Under the pieces are notes generated by a model. It was given only the letters and a program-made list of their open reading frames with translations, was not told where the DNA came from and did not search any database. A stretch of DNA of 45,091 bases from positions 1 to 45,091 of the forward strand of contig JAGRLT010000082.1 of the NCBI GenBank assembly GCA_020441665.1. Direction: 5' to 3'. Below, piece by piece: positions 1-45,091 of this stretch; position 1 is the first letter of the stretch, and every line of letters begins with the position of its first letter. This DNA comes from Nitratireductor sp. Lineage in GTDB: Bacteria > Pseudomonadota > Alphaproteobacteria > Rhizobiales > Rhizobiaceae. The translations under genes and the position numbers were made by a program.

Positions 1-810
<810 letters not shown>

Positions 811-960
811 GGCGCCGCATATAGAGGGGCGGCGGGAAAAGGAAAAGCGGGAAAATGCGCCTAGCGCCGCCGCCGGCGTGGCGCCTGCGCCGGAAGACGT
901 GGGTTCAGTCCGGTCACGCTTCCCCGCAACGATTCCAAATGAAAGTTTGATAGACAATGA

Positions 961-1000
961 AATATTTTGAATTCTTCAAAATATTGATCAGTACAATATT
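961..1000. promoter_or_regulatory. Two overlapping perfect inverted repeats (probable operator)
   Basis: Seen directly: AATATTTTGAA (961-971) and TTCAAAATATT (975-985) are perfect 11-nt arms with a 3-nt spacer. AATATTG (980-986) and CAATATT (994-1000) are perfect 7-nt arms around ATCAGTA. They share 980-985, and the second reaches the -35 box of the promoter at 999-1004. The stretch is far richer in A+T than its surroundings. Inference: binding site(s) for one or two dimeric regulators of the operon starting at 1061. The regulator is not identifiable from the window. Confidence 0.7.
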
Positions 1001-1027
1001 GACATAGAAGGTATTCGGTAAAATAAT
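999..1027 (+). promoter_or_regulatory. Sigma70-type promoter of the 1061-1873 operon
   Basis: TTGACA (999-1004, perfect -35), a 17-nt spacer and AATAAT (1022-1027, five of six matches to TATAAT). The expected transcript start is near 1034. A strong Shine-Dalgarno AGGAGG follows at about 1049-1054, seven nt before the ATG at 1061. Confidence 0.75.
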
Positions 1028-1060
1028 GAAACGGGGCGCGATGAACCAGGAGGCATCTCC

Positions 1061-1381
1061 ATGTCATTATCCCGCGCTAAATCCATTTCTGTGCAAGATT
1101 TCTCCGCCGCGGTTGCCGAGGCGGTCGGCCGTGCTGTCGAGGCGGACGGCCGCATGAGGGTCGATCCGGCGGATATCGGCTATTTCGTCGATCCCGGTGT
1201 CGTTGGTTTCATTCTGCGCGACCGCGACGTGTTTGCCCGTTCGGCCGGTGATTTCAGCAAGGTCGCCGGCACGGTTGCCGAAATCACGGGTGGCGCCGGC
1301 ATTTCCGCCACCGTGATCGTCGACGACTGGATTCTGGTCGGCTATTTCCCGCGCGAAACCTTCCTGCAATTCGGCGCCTAG
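1061..1381 (+). CDS. Uncharacterised 106-residue protein, first gene of a two-gene operon
   Basis: I do not recognise the family. The protein is soluble-looking, has no signal peptide, no cysteine and no transmembrane segment. An N-terminal amphipathic stretch is followed by alternating short hydrophobic segments in the C-terminal half (around VVGFILRDRDVF and ISATVIVDDWILVGYF), suggesting a small alpha/beta fold. It is likely to be real: it has a consensus promoter, a strong AGGAGG ribosome site and the codon usage of its neighbours. Its stop is 3 nt before the ATG of the cysteine-rich gene at 1385, so the two are co-transcribed and probably work together. The unusually palindromic promoter says the pair is regulated rather than housekeeping. 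Confidence 0.75.
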   Translation: MSLSRAKSISVQDFSAAVAEAVGRAVEADGRMRVDPADIGYFVDPGVVGFILRDRDVFARSAGDFSKVAGTVAEITGGAGISATVIVDDWILVGYFPRETFLQFGA

Positions 1382-1384
1382 GCG

Positions 1385-1873
1385 ATGGCGCGTGATGGCA
1401 AGACGTCGCGGCCGGGCTCGACCGTCGCGGTGGAAGAGGGCGCGCCCCTCTTCTGCCCCAGCGCCCAGCCGGGCATGCGGGATCCGGTGGTGATCGGTGT
1501 CGTCGAGCAGGACGGCGCTCAGGACCGCCGCATCGCCTATCTCGAGCAGGCAATTCCCTATGACGAGAAGGTCGCCGCCCTGTCCGGCGCGGTCGACCCG
1601 GGCAAGGTGATGCGGATCGCGGCGCGCTGCGAGGAAACCAGATGCGCCCATTTCGACGGCAGCCGCTGCAGCCTGGTCAGCCGCATCCGCGATCTGCTGC
1701 CCGAGGCCGCCGTCAAGGCGCCGCCCTGCGCGATCCGCTCCGCCTGCCGGTGGTTCGCCGAGCAGGGCGCGGCAGCCTGCCTGCGCTGTGAAAGGATCAC
1801 GACCTCGGTCGGGCCGGAGCAGGTCCGGGCGGACAGCCGCATCCGTCAGGCGGCGACCCCGCCGCCCCTTTAG
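1385..1873 (+). CDS. Uncharacterised cysteine-rich protein, possible Fe-S or zinc protein
   Basis: A 162-residue protein with eight cysteines: C24, then a tight cluster of C82, C87, C95, C115, C121, C132 and C135. Spacing is C-x4-C-x7-C-x19-C-x5-C-x10-C-x2-C, with conserved-looking surroundings (RCEETRCAHFDG, CAIRSACRWF). Such spacing suits a [4Fe-4S] cluster or zinc site, but no named ferredoxin pattern fits and no function can be assigned. There is no signal peptide, so the protein is probably cytoplasmic. It begins 3 nt after the stop of the 106-residue gene and shares its promoter. The C-terminal 25 residues look disordered. The gene is confidently protein-coding; the metal binding is inference. 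Confidence 0.75.
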   Translation: MARDGKTSRPGSTVAVEEGAPLFCPSAQPGMRDPVVIGVVEQDGAQDRRIAYLEQAIPYDEKVAALSGAVDPGKVMRIAARCEETRCAHFDGSRCSLVSRIRDLLPEAAVKAPPCAIRSACRWFAEQGAAACLRCERITTSVGPEQVRADSRIRQAATPPPL

Positions 1874-1947
1874 CGGAGCCTTGTAGTGGTGGTCTGTGAC
1901 GGCGCCTTGCGCGACCCGCGCCCGGCGGGGCGGCATTGTTCGCCCCG

Positions 1948-2805
1948 TCACGGGCTGGCCGTATCCCCGTCCCGGCTTTCCGGCCTATCGGGCAGCGTCG
2001 CTTGCGTCCGCAGGATGTCCTTGTCGGAAACCTTGCCGCTCCAGGAAAGCTTCTTGTAGTCGAAGCCGAATTCGATCGTCGGCTTGACGATGCGGAAATA
2101 GGGCGACAGGTCGAAATCGCGCGGCGTGAACAGCGAGTGGTGGCGGATGTGCAGGATTTCCCGCCGGGCGTGATCGCTGTCGGCATGGGCCCGGCCGGGC
2201 GCCAGCGTCACCTCGGGCAGGATCGGGTAGTGGACCGACTGGAAGGCCTGGGCGATGAGCGAGGAACAGATCGCCCGGGTCGGATCGCCGGAGCCGAGCG
2301 CGAGCATCCGCCGCCGCCATCTGACCGGCACCGGCGGCGTCGGGAAGAAATAGCGCAGCAGGTCGAATATGTTGCGCGTGTCGTATTGCAGGCCGATCTT
2401 GGCCACCATGAAATCGATGATCTGCTGGCGGTCCTCCTTGGTCAGCCCGACCGGCCGGCAGATGCGTGTATTGTAGCTGCGATAGCGCGCCAGCGAGGTC
2501 GCGACGCAGCCCTCGCCGAGATTGACCTCGATCAGCACGCAGGGCCCGCCGAAGCGCGCATCCTCGCAGGCGAGCACATCGCCGGCATAGAAGGCGGCAT
2601 GGCTCCAGGTCGACTGGGTAAGGTATTTGATCGAGGCCGAGACGAACTGGTTGCCCTCGATCAGCAGGATGTCGCCGGGTTCGAGCGTGCGCGACAAGGT
2701 CTCTGGATCGGACGGCGTATAGGGCTTGTAGCCCGACGATTCCTTGACCAGCACCCTGGCCAGGAACCTGCCGATCCTTTCGAGCCCGCGATCGAACAAT
2801 CCCAT
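1948..2805 (-). CDS. Permuted papain-like (YiiX/YebB, NlpC/P60-type) cysteine peptidase-fold protein
   Basis: 285 residues. The order of catalytic residues is that of circularly permuted NlpC/P60 proteins: the histidine comes first (WSHAAFY, H69) and the cysteine later (AICSSLIAQAF, C180), with the EPGDILLIEG strand typical of the YiiX/YaeF group near residue 42. Members are amidases or lipid-modifying hydrolases acting on cell-wall or lipid amide/ester bonds, but the substrate here is not predictable. No signal peptide is present. The N-terminal 20 residues form an amphipathic helix that could associate with membrane. The start at 2805 has an AGGGAA ribosome site about 9 nt upstream. It is transcribed towards the 1385 gene and divergently from the exporter operon. 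Confidence 0.8.
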   Translation of the reverse strand: MGLFDRGLERIGRFLARVLVKESSGYKPYTPSDPETLSRTLEPGDILLIEGNQFVSASIKYLTQSTWSHAAFYAGDVLACEDARFGGPCVLIEVNLGEGCVATSLARYRSYNTRICRPVGLTKEDRQQIIDFMVAKIGLQYDTRNIFDLLRYFFPTPPVPVRWRRRMLALGSGDPTRAICSSLIAQAFQSVHYPILPEVTLAPGRAHADSDHARREILHIRHHSLFTPRDFDLSPYFRIVKPTIEFGFDYKKLSWSGKVSDKDILRTQATLPDRPESRDGDTASP

Positions 2806-2968
2806 GGAAACTTCCCTTTCGCTGGCTTTTTGGCGCGGCTTTGGCCGGGCGTCAAATCACACCGGCTTTATGGCCGGGCGGCGAACGCGCCGCGCTCTCT
2901 CCCTTGAGGGCGGCGTATGCCGGGGCTCCGCCCTTCAGGCGCGATGCAGAGCAATCCAGCCAACCATA

Positions 2969-2998
2969 TTGACAATTAATTGATCGTTTGATTAATTT
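2969..2998 (+). promoter_or_regulatory. Promoter of the cecR-like exporter operon with an internal operator dyad
   Basis: TTGACA at 2969-2974 with a weak -10 (TAATTT, 2993-2998, spacer 18). A 20-nt dyad fills the spacer (2976-2995): arms TTAAT and ATTAA, with an inner CG centre. A TetR-type dimer bound there would occlude RNA polymerase, so autorepression by the first gene is the natural reading (inference). A transcript start near 3004 would exclude the upstream TTG at 2988 as start codon. Confidence 0.65.
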
Positions 2999-3038
2999 TG
3001 TCTTCCGGATGGCGCCCGCCGCCGGAAGAGATGAGCCC

Positions 3039-3086
3039 ATGCCTGGAAATATGCCTGAAAACATGCCTGAAAACATGTCTGGAAAC
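3039..3086 (+). repeat. Four in-frame 12-nt tandem repeats encoding M-P-x-N
   Basis: Four consecutive copies of a 12-mer (consensus ATGCCTGAAAAC with a few changes) encode MPGN-MPEN-MPEN-MSGN at the start of the TetR-type regulator. Each unit begins with an in-frame ATG, so repeat loss or gain would keep frame and start. Confidence 0.85.
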
Positions 3087-3881
3087 AAAACCGGCCCCCG
3101 GCCCAGTGGAAAGACCGGTGGAAAGACCGGCGGGAAGACCGCCGGGAGGGCCGCTGAGAGCGGCAAAGCAGGCGCCCGTGACGTCATTCCCCGAGAGGAT
3201 GGCACCCGCGCCGCGCTGATCGGCGCCGCCACCATCCGCTTCGGCGAAATGGGCTATGCCGCCGCCTCGATCCGCGCCATCGCCGCCGATGCCGGCGCCA
3301 ACATCGCCCTCATCTCCTATCATTTCGGTGGCAAGCAGGGCCTGCACGAGGCCTGTGCCGAGGCGATCATCGAAAAACTGTCCAAGGTCGCCGGCAGCGC
3401 CGTGCTGGCGGCAGCCGACGAGGCCGATGGGCTTCCGGCGCAAGCGGCGGCGGCGATGCTGGAGCGCACCGTTTCGGCGATGATCGCCTTTCTGGTGGCC
3501 GACGAGGAATCGCGCCCCGTCGCCCTGTTCATGATGCGCGAGCTGGCCGCCCCCGGCCCGGTCCTCGACCGCATCTATTCCGGCCTGATCGAGCCGGTGC
3601 ACGGCGCTGCCTGCCGTGTCTGGGCGGCGGCGACCGGCGCCAAGGCAGACGCGCCGGACACCAAGCTCGCCGTCTTTTCACTGCTCGGCCAGGTGCTCTA
3701 TTTCCGCATCGCCCGGTCGGTCGTCATGCGCCGGCTCGACTGGCCGGTCATCGCCGCCAGCGAACACGCGGCGATCGACCGCACACTCGCCACCAATCTG
3801 CGCGCCAGCATCGATGCGGCGCGGGCCGCCAACGGGCTCGGCCCACTCAACACCGGCTCCTTCGGGGAGGTTTCTTCATGA
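3039..3881 (+). CDS. TetR-family regulator, CecR/YbiH type
   Basis: 280 residues from the ATG at 3039, chosen because GGAAGAG lies about 10 nt upstream and the promoter is too close to an alternative TTG at 2988. An ATG at 3009 is also in frame. After a repeat-rich extension of about 50 residues comes the TetR helix-turn-helix (IRFGEMGYAAASIRAIAADAGANIALISYHFGGKQGLHEA), then a C-terminal ligand domain of the CecR kind. Established: in E. coli, CecR (YbiH) represses a divergent HlyD/ABC exporter (ybhGFSR). Here the same gene types sit directly downstream with a 4-nt overlap (ATGA at 3878-3881), which supports the subfamily call. Probably a ligand-released repressor of its own operon via the dyad at 2976-2995. 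The repeat extension is unusual for TetR proteins. Confidence 0.85.
   Translation: MPGNMPENMPENMSGNKTGPRPSGKTGGKTGGKTAGRAAESGKAGARDVIPREDGTRAALIGAATIRFGEMGYAAASIRAIAADAGANIALISYHFGGKQGLHEACAEAIIEKLSKVAGSAVLAAADEADGLPAQAAAAMLERTVSAMIAFLVADEESRPVALFMMRELAAPGPVLDRIYSGLIEPVHGAACRVWAAATGAKADAPDTKLAVFSLLGQVLYFRIARSVVMRRLDWPVIAASEHAAIDRTLATNLRASIDAARAANGLGPLNTGSFGEVSS
3108..3143 (+). repeat. Three in-frame 12-nt tandem repeats encoding G-K-T-G
   Basis: GGAAAGACCGGT, GGAAAGACCGGC and GGGAAGACCGCC follow each other in the same reading frame as the regulator, giving a GKTG-GKTG-GKTA tract. Together with the upstream M-P-x-N repeats it forms a low-complexity, basic N-terminal extension in front of the DNA-binding domain. 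Confidence 0.8.
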
Positions 3882-4852
3882 CCGGCCTTCTGTGCTCTCT
3901 TCCCTTTGTCGCATCGTTGATCGCCGCCTGCGCGCCGCCGCCGCCCCTGGCGACCGGCTATGTCGAGGGCGAATACGTGCTGGTGGCGCCGGTCGAGACC
4001 GCGCGCATCGAAACCCTCGCCGTGCGGCGCGGCGACCGGCTCGAGGCCGGCGGCGAGTTCGCCATGCTGGAGCGCCAGGATGCCGACATCGCCGTGGCGC
4101 AGGCCAGGGCTGCCCTTGCCGAGGCGCGCTCGAAGCTCGCCAATCTGCGCACCGGCAGACGACCCGAGGAGATCGCCGTGCTCGAAGCCTCGCTCGCCTC
4201 CGCCGAGGCCCAGGCGGGCGATGCCAGGCGAACCCTTGAGCGCCAGGAAAGCCTGATCGGCAGCGGCGCCACCACGGCGGCCCGCCTCGACGACGCCCGC
4301 ACCGCGCTCAACATCGCCGATGCCAAGGTGGCCGAAGTCCGCGCCAATCTCGAAGTCGCCCGCCTGCCGGCCCGAGCCGGGGAGATCGCCGCCGCCGAAG
4401 CCGCCGTCGAACAGGCGGCAGCCGCCTTCCGCAATGCGCAATGGCGGCTCTCCCAGCGCCGTCTTTCCGCTCCCGCCGCCGGCACGGTCTACGACATCAT
4501 CCGCCATCCCGGCGAGATCGCCGGGCCGCAGGCGCCGCTGCTCTCCTTCCTGCCCGACGGCGCGGTGAAACTGCGCGCCTATGTGCCGCAATCGGCGCTG
4601 GCGCGGATCGCGATCGGCGGGGCGCTCGCGGTTTCCTGCGATGCCTGCCCGCAGGGCCTTGCCGCGCGCATCACCTATGTGTCCGACGATCCCGAATTCA
4701 CCCCGCCGGTGATCTATTCGATCGATAGCCGCCAGAAGCTCGTCTATCTCGTCGAGGCGGTGCCGATGGGGGAAGCGGACATGCTGAAGCCCGGCCAGAT
4801 CGTCGATGTCGACCTTGCGCCGCTCGATGCCGTCGACGGACAGGCCCGATGA
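3878..4852 (+). CDS. HlyD-family periplasmic adaptor, predicted lipoprotein (YbhG-like)
   Basis: 324 residues. The signal peptide ends in a lipobox (LIAAC, C18), so the adaptor is probably lipid-anchored rather than tethered by a transmembrane helix. The order is biotinyl-lipoyl half motif (about 40-65), a long alanine/arginine/glutamate-rich coiled-coil hairpin (about 68-195), the second lipoyl half (LSAPAAGTVYDIIRHPGEIA) and a beta-barrel domain. Role: links the inner-membrane ABC exporter to an outer-membrane channel for drug or toxic-compound efflux. It overlaps the regulator by 4 nt upstream and the ATPase by 4 nt downstream. The outer-membrane partner is not in the window; a shared TolC is likely (inference). 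Confidence 0.88.
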   Translation: MTGLLCSLPFVASLIAACAPPPPLATGYVEGEYVLVAPVETARIETLAVRRGDRLEAGGEFAMLERQDADIAVAQARAALAEARSKLANLRTGRRPEEIAVLEASLASAEAQAGDARRTLERQESLIGSGATTAARLDDARTALNIADAKVAEVRANLEVARLPARAGEIAAAEAAVEQAAAAFRNAQWRLSQRRLSAPAAGTVYDIIRHPGEIAGPQAPLLSFLPDGAVKLRAYVPQSALARIAIGGALAVSCDACPQGLAARITYVSDDPEFTPPVIYSIDSRQKLVYLVEAVPMGEADMLKPGQIVDVDLAPLDAVDGQAR

Positions 4853-5850
4853 CCCCCGGCGAGCAACCCGCCCCCCTGTCGGCGACGCCCGGGGCGGCCG
4901 CGCCACCGGTCATCGATGTGCGCAACCTGGTCAAGCGCTTCGGCGACAAGACGGTGGTCGACCAGGTCACCATGCAGGTGGCCAAGGGTGAGATTTCGGG
5001 TTTTCTCGGGCCCAACGGTTCCGGCAAGACGACGACGATCCGCTGCATGTGCGGCCTGCTCAGCGCCGATGAGGGCGAGGGCAGGGTGCTCGGCTACGAC
5101 ATCCGATCGGAGGCCTGGAAGATCAAGCGCGAGACCGGCTACATGACCCAGCGCTTCTCCTTCTACGAGGACCTGTCGATCAGGGAGAACCTGCAATTCG
5201 TCGCCCGGCTCTACGGCCTCGAGGCGTGCGCGGTCGCCGACACGCTCGAGGATCTCGGCCTTTCAAGCCGCCGCAACCAGCTGGCCGGCACGCTTTCGGG
5301 CGGCTGGAAACAGCGCCTGGCGCTCGCCGCCTGCATCATGCACAAGCCGGAACTGCTGCTGCTAGACGAACCGACCGCCGGCGTCGACCCCAAGGCGCGG
5401 CGCGATTTCTGGGATGAGATCCACGCGCGCGCCGCAAGCGGCCTCACCGTCCTGGTGTCGACCCACTACATGGACGAGGCCGAGCGCTGCCACCGCATCA
5501 ACTACATTTCCTATGGCAGGCTGGTCGCTAGCGGCACGGTGGCGCAGGTGCTGGCAAGCGCCGGCCTCACCACCTTCATCGTCGAGGGCGGCCGGCTCGA
5601 CCGCGTGGCGCGCCATCTCGCCGGCGCGCCGGGGGTCGACCAGATTGCGCCCTTCGGCATGACGCTGCATGTGGTCGGCCGCGAGAAACAGGCGCTGGAG
5701 CGCTCGGTGCGCGCGGCGGCGAAGGAATTTTCCGTCTCCGTCGAAAAGGGCGAGACCAGCCTCGAGGACGTCTTCATCCAGTTCATGGCCGAGGCGAGCG
5801 ACAACATGGCCGAACCTGCATCGACGCCGCAAAAGGGGACGGCGGCATGA
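4849..5850 (+). CDS. ABC transporter ATP-binding protein (YbhF-like, CcmA/DrrA type)
   Basis: 333 residues with a single nucleotide-binding domain: Walker A GPNGSGKTTT, Q-loop region YMTQRFSFYEDLS, signature LSGGWKQRLALA, Walker B LLLLDEPTAGVD and H-loop STHYMDEAERC. The C-terminal 100 residues are the DrrA-like regulatory tail common in ABC-2 exporters. It energises the permease at 5847. The E. coli counterpart YbhF carries two fused ATPase domains, whereas this one has a single domain and must act as a homodimer. Translational coupling is likely from the 4-nt overlaps on both sides. Confidence 0.92.
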   Translation: MTPGEQPAPLSATPGAAAPPVIDVRNLVKRFGDKTVVDQVTMQVAKGEISGFLGPNGSGKTTTIRCMCGLLSADEGEGRVLGYDIRSEAWKIKRETGYMTQRFSFYEDLSIRENLQFVARLYGLEACAVADTLEDLGLSSRRNQLAGTLSGGWKQRLALAACIMHKPELLLLDEPTAGVDPKARRDFWDEIHARAASGLTVLVSTHYMDEAERCHRINYISYGRLVASGTVAQVLASAGLTTFIVEGGRLDRVARHLAGAPGVDQIAPFGMTLHVVGREKQALERSVRAAAKEFSVSVEKGETSLEDVFIQFMAEASDNMAEPASTPQKGTAA

Positions 5851-6983
5851 ACCGTTTCTTCTCCTTGCACCGCCTGGCCGCCATCCTGGCCAAGGAAGCG
5901 ATCCAGATGCGGCGCGACCGCATCACCTTCGCCATGATGCTGGGCATCCCGCTGATCCAGCTCGTCCTGTTCGGCTTCGCGATCAACACCGATCCCAAGG
6001 GCCTGCCCTCGGCGCTGGTCGCCGCCAGCCAGGACCGTTTCACCCGCGCCATGGTGAGCGCGCTGGAACTGACCGGCTATTACCGCTTCCGCCATGTCGG
6101 CATTTCGGCCGGCGAGGCCGAGACCCTGATCGAGCGCGGCGACGTTTCCTTCGTGGTGACCATCCCCTCGGACTTTGCCGAAAGGGTCGAGCGCGGCGAC
6201 CGGCCGCAGATCCTGATCGAGGCCGATGCCACCGACCCCTCGGTCGCTTCCGGCGCGATCTCGACGCTGGAGACCGTGGTCTCCGGCGCCCTGCTGCGCG
6301 AACTCGGCACCGAGGCCGAGAGCGCCCGCAGCAAGGCTTCCGCCATGCAGGTGATCGTCCACCGCCGCTACAATCCCGAAGGGGTGACGCAATACAACAT
6401 CGTGCCGGGCCTGCTCGGCGTCATCCTGCAACTGACCATGGTGATGATGACCTCGATGGCGCTGACCCGCGAGACCGAGCGCGGCACGATGGAAAACCTG
6501 CTCGCCATGCCGGCAAGCCCGGTCGAGATCATGCTCGGCAAGGTGCTGCCCTATCTCATCGTCGGCGCGGTGCAGGTCGTGGTCGTGCTGTCGGCGGCCA
6601 AGCTCATCTTCGGTGTGCCGTTCTTCGGCTCGATGGTCCTGCTGCTCTGCTCGATCCTGCTCTTCGTGCTGGCGCTCGTCCTGCTCGGATACACGATCTC
6701 GACCATCTCCCGAAACCAGATGCAGGCGATGCAGCTCACCTTCTTCTTCTTCCTGCCCTCGCTGCTGCTGTCGGGCTTCATGTTCCCCTTTCGTGGCATG
6801 CCGGGCTGGGCCCAGGTGCTCGGCGAAGTCTTCCCGCTGACCCATTTCCTGCGCGTCGTCCGCGCCATCATGCTCAAGGGCGCCGCCTATCCGATCATCT
6901 CGGCCGAGATCGCCGCGCTTGCTGCCTTCGCCCTCATCTTCGCGCTGCTGGCGCTGCTGCGCTTCCGCCGCACGCTCGACTGA
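5847..6983 (+). CDS. ABC-2 type exporter permease (YbhS/YbhR-like)
   Basis: 378 residues with the architecture of ABC-2 permeases: an N-terminal membrane helix (ITFAMMLGIPLIQLVLFGFAI-like), a large extracytoplasmic domain (about 55-180) and five further helices in the C-terminal half, including the hallmark ETERGTMENLLAMPASPVEIMLGK coupling loop and FFFFLPSLLLSGFMFPF. E. coli has two such permeases (ybhS, ybhR), whereas only one is present here, so a homodimer is expected. Last gene of the operon 3039-6983. Exported substrates are unknown; efflux of toxic organic compounds is the family expectation. Confidence 0.92.
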   Translation: MNRFFSLHRLAAILAKEAIQMRRDRITFAMMLGIPLIQLVLFGFAINTDPKGLPSALVAASQDRFTRAMVSALELTGYYRFRHVGISAGEAETLIERGDVSFVVTIPSDFAERVERGDRPQILIEADATDPSVASGAISTLETVVSGALLRELGTEAESARSKASAMQVIVHRRYNPEGVTQYNIVPGLLGVILQLTMVMMTSMALTRETERGTMENLLAMPASPVEIMLGKVLPYLIVGAVQVVVVLSAAKLIFGVPFFGSMVLLLCSILLFVLALVLLGYTISTISRNQMQAMQLTFFFFLPSLLLSGFMFPFRGMPGWAQVLGEVFPLTHFLRVVRAIMLKGAAYPIISAEIAALAAFALIFALLALLRFRRTLD

Positions 6984-7045
6984 TCCGCCGACGCCGACGC
7001 CGACACCGACACCGACGCCTGCGGCGGCATGGCATCGCAACGGCG

Positions 7046-7088
7046 TTGACTTGGCCGCGCCAGCCCATAGATTGGAATCGTTCTAATC
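7046..7088 (+). promoter_or_regulatory. mbfA promoter with Irr-type iron control element (ICE)
   Basis: TTGACT (7046-7051), a 16-nt spacer and TAGATT (7068-7073). A dyad at 7070-7088, GATTnGAAnnnTTCnAATC, overlaps the -10 box. The core TTnGAA-N3-TTCnAA is the form described for ICE motifs bound by the haem-responsive regulator Irr in Rhizobiales (established), and mbfA genes are known Irr targets. Bound Irr would block initiation under low iron. Confidence 0.75.
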
Positions 7089-7102
7089 AGGTAGTCTCCA
7101 CC

Positions 7103-8110
7103 ATGGTTCTGTCCCTCGTTCCCCGCTTCGCCGATTTTTCCAAACGCCGTTTCGACGACCTGTCGGAACAGGAAATCCTCGCGCTGGCGATTTCCTCCGA
7201 GGAGGATGACGGCCGCATCTACATCGCCTATGCCGACATGCTGCGCGAGACCTATCCCGACTCGGCGAAGATCTTCGAGGACATGGCGGAGGAGGAAGAC
7301 CAGCATCGCCGCTGGCTGATCGATCTGCACCGCGAGAAATTCGGCGAGACCATTCCGCTGATCCGGCGCGAGCACGTGCGCGGCTTCTATTCCAGGAAGC
7401 CGATCTGGCTTGCCCGGGGGCAATTGGCGGCCGGCGGCATCGAGACGATCCGCAGGCAGGCAGCCGACATGGAAGCCCAGGCCGCGCGCTATTATGCCGC
7501 CGCCGCCAAGCGCGCGAGCGATGCCTCGATCCGCAAGCTGCTGGGCGATCTCGCCCGCGCCGAGGCCGGCCATATCGGGGCCGCCATGCGCGCGGAAAAG
7601 GCCCACACCCCGCAGGATGTGCGCGAGGGCGAGGAGGCCGAACAGCAGCGGCAATTCGTGCTGACCTATGTCCAGCCGGGCCTGGCCGGCCTGATCGACG
7701 GCTCGGTTTCGACGCTGGCGCCGATCTTCGCCACTGCCTTCGCGACCCAGAACACCACGACGACCTTCCTGGTCGGCCTTGCCGCTTCCGTCGGCGCCGG
7801 CATTTCCATGGGCTTTACCGAAGTCGCCTCCGATGACGGCATCATTTCAGGCCGCGGCTCGCCGATGATCCGCGGCGTCGTCACCGGCATCATGACGGCG
7901 CTCGGCGGGCTCGGCCATGCACTGCCCTACCTCATTCCCGATTTCTGGCTGGCGACTTACGTGGCGATCGCCGTCGTCATCGTCGAACTGCTGGTGATCA
8001 CCTGGATCCAGCACACCTATATGGAGACCCCCTGGGTGAAGGCGCTGACCCAGATCGTGCTGGGCGGCGCGCTGGTGCTTGGCGCCGGCATGCTGATCGG
8101 CAGCGGCTGA
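7103..8110 (+). CDS. mbfA: Membrane-bound ferritin A, iron exporter (erythrin-VIT1 fusion)
   Basis: 335 residues. The N-terminal ferritin-like (erythrin) domain (about 1-170) has the iron-ligand pattern of repeated glutamates and histidine ([29 protein letters not shown]). The C-terminal domain is a VIT1-type transporter with about five membrane helices, starting at [24 protein letters not shown]. Established for Bradyrhizobium and Agrobacterium: MbfA exports iron from the cytoplasm and protects against iron and peroxide stress, repressed by Irr. The ATG at 7103 fits the homologous start (MVLSLVPRF...); the ribosome site is weak. Monocistronic: the next gene is convergent 24 nt downstream. 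Confidence 0.92.
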
Positions 8111-8134
8111 CGCGTTCTCAGCCGCAAGATCAGA

Positions 8135-9331
8135 TCAAGTCCGGCCGAAATGAGCCGTGGCCTGCCGCGGACCGTTCCTGCCCCGGCTGAAGCGCGTCAG
8201 CAGGAAGGCAAGGCCCGCGACCGCGACAAGGATGGCGATCGACAACATCGGTCGGTACCACAACCAGGCGATGGCGATCACCCCGCCGCCGATAAGACAG
8301 GTCGCGGCGAGCGCTACCAGGCCCGTGGCGGTGCGCACCAGATTGCCGATGAACGGAACCACGTCGCCGAAAACGCCCAGAAAGCCGAGCACCATCCTGA
8401 AGGCGATATACATCGCCAACAGGCCGAGGGCGCGCATCAGCCAGGTGGCGGTGGTATTGGCGGAGATGGCGCTGGCGAACATCGCATCCGATGAATGCAG
8501 CCCCTCGCGCACCATGCCGATCGCGACACCGTTGGCGGTCGGGAAACTCTCGAACCGCCCGTTGACGATCTGGCCGACCGCGCTCGCCGCGTCGGCCGTG
8601 CGGACCTGAAACCGGATACGGCTGTCGCCCAGTTCCGGCTGATCGGCGCTGCGCCCGATGAACACCGTATCGCCGTCCACCAGCGTGCCCGGCCTGCCCA
8701 TGGTGCGGGCGATCCGCCGGGAAAGCGCGTCGCTCAGCGGCAGATCGTGCTCGGCACCGAGCGGCGAGACGAAATTGGCGGGCAGGGTGACGGCGCCGAT
8801 CTGCCCGCCACTGGCATCGAACACCCGGCTTTCCAGCGTGCCGGCGGGTGGGTTGCGATGGCCGACGGGTTCGCGGAAGGTGGCGGAGTCCTTGTAATCG
8901 TCGGTCCACGCCTTCTGATAGCTGTAGGTGGTGACGGTTTCCTCGCCGCCGCCAAGCTTCTTCTGCGTCTTCCGGCTGGTCTTTTCGGTCCACAGATAGG
9001 TTTCGACCGTGCGCCGCAGATGGGTCGCATTGGCCGGCACCGGCAGGCCGCCGAACGTGGCGTCGGCGGGCGGACCGATCACGGCAAGCGGTCCGGAAAA
9101 ATGCACCAGCCTGCCGGCGAGATCGGGAGTCAGCGCCGCCGGATCGATGGTCGCCACCAGGCCGGCGCCCTCGTTGAGCGCCCGGTCCGTGCGCACCGCG
9201 CTGCCCTCGTTCCAGAACAGCAGGACAATCGCGCCGAGAACGAGGGCAAGTCCGGCCAGAAAACCGCTCATCGAGCCGCGCAGACGGCTGCCCCAGGAGC
9301 GGTGGGTAACTTCGGTGAATGAGTCGGCCAT
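8135..9331 (-). CDS. TMEM43-family membrane protein
   Basis: 398 residues from the ATG at 9329-9331 (MADSFTEVTHRSWGSRL). A longer frame to 9442 exists but adds arginine-rich, uncharacteristic sequence. A single membrane helix near residue 20-40 (FLAGLALVLGAIVLLFWNEG) is followed by a large extracytoplasmic domain (about 45-300) and three or four helices at the C-terminus. This is the TMEM43/LUMA layout (DUF1625), including the NEGSAV and WTEKTSRKTQKKLGG-like segments. The bacterial function is unknown; the human homologue sits in the inner nuclear membrane. Convergent with mbfA, and nothing nearby suggests a partner. Confidence 0.85.
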   Translation of the reverse strand: MADSFTEVTHRSWGSRLRGSMSGFLAGLALVLGAIVLLFWNEGSAVRTDRALNEGAGLVATIDPAALTPDLAGRLVHFSGPLAVIGPPADATFGGLPVPANATHLRRTVETYLWTEKTSRKTQKKLGGGEETVTTYSYQKAWTDDYKDSATFREPVGHRNPPAGTLESRVFDASGGQIGAVTLPANFVSPLGAEHDLPLSDALSRRIARTMGRPGTLVDGDTVFIGRSADQPELGDSRIRFQVRTADAASAVGQIVNGRFESFPTANGVAIGMVREGLHSSDAMFASAISANTTATWLMRALGLLAMYIAFRMVLGFLGVFGDVVPFIGNLVRTATGLVALAATCLIGGGVIAIAWLWYRPMLSIAILVAVAGLAFLLTRFSRGRNGPRQATAHFGRT

Positions 9332-9524
9332 GGACGGTTTCCGGCAGGGACGCGCAACGCGCCGCGCGGTCGTTTCGGCCGGGCAACGCTGTGGCGAAGA
9401 GCATTGCCCCCTGGGGCGGGTTCGAAGTGTGTATTCAGTCACACTTTGGCGGGGGGAAATGTGGCAGCCGCCCGGACCGACTCACCGAGACCCGCCGCGG
9501 CACGGGCCGGCAGGCGGGAGACGG

Positions 9525-10682
9525 TCAGGCGCCTGCCGAAGATCGGCCGCGTCCGATGAGATTCGGCAGGAAGAGCAGGGTCAGCCCGGCGGCAAGGCCC
9601 CAGAAGGCGGCGCCGACGCCGAAAAACGCAACCCCCGAAGCGGTGATCGCAAAGGTCGCGGTCGCCGGCAGCCGGCCCGCGGGCTCGGCGAGCGCGATGG
9701 CCGCGGCATTGGCGAGCGGCGCCAGCAGGGCGAGGCCGGCGATGAGTGCGATCAGCGTCGGCGGCAGGCTGGCGAAGATCGCCGCCAGCGACGCGCCGAA
9801 AAAGGCGAACAGGGCGTAGCAGGCGGCATAGGGGAAGGCGACGAGCCAGCGTTTCGTCTTGTCGGGATGGGTGTCCTCGCCGGTGCAGATTGCCGCGGTG
9901 ATGGCCGCCAGATTGGTGGTCGAGGCGCCGAAAAACGCCGACAGGAACGAGAAGAAGCCGGTCACGGCGACGATCGGGCCGGCCGGCGGATCGTAGCCGT
10001 CGGCCTTGAGCACGGCCATGCCCGGCAGGTTCTGCGAGGCCATGGTGACGAGATAGATCGGCACACCGAGGCCGATCAGCGCCGCGATGCTGAATTCCGG
10101 TTTGACCCAGGTCAGCGTCGAGGCTTCCGGCGGCGGCAGGGTGCTGCCGGCAAGAAGCGCCCAGACAACGCCGATGCCGAGCACCGCGATGACCGCGAAG
10201 GGTGCGCTGAAAAGCCGGACGAGAAAGAACAGCGCCGCCAGCGGCAGCACGAAATGCGGCTCGAACTGTGCGGCCTTCGCGGCGGCCATGGCGAAGGGCA
10301 GCAGGATGCCGGCCAGCATGCCGGCCGAAACGCTCGGCGGAATTCTGGCGACCAGCGTCGTCAGCGGCCTGAACAGCCCGGTCGCGACCAGCAGCAGCGC
10401 GGCGAGCAGAAAGCTGCCCACCGCCTCGCCCATGGTGATGCCGCTGCTGGCGCCGATCAGCGCCAGCCCCGCCGTCGACCAGGCGGTGATGATCGGAATG
10501 CGATGGCGCCAGGACAGGATCAGCGTCTCGAACACCTTGGCGATGCAGATCGCGGTGACCCAGCTGCCGGTCTGCTCCGGTGTCGCGTCAAGCGCGATGG
10601 CCGCCGCGATGATCAGAGCCAGCGTGCTGCCGAAGCCGACGACTGCCGCGACGATGGCGCTTGAAAAAATCGAAAACCGCAT
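9525..10682 (-). CDS. BenE/YdcO-family transporter (benzoate:H+ symporter family)
   Basis: 385 residues, start at the ATG 10680-10682 (MRFSIFSSAIVAAVVGFGS), almost entirely hydrophobic with about 12 predicted membrane helices. Family marks include TQTGSW-like EQTGSWVTAI in the first loop, PIITAWSTAGLALI and the FGASTTNLAAITAAICTG segment characteristic of BenE proteins. Family role: uptake of benzoate or related compounds, but most BenE-like paralogues lack a proven substrate and there are no aromatic-degradation genes nearby. It lies 7 nt downstream of the hydrolase gene and is probably co-transcribed with it. Confidence 0.88.
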   Translation of the reverse strand: MRFSIFSSAIVAAVVGFGSTLALIIAAAIALDATPEQTGSWVTAICIAKVFETLILSWRHRIPIITAWSTAGLALIGASSGITMGEAVGSFLLAALLLVATGLFRPLTTLVARIPPSVSAGMLAGILLPFAMAAAKAAQFEPHFVLPLAALFFLVRLFSAPFAVIAVLGIGVVWALLAGSTLPPPEASTLTWVKPEFSIAALIGLGVPIYLVTMASQNLPGMAVLKADGYDPPAGPIVAVTGFFSFLSAFFGASTTNLAAITAAICTGEDTHPDKTKRWLVAFPYAACYALFAFFGASLAAIFASLPPTLIALIAGLALLAPLANAAAIALAEPAGRLPATATFAITASGVAFFGVGAAFWGLAAGLTLLFLPNLIGRGRSSAGA

Positions 10683-10689
10683 TGCCCGC

Positions 10690-11469
10690 CTACCCGTCCT
10701 GTCCGGCAAGTGCATCGAGACTGCGCGTCAGGAGTTCGATATCCTGTTCGCGCGACAGCCGGTGATCGCCGTCCTTGACGAGCGTCATGGTGACGTTTTC
10801 GCCCGGCAGGAACTCGCAGAGTTTCATCGCATGCTGCCAGGGCACGTCCGCATCCCGCATGCCCTGCAGGATATGGACGGGGCAGCCGGTCTCGATCAGC
10901 CCCGCCATCACCCGGTTCGTCTCGCCGTCTTCGAACAGCGCCCGGGTGAAGATATTGGGTTCGTCGGAATATTCCGACGGTTCCTCGAGATAGCCCCGTT
11001 CCTCGATCTGTCGCTTTTGAGCTTCGCTCAACTGCGGCAGCATCAGCTCATGGGTGAAATCGGGCGCCGGCGCGATCAGCACCATCGCCCGCAGCCTTGC
11101 GCCATCGCCGCGCCTTTGAAGTTCCTGCGCCATGCGAAGCGCGATCCATCCGCCCATCGACGAGCCGACCAGGATCTGCGGGCCGTCGGTAAGTGTATCG
11201 AACACGGCAAGGCTCTCTTCGAGCCAGCGCGATATCGTGCCGTCGATGAACGCGCCGCCCGATTCGCCATGGCCGGAATAATCGTGTCTGAGACATTGCC
11301 GCCCGTGCCTTCCGGCCCATTGGTCGAGTGCCGCGGCCTTGGTGCCGGTCATGTCGGAACGGTAGCCGCCCAGCCACACCACGCCGGGTGCCGATCCCGC
11401 GCGCAGGCGATAGGCGATCTCGCGCGCCGTCCCGTCCTTGCCGACGGTCATGAAACGGGTATCGCTCAA
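10690..11469 (-). CDS. Alpha/beta hydrolase (serine), rhizobial type, TTG start
   Basis: 259 residues if started at the TTG at 11467-11469, where GGAGGG (11474-11479) sits 4 nt upstream. An in-frame ATG at 11508 lacks a ribosome site, and the ATG at 11449-11451 is too far from one. Nucleophile elbow GSSMGG, acid in GMRDADVP and histidine in DGDHRLS complete a standard triad; DYSGHGESGG carries the oxyanion-side HGES-like motif. Cytoplasmic. Substrate unknown: such enzymes hydrolyse esters or act as depalmitoylases. Followed after 20 nt by nothing of its own pathway; BenE comes 7 nt downstream. Divergent from infC. Confidence 0.85.
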   Translation of the reverse strand: MSDTRFMTVGKDGTAREIAYRLRAGSAPGVVWLGGYRSDMTGTKAAALDQWAGRHGRQCLRHDYSGHGESGGAFIDGTISRWLEESLAVFDTLTDGPQILVGSSMGGWIALRMAQELQRRGDGARLRAMVLIAPAPDFTHELMLPQLSEAQKRQIEERGYLEEPSEYSDEPNIFTRALFEDGETNRVMAGLIETGCPVHILQGMRDADVPWQHAMKLCEFLPGENVTMTLVKDGDHRLSREQDIELLTRSLDALAGQDG

Positions 11470-11614
11470 GCGTCCCTCCAGCCTGTTTGCCCCGGTTCTC
11501 CATTGCATTTTTGTGTGATTTTGAAAACGATTCATGTTATGCGGGCGCGTCCGGGCCGGGGAAAATCCCAGATTTCGGCCCATCAACGCGAACGCAGCCG
11601 TCAACGCAACAATA

Positions 11615-11632
11615 CAGGAGTAAACGACCATT
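11615..11632 (+). promoter_or_regulatory. Ribosome site and AUU start codon of infC
   Basis: CAGGAG (11615-11620), nine nt spacing, then ATT at 11630-11632. No ATG, GTG or TTG lies in frame at the conserved N-terminus. AUU initiation of infC is the established basis of IF3 autoregulation, because IF3 itself discriminates against non-canonical start codons. Confidence 0.9.
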
Positions 11633-12169
11633 CGCCGTCCGCACAGAGCGCAAGCACCCGTCAAGACCGGCCCCAGAGCCAATGACGAAATCAATGTTCC
11701 CGAAATCCAGCTCATCGATGCCGAAGGCAACAATGTCGGTGTCATTGCCACCGCCAGGGCGCTGGAGATGGCCGCCGAGGCCGGCCTCGATCTGGTAGAG
11801 ATTTCCCCCAACAATCAGCCGCCGATCTGCAAGATCCTGGACTATGGCAAGTACAAGTACCAGGCGCAGAAGAAGGCGTCCGAACAGCGCAAGAAGCAGA
11901 AGACCCAGGACGTCAAGGAAATCAAGATGCGTCCCAACATCGACATCCATGACTATGAGGTGAAGATGCGCTCGGTGACGAAATTCCTCGGCGAGGGCGA
12001 CAAGGTGAAGGTCACGCTGCGCTTCCGCGGCCGCGAGATGGCCCATCTTGAGCGCGGCATGGAACTGTTGCAGCGGGTCAAGGGCGACATCCAGGAAATC
12101 TCCAAGGTCGATCAGGAGCCGAAGCTCGAGGGCCGCCAGATGATGATGATGGTCTCGCCGCTGAAATAG
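11630..12169 (+). CDS. infC: Translation initiation factor IF-3 (AUU start)
   Basis: 179 residues read from ATT 11630. The sequence runs (M)[20 protein letters not shown], then [30 protein letters not shown], matching the IF3 N-domain, then the lysine-rich linker ([18 protein letters not shown]) and the C-domain ([18 protein letters not shown]...). IF3 binds the 30S subunit, prevents premature 50S joining and proofreads the start codon. A gene caller restricted to ATG/GTG/TTG would begin at the internal methionine at 11768 and lose 46 residues. In many bacteria infC heads an infC-rpmI-rplT operon; here it is monocistronic, with its own terminator, 1.8 kb before rpmI. Confidence 0.96.
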
Positions 12170-12195
12170 CCGAACGATATTTTCGCAGGATTTCA

Positions 12196-12224
12196 AAACC
12201 GGGTGCCGCCGCGCCCGGTTTTTT
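12196..12224. terminator. Bidirectional intrinsic terminator between infC and lysR
   Basis: AAAACCGGG / CCCGGTTTT arms around a GC-rich loop (12196-12219), with T runs on both strands. It lies between the convergent infC and LysR genes and touches the LysR stop codon. Confidence 0.85.
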
Positions 12225-13147
12225 CATGTTCCCTGATAGCTCTGAGGCAGGTTGGGCAGGAATTCCTCGCTGATGAAGCTGACGAAATGGCGCGACAGCG
12301 AGCGCGAGCCGCTATTGGCCGGCCACACCGCATAGATACCCACCGGTTCGGTGACCCAGTCCGGCAGAACCGGCGCCAGCAGGCCGGGCTCGCGATGGTT
12401 CTGCAGGTAGAAGCGCGGCGCATAGCCGATGCCGACCCCGCGCTCGATCAGCTTGAGCGCGCCGAGGGAATTGTCGACGACGATCTTGTTCTTGTGCACG
12501 ATGTGCTGGACCTCGTTGCCGCCGCCGATGCGGCGGAAGGCGAGCTTGCGGTTCATGGATTGCGCACCGATCCAGGGAATGTGGTCGGCTTCCAGATCGG
12601 AAGGCTGGCTGATCGGGCCGAGGGCTTCCAGCAATCCGGGCGAACCCACCGGCAGCAGCTCGCCCTGCAGCAGCTTGCGCGCCTTGAGGGTCGAATCCTC
12701 CAGGACCCCGCCGCGGATCGCCAGATCGTATCCCTCCTTGACCAGATCCTTCACCGCATCGTCGAAGGACAGGCGCAGCTGGATGTCGGGATAGCGGCGG
12801 ACATATTCCGCCAGACCGTCCATGAAGGCCGAATCGAGGATCAGCGCCGGCAGCGCCACCGATAGCGTTCCCTTCGGCGATTCGGTTTCATCGGCCAGTT
12901 CCTCGAACCCGTCTTCCATCGCATCGAGCATGCGGCGAGCATGAATGGCAAAGCGCTGGCCGGCATCGGTAAGGCTCAGGCTGCGCGTCGATCGGTAGAC
13001 CAGTGCCGTGTCGAGCCGCGCTTCGAGCTGGCTGATATGCTGGCTGACCACCGGCGCCGACAGTTTGAGCGCCTTGGCGGCGGCGGTGAACGAGCCGGTC
13101 TCGGCGACCTTGGCGAAGACGGCGACGGATTTGAGGTTCTCGATCAT
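12224..13147 (-). CDS. LysR-family transcriptional regulator
   Basis: 307 residues. The N-terminal winged helix-turn-helix (FAKVAETGSFTAAAKALKLSAPVVSQHISQLEARL) is followed by a linker helix and a periplasmic-binding-protein-like effector domain (about 90-300; GTLSVALPA..., VGSPGLLEA, VGIGYAPRFYL). It belongs to the CrgA/DmlR-like subgroup. It is transcribed divergently from the small secreted protein at 13382 with a 234-bp shared region holding a perfect 9-bp inverted repeat, so that gene is the best candidate target (inference). The effector is unknown. Confidence 0.92.
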   Translation of the reverse strand: MIENLKSVAVFAKVAETGSFTAAAKALKLSAPVVSQHISQLEARLDTALVYRSTRSLSLTDAGQRFAIHARRMLDAMEDGFEELADETESPKGTLSVALPALILDSAFMDGLAEYVRRYPDIQLRLSFDDAVKDLVKEGYDLAIRGGVLEDSTLKARKLLQGELLPVGSPGLLEALGPISQPSDLEADHIPWIGAQSMNRKLAFRRIGGGNEVQHIVHKNKIVVDNSLGALKLIERGVGIGYAPRFYLQNHREPGLLAPVLPDWVTEPVGIYAVWPANSGSRSLSRHFVSFISEEFLPNLPQSYQGT

Positions 13148-13204
13148 GGCGGCCTGTGGGGGTTTTGCCGGAAACGGAATTTCCCATGGGGATTCAGGAC
13201 AGGA

Positions 13205-13265
13205 TTATTAGGCCTGAAAAACTAATAGTCAATTTCTTTTATAATGGATTATCAGCATAATCCAT
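13205..13265. promoter_or_regulatory. Divergent promoter region with perfect inverted repeat
   Basis: ATGGATTAT (13244-13252) and ATAATCCAT (13257-13265) form a perfect 9-bp dyad with a CAGC spacer, containing the T-N11-A core of LysR sites. A TATAAT -10 for the rightward gene lies at 13240-13245. On the minus strand TTGACT (13228-13233) with TAATAA 16 nt further serves the LysR gene. The dyad is placed to act on the rightward promoter. Confidence 0.6.
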
Positions 13266-13381
13266 CCGACCTATCTTGCCCTCACCGCAAGACACAGACC
13301 GGCGAACCGGTCACCGCCAAGCGGGATACTGTCGGCCTCCACTTCAGTCAACCAACCGGCCGGCAATGAAAGGACAAAACG

Positions 13382-13696
13382 ATGAAACGCCTTATCGCAA
13401 CCACCCTGATCGCCCTGACCGTCGCGAGCCCCGTCCTTGCCCAGGACGTCGCCGGAATTCCCCTCGGAGTAAACGTCCCGGCGGTCGGCACCGCCACCAA
13501 GCAGGTCTCGGCCTATGCCGCGCCGGCCTCCTTTCGTGGCGAACAGGCAACCGTCTCCGCGCGCGATGGCGGCCGGCCGGCCGTGTTCAAGCTGCGCCAC
13601 GCCCAGCCTTCCCTCAGCGGGTTCACCGGCATTTCCGGCAGCGTTGCCGTCCAGAACGCAGGCCCTGACGGTGGCATACCGGCGGTTCTCCGGTAA
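13382..13696 (+). CDS. Small predicted periplasmic protein of unknown function
   Basis: 104 residues with a clear Sec signal peptide (MKRLIATTLIALTVASPVLA, cleavage after ALA-like VLA). The mature part, about 84 residues, is glycine/alanine/valine rich with no cysteine and no recognisable domain. AAAGGA lies 8 nt before the ATG. An intrinsic terminator follows at 13789. It is the only gene divergent from the LysR regulator and is presumably under its control. I cannot assign a function. Confidence 0.7.
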   Translation: MKRLIATTLIALTVASPVLAQDVAGIPLGVNVPAVGTATKQVSAYAAPASFRGEQATVSARDGGRPAVFKLRHAQPSLSGFTGISGSVAVQNAGPDGGIPAVLR

Positions 13697-13788
13697 CACG
13701 GAAGGACTAAAGGGCAGGGCCGAAGTCTATCCCGCCGCCCTTCGCCTCCAATAGCCGTTCCCCCGCTGTTTGGGCGAAGGCCGGCAAG

Positions 13789-13820
13789 ACCCCCGGATCC
13801 CGGCAACGGGCCGGGGGTTT
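13789..13820 (+). terminator. Intrinsic terminator after the small periplasmic protein gene
   Basis: ACCCCCGG (13789-13796) pairs with CCGGGGGT (13811-13818), with an inner CCCG/CGGG stem and a short T run. The T-tract is weak but the stem is strong. Confidence 0.6.
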
Positions 13821-13845
13821 ATCGTTTCGAGGGCACGGTTTTTCC

Positions 13846-13874
13846 TTGCCAACCGGGCTTTGCCGGCCTATAAG
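13846..13874 (+). promoter_or_regulatory. Promoter of rpmI-rplT, followed by a 140-nt leader
   Basis: TTGCCA (13846-13851), an exact 17-nt spacer and TATAAG (13869-13874). The leader to 14017 contains several small stem-loops (for example CTGGC/GCCAG near 13900-13915 and GAGAGC/GCTC near 13917-13931). Leader-mediated autoregulation by L20 is known in other bacteria, but I see no diagnostic L20 leader structure here. CAGGAG is the ribosome site of rpmI. Confidence 0.65.
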
Positions 13875-14017
13875 CCGCCCCGGTTGACCGTCTGGCAGGG
13901 CATGCCAGGGCGGTCTGAGAGCGAAAGCTCCCCTGCGACATTCTCCTGTCTCATCCGATATGGGAAACGTCTTCGGCAGGCGGGGCTTTTCTGTTTGTTG
14001 ATTATCAGGAGACGCAA

Positions 14018-14218
14018 ATGCCCAAGATGAAGACGAAATCCTCTGCCAAGAAGCGGTTCAAGGTGACCGCCTCGGGCAAGGTGAAGGCCCAGCAGGCCGG
14101 CAAACGCCACGGCATGATCAAACGCTCGAACGACTTTATCCGCAAGGCGCGCGGCACCACGGTGCTGAGCGAAGCGGATGCGAAAATCGTCAAGCGCTAC
14201 CTGCCCTATTCGAACTGA
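14018..14218 (+). CDS. rpmI: 50S ribosomal protein L35
   Basis: 66 residues, [17 protein letters not shown] at the start, and the typical [18 protein letters not shown] core: full-length L35, basic throughout. A component of the large ribosomal subunit. CAGGAG precedes the ATG by 8 nt. rplT follows after 29 nt in the same transcript, the usual rpmI-rplT pairing. Confidence 0.98.
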
Positions 14219-14247
14219 AGACGGCACAGGTTTAAGGAGCAAGGATC

Positions 14248-14649
14248 ATGGCACGTGTAAAACGCGGCGTTACCGCCCACGCCAAGCACAAGAAAGTTCT
14301 CAAGAAAGCCAAGGGCTTTTACGGCCGCCGGAAGAATACCATCCGCACGGCTTCGGCTGCCGTCGACAAGTCGCAGCAATACGCCACCCGCGACCGCCGC
14401 GCCAGGAAGCGCAATTTCCGCGCGCTTTGGGTGCAGCGTCTCAACGCGGCTGCGCGCGAAAACGGTCTGACCTATTCGCGTCTCATCGACGGCCTCAACA
14501 AGGCCGGCATCGAGATCGACCGCAAGGTTCTCTCCGACATGGCGATCCATGAAGCGGAAGCCTTCACCGCGGTCTGCGGCAAGGCCAAGGAGGCGCTTGC
14601 CTATCTCAAGGACACGACCCCCAACGCTTTTGAAAGCGCCGTCAAATAA
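14248..14649 (+). CDS. rplT: 50S ribosomal protein L20
   Basis: 133 residues with the canonical [29 protein letters not shown] start and the [23 protein letters not shown] and [24 protein letters not shown] blocks. L20 binds 23S rRNA early in 50S assembly and in several bacteria represses its own operon. Second gene after rpmI, and followed by an intrinsic terminator at 14689. Confidence 0.98.
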
Positions 14650-14688
14650 GGCTGGCGCTTCCGAAGCAGGATCAAGTGATGTAATCGG

Positions 14689-14724
14689 AACCCGCGTCGG
14701 CCGGTAGGGCCTGCGCGGGTTTTT
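14689..14724 (+). terminator. Intrinsic terminator between rplT and pheS
   Basis: AACCCGCG (14689-14696) and CGCGGGTT (14714-14721) form the stem, with a nested GGCC/GGCC pairing in the loop and TTTTC after. It separates the ribosomal-protein transcript from pheS. No phenylalanine-rich leader peptide was found, so attenuation is not supported. Confidence 0.8.
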
Positions 14725-14773
14725 CTTTCTGACAGCATAGCCGGCGATGATGCAATCGCGAAACGGGACCGCA

Positions 14774-15856
14774 ATGACTGATTTGAACACGTTGGAAACG
14801 GAAATCCTCGCCGCCATCGGGGCGGCCGGCGACGAGGCGGCGCTCGATGCGGTGCGCGTTGGCGCGCTCGGCAAGAAGGGCTCGATCTCCGAAAGGATGA
14901 AGACGCTGGGCGGCATGAGCGCCGAGGAGCGCCAGGTGATGGGCCCGGCGCTTAACGGCCTCAAGAACGCCGTCGGTGATGCGATCGCCGCCCGCAAGCA
15001 GGTGCTGAAACGCGCGGCGATCGAGCAGCGACTGGCGACCGAGAAGGTCGACGTCACCCTGCCGGTGCGCCTCTCGCCCGCCGAGGCCGGCCGTATCCAT
15101 CCGATCAGCCAGGTGGTCGACGAGATCACGGCGATCTTTTCCGATATGGGCTTCTCGATCGCCGAGGGGCCGGACATCGAGACCGATTACTACAATTTCA
15201 CCGCGCTCAATTTCCCCGAGGGCCATCCGGCGCGCGAGATGCACGACACCTTCTTCTTCAATGAAAAAGAAGACGGGGAGAGGATGCTGCTGCGCACCCA
15301 TACCTCGCCGGTGCAGATCCGCACCATGGAGGCGCAGAAGCCGCCGATCCGCATCGTCATTCCGGGCAAGACCTATCGCTGCGACAGCGACGCGACCCAT
15401 TCGCCGATGTTCCATCAGCTCGAGGGCCTGGTGGTCGACAAGGCGGCCAACGTCGCCAACATGAAATGGGTGCTGGAGGAGTTCTGCAAGGCCTTCTTCG
15501 AGGTGCCGTCGCTCAACATGCGCTTCCGCCCCTCCTTCTTCCCCTTCACCGAACCGTCGCTGGAAGTCGACATCCAGTGTGACCGCTCCGGTTCGGAGGT
15601 GAAGTTCGGCGAGGGCAGCGACTGGATGGAAATTCTGGGTTGCGGCATGGTCCATCCCAATGTGCTGCGCTCGGGCGGCCTCGATCCGGACGAATATCAG
15701 GGCTTTGCCTGGGGCATCGGCATCGACCGCATAGCCATGCTGAAATACGGCATGCCGGACCTGCGCGCCTTCTTTGACGCCGATGCCCGCTGGATCTCGC
15801 ATTACGGCTTCCGCCCGCTCGACCTGCCGACGCTGTTCGGGGGATTGAGCGGGTAG
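14774..15856 (+). CDS. pheS: Phenylalanyl-tRNA synthetase alpha subunit
   Basis: 360 residues from the ATG at 14774 ([15 protein letters not shown]). The upstream in-frame ATG at 14747 adds nine residues with no homologous character. N-terminal coiled-coil for tRNA binding (about 1-90), then the class II catalytic core: motif 2 region ([38 protein letters not shown]), the phenylalanine-binding FxPFTEPS block ([15 protein letters not shown]) and motif 3 ([17 protein letters not shown]). Charges tRNA-Phe as an alpha2-beta2 tetramer with PheT. Unusually, it is parted from pheT by about 640 nt holding a GIY-YIG cassette and palindromic repeats. Confidence 0.98.
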
Positions 15857-15883
15857 TCAAAAACCGATGGCACAACACACACC

Positions 15884-15909
15884 TCGTCATCCTCGGGCTT
15901 GACCCGAGG
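15884..15909 (+). repeat. Palindromic repeat copy 1 (partial)
   Basis: TCGTCATCCTCGGG, CTTGA, CCCGAGG: a 26-nt copy of the palindromic repeat, identical to the first 26 nt of the core of copy 2, after which it diverges (GTGGC instead of ATCCA). It lies in the pheS-pheT gap. Confidence 0.85.
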
Positions 15910-15941
15910 TGGCTGGTACGCAAACGGAAGGTGCGGCTCGC

Positions 15942-15976
15942 TCTTCGTCATCCTCGGGCTTGACCCGAGGATCCAG
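15942..15976 (+). repeat. Palindromic repeat copy 2, left arm of the GIY-YIG cassette
   Basis: A 35-nt unit containing TCCTCGGG-CTTGA-CCCGAGGA (stem-loop). It is an exact inverted copy of 16289-16323. It ends 17 nt before the start codon of the GIY-YIG gene. Confidence 0.92.
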
Positions 15977-15993
15977 AAACACAAACTGACACC

Positions 15994-16281
15994 ATGACCG
16001 GCTTTGTTTACATCATGGCGTCGAAACGAAACGGAACCCTCTATACCGGGGTTACAAGTGATCTCGGGCGCAGGGCATATGAGCACAGGGAAGGGTTGAT
16101 TGACGGTTTTTCCAAGCGCTACGGCTGCAAGATGCTGGTCTGGTATGAAGAGTACTTCAACATCGCAGATGCCATTCAGCGGAAGATGAACATCAAGCAC
16201 TGGTATCGCAAGTGGAAGCTGGACTTGATTGAGGCAATCAATCCCGAATGGAACGATTTGTATGAAACATTTTGCTCTTAG
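15994..16281 (+). CDS. GIY-YIG nuclease-domain protein in a repeat-bounded cassette
   Basis: 95 residues, essentially one GIY-YIG domain: FVYIMASKRNGTLYTGVTSDLGRRAYEHR carries the VYI...YTG (GIY-YIG) pair and the catalytic arginine region (R27/R28), with the EEYFNIADAIQRKMNIKHW metal-binding glutamate helix after it. It belongs to the small stand-alone UvrC/URI-like family common in Alphaproteobacteria. Function is unproven: DNA nicking or repeat mobility are possible. Base composition is nearer 50% GC than the flanking synthetase genes, which suggests acquisition. It is enclosed by perfect 35-nt inverted repeats, 17 nt before its start and 7 nt after its stop. Confidence 0.9.
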   Translation: MTGFVYIMASKRNGTLYTGVTSDLGRRAYEHREGLIDGFSKRYGCKMLVWYEEYFNIADAIQRKMNIKHWYRKWKLDLIEAINPEWNDLYETFCS

Positions 16282-16288
16282 CTATGGA

Positions 16289-16323
16289 CTGGATCCTCGG
16301 GTCAAGCCCGAGGATGACGAAGA
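16289..16323 (-). repeat. Palindromic repeat copy 3, right arm of the GIY-YIG cassette
   Basis: An exact reverse complement of 15942-15976 over 35 nt, starting 7 nt after the GIY-YIG stop codon. Each copy can itself fold as an 8-bp hairpin. Confidence 0.92.
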
Positions 16324-16494
16324 ATGGGGATGAGGATGAAGAAGACCGGGAGTGCGTCGACCTTGCGGTTCGGTCGGCCCAAGCCATGCGGAACGGTTGC
16401 CGTGTGAAACGGTTCCGGAAATCGAAGCGAGCAAACCAACACAAGATAGTTGTCGGGTTCCGACAATGAGCCCGATGTTTAAAGAGCGAAGACA

Positions 16495-18900
16495 ATGAAA
16501 TTCACCCTTTCCTGGTTGAAAGACCATCTTGAAACGGAAGCCTCTCTAGACGAGATCGTCGAGGCGCTGACCATGATCGGCCTCGAGGTCGAGGCCGTCG
16601 ACAGCCGCGCCCAGTTCAACGCCTTCGTGATCGCCAAGGTGCTGACGGCGGAGCGCCATCCCGATGCCGACAAATTGCAGGTACTGTCGGTCGACACGGG
16701 CGATGGCAAGCCGGTGCAGGTGGTCTGCGGCGCGCCCAATGCGCGCGCCGGTCTCGTCGGCGCCTTCGCCGCCCCCGGCACCTATGTGCCCGGCATCGAT
16801 CTGACGCTCGCCGTCGGCAACATTCGCGGCGTCGAGAGCCATGGCATGATGTGCTCGGAGCGCGAGCTCGAACTTTCCGACGCGCATGACGGCATCATCG
16901 ATCTGCCGGCGGACGCGCCGGTCGGCACGTCCTTCGCCGCCTATGCCGGCCTCGACGATCCGGTGATCGAGATCGGCATCACGCCGAACCGGCCCGACGC
17001 GCTCGGTGTGCGCGGCATCGCCCGCGATCTCGAAGCCGCCGGCATCGGCACCATGAAGCCCTGGGCCGCGCCGAAGATTGCCGGTAACGGCGCATGCCCC
17101 GTCAAGGTTTCGATCGAGACTCCCCAGTTCTGCCCGGCGTTCGGCCTGCGCCTGGTTAGAGGCGTGAAGAACGGCCCGGCGCCGAAATGGATGCAGCAGC
17201 GCCTGCGCGCCATCGGCCTGCGCCCGATCTCGGCGCTGGTCGACATCACCAACTATGTCACCTTCGATCTCGGCCGTCCGCTGCACGTCTTCGACGCGGC
17301 AAAGGTCAAGGGCCATCTTGCCGTGCGCGAGGCGAGAGAGGGCGAGGCCTTTCTCGGCCTCGACGGCAGGGAGCGCACGCTTTCCGCCGGCATGTGCGTC
17401 ATCGCCGACGATAACGGCGTCGAATCCCTGTCCGGCATCATGGGCGGCGAGGAAACCGGCTGCACGGCCGAGACCACGGACGTGCTGGTCGAATCGGCCC
17501 TGTGGGAGCCGCTCAACGTCGCCCGTACCGGCCGTACACTGGGCATCAACACCGATGCCCGCTACCGCTTCGAGCGCGGCGCCGATCCGGCCATGATGGC
17601 GCCGGGGCTCGACCACGCCACGGCGCTGGTGATCGAACTGTGCGGCGGCGAGGCGAGCGAGGCCGAGATTGCCGGCGAGGTTCCTCAGCCGGACCTGATC
17701 GTCGATTTTCCCTTCTCCGAGATCCGGCGGCTGACCGGCATCAAAGTCGCCGACGATCGCGCCGTCGAAATTCTCGAAAGCCTCGGCTTCGCCGTTTCGG
17801 GCACCGGCGAGACGGTGCAGGTCGCGGTGCCGAGCTGGCGGCCCGATGTCTTCGGCAAGGCGGATATCGTCGAGGAGGTGATGCGGGTCAACGGCGTCAA
17901 CCGGATCGCGCCGCAGCCGCTGCCTTCGATGGGCAGCGTCTCGCAGAAGATCCTGACGCTCGGCCAGACCCGCTCGCGCAATGCCCGCCGGGCGCTGGCC
18001 GCTCGCGGCATGCTGGAGGCCGTCACCTGGTCGTTCATTTCCGAGGACCACGCGAAAGCCTTCGGCGGCGGAAAGCCCGAACTGGCGCTCGCCAACCCGA
18101 TCTCAGCCGACATGGCGCATATGCGGCCCTCGCTGCTGCCGGGCCTGCTGAGCGCGGCCCAGCGCAATGCCGATCATGGCGTCGGCGACGTGGCGCTGTT
18201 CGAGGTCAGCCATCTGTTCAAGGGCGACCGGCCGGAAGAGCAGCACCGCGTCGCCTCGGGCATTCGCCGCGGCACGGCGAAGCTCGACGGTTCGGGCCGC
18301 CATTGGGCCGGCAAGGCGGAGGCCGTCACCGTGTTCGATGCCAAGGCCGATGCGCTCGCCGTGCTCGAAGCCTGCGGGCTGGAGGCTTCGAAGGTGCAGA
18401 TCGAGGCCGGCGGCCCCGACTGGCTCCATCCCGGCCGCTCGGGCACGATCAGGCTCGGGCCGAAGATCGTGCTCGGCGCCTTCGGCGAACTGCATCCGAT
18501 GACCCTGGAAACGCTGGATGTGCGCGGCCCGGTCTGCGGCTTCGAACTCTATCTCGACGCGATCCCCGCGCCGCGCGCCAAGCCGACCCGCACCAAGCCG
18601 GCGCTGCAGCTTTCCGCCTTTCCGGCGGTCCGGCGCGATTTCGCCTTCGTGCTGGAAAGGGACAAGGATGCCGCCGCCCTGCTGCGCGCGGCCTCCGGCG
18701 CCGACAAGAAGCTGATCTCCAGCGTCGCCGTCTTCGATGTCTTCGAGGGCGCTTCGCTGGGCGAGGGCCGCAAGTCGGTCGCCATCGAGGTGACGCTGCA
18801 GCCCACCGACCGGACCCTGACGGACGAGGAAATCGATGCCGTGTCGCAGAAGATCATCGACAATGTGGCGAAATCGACCGGCGGCGTGCTGCGCGGCTGA
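16495..18900 (+). CDS. pheT: Phenylalanyl-tRNA synthetase beta subunit
   Basis: 801 residues, full length for the long bacterial type. Order: tRNA-binding EMAP-like domain ([13 protein letters not shown]..., [14 protein letters not shown]), B1/B3-B4 editing domain ([31 protein letters not shown]), B5 domain, catalytic-like core and the C-terminal ferredoxin-fold anticodon-binding domain ([12 protein letters not shown] ... YDVFEG-like [24 protein letters not shown]). Forms the tetramer with PheS and edits Tyr-tRNA-Phe. The gap upstream holds a repeat-bounded cassette and a small inverted repeat TTGTCGG/CCGACAA (16450-16466); whether pheS read-through reaches it is unclear. Confidence 0.98.
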
Positions 18901-18918
18901 ACTCGAACGGGAAAGCGC

Positions 18919-19359
18919 GTGACACCCCCAGCCATCCCATCTCAAGCCACACCCCTGCCGGTACCGGAAAACGAACTGGAGGAAAAGTTCATCCACGCTT
19001 CCGGTCCCGGCGGCCAGAACGTCAACAAGGTCGCGACCGCCGTGCAGTTGCGGCTCGATGTCGCCCGTTCGCCGAGCCTCACGGCCTATGTCAAGAACCG
19101 GCTCAGGCTGATCGCCAGCCATCTGATGACCCGCGATGGTGAATTGCTGATCGAGGCATCGCGCTTTCGAAGCCAGGCGAAGAACCGCGAGGACGCCCGG
19201 GCGCGGCTCGCCGAACTCATCGCCGAAGCCGCCAAGCCGCCGCCGAAAAAGCGCAAGCCCACCAGACCGTCGAAAGGCGCTGTGGAGCGCCGCCTGAAGG
19301 CCAAGGCGGGCAGGGGGCAGGTCAAGAAGATGCGCGGCCGCGTCAGCCGCGACGATTAG
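18919..19359 (+). CDS. arfB: Alternative ribosome-rescue peptidyl-tRNA hydrolase ArfB (YaeJ)
   Basis: 146 residues from a GTG at 18919. The catalytic GGQ motif of release factors is present (FIHASGPGGQNVNK, about residues 25-38), without the codon-recognition domains of RF1/RF2, and the C-terminus is a lysine/arginine-rich tail (KPPPKKRKPTRPSKGAVERRLKAK) that in ArfB enters the mRNA channel of stalled ribosomes. It hydrolyses peptidyl-tRNA on non-stop complexes as a backup to tmRNA. It follows pheT by 18 nt and is probably co-transcribed. Confidence 0.93.
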   Translation: MTPPAIPSQATPLPVPENELEEKFIHASGPGGQNVNKVATAVQLRLDVARSPSLTAYVKNRLRLIASHLMTRDGELLIEASRFRSQAKNREDARARLAELIAEAAKPPPKKRKPTRPSKGAVERRLKAKAGRGQVKKMRGRVSRDD

Positions 19360-19376
19360 AGTCTTTCAGGCCCAGA

Positions 19377-21827
19377 TCAGCACTTCACCCGTTCCATCCT
19401 CGGATCGTGGAGCGGTTGCAGATGCACCTTGCAGGCGACGCGTTCGGTGCCCACTTCCAGTTCGTAGGCGCCGGAAAGGACGTAGTCCGCATCGATGATC
19501 TCATCGGAGCGCACATAGCCGAGGCCGATCCACCGGTTGAGCGTATGGCCGAAGCCGGCGGAGGCAAGGTAACCGGCCCGCCTGCCATTGCGGAAGATCG
19601 TCGAGCGGCCGCAAAGGATGAAGTCGGGGTCGTCGGTGGTAAAGGTCGCGAGCATCCGTTTGACGCCGTTCGCTTTCTGCGCCGCCACCGCTTCGCACCC
19701 CTTGAAGGGAAGGCCGCTGCGAAGCTTGCAGGCCCAGCCGAGCCCCGCCTCGATAGGGGTATGATCGGGCGTGATCTCGCCCGCCCAGGCGCGGTATCCT
19801 TTTTCGAGCCGCAGGGTTTCCATCGCCCGGTAGCCGGCATCGATCAGGCCGAATTCGGCGCCCGCCTGCATGAGGGCCGCATAGACGGTGGTGGCATATT
19901 CCACCGGCAGGTGCAGTTCCCAGCCCAGTTCGCCGACATAGGTGATCCTGAGCGCGTTGACCGGGCATCCGGCGATGCCGATCGTCTTGAAGGTGGCGAA
20001 GGGAAAGGCCGCATTCGACACATCGTCGCGGGTTACCCTCGAAAGAATGTCTCGCGCCCTTGGCCCCATCAGCGACAGCACCGAATAGGCCGAGGTCACG
20101 TCGAAAAGCTGCGCGTTCATGCCGTCGGGGATGGTGCGTACGATCCAGTCGAAATCATGGGTCGCAAACCCCGTTCCGGTCACGATGTAGTATTCGTCTT
20201 GCCTCATCCGCGCGCAGGTAAGGTCGCATTCGATCCCGCCGCGGTCGTTGAGCATCTGGGTATAGATCAGCGATCCGACCGGCTTTGCCACATCGTTCGC
20301 CGCGATCCAGTTCAGTGCGGCTTCCGCGTCGGGGCCCTTCAGCACGAATTTCGCAAACGAGGTCTGGTCGAACAGGACGGCCGCCTCGCGCGCCGCCCGG
20401 TGCTCGCGGCCCACCGCATCGTGCCAGTTGGGCCTGCCGAAAGTGTAGATATCGTTCGCGGTCTCGCCGGCTGCGGTATCCGCAAACCAGTTCGGCCGCT
20501 CCCAGCCGAGCTTCTCGCCGAAACAGGCGCCCTTCGCCTTGAGGATGTCGTAGAGTGGCGACTTGCGGCACGGCCGGCCGGAATCGTGCTCCTCCGACGG
20601 CCAGGCCATGGTGTAGTGCTTGCCATAGGCTTCCAGCGTGCGGCGGCGCACCCAGTCGGTATCGAAATGCGGCCGGCCGAAGCGGCGGATATCGACCGGC
20701 CACAGATCATAGGGCGGCTCGCCTCTGGCGACCCATTCGGCAAGCGCCATGCCGGCGCCGCCGCCCGCCGCGATGCCGAAGGCGTTAAAGCCTGCGCCGA
20801 CGAAGAAGTTCTTGAGTTCCGGCGCCTCGCCGAGGATGAAATTGCCGTCCGGCGTGAAGCTTTCCGGCCCGTTGATCAACTGCTTGACCCCGGCGGTCTC
20901 GAGCGCCGGCACCCGGCCGAGCGACAGCGCCGTGATCTGCTCGAAATGGTCGAAGTTCGAACCCAGCAGCGTGTAGTGGAAATCCTCGGGGATTCCATCG
21001 AGCGCCCAGGGGATGGGATTGGGCTCATAGCCTCCCATGACGAGGCCGCCGACCTCTTCCTTGTAATAGGTCAGCCGGTCGGGATCGCGCAGCGTTGGCA
21101 GGTCGGGCGTCACGCCGTCGATCGGCTCGGTCACCATGTACTGGTGCTCGACCGAGACCAGCGGCACGTTGACGCCCACCGTCGCGGCAAAGGCCCGGCT
21201 CCACTGGCCGCCGCACAGGACGACCTTCTCGCAGGCGATCCTGCCCCTGTCGGTCACGACGCCCTTGATGACGCCGTCCCGCACATCGACGCTCAGCACC
21301 CTGGTGTCCTCGAAGATCGCCGCGCCCGCCATGCGCGCGCCCCTGGCCAGCGCCTGGGTGATGTCGGAAGGGTTGGCCTGGCCGTCGGTCGGCAGGAAGG
21401 CCGCGCCGACCACATCGTCGATCGTCATCAATGGCCACAGTTCCCGGGCCTCCTTCGGCGTCAGCAACCGCATGTCGAGGCCGAAGGAACGCGCCGTCGT
21501 CGCCTGCCGCCTGACCTCGGTCCAGCGTTCGGCGTTGCAGGCCAGGCGCAAGCCGCCGTTCATCTTCCAGCCGGTGCCAAGCCCGGTTTCCGCTTCCAGG
21601 GTCCGATAGAGCCGGACCGATTCGCCCAGAAGCTGGGTGATGTTGGCATTGGAGCGCAGCTGGCCGACAAGGCCGGCGGCATGGAAGGTCGTGCCCGAGG
21701 TCAGCTTCTTGCGCTCGAGCAGCACCACCTCGCTCCAGCCCATCTTCGCCAGATGGTAGGCCGTCGAGCAGCCGGCAATGCCGCCGCCGATGATGACGGC
21801 CCTGGCGCTGGTCGGAAAATCGCTCAT
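19377..21827 (-). CDS. FAD-dependent dimethylglycine/sarcosine dehydrogenase-like protein with GcvT domain
   Basis: 816 residues in the usual dimethylglycine dehydrogenase layout: N-terminal FAD-binding fold (IIGGGIAGCSTAYHLAKMG, 12-30), the SGTTFHAAGL segment with H49 at the position that carries covalently bound FAD in the family, the DAO substrate domain to about residue 400, then a GcvT aminomethyltransferase-like folate domain (about 430-810; GGIECDLTCARM, LMGPRARDILS, YVGELGWELHLP). Family chemistry is oxidative N-demethylation of small amino compounds, with the one-carbon unit passed to tetrahydrofolate. Substrate not fixed. Seven nt downstream of the phosphotransferase gene, last gene of the HutF operon. 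Confidence 0.88.
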   Translation of the reverse strand: MSDFPTSARAVIIGGGIAGCSTAYHLAKMGWSEVVLLERKKLTSGTTFHAAGLVGQLRSNANITQLLGESVRLYRTLEAETGLGTGWKMNGGLRLACNAERWTEVRRQATTARSFGLDMRLLTPKEARELWPLMTIDDVVGAAFLPTDGQANPSDITQALARGARMAGAAIFEDTRVLSVDVRDGVIKGVVTDRGRIACEKVVLCGGQWSRAFAATVGVNVPLVSVEHQYMVTEPIDGVTPDLPTLRDPDRLTYYKEEVGGLVMGGYEPNPIPWALDGIPEDFHYTLLGSNFDHFEQITALSLGRVPALETAGVKQLINGPESFTPDGNFILGEAPELKNFFVGAGFNAFGIAAGGGAGMALAEWVARGEPPYDLWPVDIRRFGRPHFDTDWVRRRTLEAYGKHYTMAWPSEEHDSGRPCRKSPLYDILKAKGACFGEKLGWERPNWFADTAAGETANDIYTFGRPNWHDAVGREHRAAREAAVLFDQTSFAKFVLKGPDAEAALNWIAANDVAKPVGSLIYTQMLNDRGGIECDLTCARMRQDEYYIVTGTGFATHDFDWIVRTIPDGMNAQLFDVTSAYSVLSLMGPRARDILSRVTRDDVSNAAFPFATFKTIGIAGCPVNALRITYVGELGWELHLPVEYATTVYAALMQAGAEFGLIDAGYRAMETLRLEKGYRAWAGEITPDHTPIEAGLGWACKLRSGLPFKGCEAVAAQKANGVKRMLATFTTDDPDFILCGRSTIFRNGRRAGYLASAGFGHTLNRWIGLGYVRSDEIIDADYVLSGAYELEVGTERVACKVHLQPLHDPRMERVKC

Positions 21828-21834
21828 CGCATCC

Positions 21835-22716
21835 TCACAAACATTCGAACTCCCTGACTGCGGCGTCGAGCCGGGAGCGGTTTTCCGCCGTGTAGCGGGC
21901 GTAGTCGAAATCGATCGTCGAATGGGTTTCGGAGACCATGCTCCACATCGTCTCCCGCAGCAGGGAGGCGCATTTCATGGCGCTGTAGCGGCGCCGGAGC
22001 GCGGTATCGACCGGCCGCTCGAAATAGGTTTCGAGCAGCAGCGTTTCCTGCGCCGGCGCAAGGCAGCAATTCGATGCCAGCCCGGCAAGGTCGAAAAGCG
22101 GCGAGTTGAGGCCGCCATAGTCCCAGTCGATCAGCCAGAGCCTGTCGCCCGTATCGAGGAGATTGGCCGGCAGCAGATCGTTGTGGCCGAGAACGATGTC
22201 GACCGGCCCGGCCGCCTGTTCCAGCCGCTCCGCCAGGCTGAGCAGTTCGCCAAGCGCGGCACGATGGCGCGAACCCTCCCGCTCGAGCCTTGCCGCATAG
22301 TCGCGCACCACATGGAACACCCAGAACATCAGCACCGGGCCGCGAAGCTGGCGGGTACCCTCCCGGTGCAGCCGTTTCAGCACGGGCACGATCCTTTCGA
22401 CCATGCCGGGCCGGCGCACATCCGCCTCGCCAAGGCTGACACCGTCGATGAATTCCATCGCCAGTATGCCGGGTTCGGCATGGACGATCGCCGGCGACAG
22501 ACCGGCGGCATGGGCCGCCCTGTGACAGGCCAGTTCGTTGAAACGCAACACCTGATGAACCGCAATGTCGCCGCCGACCCGCACCACATAGGCGCGGCCC
22601 CGATCGGTGAGCCTGATGTTCCGATTGGTGATCCCGCCGCTGAGCATCACCGCATCGCGCGGGTCCTTCCAGATCGGCAGCGCCAGCGCGCGCCTCATGG
22701 CCTGTTCCGGTTCCAT
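21835..22716 (-). CDS. Aminoglycoside/choline-kinase-like phosphotransferase
   Basis: 293 residues from the ATG at 22714-22716, with GGAAACGGAG just upstream; longer in-frame starts look like arginine-rich leader. Kinase-fold marks: nucleotide-binding lobe around GGITNRNIRLTDRGRAYVVRV, the Brenner motif LGHNDLLPANLL (catalytic aspartate and metal-binding asparagine) and the metal-binding LIDWDYG. It belongs to the choline/ethanolamine/thiamine kinase branch. Probably phosphorylates a small alcohol or amine in the same pathway as the adjacent flavoprotein (inference). In the operon HutF-HutC-kinase-DMGDH, with a 110-nt gap upstream. Confidence 0.85.
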   Translation of the reverse strand: MEPEQAMRRALALPIWKDPRDAVMLSGGITNRNIRLTDRGRAYVVRVGGDIAVHQVLRFNELACHRAAHAAGLSPAIVHAEPGILAMEFIDGVSLGEADVRRPGMVERIVPVLKRLHREGTRQLRGPVLMFWVFHVVRDYAARLEREGSRHRAALGELLSLAERLEQAAGPVDIVLGHNDLLPANLLDTGDRLWLIDWDYGGLNSPLFDLAGLASNCCLAPAQETLLLETYFERPVDTALRRRYSAMKCASLLRETMWSMVSETHSTIDFDYARYTAENRSRLDAAVREFECL

Positions 22717-22826
22717 GCTCCGTTTCCAATGGGCGATCCGTACGCCGCGCTCGCGGCGGGGGTTGCTGCCATGAACCGACAAAATGCGATAAAAATCAAC
22801 CGGTCATGAACGGCAAACTGCCGGTA

Positions 22827-23528
22827 TCAGAGCATCGTATGCATCCGGTAGCCCGGCGCGAAGGTCAGGTTGGCCACGGTGATCACCGCCGTCTTGTTCC
22901 AGGTCCGCCGCTCGAGCCTGAACAGCGCCGCACCCGGCTCGCAGGCCAGGAGCTCGCTCTCGCGGCTGCCGGCGCCGATCGCCGACAGGGTGATCTTGCC
23001 GCGCGTGTAGGTGGCGTTCTCGACGAGCCAGCGATTGGGGCTCACCGTGGAGAAATCGGCACTCGCCGCCGCGCCGATCGCGTCGAGATGGATCCAGCGG
23101 TCCTCGAACACATAGGGCCTGCCGGAGGCCGAATGCAGCGCCTCGACATGGCGCACCGTACTGTCCGGCGGCACTTCAAGCCACGCGCCGATATCGGCCG
23201 GCGGCGGCAGAACCGCGTCCGTCAGCAGCGCATAGGCATAGGTAAAGCCGTTCTGTTCGATCTCCTGTTCGATGATCGGGATCGACAGTGTCGCCTTGCG
23301 CACCGGATGGATAGCGACGCGGGTGCCGGCCTTGCGGCGGCGTTCGAGAAAGCCGGAATCGGCAAGCGCCTGCAGCGCCCGGTTGATCGTGGCGCGGGCG
23401 CAGCCGAATTCCTCCGCCAGTTCCTGTTCCCGGGGGATCAGGTCTCCGGGCTTCCAGCGCCGCGACTGGATGCGCTCCAGCACCACATCATGGATCTGCT
23501 GCCAGTTGCTGGTTTCCGCAGCGCTCAA
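22827..23528 (-). CDS. GntR-family regulator, HutC type (UTRA domain), TTG start
   Basis: 233 residues starting at TTG 23526-23528, which overlaps the TGA of the upstream hutF-like gene; there is no in-frame ATG in a plausible place. N-terminal GntR winged helix (IHDVVLERIQSRRWKPGDLIPREQELAEEFGCARATINRALQALADSGFLERRRKAGTRV), then a UTRA effector domain (about 85-230). HutC proteins repress histidine-utilisation genes and respond to urocanate or formimino intermediates (established). Coupling to a HutF-like gene supports the subtype, but the remaining genes here are not hut genes, so the effector may differ. A plausible operator lies at 24961-24983. Confidence 0.88.
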   Translation of the reverse strand: MSAAETSNWQQIHDVVLERIQSRRWKPGDLIPREQELAEEFGCARATINRALQALADSGFLERRRKAGTRVAIHPVRKATLSIPIIEQEIEQNGFTYAYALLTDAVLPPPADIGAWLEVPPDSTVRHVEALHSASGRPYVFEDRWIHLDAIGAAASADFSTVSPNRWLVENATYTRGKITLSAIGAGSRESELLACEPGAALFRLERRTWNKTAVITVANLTFAPGYRMHTML

Positions 23529-24901
23529 ATCGTCGCTCCGAGTTCGGCCATGACGGCGCGATAGCGGGCGGTGATCGCGTCGTGGCCGGTGTGCGCGCCA
23601 TGGCGCACCACATGGCGTCCCGCCGCCCAGACATGGTCGACCATGCGGTCGTCGCCGGCAAAGACATAAGTGTCGAGCGCGGTATCGCCCGCCCGCCCCG
23701 CCATGTCGGGATGGTCCGCCGACAGTGCCAGAAGATCGGCCCAGGCGCCCGGTTCGATCCGGCCCGACCGCCGCCCCGCCGCCCGGGCACCGCCCTCGCA
23801 GATGGCGTCGAACAGCCGCCGCCCGGTGGATTTGTCCGCCGTGGCGAGCGCCGCGCGGGACTTGTCGCGCAGCCGCTGGGAATAGTCGAGCGTGCGCAAT
23901 TCCTCCGACAGGGTGATGCGGATGTTGGAATCGGAGCCTATGGCGATCCTGCCGCCGACATCGAGCCAGCGCTTGCCGTCGTAAATCCCGTCGCCCAGGC
24001 TCGATTCGGTGATCGGACACAGGCCCGCGACCGCGCCGGTCGCGGCAAGCCCTTCGGTCTCGTGCGGCTCCATCTGGGTGCAGTGGATGAGGCACCAGCG
24101 ATCGTCCACCGCGACGTTCGCCAGCAGCCATTCCACGGGACGCTTGCCCCAATGTTCGAGCACTTCGGCGACTTCCGCCTCCTGTTCGGCAAGGTGCATG
24201 TGAAACGGTGCATCGCCGGCAAGCGCCAGCAGATCGGCAAAGGCATCGGGCGCGACCGCGCGCAGGCTGTGCGGCGCGACGCCGATGGCGCAGTCGGCGG
24301 GCAGTGATGCCATCGCCGTTCTGGATGCCTGCCACAGCGTTTCGAAGCCGGTCATATCGGTACCGAAACGGATCTGCCCCGGTCCGAGCGGACGCCTGTC
24401 GCAGCCGCCATACTGATAGTGCACCGGCAGCAGCGTCAGGCCGATGCCGGTCGCCGCCGCGGCGGCCGCGATGCGCTCGGCCATCTCCGCCGGATTGTCG
24501 TAGGAGACGCCGCCGGGCTGGTGATGGAGATAGTGAAACTCCACATTGGTGGCATAGCCCGCCTCGAGCATTTCCATCTGGACGAAGGCCGCGATCGCCT
24601 CGACGTGATCGGGCGTCAGCCGGTCGAGAAAGCGGTACATCAGCTTGCGCCAGGTCCAGAAGCTGTCCCTCGGGTCCGGGCCGCGGCGCTCGGTCAGCCC
24701 GGCCATGGCGCGCTGGAAGGCGTGGCTGTGGATATTGGCGGGGGCCGCCAGCAGGATGTCGACGTCGACATCCGCCATGGCCTGCCGCCCCTCGCGCGCC
24801 GGTCCGGCCGCGGCGATCCGGCCATCCTCGCCGACCTCGACGTCGATATCCGACGCCCAACCCGTTGGCAGCAATGCCTGTTTCGCCCTGATGATCGTCA
24901 C
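23525..24901 (-). CDS. hutF: Formimidoylglutamate deiminase-like amidohydrolase (HutF)
   Basis: 458 residues from GTG 24899-24901, which has GAGGAG six nt upstream; a longer frame to 25288 is not supported. Metal-dependent amidohydrolase: NIHSHAFQRAMAGLTER (HxH-type zinc ligands, HutF signature), MHLAEQ, HCTQMEPHE, PITESSLGDG and the DSNIRIT aspartate region. HutF converts N-formimidoyl-L-glutamate to N-formyl-L-glutamate plus ammonia in the five-step histidine pathway. No hutH, hutU, hutI or hutG lies in the window. Either hut genes are elsewhere or this copy serves another imino substrate. First gene of the minus-strand operon. Confidence 0.85.
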   Translation of the reverse strand: MTIIRAKQALLPTGWASDIDVEVGEDGRIAAAGPAREGRQAMADVDVDILLAAPANIHSHAFQRAMAGLTERRGPDPRDSFWTWRKLMYRFLDRLTPDHVEAIAAFVQMEMLEAGYATNVEFHYLHHQPGGVSYDNPAEMAERIAAAAAATGIGLTLLPVHYQYGGCDRRPLGPGQIRFGTDMTGFETLWQASRTAMASLPADCAIGVAPHSLRAVAPDAFADLLALAGDAPFHMHLAEQEAEVAEVLEHWGKRPVEWLLANVAVDDRWCLIHCTQMEPHETEGLAATGAVAGLCPITESSLGDGIYDGKRWLDVGGRIAIGSDSNIRITLSEELRTLDYSQRLRDKSRAALATADKSTGRRLFDAICEGGARAAGRRSGRIEPGAWADLLALSADHPDMAGRAGDTALDTYVFAGDDRMVDHVWAAGRHVVRHGAHTGHDAITARYRAVMAELGATI

Positions 24902-25208
24902 CTTGAACTCCTCAATGCCGGACCGCGCCAGAGAATCGGTTCTGGATAGCGGTCGAATAATATGTCCATACATAATATGCATAAGATTGCCCGGCGCAAC
25001 AGATATTTGGCGGTGTGCGTACCGGCCGCTGCGGGCTCTGCGGAAGGCCGACGGTCCGCGCGGGGGTCCGAAGCAGGGAACCGGCGCAAAGAAGATGACA
25101 AGTCCTTTCAAATCCGCTCCAATAGGCGGCGGCCGGCCACGATCACGCGGGCCGGACGGCGGCAGGCGGACCGGCTTGCCGGCGCGATCGGGAGAGGAGC
25201 ATTTCTCC
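24902..25208. promoter_or_regulatory. Divergent control region between the hutF and Rieske operons
   Basis: A 307-nt gap. Its AT-rich core at 24956-24985 contains TATGT-CCAT-ACATA (24961-24974, perfect 5-nt arms) and TATGCATA (24976-24983, self-complementary), adjacent and on one helical face. This fits a binding site for the HutC-like GntR regulator controlling both operons (inference). GGAGAGGAG near 25191-25199 is the Rieske gene's ribosome site. No clear sigma70 promoter or further gene was seen in the rest. Confidence 0.5.
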
Positions 25209-26351
25209 ATGCAGCATTCAGCCGCCCTTGCCGTGCTCGACGCCCTGCGCGCCAACACCGATGCGCCCTTCGAGCGGGCCCGCGCCATGCCCCCCGAACT
25301 CTACCATTCCGAGGCGTTTCTGAAGCTCGAACTCGAGCATGTCTTTGCCAGGGAATGGTACTGCATCGGCCGCGCCAGCGCGCTCGGCGAGCCGGGAAGC
25401 TATGTGACCTGCGACCTTGCCGGCCAGCCCGTTATGGTGATCCGCGATCGCGACGGCGCTCTGCGGGCCTTTTCCAATGTCTGCCTGCATCGCATGTCGA
25501 CGCTGCTGCATGGCCGGGGCAGGACCCGGTCGATCGTCTGCCCCTATCACGCCTGGACCTACAATCTCGACGGCAGCCTGCGCGGCGCCCCGGCGATGAC
25601 GCTCAATGAGGGCTTCTGCAAGGAGGACTACGCCCTGCCGTCGATACGCTGCGAGGAATGGCTCGGCTGGGTTTTCATCACCCTCAACCGCGAGGCCGAG
25701 CCGCCCTCCGTCCGCTTTGCCGAGGTCGAGAGCCTGGTCGCCGGCTATGACATGACGAATTATACCGAAAGCTTTTTCGAGGAGCATGTCTGGGAAACCA
25801 ACTGGAAGGTGCTCGCCGAAAACTTCATGGAGAGCTATCACCTGCCGGTCTGCCATGCCGGGACGATCGGCGGCCTCAGCAAGCTTGAGGAAATGGTCTG
25901 CCCGCCGGGGCGTCCGGCCTTCAACTACCACACCATCCTTAAGGACGATTCCCTGCGCATCGCCATGGCCCATCCGAGCAATGACCGGCTCAAGGGCGAC
26001 GAGCGCCGCACCACCTTTCTGCTGGCGCTCTATCCCTCGCTGCTGATCACGCTGACGCCCGGCTATTTCTGGTACCTGTCGCTGCATCCCAGGACCCCGG
26101 GCCAGGTCCATATCCGCTTCGGCGGCGGCATGTCGGACGACTACCGGGACGATGCCGGCGCGCAGCAGAATTTCACCGCGCTGAAGACCCTGCTCGACGC
26201 GGTCAATGTGGAGGATCGCGGCTGCACGGAGAAGGTCTATCGCGGCCTGTGTTCGGGCCTCGCAAGGCCTGGCCATCTTTCCCATCTCGAACGGCCCAAT
26301 TACGATTTCGCCCGCTACCTGCGCGCCCGCATGGACGCCATGGCGGCGTAA
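25209..26351 (+). CDS. Rieske non-haem iron oxygenase, alpha-subunit type (GbcA-like)
   Basis: 380 residues. Rieske [2Fe-2S] ligands C-x-H and C-x2-H are present (NVCLHRMS ... IVCPYHAW), followed by the mononuclear iron site (NFMESYHLPVCHAGT: two histidines, plus a later aspartate). Ring-hydroxylating oxygenases and quaternary-amine demethylases (glycine betaine, carnitine, stachydrine) share this fold. The neighbouring flavoprotein and kinase, and the lack of a beta subunit or aromatic-pathway genes, favour N-demethylation of a betaine-like compound (inference). A reductase partner is missing from the window. First gene of the plus-strand operon with RidA-like and DUF1028 genes. Confidence 0.87.
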   Translation: MQHSAALAVLDALRANTDAPFERARAMPPELYHSEAFLKLELEHVFAREWYCIGRASALGEPGSYVTCDLAGQPVMVIRDRDGALRAFSNVCLHRMSTLLHGRGRTRSIVCPYHAWTYNLDGSLRGAPAMTLNEGFCKEDYALPSIRCEEWLGWVFITLNREAEPPSVRFAEVESLVAGYDMTNYTESFFEEHVWETNWKVLAENFMESYHLPVCHAGTIGGLSKLEEMVCPPGRPAFNYHTILKDDSLRIAMAHPSNDRLKGDERRTTFLLALYPSLLITLTPGYFWYLSLHPRTPGQVHIRFGGGMSDDYRDDAGAQQNFTALKTLLDAVNVEDRGCTEKVYRGLCSGLARPGHLSHLERPNYDFARYLRARMDAMAA

Positions 26352-26387
26352 CCCCGGTTTTTTCGCAACCCTTTGTCCGAGGCAGCC

Positions 26388-26816
26388 ATGGCCCATACCC
26401 GCATCCGCAAGTTCAATACCAAGGACACCTATCCCGAGCAGAAGCTCGACAACGATCTCTGCCAGGCCGTGGTCACCCGCGGCGGCAGCACGGTCTGGCT
26501 GCGCGGCCAGTGCCCGCAGAACCTCGATGACGCAAGGAACATCGACAGCCACGATCCCGCCGAGCAGACCCACAAGGTGATGCAGAACATACGGCAGTTG
26601 ATCGAGGAGGCCGGCGGCCGGATGGAGCATCTGGTCAAGGTGGTCGTCTACATCACCGATGTGCGCCATCGCGAGGCGGTCTACCGGACCATGGGCGAAT
26701 ACATCAAGGGCGTCCATCCGGTCTCGACCGGGCTGGTGGTGCAGGCGCTGGCCCGACCCGACTGGCTGGTCGAGATCGATGCTACCGCCGTCATACCCGA
26801 CGAGCCGCAGGCATGA
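26388..26816 (+). CDS. RidA/YjgF-family protein, atypical active site
   Basis: 142 residues from ATG 26388, with GAGG 6-9 nt upstream. Typical RidA fold (VWLRGQCPQNLDD, GGRMEHLVKVVVYITD, WLVEIDATAVIP). RidA deaminates reactive enamine/imine intermediates, relying on an arginine in the P-A-R-T-T segment. Here the corresponding segment reads HPVSTGLVV, with serine at the arginine position, so imine deaminase activity is doubtful and the protein belongs to one of the specialised Rid subfamilies. Likely handles an unstable intermediate of the local pathway. Overlaps the DUF1028 gene by 4 nt. Confidence 0.85.
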   Translation: MAHTRIRKFNTKDTYPEQKLDNDLCQAVVTRGGSTVWLRGQCPQNLDDARNIDSHDPAEQTHKVMQNIRQLIEEAGGRMEHLVKVVVYITDVRHREAVYRTMGEYIKGVHPVSTGLVVQALARPDWLVEIDATAVIPDEPQA

Positions 26817-27487
26817 CCTTCTCGCTCGTAGCCCGCTGCGCCGAGACCGGCATGTTCGGTATCGCCATCGCCTCGTCCTCGCCCGCCGTGGCGGCGCGCT
26901 GTTCGCATGCCAGGGCAGGCGTCGGCGCGGTCGCCTCGCAGAACGTCACCGATCCGGCACTCGGGCCGCTGGCGCTCGACCTGATGGAGGGCGGCATGGC
27001 TGCTGCTGCGGCCATCGAGGAAATCCGCGGCCGGGCGCGCTTCATCGAATACCGCCAGGTGCTTGCCATCGACCGGCATGGCGGAACGGCCATCCATTCC
27101 GGACCCAATGCGCTCGGCATCTGGAGCGAGGCGCGCGGCAGGGATGTCGCCTCGGGCGGCAATCTTCTCGCCGATGATCGCGTGCCGCGGGCTATCGCCG
27201 ATGCGTTCGAGGCGTCGGCCGGCCATCTCGGCGACCGGCTGATCGCCGCCCTGCGCGCCGGCCTTGCCGCCGGCGGCGAGGCCGGGCCGGTGCATTCGGC
27301 CGGCATGAAACTCGTCGACACGGTGGCCTGGCCCGTCGCCGATCTCAGATGTGACTGGACGCAGGACTGCCCGATCGAGGCGGTGGCGGAAGCCTGGCGG
27401 GTCTACAAGCCGCAATTGGCGGCCTATGTGCAGCGCGCGCTCGATCCGCGCGAGGCGCCTTCCTATGGCGTTCCGGGCGACGAATGA
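26813..27487 (+). CDS. DUF1028 family protein
   Basis: 224 residues, full length for DUF1028: MTFSLVARC start, SSSPAVAARCSHARAGVGAVASQNVTDP and GLDLMEGG-like segments, and HSAGM near the C-terminus. The fold resembles Ntn-hydrolases, with the N-terminal Thr/Ser after methionine, but no enzymatic activity is established. DUF1028 genes are frequently found next to RidA and amidohydrolase genes, as here. Starts at ATGA overlapping the RidA-like stop, so the two are translationally coupled. Third and last gene of the plus-strand operon; the next gene is convergent. Confidence 0.85.
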   Translation: MTFSLVARCAETGMFGIAIASSSPAVAARCSHARAGVGAVASQNVTDPALGPLALDLMEGGMAAAAAIEEIRGRARFIEYRQVLAIDRHGGTAIHSGPNALGIWSEARGRDVASGGNLLADDRVPRAIADAFEASAGHLGDRLIAALRAGLAAGGEAGPVHSAGMKLVDTVAWPVADLRCDWTQDCPIEAVAEAWRVYKPQLAAYVQRALDPREAPSYGVPGDE

Positions 27488-27514
27488 CGGAGCGACCCGC
27501 CGCCGGGCGGGCCG

Positions 27515-29206
27515 TCAGCCTTCCCGCGACTGTTCGCGGTGCTGCCGCAGGTCCGCCGCCTTGCGGCCGCGATAGTGCAGGGTCAGTTCGGGTTCGGCAT
27601 CTTCTTCCTCGACCACCCCGATCATCACCCCCTTGCGGCTTTTCGCGCTGCGCCCGGCGACAAGCTTCGCATCGGTGATGGTGGTGCGCTGCGAGGGCCG
27701 TTTCGCCCAGCCATTGAGCTGTTCATACAGCCGATCGACGATCGCCCGGTGCGCGCCGCTGTCGCCGAGATCGGCAAGCTCGCCCGGATCGTTGACGAGG
27801 TCGAACAGCATCGGCCGGAAGCCGCCCTCGAAATGGATCAGCTTCCATTCCCTGGTCGCGACCATGAAGATGCGCGCATCGCGGGTCGAAAGCCCGAGCC
27901 GGGCGGCGGCGGGCCGCATCGAATAGTCGTATTCGCAGATCGCAAAGCCGCGCAGCGCGCCCTGCTGCCGGCCGTGCAGCAGCGGCAGCAGCGACCGGCC
28001 CTCGAGGATATGGCTGAGCGCCGCGGCATCCCCGCCCGCCACGTCGACAAAGGTCGGCACGAGATCGATGCACTCGACCAGTTCGTCGCAGACCGTGCCC
28101 CGTGTGGCATCGGCCTGGCGCGAGGGATCGTAGATAATGAGCGGCACCCGTGTGGCGGCATCGTGGAAAAACGTCTTCTCGCCCATCCAGTGATCGCCGA
28201 GATAGTCGCCGTGATCGGAGGTGAGGACGATCATCGTGTCGTCCATGCGGCCGGTCTCCTCCAGCCAGTTGAACAGCACGCCCATCTGGTCGTCGCATTG
28301 CTTGATGAGCCCCATATAGGCCCGCAGCACCTTCTCCCGCACATCGTCGCGGCTGAACGCCTTCGAGACCGGGGCCTCCATGAAACTGCGATAGACGGGG
28401 TGCGCCCTGTCATATTCGGCCTGACTGCGCACCGGCGCCAGAAACTGGTCCGGCCCGTAAAGCGCGTGATAGGGCGCCGGCACGATATAGGGCCAGTGCG
28501 GCTTGATATAGGACAGGTGACAGCACCAGGGCGCGCTGCCCTGCGCCGCGATGAATTCGATGCCGCGCCGGGTAAGATAGGGCGTCTCGCTGTCGTTTTC
28601 GGCGATATTGGCCGGCAGGTCGGAATTGCCGAGAAACCAGCCGGACAGCACATTGCCCGCATCATCGATGGCCGAATTGGCATGGTCGTGCCAGGGATTG
28701 TCGCCCTCATAGCCGCGCGCGCGCAGATAGGCGTTGTATCTGAGCGCGCCGCGTTCGTCGTAGAACCCGTCCGGCCCCTGCGGCCGCATGCCGTCGTCGC
28801 GCTCGAAGACATCGAAGCCGCATTCGGCGATGCGCGCGCCGATCACGCTGTCCGCTTCGAGGCCGAGCCGCCGCATGCCCTCGGCATCGGCCTCCATATG
28901 GGTCTTGCCGACCAGCCAGCAGCCCATGCCGGCATCGCGCAGATAATCGCCCAGCGTCCGCTCGCCGACCTTGAGCGGCACCAGGTTTCCCGATGCGCCA
29001 TGGGAGTGGACATAGCGCCCGGTATAGGTCGACATCCGCGACGGGCCGCACAGCGGCGACTGGATATAGGCGCGGTCGAAGCGCATCCCGCGCGCCGCCA
29101 GCCGGTCGATATGGGGTGTCGCCAGATGCGGATGGCCATAGCAGCTCAGATAATCCCAGCGAAGCTGGTCGAACATGATGAAGAGGATGTTTTTCGCCCG
29201 TGCCAT
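27515..29206 (-). CDS. Sulfatase-family hydrolase (sulfatase or phosphonate monoester hydrolase)
   Basis: 563 residues of the alkaline phosphatase superfamily. The formylglycine motif C-x-P-S-R is present as SPLCGPSRMSTYTG (C53-R57), with the metal ligand aspartate in MFDQLRWD and the distal TSDHGDYLGDH site, so it needs a formylglycine-generating enzyme (not in the window). The layout resembles choline-sulfatase and rhizobial phosphonate monoester hydrolase; the two cannot be separated reliably by eye. No signal peptide, so cytoplasmic. Convergent to the DUF1028 gene and 193 nt behind the decarboxylase gene; choline-O-sulfate would fit the neighbouring betaine-like pathway but this is inference. 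Confidence 0.85.
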   Translation of the reverse strand: MARAKNILFIMFDQLRWDYLSCYGHPHLATPHIDRLAARGMRFDRAYIQSPLCGPSRMSTYTGRYVHSHGASGNLVPLKVGERTLGDYLRDAGMGCWLVGKTHMEADAEGMRRLGLEADSVIGARIAECGFDVFERDDGMRPQGPDGFYDERGALRYNAYLRARGYEGDNPWHDHANSAIDDAGNVLSGWFLGNSDLPANIAENDSETPYLTRRGIEFIAAQGSAPWCCHLSYIKPHWPYIVPAPYHALYGPDQFLAPVRSQAEYDRAHPVYRSFMEAPVSKAFSRDDVREKVLRAYMGLIKQCDDQMGVLFNWLEETGRMDDTMIVLTSDHGDYLGDHWMGEKTFFHDAATRVPLIIYDPSRQADATRGTVCDELVECIDLVPTFVDVAGGDAAALSHILEGRSLLPLLHGRQQGALRGFAICEYDYSMRPAAARLGLSTRDARIFMVATREWKLIHFEGGFRPMLFDLVNDPGELADLGDSGAHRAIVDRLYEQLNGWAKRPSQRTTITDAKLVAGRSAKSRKGVMIGVVEEEDAEPELTLHYRGRKAADLRQHREQSREG

Positions 29207-29399
29207 GCACCACCTCTAGGCAATTTTTGCCGGAAGTGGAATGCGAGATCGAAAGGCCGCCCGAACCTCCATGGGACAGAGGGTTGGGGCAGACGGGCGG
29301 TGCTTCCGCCGTGAGGGTCTCGTTGGTGCCGAAGCCGGACAAGTTCCTTGGACCGCATTGCCGGCGGTCTGTTCGGGCTGCCAACCTGTAACGAGACCA

Positions 29400-30872
29400 T
29401 CACGAATTGACGGCACCCATTGCGGGTTGCGCCAGAAGGTCCTCGCAAGCAGGCGTGTCCGGGCGCCGCATCTCGATCGTCGGCCAGATTTCCTCGATCC
29501 GGTCGGCGAGCGCTTCGACATTCTCGAAACCCGCATTCTGCGAGATCACCGACAGCCTGAGGACGCTGCGCCCTTTCCACTGGGCCGGGCGCACGAAGAG
29601 CCGCCGCTCGGCGTTCAGCCGGTCGGCCAGGGCCGAAATCTTCCAATGCTCATTGCGCCGGTCGCGGCAGCCGATGACGACCTGGTTGAGGTCGACCCGA
29701 TTCACGACCGTAAGCCCGTCATTCCGACGGACACGATCGGCCAGGTGCGCCGCCGCCGCGCAGTGGCGATCGACCAGCGTGGCGACGCCCCTGCGGCCGA
29801 GGCTGCGCAGGACCGCCCAGGCGGCGAAACCTTGCGCCCGTCTCGACAGGCCGGGCGTCAAGGAAGACGGATTGCGCCCGTCTTCTTCGTCGCAGTTGAG
29901 ATAGCCTGCCGTCTTCTGCATTGCGCGCCGATGAGCATCGCGATGCCGGACGATGGCAAAGCCGGATTCATAAGGCAGCTGTATCCATTTGTGTCCGTCG
30001 ACCGACCAGCTGTCGGCAAGCTCCGCCCCGACTGTCAGTCCCTTGCGGACCGCCGAAGCGCGCGCCCAGAGCCCGAAGGCGCCATCGACATGCATCCATG
30101 CACCATGGGACCGCGCCAGCGCCGCGATCTCGGCCAGGGGCTCGAACCCGCCGGAATTGATATGGCCGGCCTGGGCCAGGACGATCTTCGGCCCGCCGCT
30201 GCGGGCCATGGCATTGGCGAGATCGGCCGGGCGCATCAGCCCGGCGCTGTCGGACGAAAGTTTGTGGAAGTTCGCCTCGCCAAAGCCCAGTTGCCGCAGG
30301 GCGGCGTAATTGGTCACATGGGCGTCGTCGCTGAGGAAGATATGGACCTTCGGCGCGCCTTGAAGCCCCTCGGCCTCGACATCGTGGCCGAAGCGCCTCA
30401 GCACTTCGCCGCGCGCGGCGGCAAGGCCGACAAAGGCGGCCATGGTCGCGCCGCCGACAAAGCCGACCGAGCTTTCACGCGGCAGGTCGAGCAGTTCCAG
30501 CAGCCAGGCCTCGACCGCCTCCTCGGCAATCGCGGCGGCTGGCGAGGCCTGGTAGATCGCCGCATTCTGCCCCCAGGCCGAGGTCAGCCAGTCGGCGGCG
30601 ACACCGACCAGGTTCGACCCGCCCATGACCCAGGCATAGAAGTTCGGATCGGTATTGCCGACCAGCCCTGGTTCGGCCGCCGCGATCAGCGCGTCGATCA
30701 CCTCTGCGCCGGGAATGCCCTTGTCGGTCAGCGGCAGGCAGAACCGGTTCCTGAGCGCCGCCGCTGAGGCCGAGGGGCTGATCGGATGGGTTCCGCCTCG
30801 CCAGGCCCGCGCATAGCTCGCCGCGCGGGTCAGGACGTCGGTCGGCAGGGGATCGGTTCTGTTCGGTATCAT
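29400..30872 (-). CDS. Group II PLP-dependent decarboxylase
   Basis: 490 residues from ATG 30870-30872, with GGAGAGG nearby. Aspartate aminotransferase-fold decarboxylase: GGATMAAFVGLAAAR, histidine stacking residue in DDAHVTNYAAL (H185), D263 in HVDGAFG and the Schiff-base lysine in SVDGHKWIQLPY (K295). Relatives decarboxylate glutamate, aspartate, aromatic amino acids or cysteine sulfinate; substrate specificity is not readable here. Last gene of a five-gene operon (OsmC, flavin monooxygenase, OsmC, CysK::glutaredoxin, decarboxylase), 13 nt behind the fusion gene, so a sulfur-amino-acid substrate is an attractive guess. Confidence 0.87.
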   Translation of the reverse strand: MIPNRTDPLPTDVLTRAASYARAWRGGTHPISPSASAAALRNRFCLPLTDKGIPGAEVIDALIAAAEPGLVGNTDPNFYAWVMGGSNLVGVAADWLTSAWGQNAAIYQASPAAAIAEEAVEAWLLELLDLPRESSVGFVGGATMAAFVGLAAARGEVLRRFGHDVEAEGLQGAPKVHIFLSDDAHVTNYAALRQLGFGEANFHKLSSDSAGLMRPADLANAMARSGGPKIVLAQAGHINSGGFEPLAEIAALARSHGAWMHVDGAFGLWARASAVRKGLTVGAELADSWSVDGHKWIQLPYESGFAIVRHRDAHRRAMQKTAGYLNCDEEDGRNPSSLTPGLSRRAQGFAAWAVLRSLGRRGVATLVDRHCAAAAHLADRVRRNDGLTVVNRVDLNQVVIGCRDRRNEHWKISALADRLNAERRLFVRPAQWKGRSVLRLSVISQNAGFENVEALADRIEEIWPTIEMRRPDTPACEDLLAQPAMGAVNS

Positions 30873-30885
30873 GGTCCTCTCCACC

Positions 30886-32391
30886 CTACCTTGGATGCAT
30901 CCAGCTCGGCAGGAACCCGTACGGGTTGGCGGTCTTCGTCGCGTCGAAGGTGAGGCCGAGAGCGGCGAGCCTTTCGGCCATCGACCCGTCCTTGAAGGCG
31001 TCGAAGGTATCCGTCGCCCCGCCGATATGCTCGCCGCCGACAAAGATCTGCGGGATGGTCGGGGCGCCAGCCCTGACGCCCAGCGCGGCCCTGAGATCGC
31101 CGCCGAGATTGTCCTTCTGCATCGCCGCCGAGTCGAGTTCGATCGCATGATAGGGCAGGCCCGCGGCAGCAAAGAGCTTGCGCACCGACCAGCTGAATTC
31201 GCACCATTCAAGGACGAACATCACCACGGGATGCTGCTCCACGATGTCCGCGATCATCCTTGCGGCTTCGGGTTTGCAGGTCGGGGCCGCGGCAGGGGCG
31301 GCAGGGGCGGCCGGTGCCGGGCTGTCGAAACGCGCGCCGGGCGTCGATCGCGACAGTGCGGTCTCCTCCTCGCTCATATCTGCCTCGATCCCCTCGAACA
31401 GGACGGTGGACATATAGCGCTCGCCCGTATCGGGCAGCATGGCGACGATACGCGATCCCCTGGGGGCGGTTTTCGCAACCTCGAGCGCCGCGGCGAAGGT
31501 CGCGCTGCCGCTGATGCCGCAGAAGATGCCCTCCTGTGCCGCAAGGTCGCGCGCCGCCTGCAGGGCGGCGTTGCCGGCGACCGGCTGGAACTGGTCGATC
31601 GCACCGGCGTCGACGGCATCCTCGGCGAGCTTAGCGATGAAGTCCGGCGACCAGCCCTGCATCAGATGCGGGCGGAACGTCGGGTGGCTGGCCGGGCGGC
31701 CCGCCGCGTCGCGTTCCTGCCGGATTCCGCTTTGCAGCATCGGCACGTTGTCGGGCTCGGCCACGACAATGCGCGTTGCGGGGCATTCGGCGCGCAGGAC
31801 GCGGGAAACGCCCTTGAGCGTGCCGCCGGTGCCGAAGCCCGTTACCCAGTAGTCCGGGCCCTGCCCGCCAAAGGCATCGATGAGTTCCCGTGCGGTGGTG
31901 CGGGAATGCATGTCGGCATTGGCTTCGTTGTCGAACTGGCGGGCGAGAAACCAGCCATGTTCGCGGGCCAGTTCCTCGGCTTTGGCGAGCATCCCCGTGC
32001 CTTTCTGCGCGGCCGGCGTCAGCACGACCTTGGCGCCCAGGAAGCGCATCAGCTTGCGCCGCTCGACGCTGAAGCTTTCGGCCATGGTCACGACCAGCGG
32101 GTAGCCCTTGGCAGCGCAGACCAGCGCAAGACCGATCCCGGTATTGCCCGATGTCGCCTCGATCACGGTCTGGCCGGGCTTCAGCGCGCCGGAAGCCTCG
32201 GCTGCCTCGATGGCCGCCAGGGCGAAACGGTCCTTGACCGAACCGCCGGGATTGAACGCTTCAAGCTTGACGTAAAGCTCGATCCCCTCGGGTGCGAGCC
32301 GGTTGATGCGGACGACCGGCGTATCGCCGATCGTCTCGAGGATGGAGCCGCGCAGCAGCGGGGCGGCCTGGAGGGCGGGTTTCATGAGCAT
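30886..32391 (-). CDS. Cysteine synthase-glutaredoxin fusion protein
   Basis: 501 residues. Domain 1 (about 10-335) is a CysK/cystathionine-beta-synthase-type PLP enzyme: NPGGSVKDR with K53, ATSGNTG phosphate/substrate loop (79-85), GTGGTLKGV (187-195) and a GISGS cofactor loop. An alanine/proline-rich linker (about 350-375) leads to domain 2, a glutaredoxin (about 385-485) with active site C397-E-F-S400, a cis-proline loop TIP and a GG glutathione-binding turn. The fused pair suggests channelling of sulfide, persulfide or glutathione-bound sulfur into a beta-replacement reaction (inference). C-E-F-S is a monothiol-type variant of CPYC/CGFS. Start at ATG 32391; an in-frame ATG at 32385 is the alternative. 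Confidence 0.9.
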   Translation of the reverse strand: MLMKPALQAAPLLRGSILETIGDTPVVRINRLAPEGIELYVKLEAFNPGGSVKDRFALAAIEAAEASGALKPGQTVIEATSGNTGIGLALVCAAKGYPLVVTMAESFSVERRKLMRFLGAKVVLTPAAQKGTGMLAKAEELAREHGWFLARQFDNEANADMHSRTTARELIDAFGGQGPDYWVTGFGTGGTLKGVSRVLRAECPATRIVVAEPDNVPMLQSGIRQERDAAGRPASHPTFRPHLMQGWSPDFIAKLAEDAVDAGAIDQFQPVAGNAALQAARDLAAQEGIFCGISGSATFAAALEVAKTAPRGSRIVAMLPDTGERYMSTVLFEGIEADMSEEETALSRSTPGARFDSPAPAAPAAPAAAPTCKPEAARMIADIVEQHPVVMFVLEWCEFSWSVRKLFAAAGLPYHAIELDSAAMQKDNLGGDLRAALGVRAGAPTIPQIFVGGEHIGGATDTFDAFKDGSMAERLAALGLTFDATKTANPYGFLPSWMHPR

Positions 32392-32423
32392 GTCCTGATG
32401 TCCTTCTGGTTGGGTATGGGGGA

Positions 32424-32993
32424 TCACGCGGCCGGAATGGCTTGCGGGGCCGCGATCATGTGAACTTCGTGGTGAACGATCTGGGCGTCGCGCAGCGCGA
32501 GGTACCAGGGGTCCTGCGACAGGGCGCGATCGACGAGGCTTCGGACGGTGGCGCGGTCCTCGTCGGTGTCGATCTCGATCCGGATCCGCGATTCCAGCGG
32601 TGCTGCCGTGCGCGCACTCAGCCCCATCAGTGCCGCGTCGTCGAAATCGCATTCGATCCCGACATCGACCGAGCGGAATGCGAGCCCCTCGCGCGCCGCC
32701 ATCATCTTCACGCCGATGCCGACGCATCCGACGATGGCCGCACGGGCGAAGAAGCCCGGGCTCGGCCCGTTGGCGTCGCCGCCCATGCCGGGCCCCATGT
32801 CGAGGGTGGCGTGGAACCTGCCCTGCGCGACGTGGCAGGTCAGTCCCTCCTCGATCCGCCCGGTTGTCACCAGCGTGCTGCAGGCGGCATCGGGGTCCTG
32901 CCGCATCCGTTCGATCACGGCGGTCTGTGCCTGCCGGACCACGGCGTCCCGCGCGGGAAGCGCTCCGGCATCGATTTCAGGTTTCAGAGTCAT
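32424..32993 (-). CDS. OsmC-family protein, single cysteine conserved
   Basis: 189 residues with the OsmC/Ohr fold: N-terminal helix, then GRIEEGLTCHVAQGRFHATLDMGPGMGGD and the central helix with C90 (ARAAIVGCVGIGVKMMA) at the peroxidatic position. The second cysteine found in peroxide-reducing OsmC/Ohr (C-P-x-S/T) is missing: the segment reads LRDAQIVHHEV. Classical thiol peroxidase activity with intramolecular disulfide is therefore unlikely; it may use an external thiol such as the downstream glutaredoxin domain (inference). Lies 12 nt after the flavin monooxygenase gene and 32 nt before the fusion gene. Confidence 0.85.
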   Translation of the reverse strand: MTLKPEIDAGALPARDAVVRQAQTAVIERMRQDPDAACSTLVTTGRIEEGLTCHVAQGRFHATLDMGPGMGGDANGPSPGFFARAAIVGCVGIGVKMMAAREGLAFRSVDVGIECDFDDAALMGLSARTAAPLESRIRIEIDTDEDRATVRSLVDRALSQDPWYLALRDAQIVHHEVHMIAAPQAIPAA

Positions 32994-33005
32994 GGGCGTT
33001 TCCTT

Positions 33006-34241
33006 TCAGGCCGCCGAGCGGTCGCGGGTGCGGACAATGTGATCGGCAAGGGCGGCGGCATCGGCGCCGACGCCGTCGATGAGGGCCGAGTTGCGCCGTC
33101 TCTGGAAGGGCAGGCCGAGGACGTAGAGGCCCGGCGCGACGATGCCCTGGTCGTGGCACAGCCGACCCTTCCGGTCGAAGACCGGCATATGCAGCCAGCG
33201 ATAGTCGGGCCGGAATCCCGTTGCCCAGAGGATGGTCCGGACCTGCCCGCGGGCAAGGTCGAGCATCAGGCGAGGTGCTGCCGGACAGGCCGTTGCGGCA
33301 AAGCGTTCGACCGGGCCGAGCCCGCCGGTGCCGCGTTCCCCGGCCCAGGCGTCGAGCGTCTCGAGCAGCCGGTTCATCTTCAGGTCCGACAGCGCGCAAT
33401 GGTTGGCCAGCGCACCGGAGAAGAGCGCCGTCCCGTCGCGGATGGCGCTGAGGCGGCCGGTAATCTCGACCCCTTGCTCGGCAAGGCTGTTCAGGTCGCA
33501 GAAGCGCTGCGCGTGGGAGCCGACGAGCTGCAGTGAGGGAACCCGTCGCGCGCGCTCGATGTCGTCGATCTCGTCGGGCCGCTGGGTGTGAATGCCCGCC
33601 CGGTCCATCCACCACTGGATGTCGCGGCCTCGATAGTGGCGCGGCATGCGGATATGTTCGCCGGCGGAAAGGAACACCTCATGTCCGGCGGCCCGGATTT
33701 CGGCGGCCAGCTGGACGCCGCTCGCCGAAGCGCCGACGACGAGGACGCCGCCCGGCGCAAGCTGGCCGGGATTGCGGTAGTCGAGCGCGGTGATCTGTGC
33801 GATCTGCTGCGGCACGTCTGCCGCCAGCGCGGGGATGGCGGCGATGTTGCAGGCTCCGCTGGCCAGAACCAGCGCGTCGCAGTGCCAGTCGCCCCGGTCG
33901 GTGACGACGTCATAGCCGTTGCCCTGTGCCGTGACCGAGAGAACGCGGGTGCGCTCCTCGACCGGCGCCTTGCTGGCGGCGGCGTAGCCGGTGAGGAAAT
34001 CGATGACCTGCGGCATCGACATGAAGCCGTCCGGGTCGTCACCCCGATAGGCATGGCCGGGCAGCCGGCTTTGCCAGTTCGGGGTAAGCAGCCGCAGGCT
34101 GTCCCACCGCTCATGCCGCCAGGAATTCGCGATCTCTCCGCGCTCCAGCACGACATGGGGAAGGTTGCGGTCCGACAGGGAGCGGCTCATCGCGAGGCCG
34201 GCCTGGCCGGCGCCGATAATGAGGGTTGCGATGTGTTTCAC
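33006..34241 (-). CDS. Flavin-containing monooxygenase-like oxidoreductase (CzcO type)
   Basis: 411 residues with an N-terminal FAD site GAGQAG (10-15), the NSWRHERWDSLRLLTPNW block typical of FMO/CzcO-like proteins, a second dinucleotide site VVGASASGVQLAAE around residue 175 for NADPH, and the ATGFRPDY motif near residue 350. It should oxidise a nucleophilic N or S atom using NADPH and O2. In the operon it sits between two OsmC genes and upstream of CysK::Grx and a decarboxylase, so an organosulfur substrate is plausible but unproven. No signal peptide. Confidence 0.87.
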   Translation of the reverse strand: MKHIATLIIGAGQAGLAMSRSLSDRNLPHVVLERGEIANSWRHERWDSLRLLTPNWQSRLPGHAYRGDDPDGFMSMPQVIDFLTGYAAASKAPVEERTRVLSVTAQGNGYDVVTDRGDWHCDALVLASGACNIAAIPALAADVPQQIAQITALDYRNPGQLAPGGVLVVGASASGVQLAAEIRAAGHEVFLSAGEHIRMPRHYRGRDIQWWMDRAGIHTQRPDEIDDIERARRVPSLQLVGSHAQRFCDLNSLAEQGVEITGRLSAIRDGTALFSGALANHCALSDLKMNRLLETLDAWAGERGTGGLGPVERFAATACPAAPRLMLDLARGQVRTILWATGFRPDYRWLHMPVFDRKGRLCHDQGIVAPGLYVLGLPFQRRRNSALIDGVGADAAALADHIVRTRDRSAA

Positions 34242-34286
34242 GGTGCTTGCTCCTGTCGGACCGGCCAGAACCTGAAAGGCTCCGGG

Positions 34287-34853
34287 TCAGGCAACCGTCA
34301 CGTTGACGGCGGTCGGGTTGGTGAGGATGTCGAATACGGCCGAGCGCTTCTGCGACTGGGCAACCAGCGCGCGGATTTCCTCGGCAGTCGCGTCGGCGTC
34401 GATCTCGAAGCGGACGCGGATGGCGGAAAAGCCGTTGCGGACCTCCGGGTCCATGCCGAGAATGCCGCGCACGTCGATGTCGCCTTCAACCATGGCGCGC
34501 ATGCGGTGCAGCTGGATGCCGCGATGCTGGGCGACGGCGGCCACGCCGCCGGTAAGGCAGCTTGCGAGGGCGGCCAGCACGATCTCCGGCGGGGTCGGGG
34601 CGCGATCGGCGGCGGCAAAGACTTCCGGATGATCGCTGTCGATGCGGAATGTCTCCTTGCGCTCCTGATCCTGGCCGAGGCCGAAATAGCCGTTGATCGT
34701 ATTGGTGCTGTAGGTGCCTTCCTTCCAGTCGCAGGTGCTGCCGAAGGTGAAGGCTGCTGCCTCGGGCATCTGTTCGAATGCGCCGCGCGCACCGATCAGG
34801 GCTTCGGTATTGACGCCGTTCGAGATGGGCTTGGTCATCGTGGAGGTCTGCAT
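34287..34853 (-). CDS. OsmC-family protein, first gene of the redox operon
   Basis: 188 residues, OsmC fold. C99 lies in the central helix (IVLAALASCLTGGVAAVAQHRG), equivalent to the peroxidatic cysteine. The second cysteine is replaced: KRSAVFDILTNPTAVNV has serine where CPVxD-type cysteine is expected. The same loss is seen in the OsmC paralogue at 32424, so both differ from peroxide reductases and could act as acyl-thiol or adduct-handling proteins. C41 is extra. First gene of the minus-strand operon, divergent from the winged-helix/TPR regulator. Confidence 0.85.
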   Translation of the reverse strand: MQTSTMTKPISNGVNTEALIGARGAFEQMPEAAAFTFGSTCDWKEGTYSTNTINGYFGLGQDQERKETFRIDSDHPEVFAAADRAPTPPEIVLAALASCLTGGVAAVAQHRGIQLHRMRAMVEGDIDVRGILGMDPEVRNGFSAIRVRFEIDADATAEEIRALVAQSQKRSAVFDILTNPTAVNVTVA

Positions 34854-35236
34854 CTTTTGTTCCTTTCAGGGGGGGTCGTTGGTCTGTTCGTGTGGGGTTG
34901 AGGGAGTGGCCGGGGGGTCGGCCGGGGATGGCGGGCCATGCGGCCCGGCGCATTCAGGGATGCCGTCCGCCCTGCCGGGGCTCGGCGAAGAACGGGCTGC
35001 GTACCGCGTACCGGTGCCGGGAGGGTTCGTTCGGGACCAGTCCCGAAAGCCCGTCAAAGCCGCTGCCATGGCTGGGCCCGCGGCCTGTTTTCATCCTGTC
35101 GCTCATGTCGCTTTCCTTCTTCATTCCGAACCCTTTCGGGCTGATGGCGCACCAATACAGCCAGCTTTTGCTTGCGGTCTTGAGGGGAGGTTGGGTAATT
35201 TGTGGGGAAAGTCTGAGTTTCGATGAGGAAGGCTTC
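34854..35236. other. Intergenic control region between the redox operon and its regulator
   Basis: A 383-nt gap without a convincing gene. G-rich runs occur at 34868-34935. In-frame extensions of the regulator through 35144 (ATG) or further upstream exist but lack ribosome sites and family similarity. I see no clear -35/-10 pair or strong dyad. The promoter of the OsmC operon and the operator of the divergent regulator should lie here. Confidence 0.5.
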
Positions 35237-36811
35237 TTGCACTACGCGTTTGACGGCTTCGCGCTTGACATGAACCGCGGCGATCTGCGCCGTGGCGATA
35301 CCGTATTGCCGGTCGAACCGATGGCCTATGCTGTGCTGGGCCATCTGGTGCAGAACGCCGAACGCCTGGTTGCGAAGGACGAACTGGTCGAAAAGGTCTG
35401 GGACGGGCGCTTCATCTCGGATGCGGCGGTTTCGATCGTGATCAAGTCGCTGCGCCGGGTTCTTGGCGATGATGGCAAGCAGCAGCGCTATATCCGCACG
35501 GTCCATGGCCGGGGGTTCCGGTTCGTCGCGGATGTGCGGATCGTGGCGCCTGCGGCAATGGCTGCCGACCCGCATGCGCAGGATGCGGCACAGGCCGACG
35601 GCACGCTCCCGGTCGATCGGAAACCTTCGATCGCGGTTCTGCCCTTTACCCTGATCGGCGGCTCGCAAGCCTATTCCGCCATCGCCGACGCGATTCCCGG
35701 CGAACTGATCTCCACCTTGTCACGCCTGCGCTGGCTCAAGGTCGTGGCACGCGGATCGAGCTTTCGCTTCCGCCCGCCCTTGCAGGATTTCGAGACGATC
35801 CGCTCCGCCCTCGGCGTGACCTATGTCCTGTCGGGCGAGGTGGAGGTCCTGGATCCCGCATTCGGCATCGTGGTGGAACTTGTCGATGCGCGAACATCTC
35901 AGGTTGTCTGGGGCGACCGGTTGTCGGGCAAGATCGACGATGTCCACGAAATGCGCGAGCGGATCGTGGCGCTGATCATCTCGGCGATGGAACTGCACAT
36001 CCCGCAACACGAGGCGCAGCTTGCGCGGCTGCGGGTGCCGTCGGGGCTCGATGCCTGGTCGCTCTATCACATCGGCCTACAGCACGCCTTCCGCTTCAAT
36101 CGGGCCGACAACGCCCTTGCGAGCGACTATTTCCAGCGTGCGACCGAGCTCGATCCGCTCTTCGCCCGCGCCCATGCCGCGCAGTCCTTCGTCAGTTTCC
36201 AGGCTGCCTTCCTGCGCTATTCGCCGGATCACGCGCAGGCGATCGAGGACGCACGGCGCCACGCGGAACGGAGCGTGGAGCTCGACCCCATGGACCCGTT
36301 TGCGAATTTCAACTTCGGGCGCGCCCACTGGCTCAGGGGGGATCCGGCGGCCGGGCAATCCTGGCTGGAACGCTCCTGCAGCCTGAGCCCGAGCTTCGCG
36401 CAGGGTTTCTATGCGCATGGCTGGGCCGATATCATGGCGGGCGACGGACAGGCCGCGCTCGAAAACCTCGAGAAATCGATCAACCTCAGCCCGCTCGATC
36501 CGTTCCGATACGCGATGCTGTCGGCGAAGGGCATGGCCCATTTTCATGTGGACGAGACAGACCAGGCGGCCCATTGGGCCGATCAGGGCGCGCGAACCCC
36601 GGGGGCGCACTATCTGATCACCACATTCGCCGCGGCGATCAACGAGGCCACGGGCCATCACGATCAGGCGCGCTACTGGGCGCTGGAGGCGAAGGCGCGC
36701 CGCGGGGACGCCTCGATCGAGGCATTCTTCACCGCCTTTCCGTTCAGGAACGAGGCCAAGCGAAAGGCCTTGTCCGATGCCCTTACCGCTCTGGGGTTCC
36801 CTGAAAGGTAA
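35237..36811 (+). CDS. CadC-like winged-helix regulator with TolB-like and TPR domains
   Basis: 524 residues from TTG 35237, chosen because GAGGAAGG lies 4-5 nt upstream and because the wing domain starts right there (HYAFDGFALDMNRGDLRRGD). An upstream ATG at 35144 adds 31 residues of no family character. Trans_reg_C-type winged helix at about 1-97 (recognition helix SDAAVSIVIKSLRRVLGD), then the beta-rich domain found in CadC/adenylate-cyclase-like proteins (KPSIAVLPFTLIGG... to about 255), then TPR repeats to the end. No membrane helix separates the parts, so it is cytoplasmic. Divergent from the OsmC operon, which it likely controls; the signal is unknown. Confidence 0.85.
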   Translation: MHYAFDGFALDMNRGDLRRGDTVLPVEPMAYAVLGHLVQNAERLVAKDELVEKVWDGRFISDAAVSIVIKSLRRVLGDDGKQQRYIRTVHGRGFRFVADVRIVAPAAMAADPHAQDAAQADGTLPVDRKPSIAVLPFTLIGGSQAYSAIADAIPGELISTLSRLRWLKVVARGSSFRFRPPLQDFETIRSALGVTYVLSGEVEVLDPAFGIVVELVDARTSQVVWGDRLSGKIDDVHEMRERIVALIISAMELHIPQHEAQLARLRVPSGLDAWSLYHIGLQHAFRFNRADNALASDYFQRATELDPLFARAHAAQSFVSFQAAFLRYSPDHAQAIEDARRHAERSVELDPMDPFANFNFGRAHWLRGDPAAGQSWLERSCSLSPSFAQGFYAHGWADIMAGDGQAALENLEKSINLSPLDPFRYAMLSAKGMAHFHVDETDQAAHWADQGARTPGAHYLITTFAAAINEATGHHDQARYWALEAKARRGDASIEAFFTAFPFRNEAKRKALSDALTALGFPER

Positions 36812-36927
36812 GGCGATCCAGCCCTGCTTCGGCTCCTGCGTCCTGCCACCGGTTGTCCGGCAGGGCCGCCCTCCGCACCGATCCGCCCGCATCGATCCAC
36901 ATAGGCGATCCGGCCGGCCGATCCGAA

Positions 36928-36988
36928 GAAGCAATTGAAACACGGAGGGCGCATCCGCGAAACAACGGCGAAACGTGCGGGCGATAGT
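36928..36988 (+). promoter_or_regulatory. GAAACA promoter module, copy A (44-residue ORF)
   Basis: GAAGCA-ATT-GAAACA (36928-36942), N16, GAAACA (36959-36964), N5, GAAACG (36970-36975), N7, GATAGT (36983-36988), then 39 nt to the ATG at 37028. The same arrangement occurs at three other promoters in this window with identical internal spacing. Confidence 0.75.
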
Positions 36989-37027
36989 CTCCCTTTGTCA
37001 CGAATTCAAACCTCAAGGAAAACGAAC

Positions 37028-37162
37028 ATGACAAAGCAGAACACCTTCACCCCGGTTCGCGCCATGGTCCTGCTGCCGGTGAAATCCGATGGCAAGGAAC
37101 GTGCCCGCGTCTTCGCGCATGGCAATGCCGCCCTGGTCTGGGAAAAGAACTTCAAGAACTGA
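37028..37162 (+). CDS. Small 44-residue protein of unknown function
   Basis: Not a recognised family. MTKQNTFTPVRAMVLL at the start, then a basic, hydrophilic stretch ending VWEKNFKN; no cysteine, no signal peptide. Real by context: AAGGA stands 9 nt before the ATG, a repeated promoter module lies 100 nt upstream, and a near-perfect intrinsic terminator follows 25 nt after the stop. A monocistronic, probably strongly induced microprotein, perhaps stress related like the DUF1127 protein that faces it. Confidence 0.7.
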   Translation: MTKQNTFTPVRAMVLLPVKSDGKERARVFAHGNAALVWEKNFKN

Positions 37163-37187
37163 CCAGTACCCCTCTTGCTCCCGTCGA

Positions 37188-37216
37188 ACGCCCGCATCTG
37201 ATGCGGGCGTTTTTTT
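37188..37216 (+). terminator. Strong intrinsic terminator
   Basis: ACGCCCGCAT (37188-37197) and ATGCGGGCGT (37201-37210) form a perfect 10-bp stem with a 3-nt loop, followed by T6. Ends the 44-residue gene transcript. Confidence 0.93.
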
Positions 37217-37250
37217 GTGCCCGCCGTCCCGCGTGGCGACAAGCAGAACA

Positions 37251-37276
37251 AGAAAAACCCGCCGTTTCCGGCGGGT
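37251..37276 (-). terminator. Intrinsic terminator of the DUF1127 gene
   Basis: On the minus strand, CCCGCCG/CGGCGGG arms with a GAAA loop (37258-37275) are followed by TTTTTCT (complement of 37251-37257). Confidence 0.88.
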
Positions 37277-37305
37277 GGAGTGGAGGGAGAGGAGTCCTGG
37301 ACGTG

Positions 37306-37467
37306 TCAGAAAATGGGCATGTTCTTGCGCCGGAACGCCACTTCCTGGCGCGTCGTCCCGATGTCGCGGAAGATATCATCGCCGCCCTGCAGCAGCATTT
37401 CGTATTCGCGGCGATGACGGGCGCGCTCGTCGGCGCGGCGAAGGGCATTCTTGATGGTGGTGATCAT
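37306..37467 (-). CDS. DUF1127 (YjiS-like) small protein
   Basis: 53 residues from ATG 37465-37467 with TGGAG 9 nt upstream. The arginine-rich DUF1127 core is clear: ALRRADERARHRREYEMLLQGGDDIFRDIGTTRQEVAFRRK, including the DIG-x-T-R signature. Established for related proteins in Rhizobiales and Rhodobacterales: small DUF1127 proteins bind RNA or influence phosphate, carbon or stress regulation; the specific role here is unknown. It has its own terminator and its own copy of the GAAACA promoter module, and is divergent from the alpha/beta hydrolase gene. Confidence 0.88.
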   Translation of the reverse strand: MITTIKNALRRADERARHRREYEMLLQGGDDIFRDIGTTRQEVAFRRKNMPIF

Positions 37468-37501
37468 GGGGCTACTCCAGGGTTGGTTTGTCGATGGACG
37501 G

Positions 37502-37564
37502 ACAATCGCAACCCTTCGTTTCAGTGCGATTTCGCCGGACGGGGAACCCTGTTTCATTTGTTTC
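37502..37564 (-). promoter_or_regulatory. GAAACA promoter module, copy B (DUF1127 gene)
   Basis: Read on the minus strand from 37564: GAAACA-AAT-GAAACA (37564-37550), N16, GAAATC (37533-37528), N5, GAAACG (37522-37517), N9, GATTGT (37507-37502). The start codon is 97 nt from the module's first base. Confidence 0.75.
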
Positions 37565-37575
37565 TCCGCCCCGCT

Positions 37576-37637
37576 GAAACAGTTGAAACAATTGGAGGGC
37601 TGTCGGGACACGCGTCTGAAACGCGCCGGTCGTAGCA
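37576..37637 (+). promoter_or_regulatory. GAAACA promoter module, copy C (alpha/beta hydrolase)
   Basis: GAAACA-GTT-GAAACA (37576-37590), N16, GACACG (37607-37612), N5, GAAACG (37618-37623), N8, GTAGCA (37632-37637); start codon at 37679, 103 nt from the first base. Back to back with copy B, separated by 11 nt. Confidence 0.75.
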
Positions 37638-37678
37638 AAAACCCAAGCAAAATCAGAACGAACCCGGAAAGTGCCCCA

Positions 37679-38518
37679 ATGCCCTACCTGAACGCAAACC
37701 AGACAGTTGTTCATTACCGCGAAGACGGCGACGGCGTTCCCGTCATTGCCATCCATGGCTCGGCCTCCAGCAGCCAGCAGTGGGAAAGCCTGACCGGCTA
37801 CATGTCCGACCGCTCGCGCGTCATCAGGCCCGACCTGCCCGGATACGGCAAGACGCCGGCGTTGAAAGGTCCGAGGTCGCTGGCCGCGATTGCCGCCACG
37901 CTGGTTCCGCTTCTTGAGGAAATGGGCGAGCCGGTTCACCTTGTCGGCCATTCCTTCGGCGGGGCGGTGGCGCTGAAACTCGCCAGCCTGCGCCCTGACC
38001 TGGTCCGCAGCCTGGCCGTCATGGAACCTGCCGCGTTTCACCTGCTGGAGCCGAATTCGCCGCTGCTCGATGCGATCATGTCCGTCGAGAAGGCCATGCG
38101 GCGCAGCCTGCGGCACGGCGAGGGGGATGACGCCATGCGAGGCTTCATCGATTTCTGGAACGGCGATGGCGCATGGCGGCGTTCGAGTGCCGGCCTTCGG
38201 CAGAAACTCGCTCTGCTGGCAGACCAGGTGATCGCGGATTTCGACGCCGTCATGGCGGAATCAGCAGGTCTCGCCAACTACGCGGCCATTCGCTGCCCGG
38301 TGCTCGCGCTGACCGGCCGCCAGTCGCCGCGGGTCGCACAGGCTCTGACCGCAAGGCTGGCCGGCGCGATGCCGTCGGCAAAGCTCGCATCTCTTCCCGG
38401 TGCCGGCCATATGGCGCCGCTTACCGACCCGCATCTCGTCGACCCGATGATCGCCGCCCATGTTTTCGCCAGGCCCGTCTCGGCCGAGCGCACCGGCGAT
38501 GCGAAACTGGCTGCCTAG
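37679..38518 (+). CDS. Alpha/beta hydrolase upstream of the globin signalling operon
   Basis: 279 residues from ATG 37679. Standard alpha/beta-hydrolase: HGSASSSQQW oxyanion region, nucleophile elbow GHSFGGAVALKLA, acid around LALTGRQSPRV and the histidine in GAGHMAPLT. No signal peptide, so cytoplasmic. Substrate unknown; relatives cleave esters, lactones or C-C bonds. It carries a copy of the GAAACA module in its promoter and precedes the truncated globin gene by 170 nt on the same strand, so transcription from this promoter may continue into the globin-cyclase-kinase operon. Confidence 0.87.
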   Translation: MPYLNANQTVVHYREDGDGVPVIAIHGSASSSQQWESLTGYMSDRSRVIRPDLPGYGKTPALKGPRSLAAIAATLVPLLEEMGEPVHLVGHSFGGAVALKLASLRPDLVRSLAVMEPAAFHLLEPNSPLLDAIMSVEKAMRRSLRHGEGDDAMRGFIDFWNGDGAWRRSSAGLRQKLALLADQVIADFDAVMAESAGLANYAAIRCPVLALTGRQSPRVAQALTARLAGAMPSAKLASLPGAGHMAPLTDPHLVDPMIAAHVFARPVSAERTGDAKLAA

Positions 38519-38585
38519 AAAAGGAAATCCGATTGGCAAGAAGTCCGATCTCACCCATGTAATGTCGCCCGGAATGGCAGTTGGG

Positions 38586-38614
38586 CTTGCCCGCTGCCGC
38601 AGGGGTGGGGCAAG
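38586..38614 (+). terminator. Weak stem-loop between hydrolase and globin genes
   Basis: CTTGCCC (38586-38592) and GGGCAAG (38608-38614) pair around a 15-nt loop. No proper U-tract follows (AATTACCTTTTG), so it could be a leaky terminator or an RNA-processing site. It matters for whether the globin operon shares the hydrolase promoter. Confidence 0.35.
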
Positions 38615-38688
38615 AATTACCTTTTGTGGCGGAAACAATCCGTGCGCGAAGGCGGGTGTTCGGGCATATAGGGCCAGGAGTTGCAATC

Positions 38689-39045
38689 ATGGAAAAGAAC
38701 CTGTTTCAGAAATACGGAGGCTTCTCGAAGATCAGCCGGATCGTGCTCGACTTCTATGAGCGCCTGCTCGACGACGACGATGTGGGCCCCTTCTTCGACG
38801 AGGTCGACATGGCGCGCATTGTCGACCACCAGACCAAATTCATCTCGTCGCTGCTCGGCGGACCCACCTCCTACACCGACGATCAGATCTCGAAGCTGCA
38901 CAGGCATCTGACGATCAACACCGGGCATTTCGATGTGCTGGCGCGGATCCTGCGCGAAACGCTGGCCGATCACGGTATGGAGCCCGACGACGTCGATACG
39001 GTCGTTGCCGCTCTGGATTCCCGTCGCGGCCTGGTTGTGAGCTGA
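38689..39045 (+). CDS. Group 1 truncated haemoglobin (TrHbN type)
   Basis: 118 residues from ATG 38689; CAGGAG is 8 nt upstream. The 2-on-2 globin pattern is complete: YGGFSKISRIVLDFYERLL (phenylalanine-tyrosine at B9-B10, Y23 as distal ligand-stabilising residue), FFDEVDMARIVDHQTKFISSLLGGPTSY, and the proximal haem histidine H71 in SKLHRHLTINTGHFDVL. Binds O2, NO or CO through haem; family roles are NO detoxification or gas sensing. It is followed after 3 nt by a nucleotidyl cyclase and then a histidine kinase and a response regulator, so a sensory role as haem subunit for that pathway is more likely than detoxification (inference). Confidence 0.93.
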   Translation: MEKNLFQKYGGFSKISRIVLDFYERLLDDDDVGPFFDEVDMARIVDHQTKFISSLLGGPTSYTDDQISKLHRHLTINTGHFDVLARILRETLADHGMEPDDVDTVVAALDSRRGLVVS

Positions 39046-39048
39046 CCG

Positions 39049-40107
39049 ATGTCGATCGCCGCAATCAACGAACAGCTGCTGCGTGCCATCGGTGTCGGGG
39101 TCGCCCTGCTCGACATCGATGACCTCAAGTTCCAGTTCTTCAACGACACCTTCGTCGAATGGTTCGGCGAGCCCGACTCCGACGCCCGCCTGACCGATCT
39201 CTTCACGGCCATGGATGCCGAGGTGCTCCGCCGCGGTCTTGCCGAGGGTGGCCGGTTCGCGACCGAAACGACTTTCAAGCTCCGCAGACGAACCATGACG
39301 GTGGCGATGGAGTTCAACCGGGCGCCCGATGCGGGCGGCAAGATCGCGGTCGTCGTTTGTCAGAACATCACCCGGATCAAGGAGCTGGAATCCATGATCG
39401 ATTCCTATTCGATGATGGTCGAGCGCAACACGCGCGAGATCAAACGCGAAAAGGAACAGGTCGAGAAACTGCTCCTCAACATGATGCCGCGTTCGGTCTA
39501 TGAGGAGTACAAGACCTTCGGCGTCGTTACCCCGCGCCTGTACGACCCGGTTTCGGTCCTGACACTCGATTTCTGCGGCTTCTCGGATCTCGTCGCGACG
39601 GTCGATCCGGGCGTCATCGTCAGTGAATTGAACGACCTTTACAGTGCCTTCGATCGCATTGGCGAACAGTTCGGCTGCGAAAGGATCAAGACGATCGGCG
39701 ACGCCTACATAACGGTCGCCGGCATGCCCGACCCATCGCCCGACCACGTGCAGTCCGTGGCGAACGCGGCAATCCGTTTCCTGAGATATATCGCTCATCG
39801 CAATGAAAGCCATCCGATCAAATGGCAGTGCCGCATCGGCCTTTCCGCCGGTTCGGTGATTGGATCGGTCGTCGGCGTACAGAAATACATCTATGATGTC
39901 TTCGGGCCGGCCGTGACCCGGGCGCTCCGCATCCGCGCCCATGCCGAGCCGATGACCATTTGCGGCGATGCCGAAATTGCCGGGTCGCTCAACGGCAAGT
40001 TCCGCAAAACCGGCCTGGGTGGGCAGGACATCGGCGGCGAGAGGATCGAGATCGTCCGGATCGAGGCCGAAACCGAGCCGGCGAGGGCAGTCGGAATCCA
40101 GTCATGA
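39049..40107 (+). CDS. Class III adenylate/guanylate cyclase with PAS-like N-domain
   Basis: 352 residues. PAS-like sensory domain (about 5-108), a coiled-coil signalling helix (about 108-145), then the class III cyclase domain. Metal aspartates D174 (LTLDFCGFSDL) and D218 (KTIGDAYITVAG) are present. Purine-selecting residues K214 and D283 (YIYDVFG) are the adenine type, so cAMP is the predicted product. The transition-state arginine is present (R294, RALRI), but the paired asparagine of G-x-x-V-N is threonine (T290, GPAVTRALR), which may lower or alter activity. Sits between the globin gene (3-nt gap) and the hybrid kinase (4-nt overlap), so gas-responsive cyclic nucleotide synthesis is the obvious hypothesis. 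Confidence 0.9.
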   Translation: MSIAAINEQLLRAIGVGVALLDIDDLKFQFFNDTFVEWFGEPDSDARLTDLFTAMDAEVLRRGLAEGGRFATETTFKLRRRTMTVAMEFNRAPDAGGKIAVVVCQNITRIKELESMIDSYSMMVERNTREIKREKEQVEKLLLNMMPRSVYEEYKTFGVVTPRLYDPVSVLTLDFCGFSDLVATVDPGVIVSELNDLYSAFDRIGEQFGCERIKTIGDAYITVAGMPDPSPDHVQSVANAAIRFLRYIAHRNESHPIKWQCRIGLSAGSVIGSVVGVQKYIYDVFGPAVTRALRIRAHAEPMTICGDAEIAGSLNGKFRKTGLGGQDIGGERIEIVRIEAETEPARAVGIQS

Positions 40108-42044
40108 CCGCCAGCCGCAAGACATCCCCGGGCGAAAAGGCGAGCCAATCCTCTGGCGGCATGTCCGGGGCGCCGGATCTGTTTCGCGAAGTCATGGAGG
40201 CGATGTCGGAAGGGCTTGCCCTTTTTGACGAGGATACCTGCCTGCTGCGCTGTAATTCCAGCTTCCGCGCGATGAACCCGTTGATCGCCGACGTTCTCGA
40301 GACGGGCATCGAATGGGAACTCATCCTGCGCGAGATGGCGATGCGCAATGTGATGACGGCGAAAGCGATCGAGCGCCTGCGATGGATGGAAAACCGGCTC
40401 CATACCGGCTGGAAGCTGTCGTCGCTGCTCGAAATCGATTTCACCAATGGCGCTAGATACGAGTTTTCGGTGCGCCCGACGCCGGTCGGCGGCTTCCTGA
40501 TCACCCAGTCCGATATCTCCCAGCGCAAGCAGTATGAGGACAATCAGCGCGAGGCCGATATTCTTCTGCGCGAGGTTCTCGAAGCCTGCCCGGCGAATGT
40601 GATCATGTCGCGCATCGGCGACGGGCACATCATCTACCGCTCGCCGGCGGCAACCGAACTGCTCGGTACCTCGCACAATTCGCACACCCATTTCGCCAGC
40701 CGCGAGGAACGCGCCGATTTCGTGACGGCATTGCTGCCGAACGGCCGCGTCGACGACATGCTGGTGACGGGCCTGAGACCCGACGGATCGACCTTCCCCT
40801 GCTCGATATCGGCGCGGGTCATCGAATATCGCGACGAAGAGGTGATCGTATCGAGCACGGTCGACATCTCGCGCGAAGTCGAGATGCAGAAAACGCTCGT
40901 CGAGCAGCGCGAGCAGATCTTCCAGTCCGAGAAGATGTCGGCCTTGGGCGAACTGCTGGCCGGTGTCGCCCATGAGCTCAACAACCCCCTGTCGGTCGTC
41001 GTCGGTCATGCCCTGATGTTGCGCGAGGAGACATCCGACCCGGACGCCTTGCGCCGGCTGGAGAAGATTTCCGATGCCGCCGAGCGTTGCGCGAAGATTG
41101 TCAAGTCTTTCCTCGCCATGGCCCGCCAGCAACCTGTCCGGCTGGCGCCGATCGGACTGTACGAGACGGTGGAGACCGCGGTCGAAGCGCTGCGCAACGG
41201 CGCAAGCGGCCTCAAGGTTGCGGTCGACATCCAGTTCAAGGGCGGTCTGCCCTGGACCCTGGGCGATGCCGACCAGCTGGTCCAGGTGATTATCAACCTG
41301 GTGACGAATGCGGAACAGGCGATCGTTTCCTCCGGTGTCGGAGACGGCATCGCCATCACCGCCCGCCACGACCGCGCGGCCAACATGATCGAGATGCGCG
41401 TGTCCGACAATGGTCCGGGCATTGCTCCCGAAATCCGCAGCCGGATTTTCGATCCATTGTTCACGACCAAGGATGTCGGCCAGGGCACGGGCATAGGTCT
41501 CGCATTCTGCCATCGCGTGATCACCTCCCACAACGGCCAGATCCGCGTCGAACCCGCCTCGGGGCACGGCGCGATCTTTGTCGTCAGACTGCCGATCGCG
41601 ACCGATGCACCCGGCGCGGAGCCCGATACCGAGACCGAGAACCGCAAGCAGGCGCCGGCGCGCATTCTTGTGGTCGACGACGAGCCCGACGTGGCCGACC
41701 TGATCCGCGAGATCCTGCAACGCGACGGCTTCAACGTCGATCACGCCGGTTCGGCGGAAGAGGCGCTGGCGCTGGCGCGCGAATATGCCTATGCGCTGGT
41801 TCTCAGCGATCTGAACATGCCCGGCATGGGCGGCCGCGGGTTTTACGAGATCATTGCCCGCGAATTACCGGAACTGGCCAGACGCATCGGCTTCGTGACG
41901 GGTGACACGATGAGCCCGTCGGCGCGTGGGTTCCTCGACAGCGCCAACCGGCCGTTTCTGGAAAAGCCCATCGCGCCGACAGAAGTGCGCTTGCTTGTAA
42001 GGCAGATGCTTGATGCGGTTTCCGACAAAGGAGGCAGGCCATGA
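40104..42044 (+). CDS. Hybrid histidine kinase with PAS domains and C-terminal receiver
   Basis: 646 residues from the ATG overlapping the cyclase stop. Two PAS domains (about 22-140, the PAS-7 type with REMAMRNVMTAKAIERLRW, and 152-265), then HisKA with H290 in GVAHELNNPLS, the HATPase domain (N402 in LVTNAEQAI, DNGPGI 435-440, TTKDVGQGTGIGLA) and a receiver domain (518-636) with phosphoacceptor D569 and K621. No membrane helix: a soluble cytoplasmic sensor. Autophosphorylated H290 can pass phosphate to D569 and on to the OmpR-family regulator encoded next (4-nt overlap), although a phosphotransfer domain is not seen. Signal likely redox or gas linked, given the globin gene. Confidence 0.93.
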   Translation: MTASRKTSPGEKASQSSGGMSGAPDLFREVMEAMSEGLALFDEDTCLLRCNSSFRAMNPLIADVLETGIEWELILREMAMRNVMTAKAIERLRWMENRLHTGWKLSSLLEIDFTNGARYEFSVRPTPVGGFLITQSDISQRKQYEDNQREADILLREVLEACPANVIMSRIGDGHIIYRSPAATELLGTSHNSHTHFASREERADFVTALLPNGRVDDMLVTGLRPDGSTFPCSISARVIEYRDEEVIVSSTVDISREVEMQKTLVEQREQIFQSEKMSALGELLAGVAHELNNPLSVVVGHALMLREETSDPDALRRLEKISDAAERCAKIVKSFLAMARQQPVRLAPIGLYETVETAVEALRNGASGLKVAVDIQFKGGLPWTLGDADQLVQVIINLVTNAEQAIVSSGVGDGIAITARHDRAANMIEMRVSDNGPGIAPEIRSRIFDPLFTTKDVGQGTGIGLAFCHRVITSHNGQIRVEPASGHGAIFVVRLPIATDAPGAEPDTETENRKQAPARILVVDDEPDVADLIREILQRDGFNVDHAGSAEEALALAREYAYALVLSDLNMPGMGGRGFYEIIARELPELARRIGFVTGDTMSPSARGFLDSANRPFLEKPIAPTEVRLLVRQMLDAVSDKGGRP

Positions 42045-42760
42045 ACACCACCAGCCAGACGATCCTGGTCTGCGACGATGAGGTCGATGTTCGCGAGATG
42101 CTCGCCGAATATCTTGCCAAACGCAGCTTCAATGTCGTCACCGCGGGCAATGCCGACGAACTGCGCGTAAGGCTGGAAAGCGACGGGCCGGATCTGATCC
42201 TGCTCGACATCAACATGCCGGGAGAAAACGGTTTGTCGGTGCTGCGCAGCCTGAACGGCGAGGCGGGCCCGCCGGTCATCATGCTGACGGCGGCCGCAGA
42301 CGTCGTCGACCGGATCATCGGCCTCGAAATGGGGGCGGATGACTATCTCGCAAAGCCGGTGGACCTGCGGGAGCTCGAGGCGCGGATCAAGGCCGTGCTG
42401 CGGCGACAGACCGTCGCCCGGCAGGAGGCCGACGAGGCGATCGATGACGGCCGCAAGCGCTTTCGCTTCGGCAGGACCTGGCTCGACATCGAGGCGGCAA
42501 AGTTGACCGAGGAGGACGGCACCGAGATTCCGCTCACCTCGATGGAATTCAACCTGCTCAAGCTGTTTGCCCGCAACCGTGGCCGGGTGCTCAATCGAGA
42601 CCAGATCCTCGAAGGCGCCCATGACCGGTCCTGGGACCCGTTCGACCGCAGCATCGACATCCGGATTTCACGCATTCGCCGCAAGATCGAGGCAAATCCG
42701 CAGAAGCCGACGACGATCAGGACCGTGCGCGGGATCGGCTACATCTACGACGAGCAATAG
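42041..42760 (+). CDS. OmpR/PhoB-family response regulator
   Basis: 239 residues. Receiver domain 1-120 with acidic pocket D12/D13, phosphoacceptor D56 (LILLDINMPG), T83 and K105 (DDYLAKPVD), followed by a winged-helix DNA-binding domain (about 137-235; SMEFNLLKLFARNRGRVLNRDQILEGAHDRSWDPFDRSIDIRISRIRRKIE). Binds tandem direct repeats as a dimer, as the family does. Cognate of the hybrid kinase (ATG overlaps its stop by 4 nt). The GAAACA module upstream of neighbouring genes contains direct repeats that such a regulator could recognise, which makes it a candidate for its own regulon (inference). Last gene of the operon; a hairpin follows at 42812. Confidence 0.94.
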   Translation: MNTTSQTILVCDDEVDVREMLAEYLAKRSFNVVTAGNADELRVRLESDGPDLILLDINMPGENGLSVLRSLNGEAGPPVIMLTAAADVVDRIIGLEMGADDYLAKPVDLRELEARIKAVLRRQTVARQEADEAIDDGRKRFRFGRTWLDIEAAKLTEEDGTEIPLTSMEFNLLKLFARNRGRVLNRDQILEGAHDRSWDPFDRSIDIRISRIRRKIEANPQKPTTIRTVRGIGYIYDEQ

Positions 42761-42811
42761 GCCGGCCGGCCTGGTTCCGGTTGTTTGGCTGGGCCGATAT
42801 GCTTCAAATAG

Positions 42812-42846
42812 AAGGGGCCCACGGCGTCGTGCCATGGGCCTTCCTT
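42812..42846. terminator. Hairpin between response regulator and convergent small gene
   Basis: GGCCCA (42816-42821) and TGGGCC (42835-42840) with an inner GGC/GCC pairing; flanking AAGG/CCTT extend the stem. The gap separates convergent transcripts, and the T-run is short on both sides. Confidence 0.6.
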
Positions 42847-42859
42847 GCTGGGTCTGCGC

Positions 42860-43132
42860 TTAGTAGGAGTAGCGGTCGACACAGTGGCTGTATTTGCGCC
42901 ACCAGTAGTGCGAGCCGGTGTGACGGGCCTTCCGCTTGAGATAGTGGCACTCTTCGACCGGGTCGTAGCCGCCGACATAGAAGCCGAAGTGCGGGCGATA
43001 ATACCGGTGCTTGTTGTAGTGATTGTTGTAGTTCTGGTTGTGCTGACCGCCCTTGTTGCCGGCTTCAGCGGAGACTGCGCCGAGCAGGGTCGATGCGGTC
43101 AGGACCAGAGCTGCGATCGTTTTTGCTTTCAT
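42860..43132 (-). CDS. Small secreted protein rich in Tyr/His/Trp with two cysteines
   Basis: 90 residues from ATG 43130-43132; AAAGGA is upstream, and a longer frame to 43183 is not needed. Signal peptide KAKTIAALVLTASTLLGAVSAEA, then an Asn/His/Tyr-rich segment (NQNYNNHYNKHRYYRPHF) and a C-terminal motif EECHYLKRKARHTGSHYWWRKYSHC with two cysteines 21 residues apart that could form a disulfide. This C-terminal pattern recurs in small rhizobial exported proteins, but no function is known to me. Convergent to the response-regulator gene and equipped with its own GAAACA promoter module. Confidence 0.8.
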   Translation of the reverse strand: MKAKTIAALVLTASTLLGAVSAEAGNKGGQHNQNYNNHYNKHRYYRPHFGFYVGGYDPVEECHYLKRKARHTGSHYWWRKYSHCVDRYSY

Positions 43133-43171
43133 TGGATTTTCCTTTCTTGGGGTTCGTTTTCCAATGAGCGC

Positions 43172-43234
43172 CTTATCGGTCATGCACGTTTCAATGCGTT
43201 CTCGCCACGCGGGTTGAAATGCTTCGATTGTTTC
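43172..43234 (-). promoter_or_regulatory. GAAACA promoter module, copy D (small secreted protein)
   Basis: Read on the minus strand from 43234: GAAACA-ATC-GAAGCA (43234-43220), N16, GAGAAC (43203-43198), N5, GAAACG (43192-43187), N9, GATAAG (43177-43172); the start codon is 102 nt from the first base. Confidence 0.75.
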
Positions 43235-43364
43235 GGAGCGGTTTCACGGGGATGACGCCGACCCATGATGAGGTCGGCGCCGGCCATTCTCTCACGATGA
43301 CGGCTTGTGGCCGCGTAGCAGCTTGCGAGACCAGGCCCGTGTCGCGCGGCGAGGGTGGCGCGCG

Positions 43365-44168
43365 TCAGGGAACGCTGTGCCCGGCTTGCGGGTAGAGACC
43401 GCACATGGCTGCCGGGGCAGCAAATTCATTCCAGGTGTCGCCCTGCTGGGCAAGGCGATCCGCCACGGCGTACAACGCCGTTGGCAGATGGACGAGGCCG
43501 CTATGGCTGCCGATGACCTCGATGTTCTCGGCATCGCGGGAATCCTCGTCCAGGCAGGTTTCCCAGGCCACGATCCCGTCCGAGCGGGTGTAGATTGCCG
43601 TCGCGGGAACCGGCAGCGGTTCCCTGGGCAGGGTCCAGACCGAAAACCGGGACGGATGCACGTGGAGCGATGACAGGGAGTCGAACACCGCGCCCAGGCT
43701 GCTCTGCGAGCTGCGCTCGATGCGGAACGGGCTTGCCAGCGTGATAACCTGACGCACCGAGTCGGGACGGCGCCGGGCCAGATCCCGCGCGTACAGCCCC
43801 CCGAGGCTGACGCCGACCAGGCTGACCGGCTCGCCATGGGCCAGGAGAATCTCGTCGAGCCGCTGTTCGAGCCCGTCCAGAATGGCTTCGGTGGGCCCCA
43901 GATTGACGCCCAGCGTCCACGGATAGGCGATATGCCGCTGCTCCGACAGATAGTGGCGGAGGACGGCCGTCGCATCGTCGTCGGTCAGGAAGCCGGGCAG
44001 GACAAGCACCGGGCGGCCGACGCCCTTGGGCGCCAGCCGCAGCATCGGCCTGGCCAGCGTGAACTGCCAAAGTTCGAACAATGCCCGGCTCTGCTCGAGC
44101 GCGAACCAGACGTTCGAACTTCGGGTATTCGTATGGAGCGCAGGCACGCCTTCAGGCAATGAGATCAC
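43365..44168 (-). CDS. Alpha/beta hydrolase linked to phasin and acyltransferase genes
   Basis: 267 residues from GTG 44166-44168 overlapping the phasin-like stop (GTGA). PVLVLPGFLTDDDAT at the start of the core, nucleophile elbow GVSLGG, and HSGLVH for the histidine near residue 225; the acid probably lies in the TRSDGIV segment. The layout resembles triacylglycerol lipase/PHB-associated hydrolases. Together with the phasin-like protein and a wax ester synthase/DGAT it suggests turnover of storage lipid or polyester granules (inference). Confidence 0.82.
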   Translation of the reverse strand: MISLPEGVPALHTNTRSSNVWFALEQSRALFELWQFTLARPMLRLAPKGVGRPVLVLPGFLTDDDATAVLRHYLSEQRHIAYPWTLGVNLGPTEAILDGLEQRLDEILLAHGEPVSLVGVSLGGLYARDLARRRPDSVRQVITLASPFRIERSSQSSLGAVFDSLSSLHVHPSRFSVWTLPREPLPVPATAIYTRSDGIVAWETCLDEDSRDAENIEVIGSHSGLVHLPTALYAVADRLAQQGDTWNEFAAPAAMCGLYPQAGHSVP

Positions 44169-44473
44169 TTGTCACCCGAAGTCACGAGCGTCCGGATGAA
44201 ATCCACCTGCGCCTTGAGCACGGATTCCAGATAGGTAAAGTGCGCTTCGGTGAGCACCGTGGAACTCACGCGCGGCGGCAAAGCGGCGGCCTGGCCCTCC
44301 GGCAATCCGGCTGCGGCCTGCTTCGCCATGGTGTCCCAGTATTTCGCCGACTCCATGGCCAGTTCGCGCTGCTGCGAAAGCGCCTCGAGCTGCTGCTTGT
44401 TCGCCTGGTTGAGGGCATCGAGCTGCTGCTGCTGGAGGTCGGGCGCTGCTTCCACCTTGTCTTCGGTACTCAT
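44165..44473 (-). CDS. Phasin-like granule-associated protein
   Basis: 102 residues from ATG 44471-44473, with AAAGGA 8 nt upstream. Glutamine- and alanine-rich, all-helical, with a central coiled-coil (LQQQQLDALNQANKQQLEALSQQRELAMESAKYWDTMAKQAA), then LTEAHFTYLESVLKAQVDFIRTLV, as in small phasins that coat polyhydroxyalkanoate or lipid granules. No cysteine or signal peptide. It overlaps the hydrolase gene and follows the acyltransferase gene by 122 nt. Confidence 0.7.
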   Translation of the reverse strand: MSTEDKVEAAPDLQQQQLDALNQANKQQLEALSQQRELAMESAKYWDTMAKQAAAGLPEGQAAALPPRVSSTVLTEAHFTYLESVLKAQVDFIRTLVTSGDK

Positions 44474-44595
44474 TTTTTGTCCTTTCTTCACTCGTTTGAA
44501 CGTTCGGATTGTATACTTCTATCCGTGGCCTGCCACCGGCTCGCGATCCTTGTCGCTCTTACGGCACCGGCGCCGGATCGAGGGGCTGCCGCGTC

Positions 44596-45091
44596 TCAGG
44601 ATTTTTTCTTGGATTTCTTCCCGGACTTCTTGCCGCCGGCGGGCTTCTTCGCAAGCACGGGGTTCTTCCCTGCCGAGGCCGCCGTCGCTATCAATTCGCC
44701 GATACTGCGGTCGAGCCCGTCGGCGAAAACCTGGATATCCGGCATCGACTCATAGTCGCCGGTAACCCCGAAGCGGGCATATCCGTCATAGGAAAACACG
44801 CTGGTACCCAGCCGCATGGTGCTGGCCAGCGGGACATAGGGATAATTGTCGAGCATCCGGCAGCCCAACACGTATAGCGGGTGCTGGGGTCCCGGCACGT
44901 TGGTCGCCACGGTATTGACCGGATTGGGCGCATGGCTGGCGGTGCGGGCGCTCATCGCCATCAGGGCGGGCGGCTGGAAGCCGGCCAGCGAGGCGAGCAC
45001 ATCGGCCGCAAGCGCCTGCTTGGATGCCTTGAGGCCATCCATCTGCGTGCGGATGCTGGCCAGCCGCTCCCGGGGATCGGCGATGCCGACC
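44596..45091 (-). CDS. WS/DGAT-type acyltransferase, C-terminal 164 residues
   Basis: Cut by the right edge of the window. The visible C-terminus has the block TNVPGPQHPLYVLGCRMLDNYPYVPLASTMRLGTSVFSYDG, then FGVTGDYESMPDIQVFADGLDRSIGELI, typical of bacterial wax ester synthase/acyl-CoA:diacylglycerol acyltransferases; the HHxxxDG active site would lie upstream, outside. A lysine-rich tail (KKPAGGKKSGKKSKKKS) ends the protein. Function: acyl transfer from CoA to long-chain alcohols or diacylglycerol, making wax esters or triacylglycerol stored as granules. First visible gene of the minus-strand operon. Confidence 0.87.
   Translation of the reverse strand, partial: VGIADPRERLASIRTQMDGLKASKQALAADVLASLAGFQPPALMAMSARTASHAPNPVNTVATNVPGPQHPLYVLGCRMLDNYPYVPLASTMRLGTSVFSYDGYARFGVTGDYESMPDIQVFADGLDRSIGELIATAASAGKNPVLAKKPAGGKKSGKKSKKKS

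Follow-up and report, generated by a model that had tools for sequence, protein, structure and literature searches.

A rigidly spaced four-box promoter module and its probable OmpR-type regulator in Alphaproteobacteria

Four promoters on a contig of Nitratireductor sp. share one rigidly spaced module, whose boxes lie at offsets 0, 9, 31, and 42. We hold with good confidence that this module serves as promoter-operator for a small regulon, controlled by the two-component system whose genes lie between its third and fourth copies. The four copies had been described in an earlier, sequence-only reading of the stretch of DNA analysed here (45,091 nucleotides, hereafter the window). The likely regulator, the conservation of the module across Alphaproteobacteria, its fixed -10 element, and a recurring set of target genes go beyond that reading.

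Four modules in the window

All four copies (4/4) were found again in the sequence with the coordinates, strands, boxes, and box spacings first given for them (Table 1). Each had also been said to begin 97-103 nt before a start codon, and the measured distances are 100, 97, 103, and 102 nt for modules 1 to 4. Only the last gap required correction: it had been read as 7-9 nt followed by a GATAGT-like hexamer, but it is constant when the -10-like hexamers are taken at offsets 57-62. Read in this way, all four modules (4/4) have an A at offset 58. The same position is fixed in relatives, with A in 74% and T at offset 62 in 41% of 254 distinct sites from relatives and the window.

By eye, the bases between the boxes are dissimilar among the four copies, and the boxes and the -10 are the sole common part.

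Table 1. Promoter modules and nearby genes in the window. Scores are from the held-out matrix described in the text.
Feature	Position	Strand	Score (bits)	Details
Module 1	36928..36990	+	37.8	boxes 36928-36933, 36937-36942, 36959-36964, 36970-36975; -10-like TAGTCT 36985-36990; upstream of 44-residue ORF
Module 2	37502..37564	-	41.8	boxes start 37564, 37555, 37533, 37522 (downwards); -10-like GATTGT 37507-37502; upstream of 53-residue small protein
Module 3	37576..37638	+	43.6	boxes 37576-37581, 37585-37590, 37607-37612, 37618-37623; -10-like TAGCAA 37633-37638; upstream of alpha/beta hydrolase
Module 4	43172..43234	-	36.9	boxes start 43234, 43225, 43203, 43192 (downwards); -10-like GATAAG 43177-43172; upstream of 90-residue protein
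Winged-helix TPR-like protein	34892-36811			adjoins the module cluster
44-residue ORF	37028..37162	+		behind module 1
53-residue small protein	37306..37467	-		behind module 2
Alpha/beta hydrolase	37679..38518	+		behind module 3
Truncated haemoglobin (Bac_globin)	38689..39045	+		Pfam; pLA3 counterpart annotated group 1 truncated hemoglobin
Adenylate/guanylate cyclase catalytic domain	39049..40107	+		weak N-terminal PAS match; query for the 80 loci
PAS-PAS-HisKA-HATPase-REC hybrid histidine kinase	40104..42044	+		Pfam
OmpR-type response regulator	42041..42760	+		REC + Trans_reg_C; proposed module binder
90-residue protein	42860..43132	-		behind module 4; signal-like N-terminus (by eye)

Between modules 3 and 4, the genes run in the order hydrolase, truncated haemoglobin, cyclase, PAS hybrid kinase, and OmpR-type regulator; in the window, none of the last four genes is directly preceded by a module. 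In the regulator, PF00072 and PF00486 both score above their cut-offs, in the domain order of the OmpR/PhoB family; no membrane segment was noticed by eye in the hybrid kinase. On the minus strand, from 34853 downwards, lie genes for an OsmC protein, a flavin-dependent oxidoreductase, a second OsmC protein, a CysK-glutaredoxin fusion, and a PLP decarboxylase, and these have no module in front of them in this genome.

The small proteins are poorly characterised by domain searches. The 44-residue ORF has no Pfam match at E 0.01. The gene behind module 2 had been labelled DUF1127, but its product does not match PF06568, and an Oricola protein 60% identical to it reaches DUF1127 at E 0.61 only; the label was dropped as a confirmed assignment. 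Homologues of this 53-residue protein are present in L043 (60%), L044 (57%), and L112 (46%), with a module close upstream in each, and homologues of the 90-residue protein stand behind modules in L053, L062, and L066.

Within its own genome (3,343,299 bases in 173 contigs, 93.65% complete; G000), the strict pattern has four matches, all in the window, and the backward pattern none. Allowing up to 3 mismatches adds 2 unconvincing places, against 10 control matches. With a variable-gap pattern the matches are again confined to the cluster (modules 1-3, module 3 twice; controls 0), module 4 being missed because it lacks the TGAAAC that this pattern requires. A held-out matrix was built from 221 training sites, excluding the window, L018-L044, L063, L095, and L098. 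It scores the four modules at 36.9-43.6 bits, whereas the window has no other place above 5.2 and none of 30 mononucleotide shuffles exceeds 9.6, with the reservation that the matrix is not perfectly clean because its training sites were first gathered with the window present.

Conservation at cyclase loci

Conservation was followed in a scan of the genome collection seeded with the cyclase and not with the motif. The scan returned 105 relatives, of which the best 80, in alphaproteobacterial loci, were kept; together with 25 regulator loci they form a set of 105 partly overlapping loci. The full pattern has 37 matches in 28 of these 105 loci and none in the reversed sequence. A 49-column matrix yields 261 non-overlapping matches in 84 of 106 sources (the 105 loci and the window) against 2 in reversed sequence, a contrast that is partly true by construction because the threshold was set to leave exactly two reversed matches (highest reversed score, 23.7). 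A leave-one-locus-out test is cleaner. When each of the 80 cyclase loci (best 80 of 105) is scored with a matrix trained without that locus, 78/80 contain a module of at least 25 bits, as many as without this precaution, and none of the 80 reversed loci does so.

An equal frequency of the module in coding or shuffled sequence would have refuted the sequence-only reading, which withstood this check on mapped genes and reversed loci. None of 229 modules in the 80 loci touches a gene body located by homology to the window proteins (such bodies make up 21% of the DNA), and 0/80 reversed loci reach 25 bits.

The two loci without a module are L060 and L117. The former is a 6.5-kb contig from a genome that has both the regulator and a module (at most 1 mismatch) about 2.4 kb from it. 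The latter belongs to Sneathiella, and its genome yielded neither the regulator (at E 1e-50) nor a module (at up to 2 mismatches). In 13 of the 80 cyclase loci the regulator is missing or partial within the locus; it is found elsewhere in the genome for 11 of these 13, the exceptions being L117 and L053. L053 comes from a draft genome in which modules are present and the regulator was not found at E 1e-50; the contig breaks off within the kinase gene, and the regulator may therefore be hidden in a gap. A truncated haemoglobin adjoins the cyclase in 80/80 of these loci (best 80 of 105).

Whole genomes were also scanned at up to 2 mismatches: of 20 named ones, 19 contain the module, with 0-7 matches per genome and none in controls. 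The sole genome without a match, that of L061, has two modules in its locus by the matrix. These counts point to a small regulon, which in some genomes is spread over several contigs. Among 40 relatives scanned at up to 1 mismatch, 6 have one match each; since the control matches in this set number 5, these are background. The regulator is absent from all 24 of those 40 relatives that were searched for it (G001-G005 at E 1e-50, G006-G024 at E 1e-60).

A rigid core and a movable upstream pair

Spacings were counted in 102 sources, namely the window, the 80 cyclase loci, L181, L183, and L200-L218, with the two pairs of boxes scored apart; not counted were L182, which has no module, L184-L187, and L199, which shares its contig with L044. 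The offset from box 1 to box 3 is 31 in 186 sites, 30 in 71, and 21 in 25, other values being taken by 1-5 sites each. A further 90 upstream pairs have no downstream partner; the reversed control gives 2 with a partner and 52 without. The -10 A falls at box 4 + 16 in 94% of 181 sites of the 31 class, 95% of 69 of the 30 class, and 71% of 24 of the 21 class, distinct sequences being counted because some of L200-L218 repeat cyclase loci. As the -10 is fixed in all three classes, the downstream pair and the -10 constitute a rigid core, relative to which the upstream pair shifts by 1 nt or by about one helical turn. The 11-nt pair of GAAAC-like hexamers that had been singled out from the window is this promoter-proximal pair, and in relatives it keeps its fixed distance to the -10.

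In the 30 class, 53 sites out of 71 stand before a hybrid kinase gene, and 7 of the 12 printed sites of the 21 class (24 in total) lie 110-122 nt upstream of an OsmC match.

Genes behind the modules

The set of target genes is found again in relatives. A rough ORF picker assigns to the 261 modules a hybrid kinase in 54 cases, a hydrolase in 44, OsmC in 27, an FAD oxidoreductase in 14, a globin in 13, a truncated globin in 13, CysK-Grx in 12, a YgjV-like protein (a membrane protein class) in 11, and DUF1127 in 8, with 33 singletons; these tallies and the picker's distances are approximate because its ORF choice is wrong at 3/4 of the window sites. By the same picker, the alpha/beta hydrolase, which stands behind module 3, is the second commonest gene type in relatives. 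Together, the gene types suggest a response to a reactive gas or a thiol-reactive compound. DUF1127 proteins of Agrobacterium are reported to bind the sensor kinase PhoR (PMC12501420), so small module-driven proteins might feed back on kinases.

The module and the response regulator

Window proteins were mapped on the 80 loci, and among them it is the response regulator that combines conservation with a DNA-binding domain. The TPR-like protein with a winged helix, encoded beside the module cluster, was rejected as the regulator, its homologues being confined to 2/80 cyclase loci (L069, 29%; L094, 45%).

The tie between module and regulator extends to genomes without the cyclase. In a family sample of 121 genomes, including that of the window, the regulator is present in 23 and the cyclase in 5 (E 1e-60 for both). 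A module within 2 mismatches is found in 16 of the 121, that is, in 12/23 genomes with the regulator vs 4/98 without it (Fisher p 1.4e-7). Six cyclase-free genomes (G135, G072, G053, G085, G125, and G124) carry a module within about 5 kb of the regulator and have no globin match in the 20-kb region. Of the four genomes with a match and no regulator at E 1e-60, one match in G052 lies about 2 kb from a 45% homologue, and G051 has a 43-45% homologue on other contigs; in G079, which has two module-like matches, and in G098 no regulator was found at E 1e-50.

Modules near the regulator were also tallied by the identity of the regulator. In 20-kb regions around the regulator of 22 other genomes, the held-out matrix finds modules of at least 25 bits in 10 (counted within about 10 kb of the regulator) and the full matrix in 11, G136 being the weak one. 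A module is nearby in 5/5 genomes whose regulator is more than 60% identical, in 5/8 at 53-59% (G125, G085, G072, G124, and G053 with a module; G136, G044, and G049 without), and in 0/9 at 52% or less. The 12/22 genomes without a nearby 25-bit module have regulators that are 48-53% identical in 11 cases and 59% in one. Second regulator copies in G041 and G106 (60%) have no module nearby. Eleven control regions, taken from six of the same genomes, give none at 15 bits with the full matrix and a best score of 16.0 with the held-out matrix; there is one reversed match of 16.3 bits, in L200.

A regulator tree was built from 58 sequences (57 of 97 collected, plus OmpR). Its largest group (33 rows, support 89/80) and an Aminobacter-like group (4 rows) consist entirely of regulators from module-bearing loci; row L069_3530, labelled module-bearing, is a second regulator in its locus. 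The module label requires 5 changes on the tree vs a shuffled mean of 13.5, and 0/500 shuffles are as low. Against a single origin, the module-bearing G124 and G053 regulators fall in a distant tree group. Of 8 plasmid records with the regulator, 3 were read. Plasmid pLA3 of Novosphingobium pentaromativorans US6-1 and an Aminobacter plasmid contain 4 modules each (at least 15 bits). Ruegeria sp. TM1040, whose regulator is 63% identical, has no module in the 12 kb on either side.

A helix stretch of the regulator, SIDIRISR, is identical in the 19 regulators shown from the core and Aminobacter-like groups. A sister clade (5 shown) has SIDLRISR, and other regulators vary, the module-bearing G124 and G053 carrying SIDVRVTR and SIDIRVTR. 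Beside the sister-clade regulator there are GATAC-N4-GATAC pairs, 3 in L206, 1 in L204, 1 in L200, and 0 in L182 and L205; such pairs number 0 in the 11 control regions and 3 forward and 3 reversed in the 80 core loci. Co-variation of the regulator helix with GATAC boxes in the sister clade may be taken as a lead only.

Together, the comparative evidence points to a shared promoter module with an OmpR-family regulator, as the sequence-only reading had supposed, and the module code very probably marks a small set of target genes of the linked two-component regulator. Counting against this are the modules of L053 and G079, where no regulator was found at E 1e-50, the matches in G051, G052, and G098 that have no close regulator, the module-free surroundings of the regulator in TM1040 and in the 12/22 family genomes, the deviating helices and distant tree position of the G124 and G053 regulators, and, in the window, the missing module directly before the globin, cyclase, kinase, and regulator genes.

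A proposed mechanism and its alternatives

The PAS hybrid kinase is predicted to phosphorylate the OmpR-type regulator, which would bind the module as a pair of dimers, the first on the boxes at offsets 0 and 9 (upstream pair) and the second on those at 31 and 42 (downstream pair). The downstream pair would replace the -35 element, ending about 10 nt before a weak -10 (57-62). From this place the bound regulator would recruit RNA polymerase, and recruitment from the -35 position is typical of PhoB-type activators. In the window, the output would be the 44-residue protein, the 53-residue protein, the hydrolase, and the 90-residue protein, with possible read-through from the hydrolase into the globin, cyclase, kinase, and regulator genes.

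For dimers of the OmpR type, boxes 9 nt apart are unusual, which counts against the two-dimer arrangement. Two proteins might instead share the module, the response regulator occupying the downstream pair and a second protein the upstream pair. The spacings of the pairs are indeed unequal (9 vs 11), the position of the upstream pair, measured from the downstream pair, varies by 1 nt or by roughly a turn of the helix, and the winged-helix TPR-like protein encoded next door could be the second binder. Yet homologues of that protein occur in 2/80 cyclase loci only, in a mapping confined to window proteins, and the box sequences of the two pairs are similar. Such sharing is unlikely.

Another widely conserved OmpR-type regulator, such as CenR, might bind the module, the local regulator being a mere neighbour. 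In Rhodobacter sphaeroides, CenR sites are TGA-N8-TGA direct repeats (PMC9275681), a form that the module approaches with nGA-N8-TGA in its downstream pair; a binder of this kind would also fit the modules of L053 and G079, for which no regulator was found. But the module follows the local regulator, which disfavours a broadly conserved binder: family genomes with a match are 4/98 without the local regulator vs 12/23 with it, and six genomes of the same genus have neither. The 0-7 matches per genome within 2 mismatches (20 genomes) also contrast with a broad, CenR-like regulator. We regard this alternative as improbable.

The boxes might also be read as a promoter for an alternative sigma factor instead of an activator site, given the fixed distance to the start codon in the window and the -10-like element downstream. 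A set of four boxes that spans 47 nt and has a movable upstream pair is unlike a two-element sigma promoter, and the -10 keeps the A2 and T6 of σ70-like promoters (74% and 41% of 254 sites), so that a sigma factor promoter is highly improbable. Finally, a dispersed repeat or recent promoter duplication devoid of regulatory meaning, suggested by four copies inside 6.3 kb, deserves almost no credence and is largely refuted: boxes and -10 are common while the intervening bases are, by eye, unlike, and modules lie outside mapped gene bodies (0/229), before varied gene families in several orders.

Beyond control of the module by the linked two-component system, a wider scheme can be put forward tentatively, as a possibility that we consider doubtful as a whole. 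It is an alphaproteobacterial stress circuit with two outputs, a cyclic nucleotide and the regulon. The haemoglobin and the PAS cyclase would sense a gas or reactive species and make the cyclic nucleotide, while the linked kinase and regulator would act through the four-box, helically phased promoter code. The targets would be globins, OsmC-type and glutaredoxin-fused thiol enzymes, flavin oxidoreductases, hydrolases, and small proteins, and the sister clade with the SIDLRISR helix would read a shifted code with GATAC-N4-GATAC boxes.

Comparison with known systems

The sequence-only reading knew of no described regulon with this signature, and none with this code or gene cluster was found in the literature searched, from which most subscription papers were absent, so this is not proof of absence. 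An unstudied two-component system, present in Rhizobiales, Rhodobacterales, and sphingomonad records, gains a DNA code that can be read and a list of targets, and membership in the regulon thereby becomes predictable from sequence. The truncated haemoglobin and the cyclase become testable partners. In addition, with its fixed -10, the natural spacing series (21, 30, 31) lends itself at once to the study of helical phasing in activation from the -35 position.

ChvI is an OmpR-type regulator. It is conserved in Alphaproteobacteria, and its reported sites are TTGC-N3-GCAA (Caulobacter) and N-GCC-N8-GCC (S. meliloti; PMC9731502). By eye, the module consensus matches neither TTGC-N3-GCAA nor GCC-N8-GCC, and the ChvI regulon was rejected as an identity for the system.

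OmpR of enterobacteria is the best NCBIfam match of the window regulator (E 6.8e-64), but the score of 215.5 bits falls far below the cut-off of 331 for the equivalog NF007005. The system here also differs from OmpR in its PAS-bearing hybrid partner kinase, its box spacings of 9 and 11, and its targets. A Salmonella OmpR motif is TGTWACAW (PMC3586657); box 1 of the module resembles it, with bases 2-3 of the box varying in relatives.

CenR, an alphaproteobacterial OmpR-family regulator, is reported as essential, reads direct repeats upstream of promoters, and has 59 candidate target units in that study (PMC9275681). Against its TGA-N8-TGA site, the downstream pair of the module is close and the upstream pair is TGA-N6-TGA. 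The module system differs from CenR in being patchy and four-boxed, with 0-7 matches per genome in 20 genomes.

In class II activation of the PhoB type, 11-nt repeats take the place of the -35 element, about 10 nt before the -10, and the module has this layout in its downstream pair. The module differs from PhoB-type sites in that its boxes are GAAAC-like and in that it has a second, upstream pair at 9-nt spacing.

Distribution and neighbors of the regulator cluster

The regulator and the module are both absent from six genomes of the same genus at the thresholds applied (E 1e-50 for the regulator in G001-G005 and E 1e-60 in G006; at most one mismatch for the module). Thus, the cluster is patchy even inside the genus. 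The truncated haemoglobin and cyclase genes are a conserved pair, the former ending no more than 60 nt ahead of the latter in 80/80 related loci (the best 80 of 105). Homologues of the winged-helix protein are present in only 2 of the 80, and this protein is possibly a newcomer to the locus.

In L206, L204 and L200, the sister-clade regulator, whose recognition helix contains SIDLRISR, lies near GATAC-N4-GATAC pairs; helix and pairs may represent a co-evolved variant code.

Features in the window and in relatives
Location	Position	Strand	Feature
L206 (relative)	4994, 9622, 13211		GATAC-N4-GATAC pairs, near sister-clade regulator
L204 (relative)	7071		GATAC-N4-GATAC pair, near sister-clade regulator
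L200 (relative)	11658		GATAC-N4-GATAC pair, near sister-clade regulator
Window	29400-34853	-	Five-gene row: OsmC, MSMEG_0569-like flavin-dependent oxidoreductase, another OsmC, CysK-glutaredoxin fusion, PLP decarboxylase
Window, between OsmC row and module 1	34892-36811	+	Winged-helix (Trans_reg_C) protein, weak TPR matches

Comparison with plasmid pLA3

In the window genome, no module precedes the five-gene OsmC row. A similar gene set flanks the regulator on Novosphingobium pLA3 (OsmC, two NAD(P)/FAD oxidoreductases, a PLP enzyme, and a PLP decarboxylase); there, however, some of the genes are preceded by modules.
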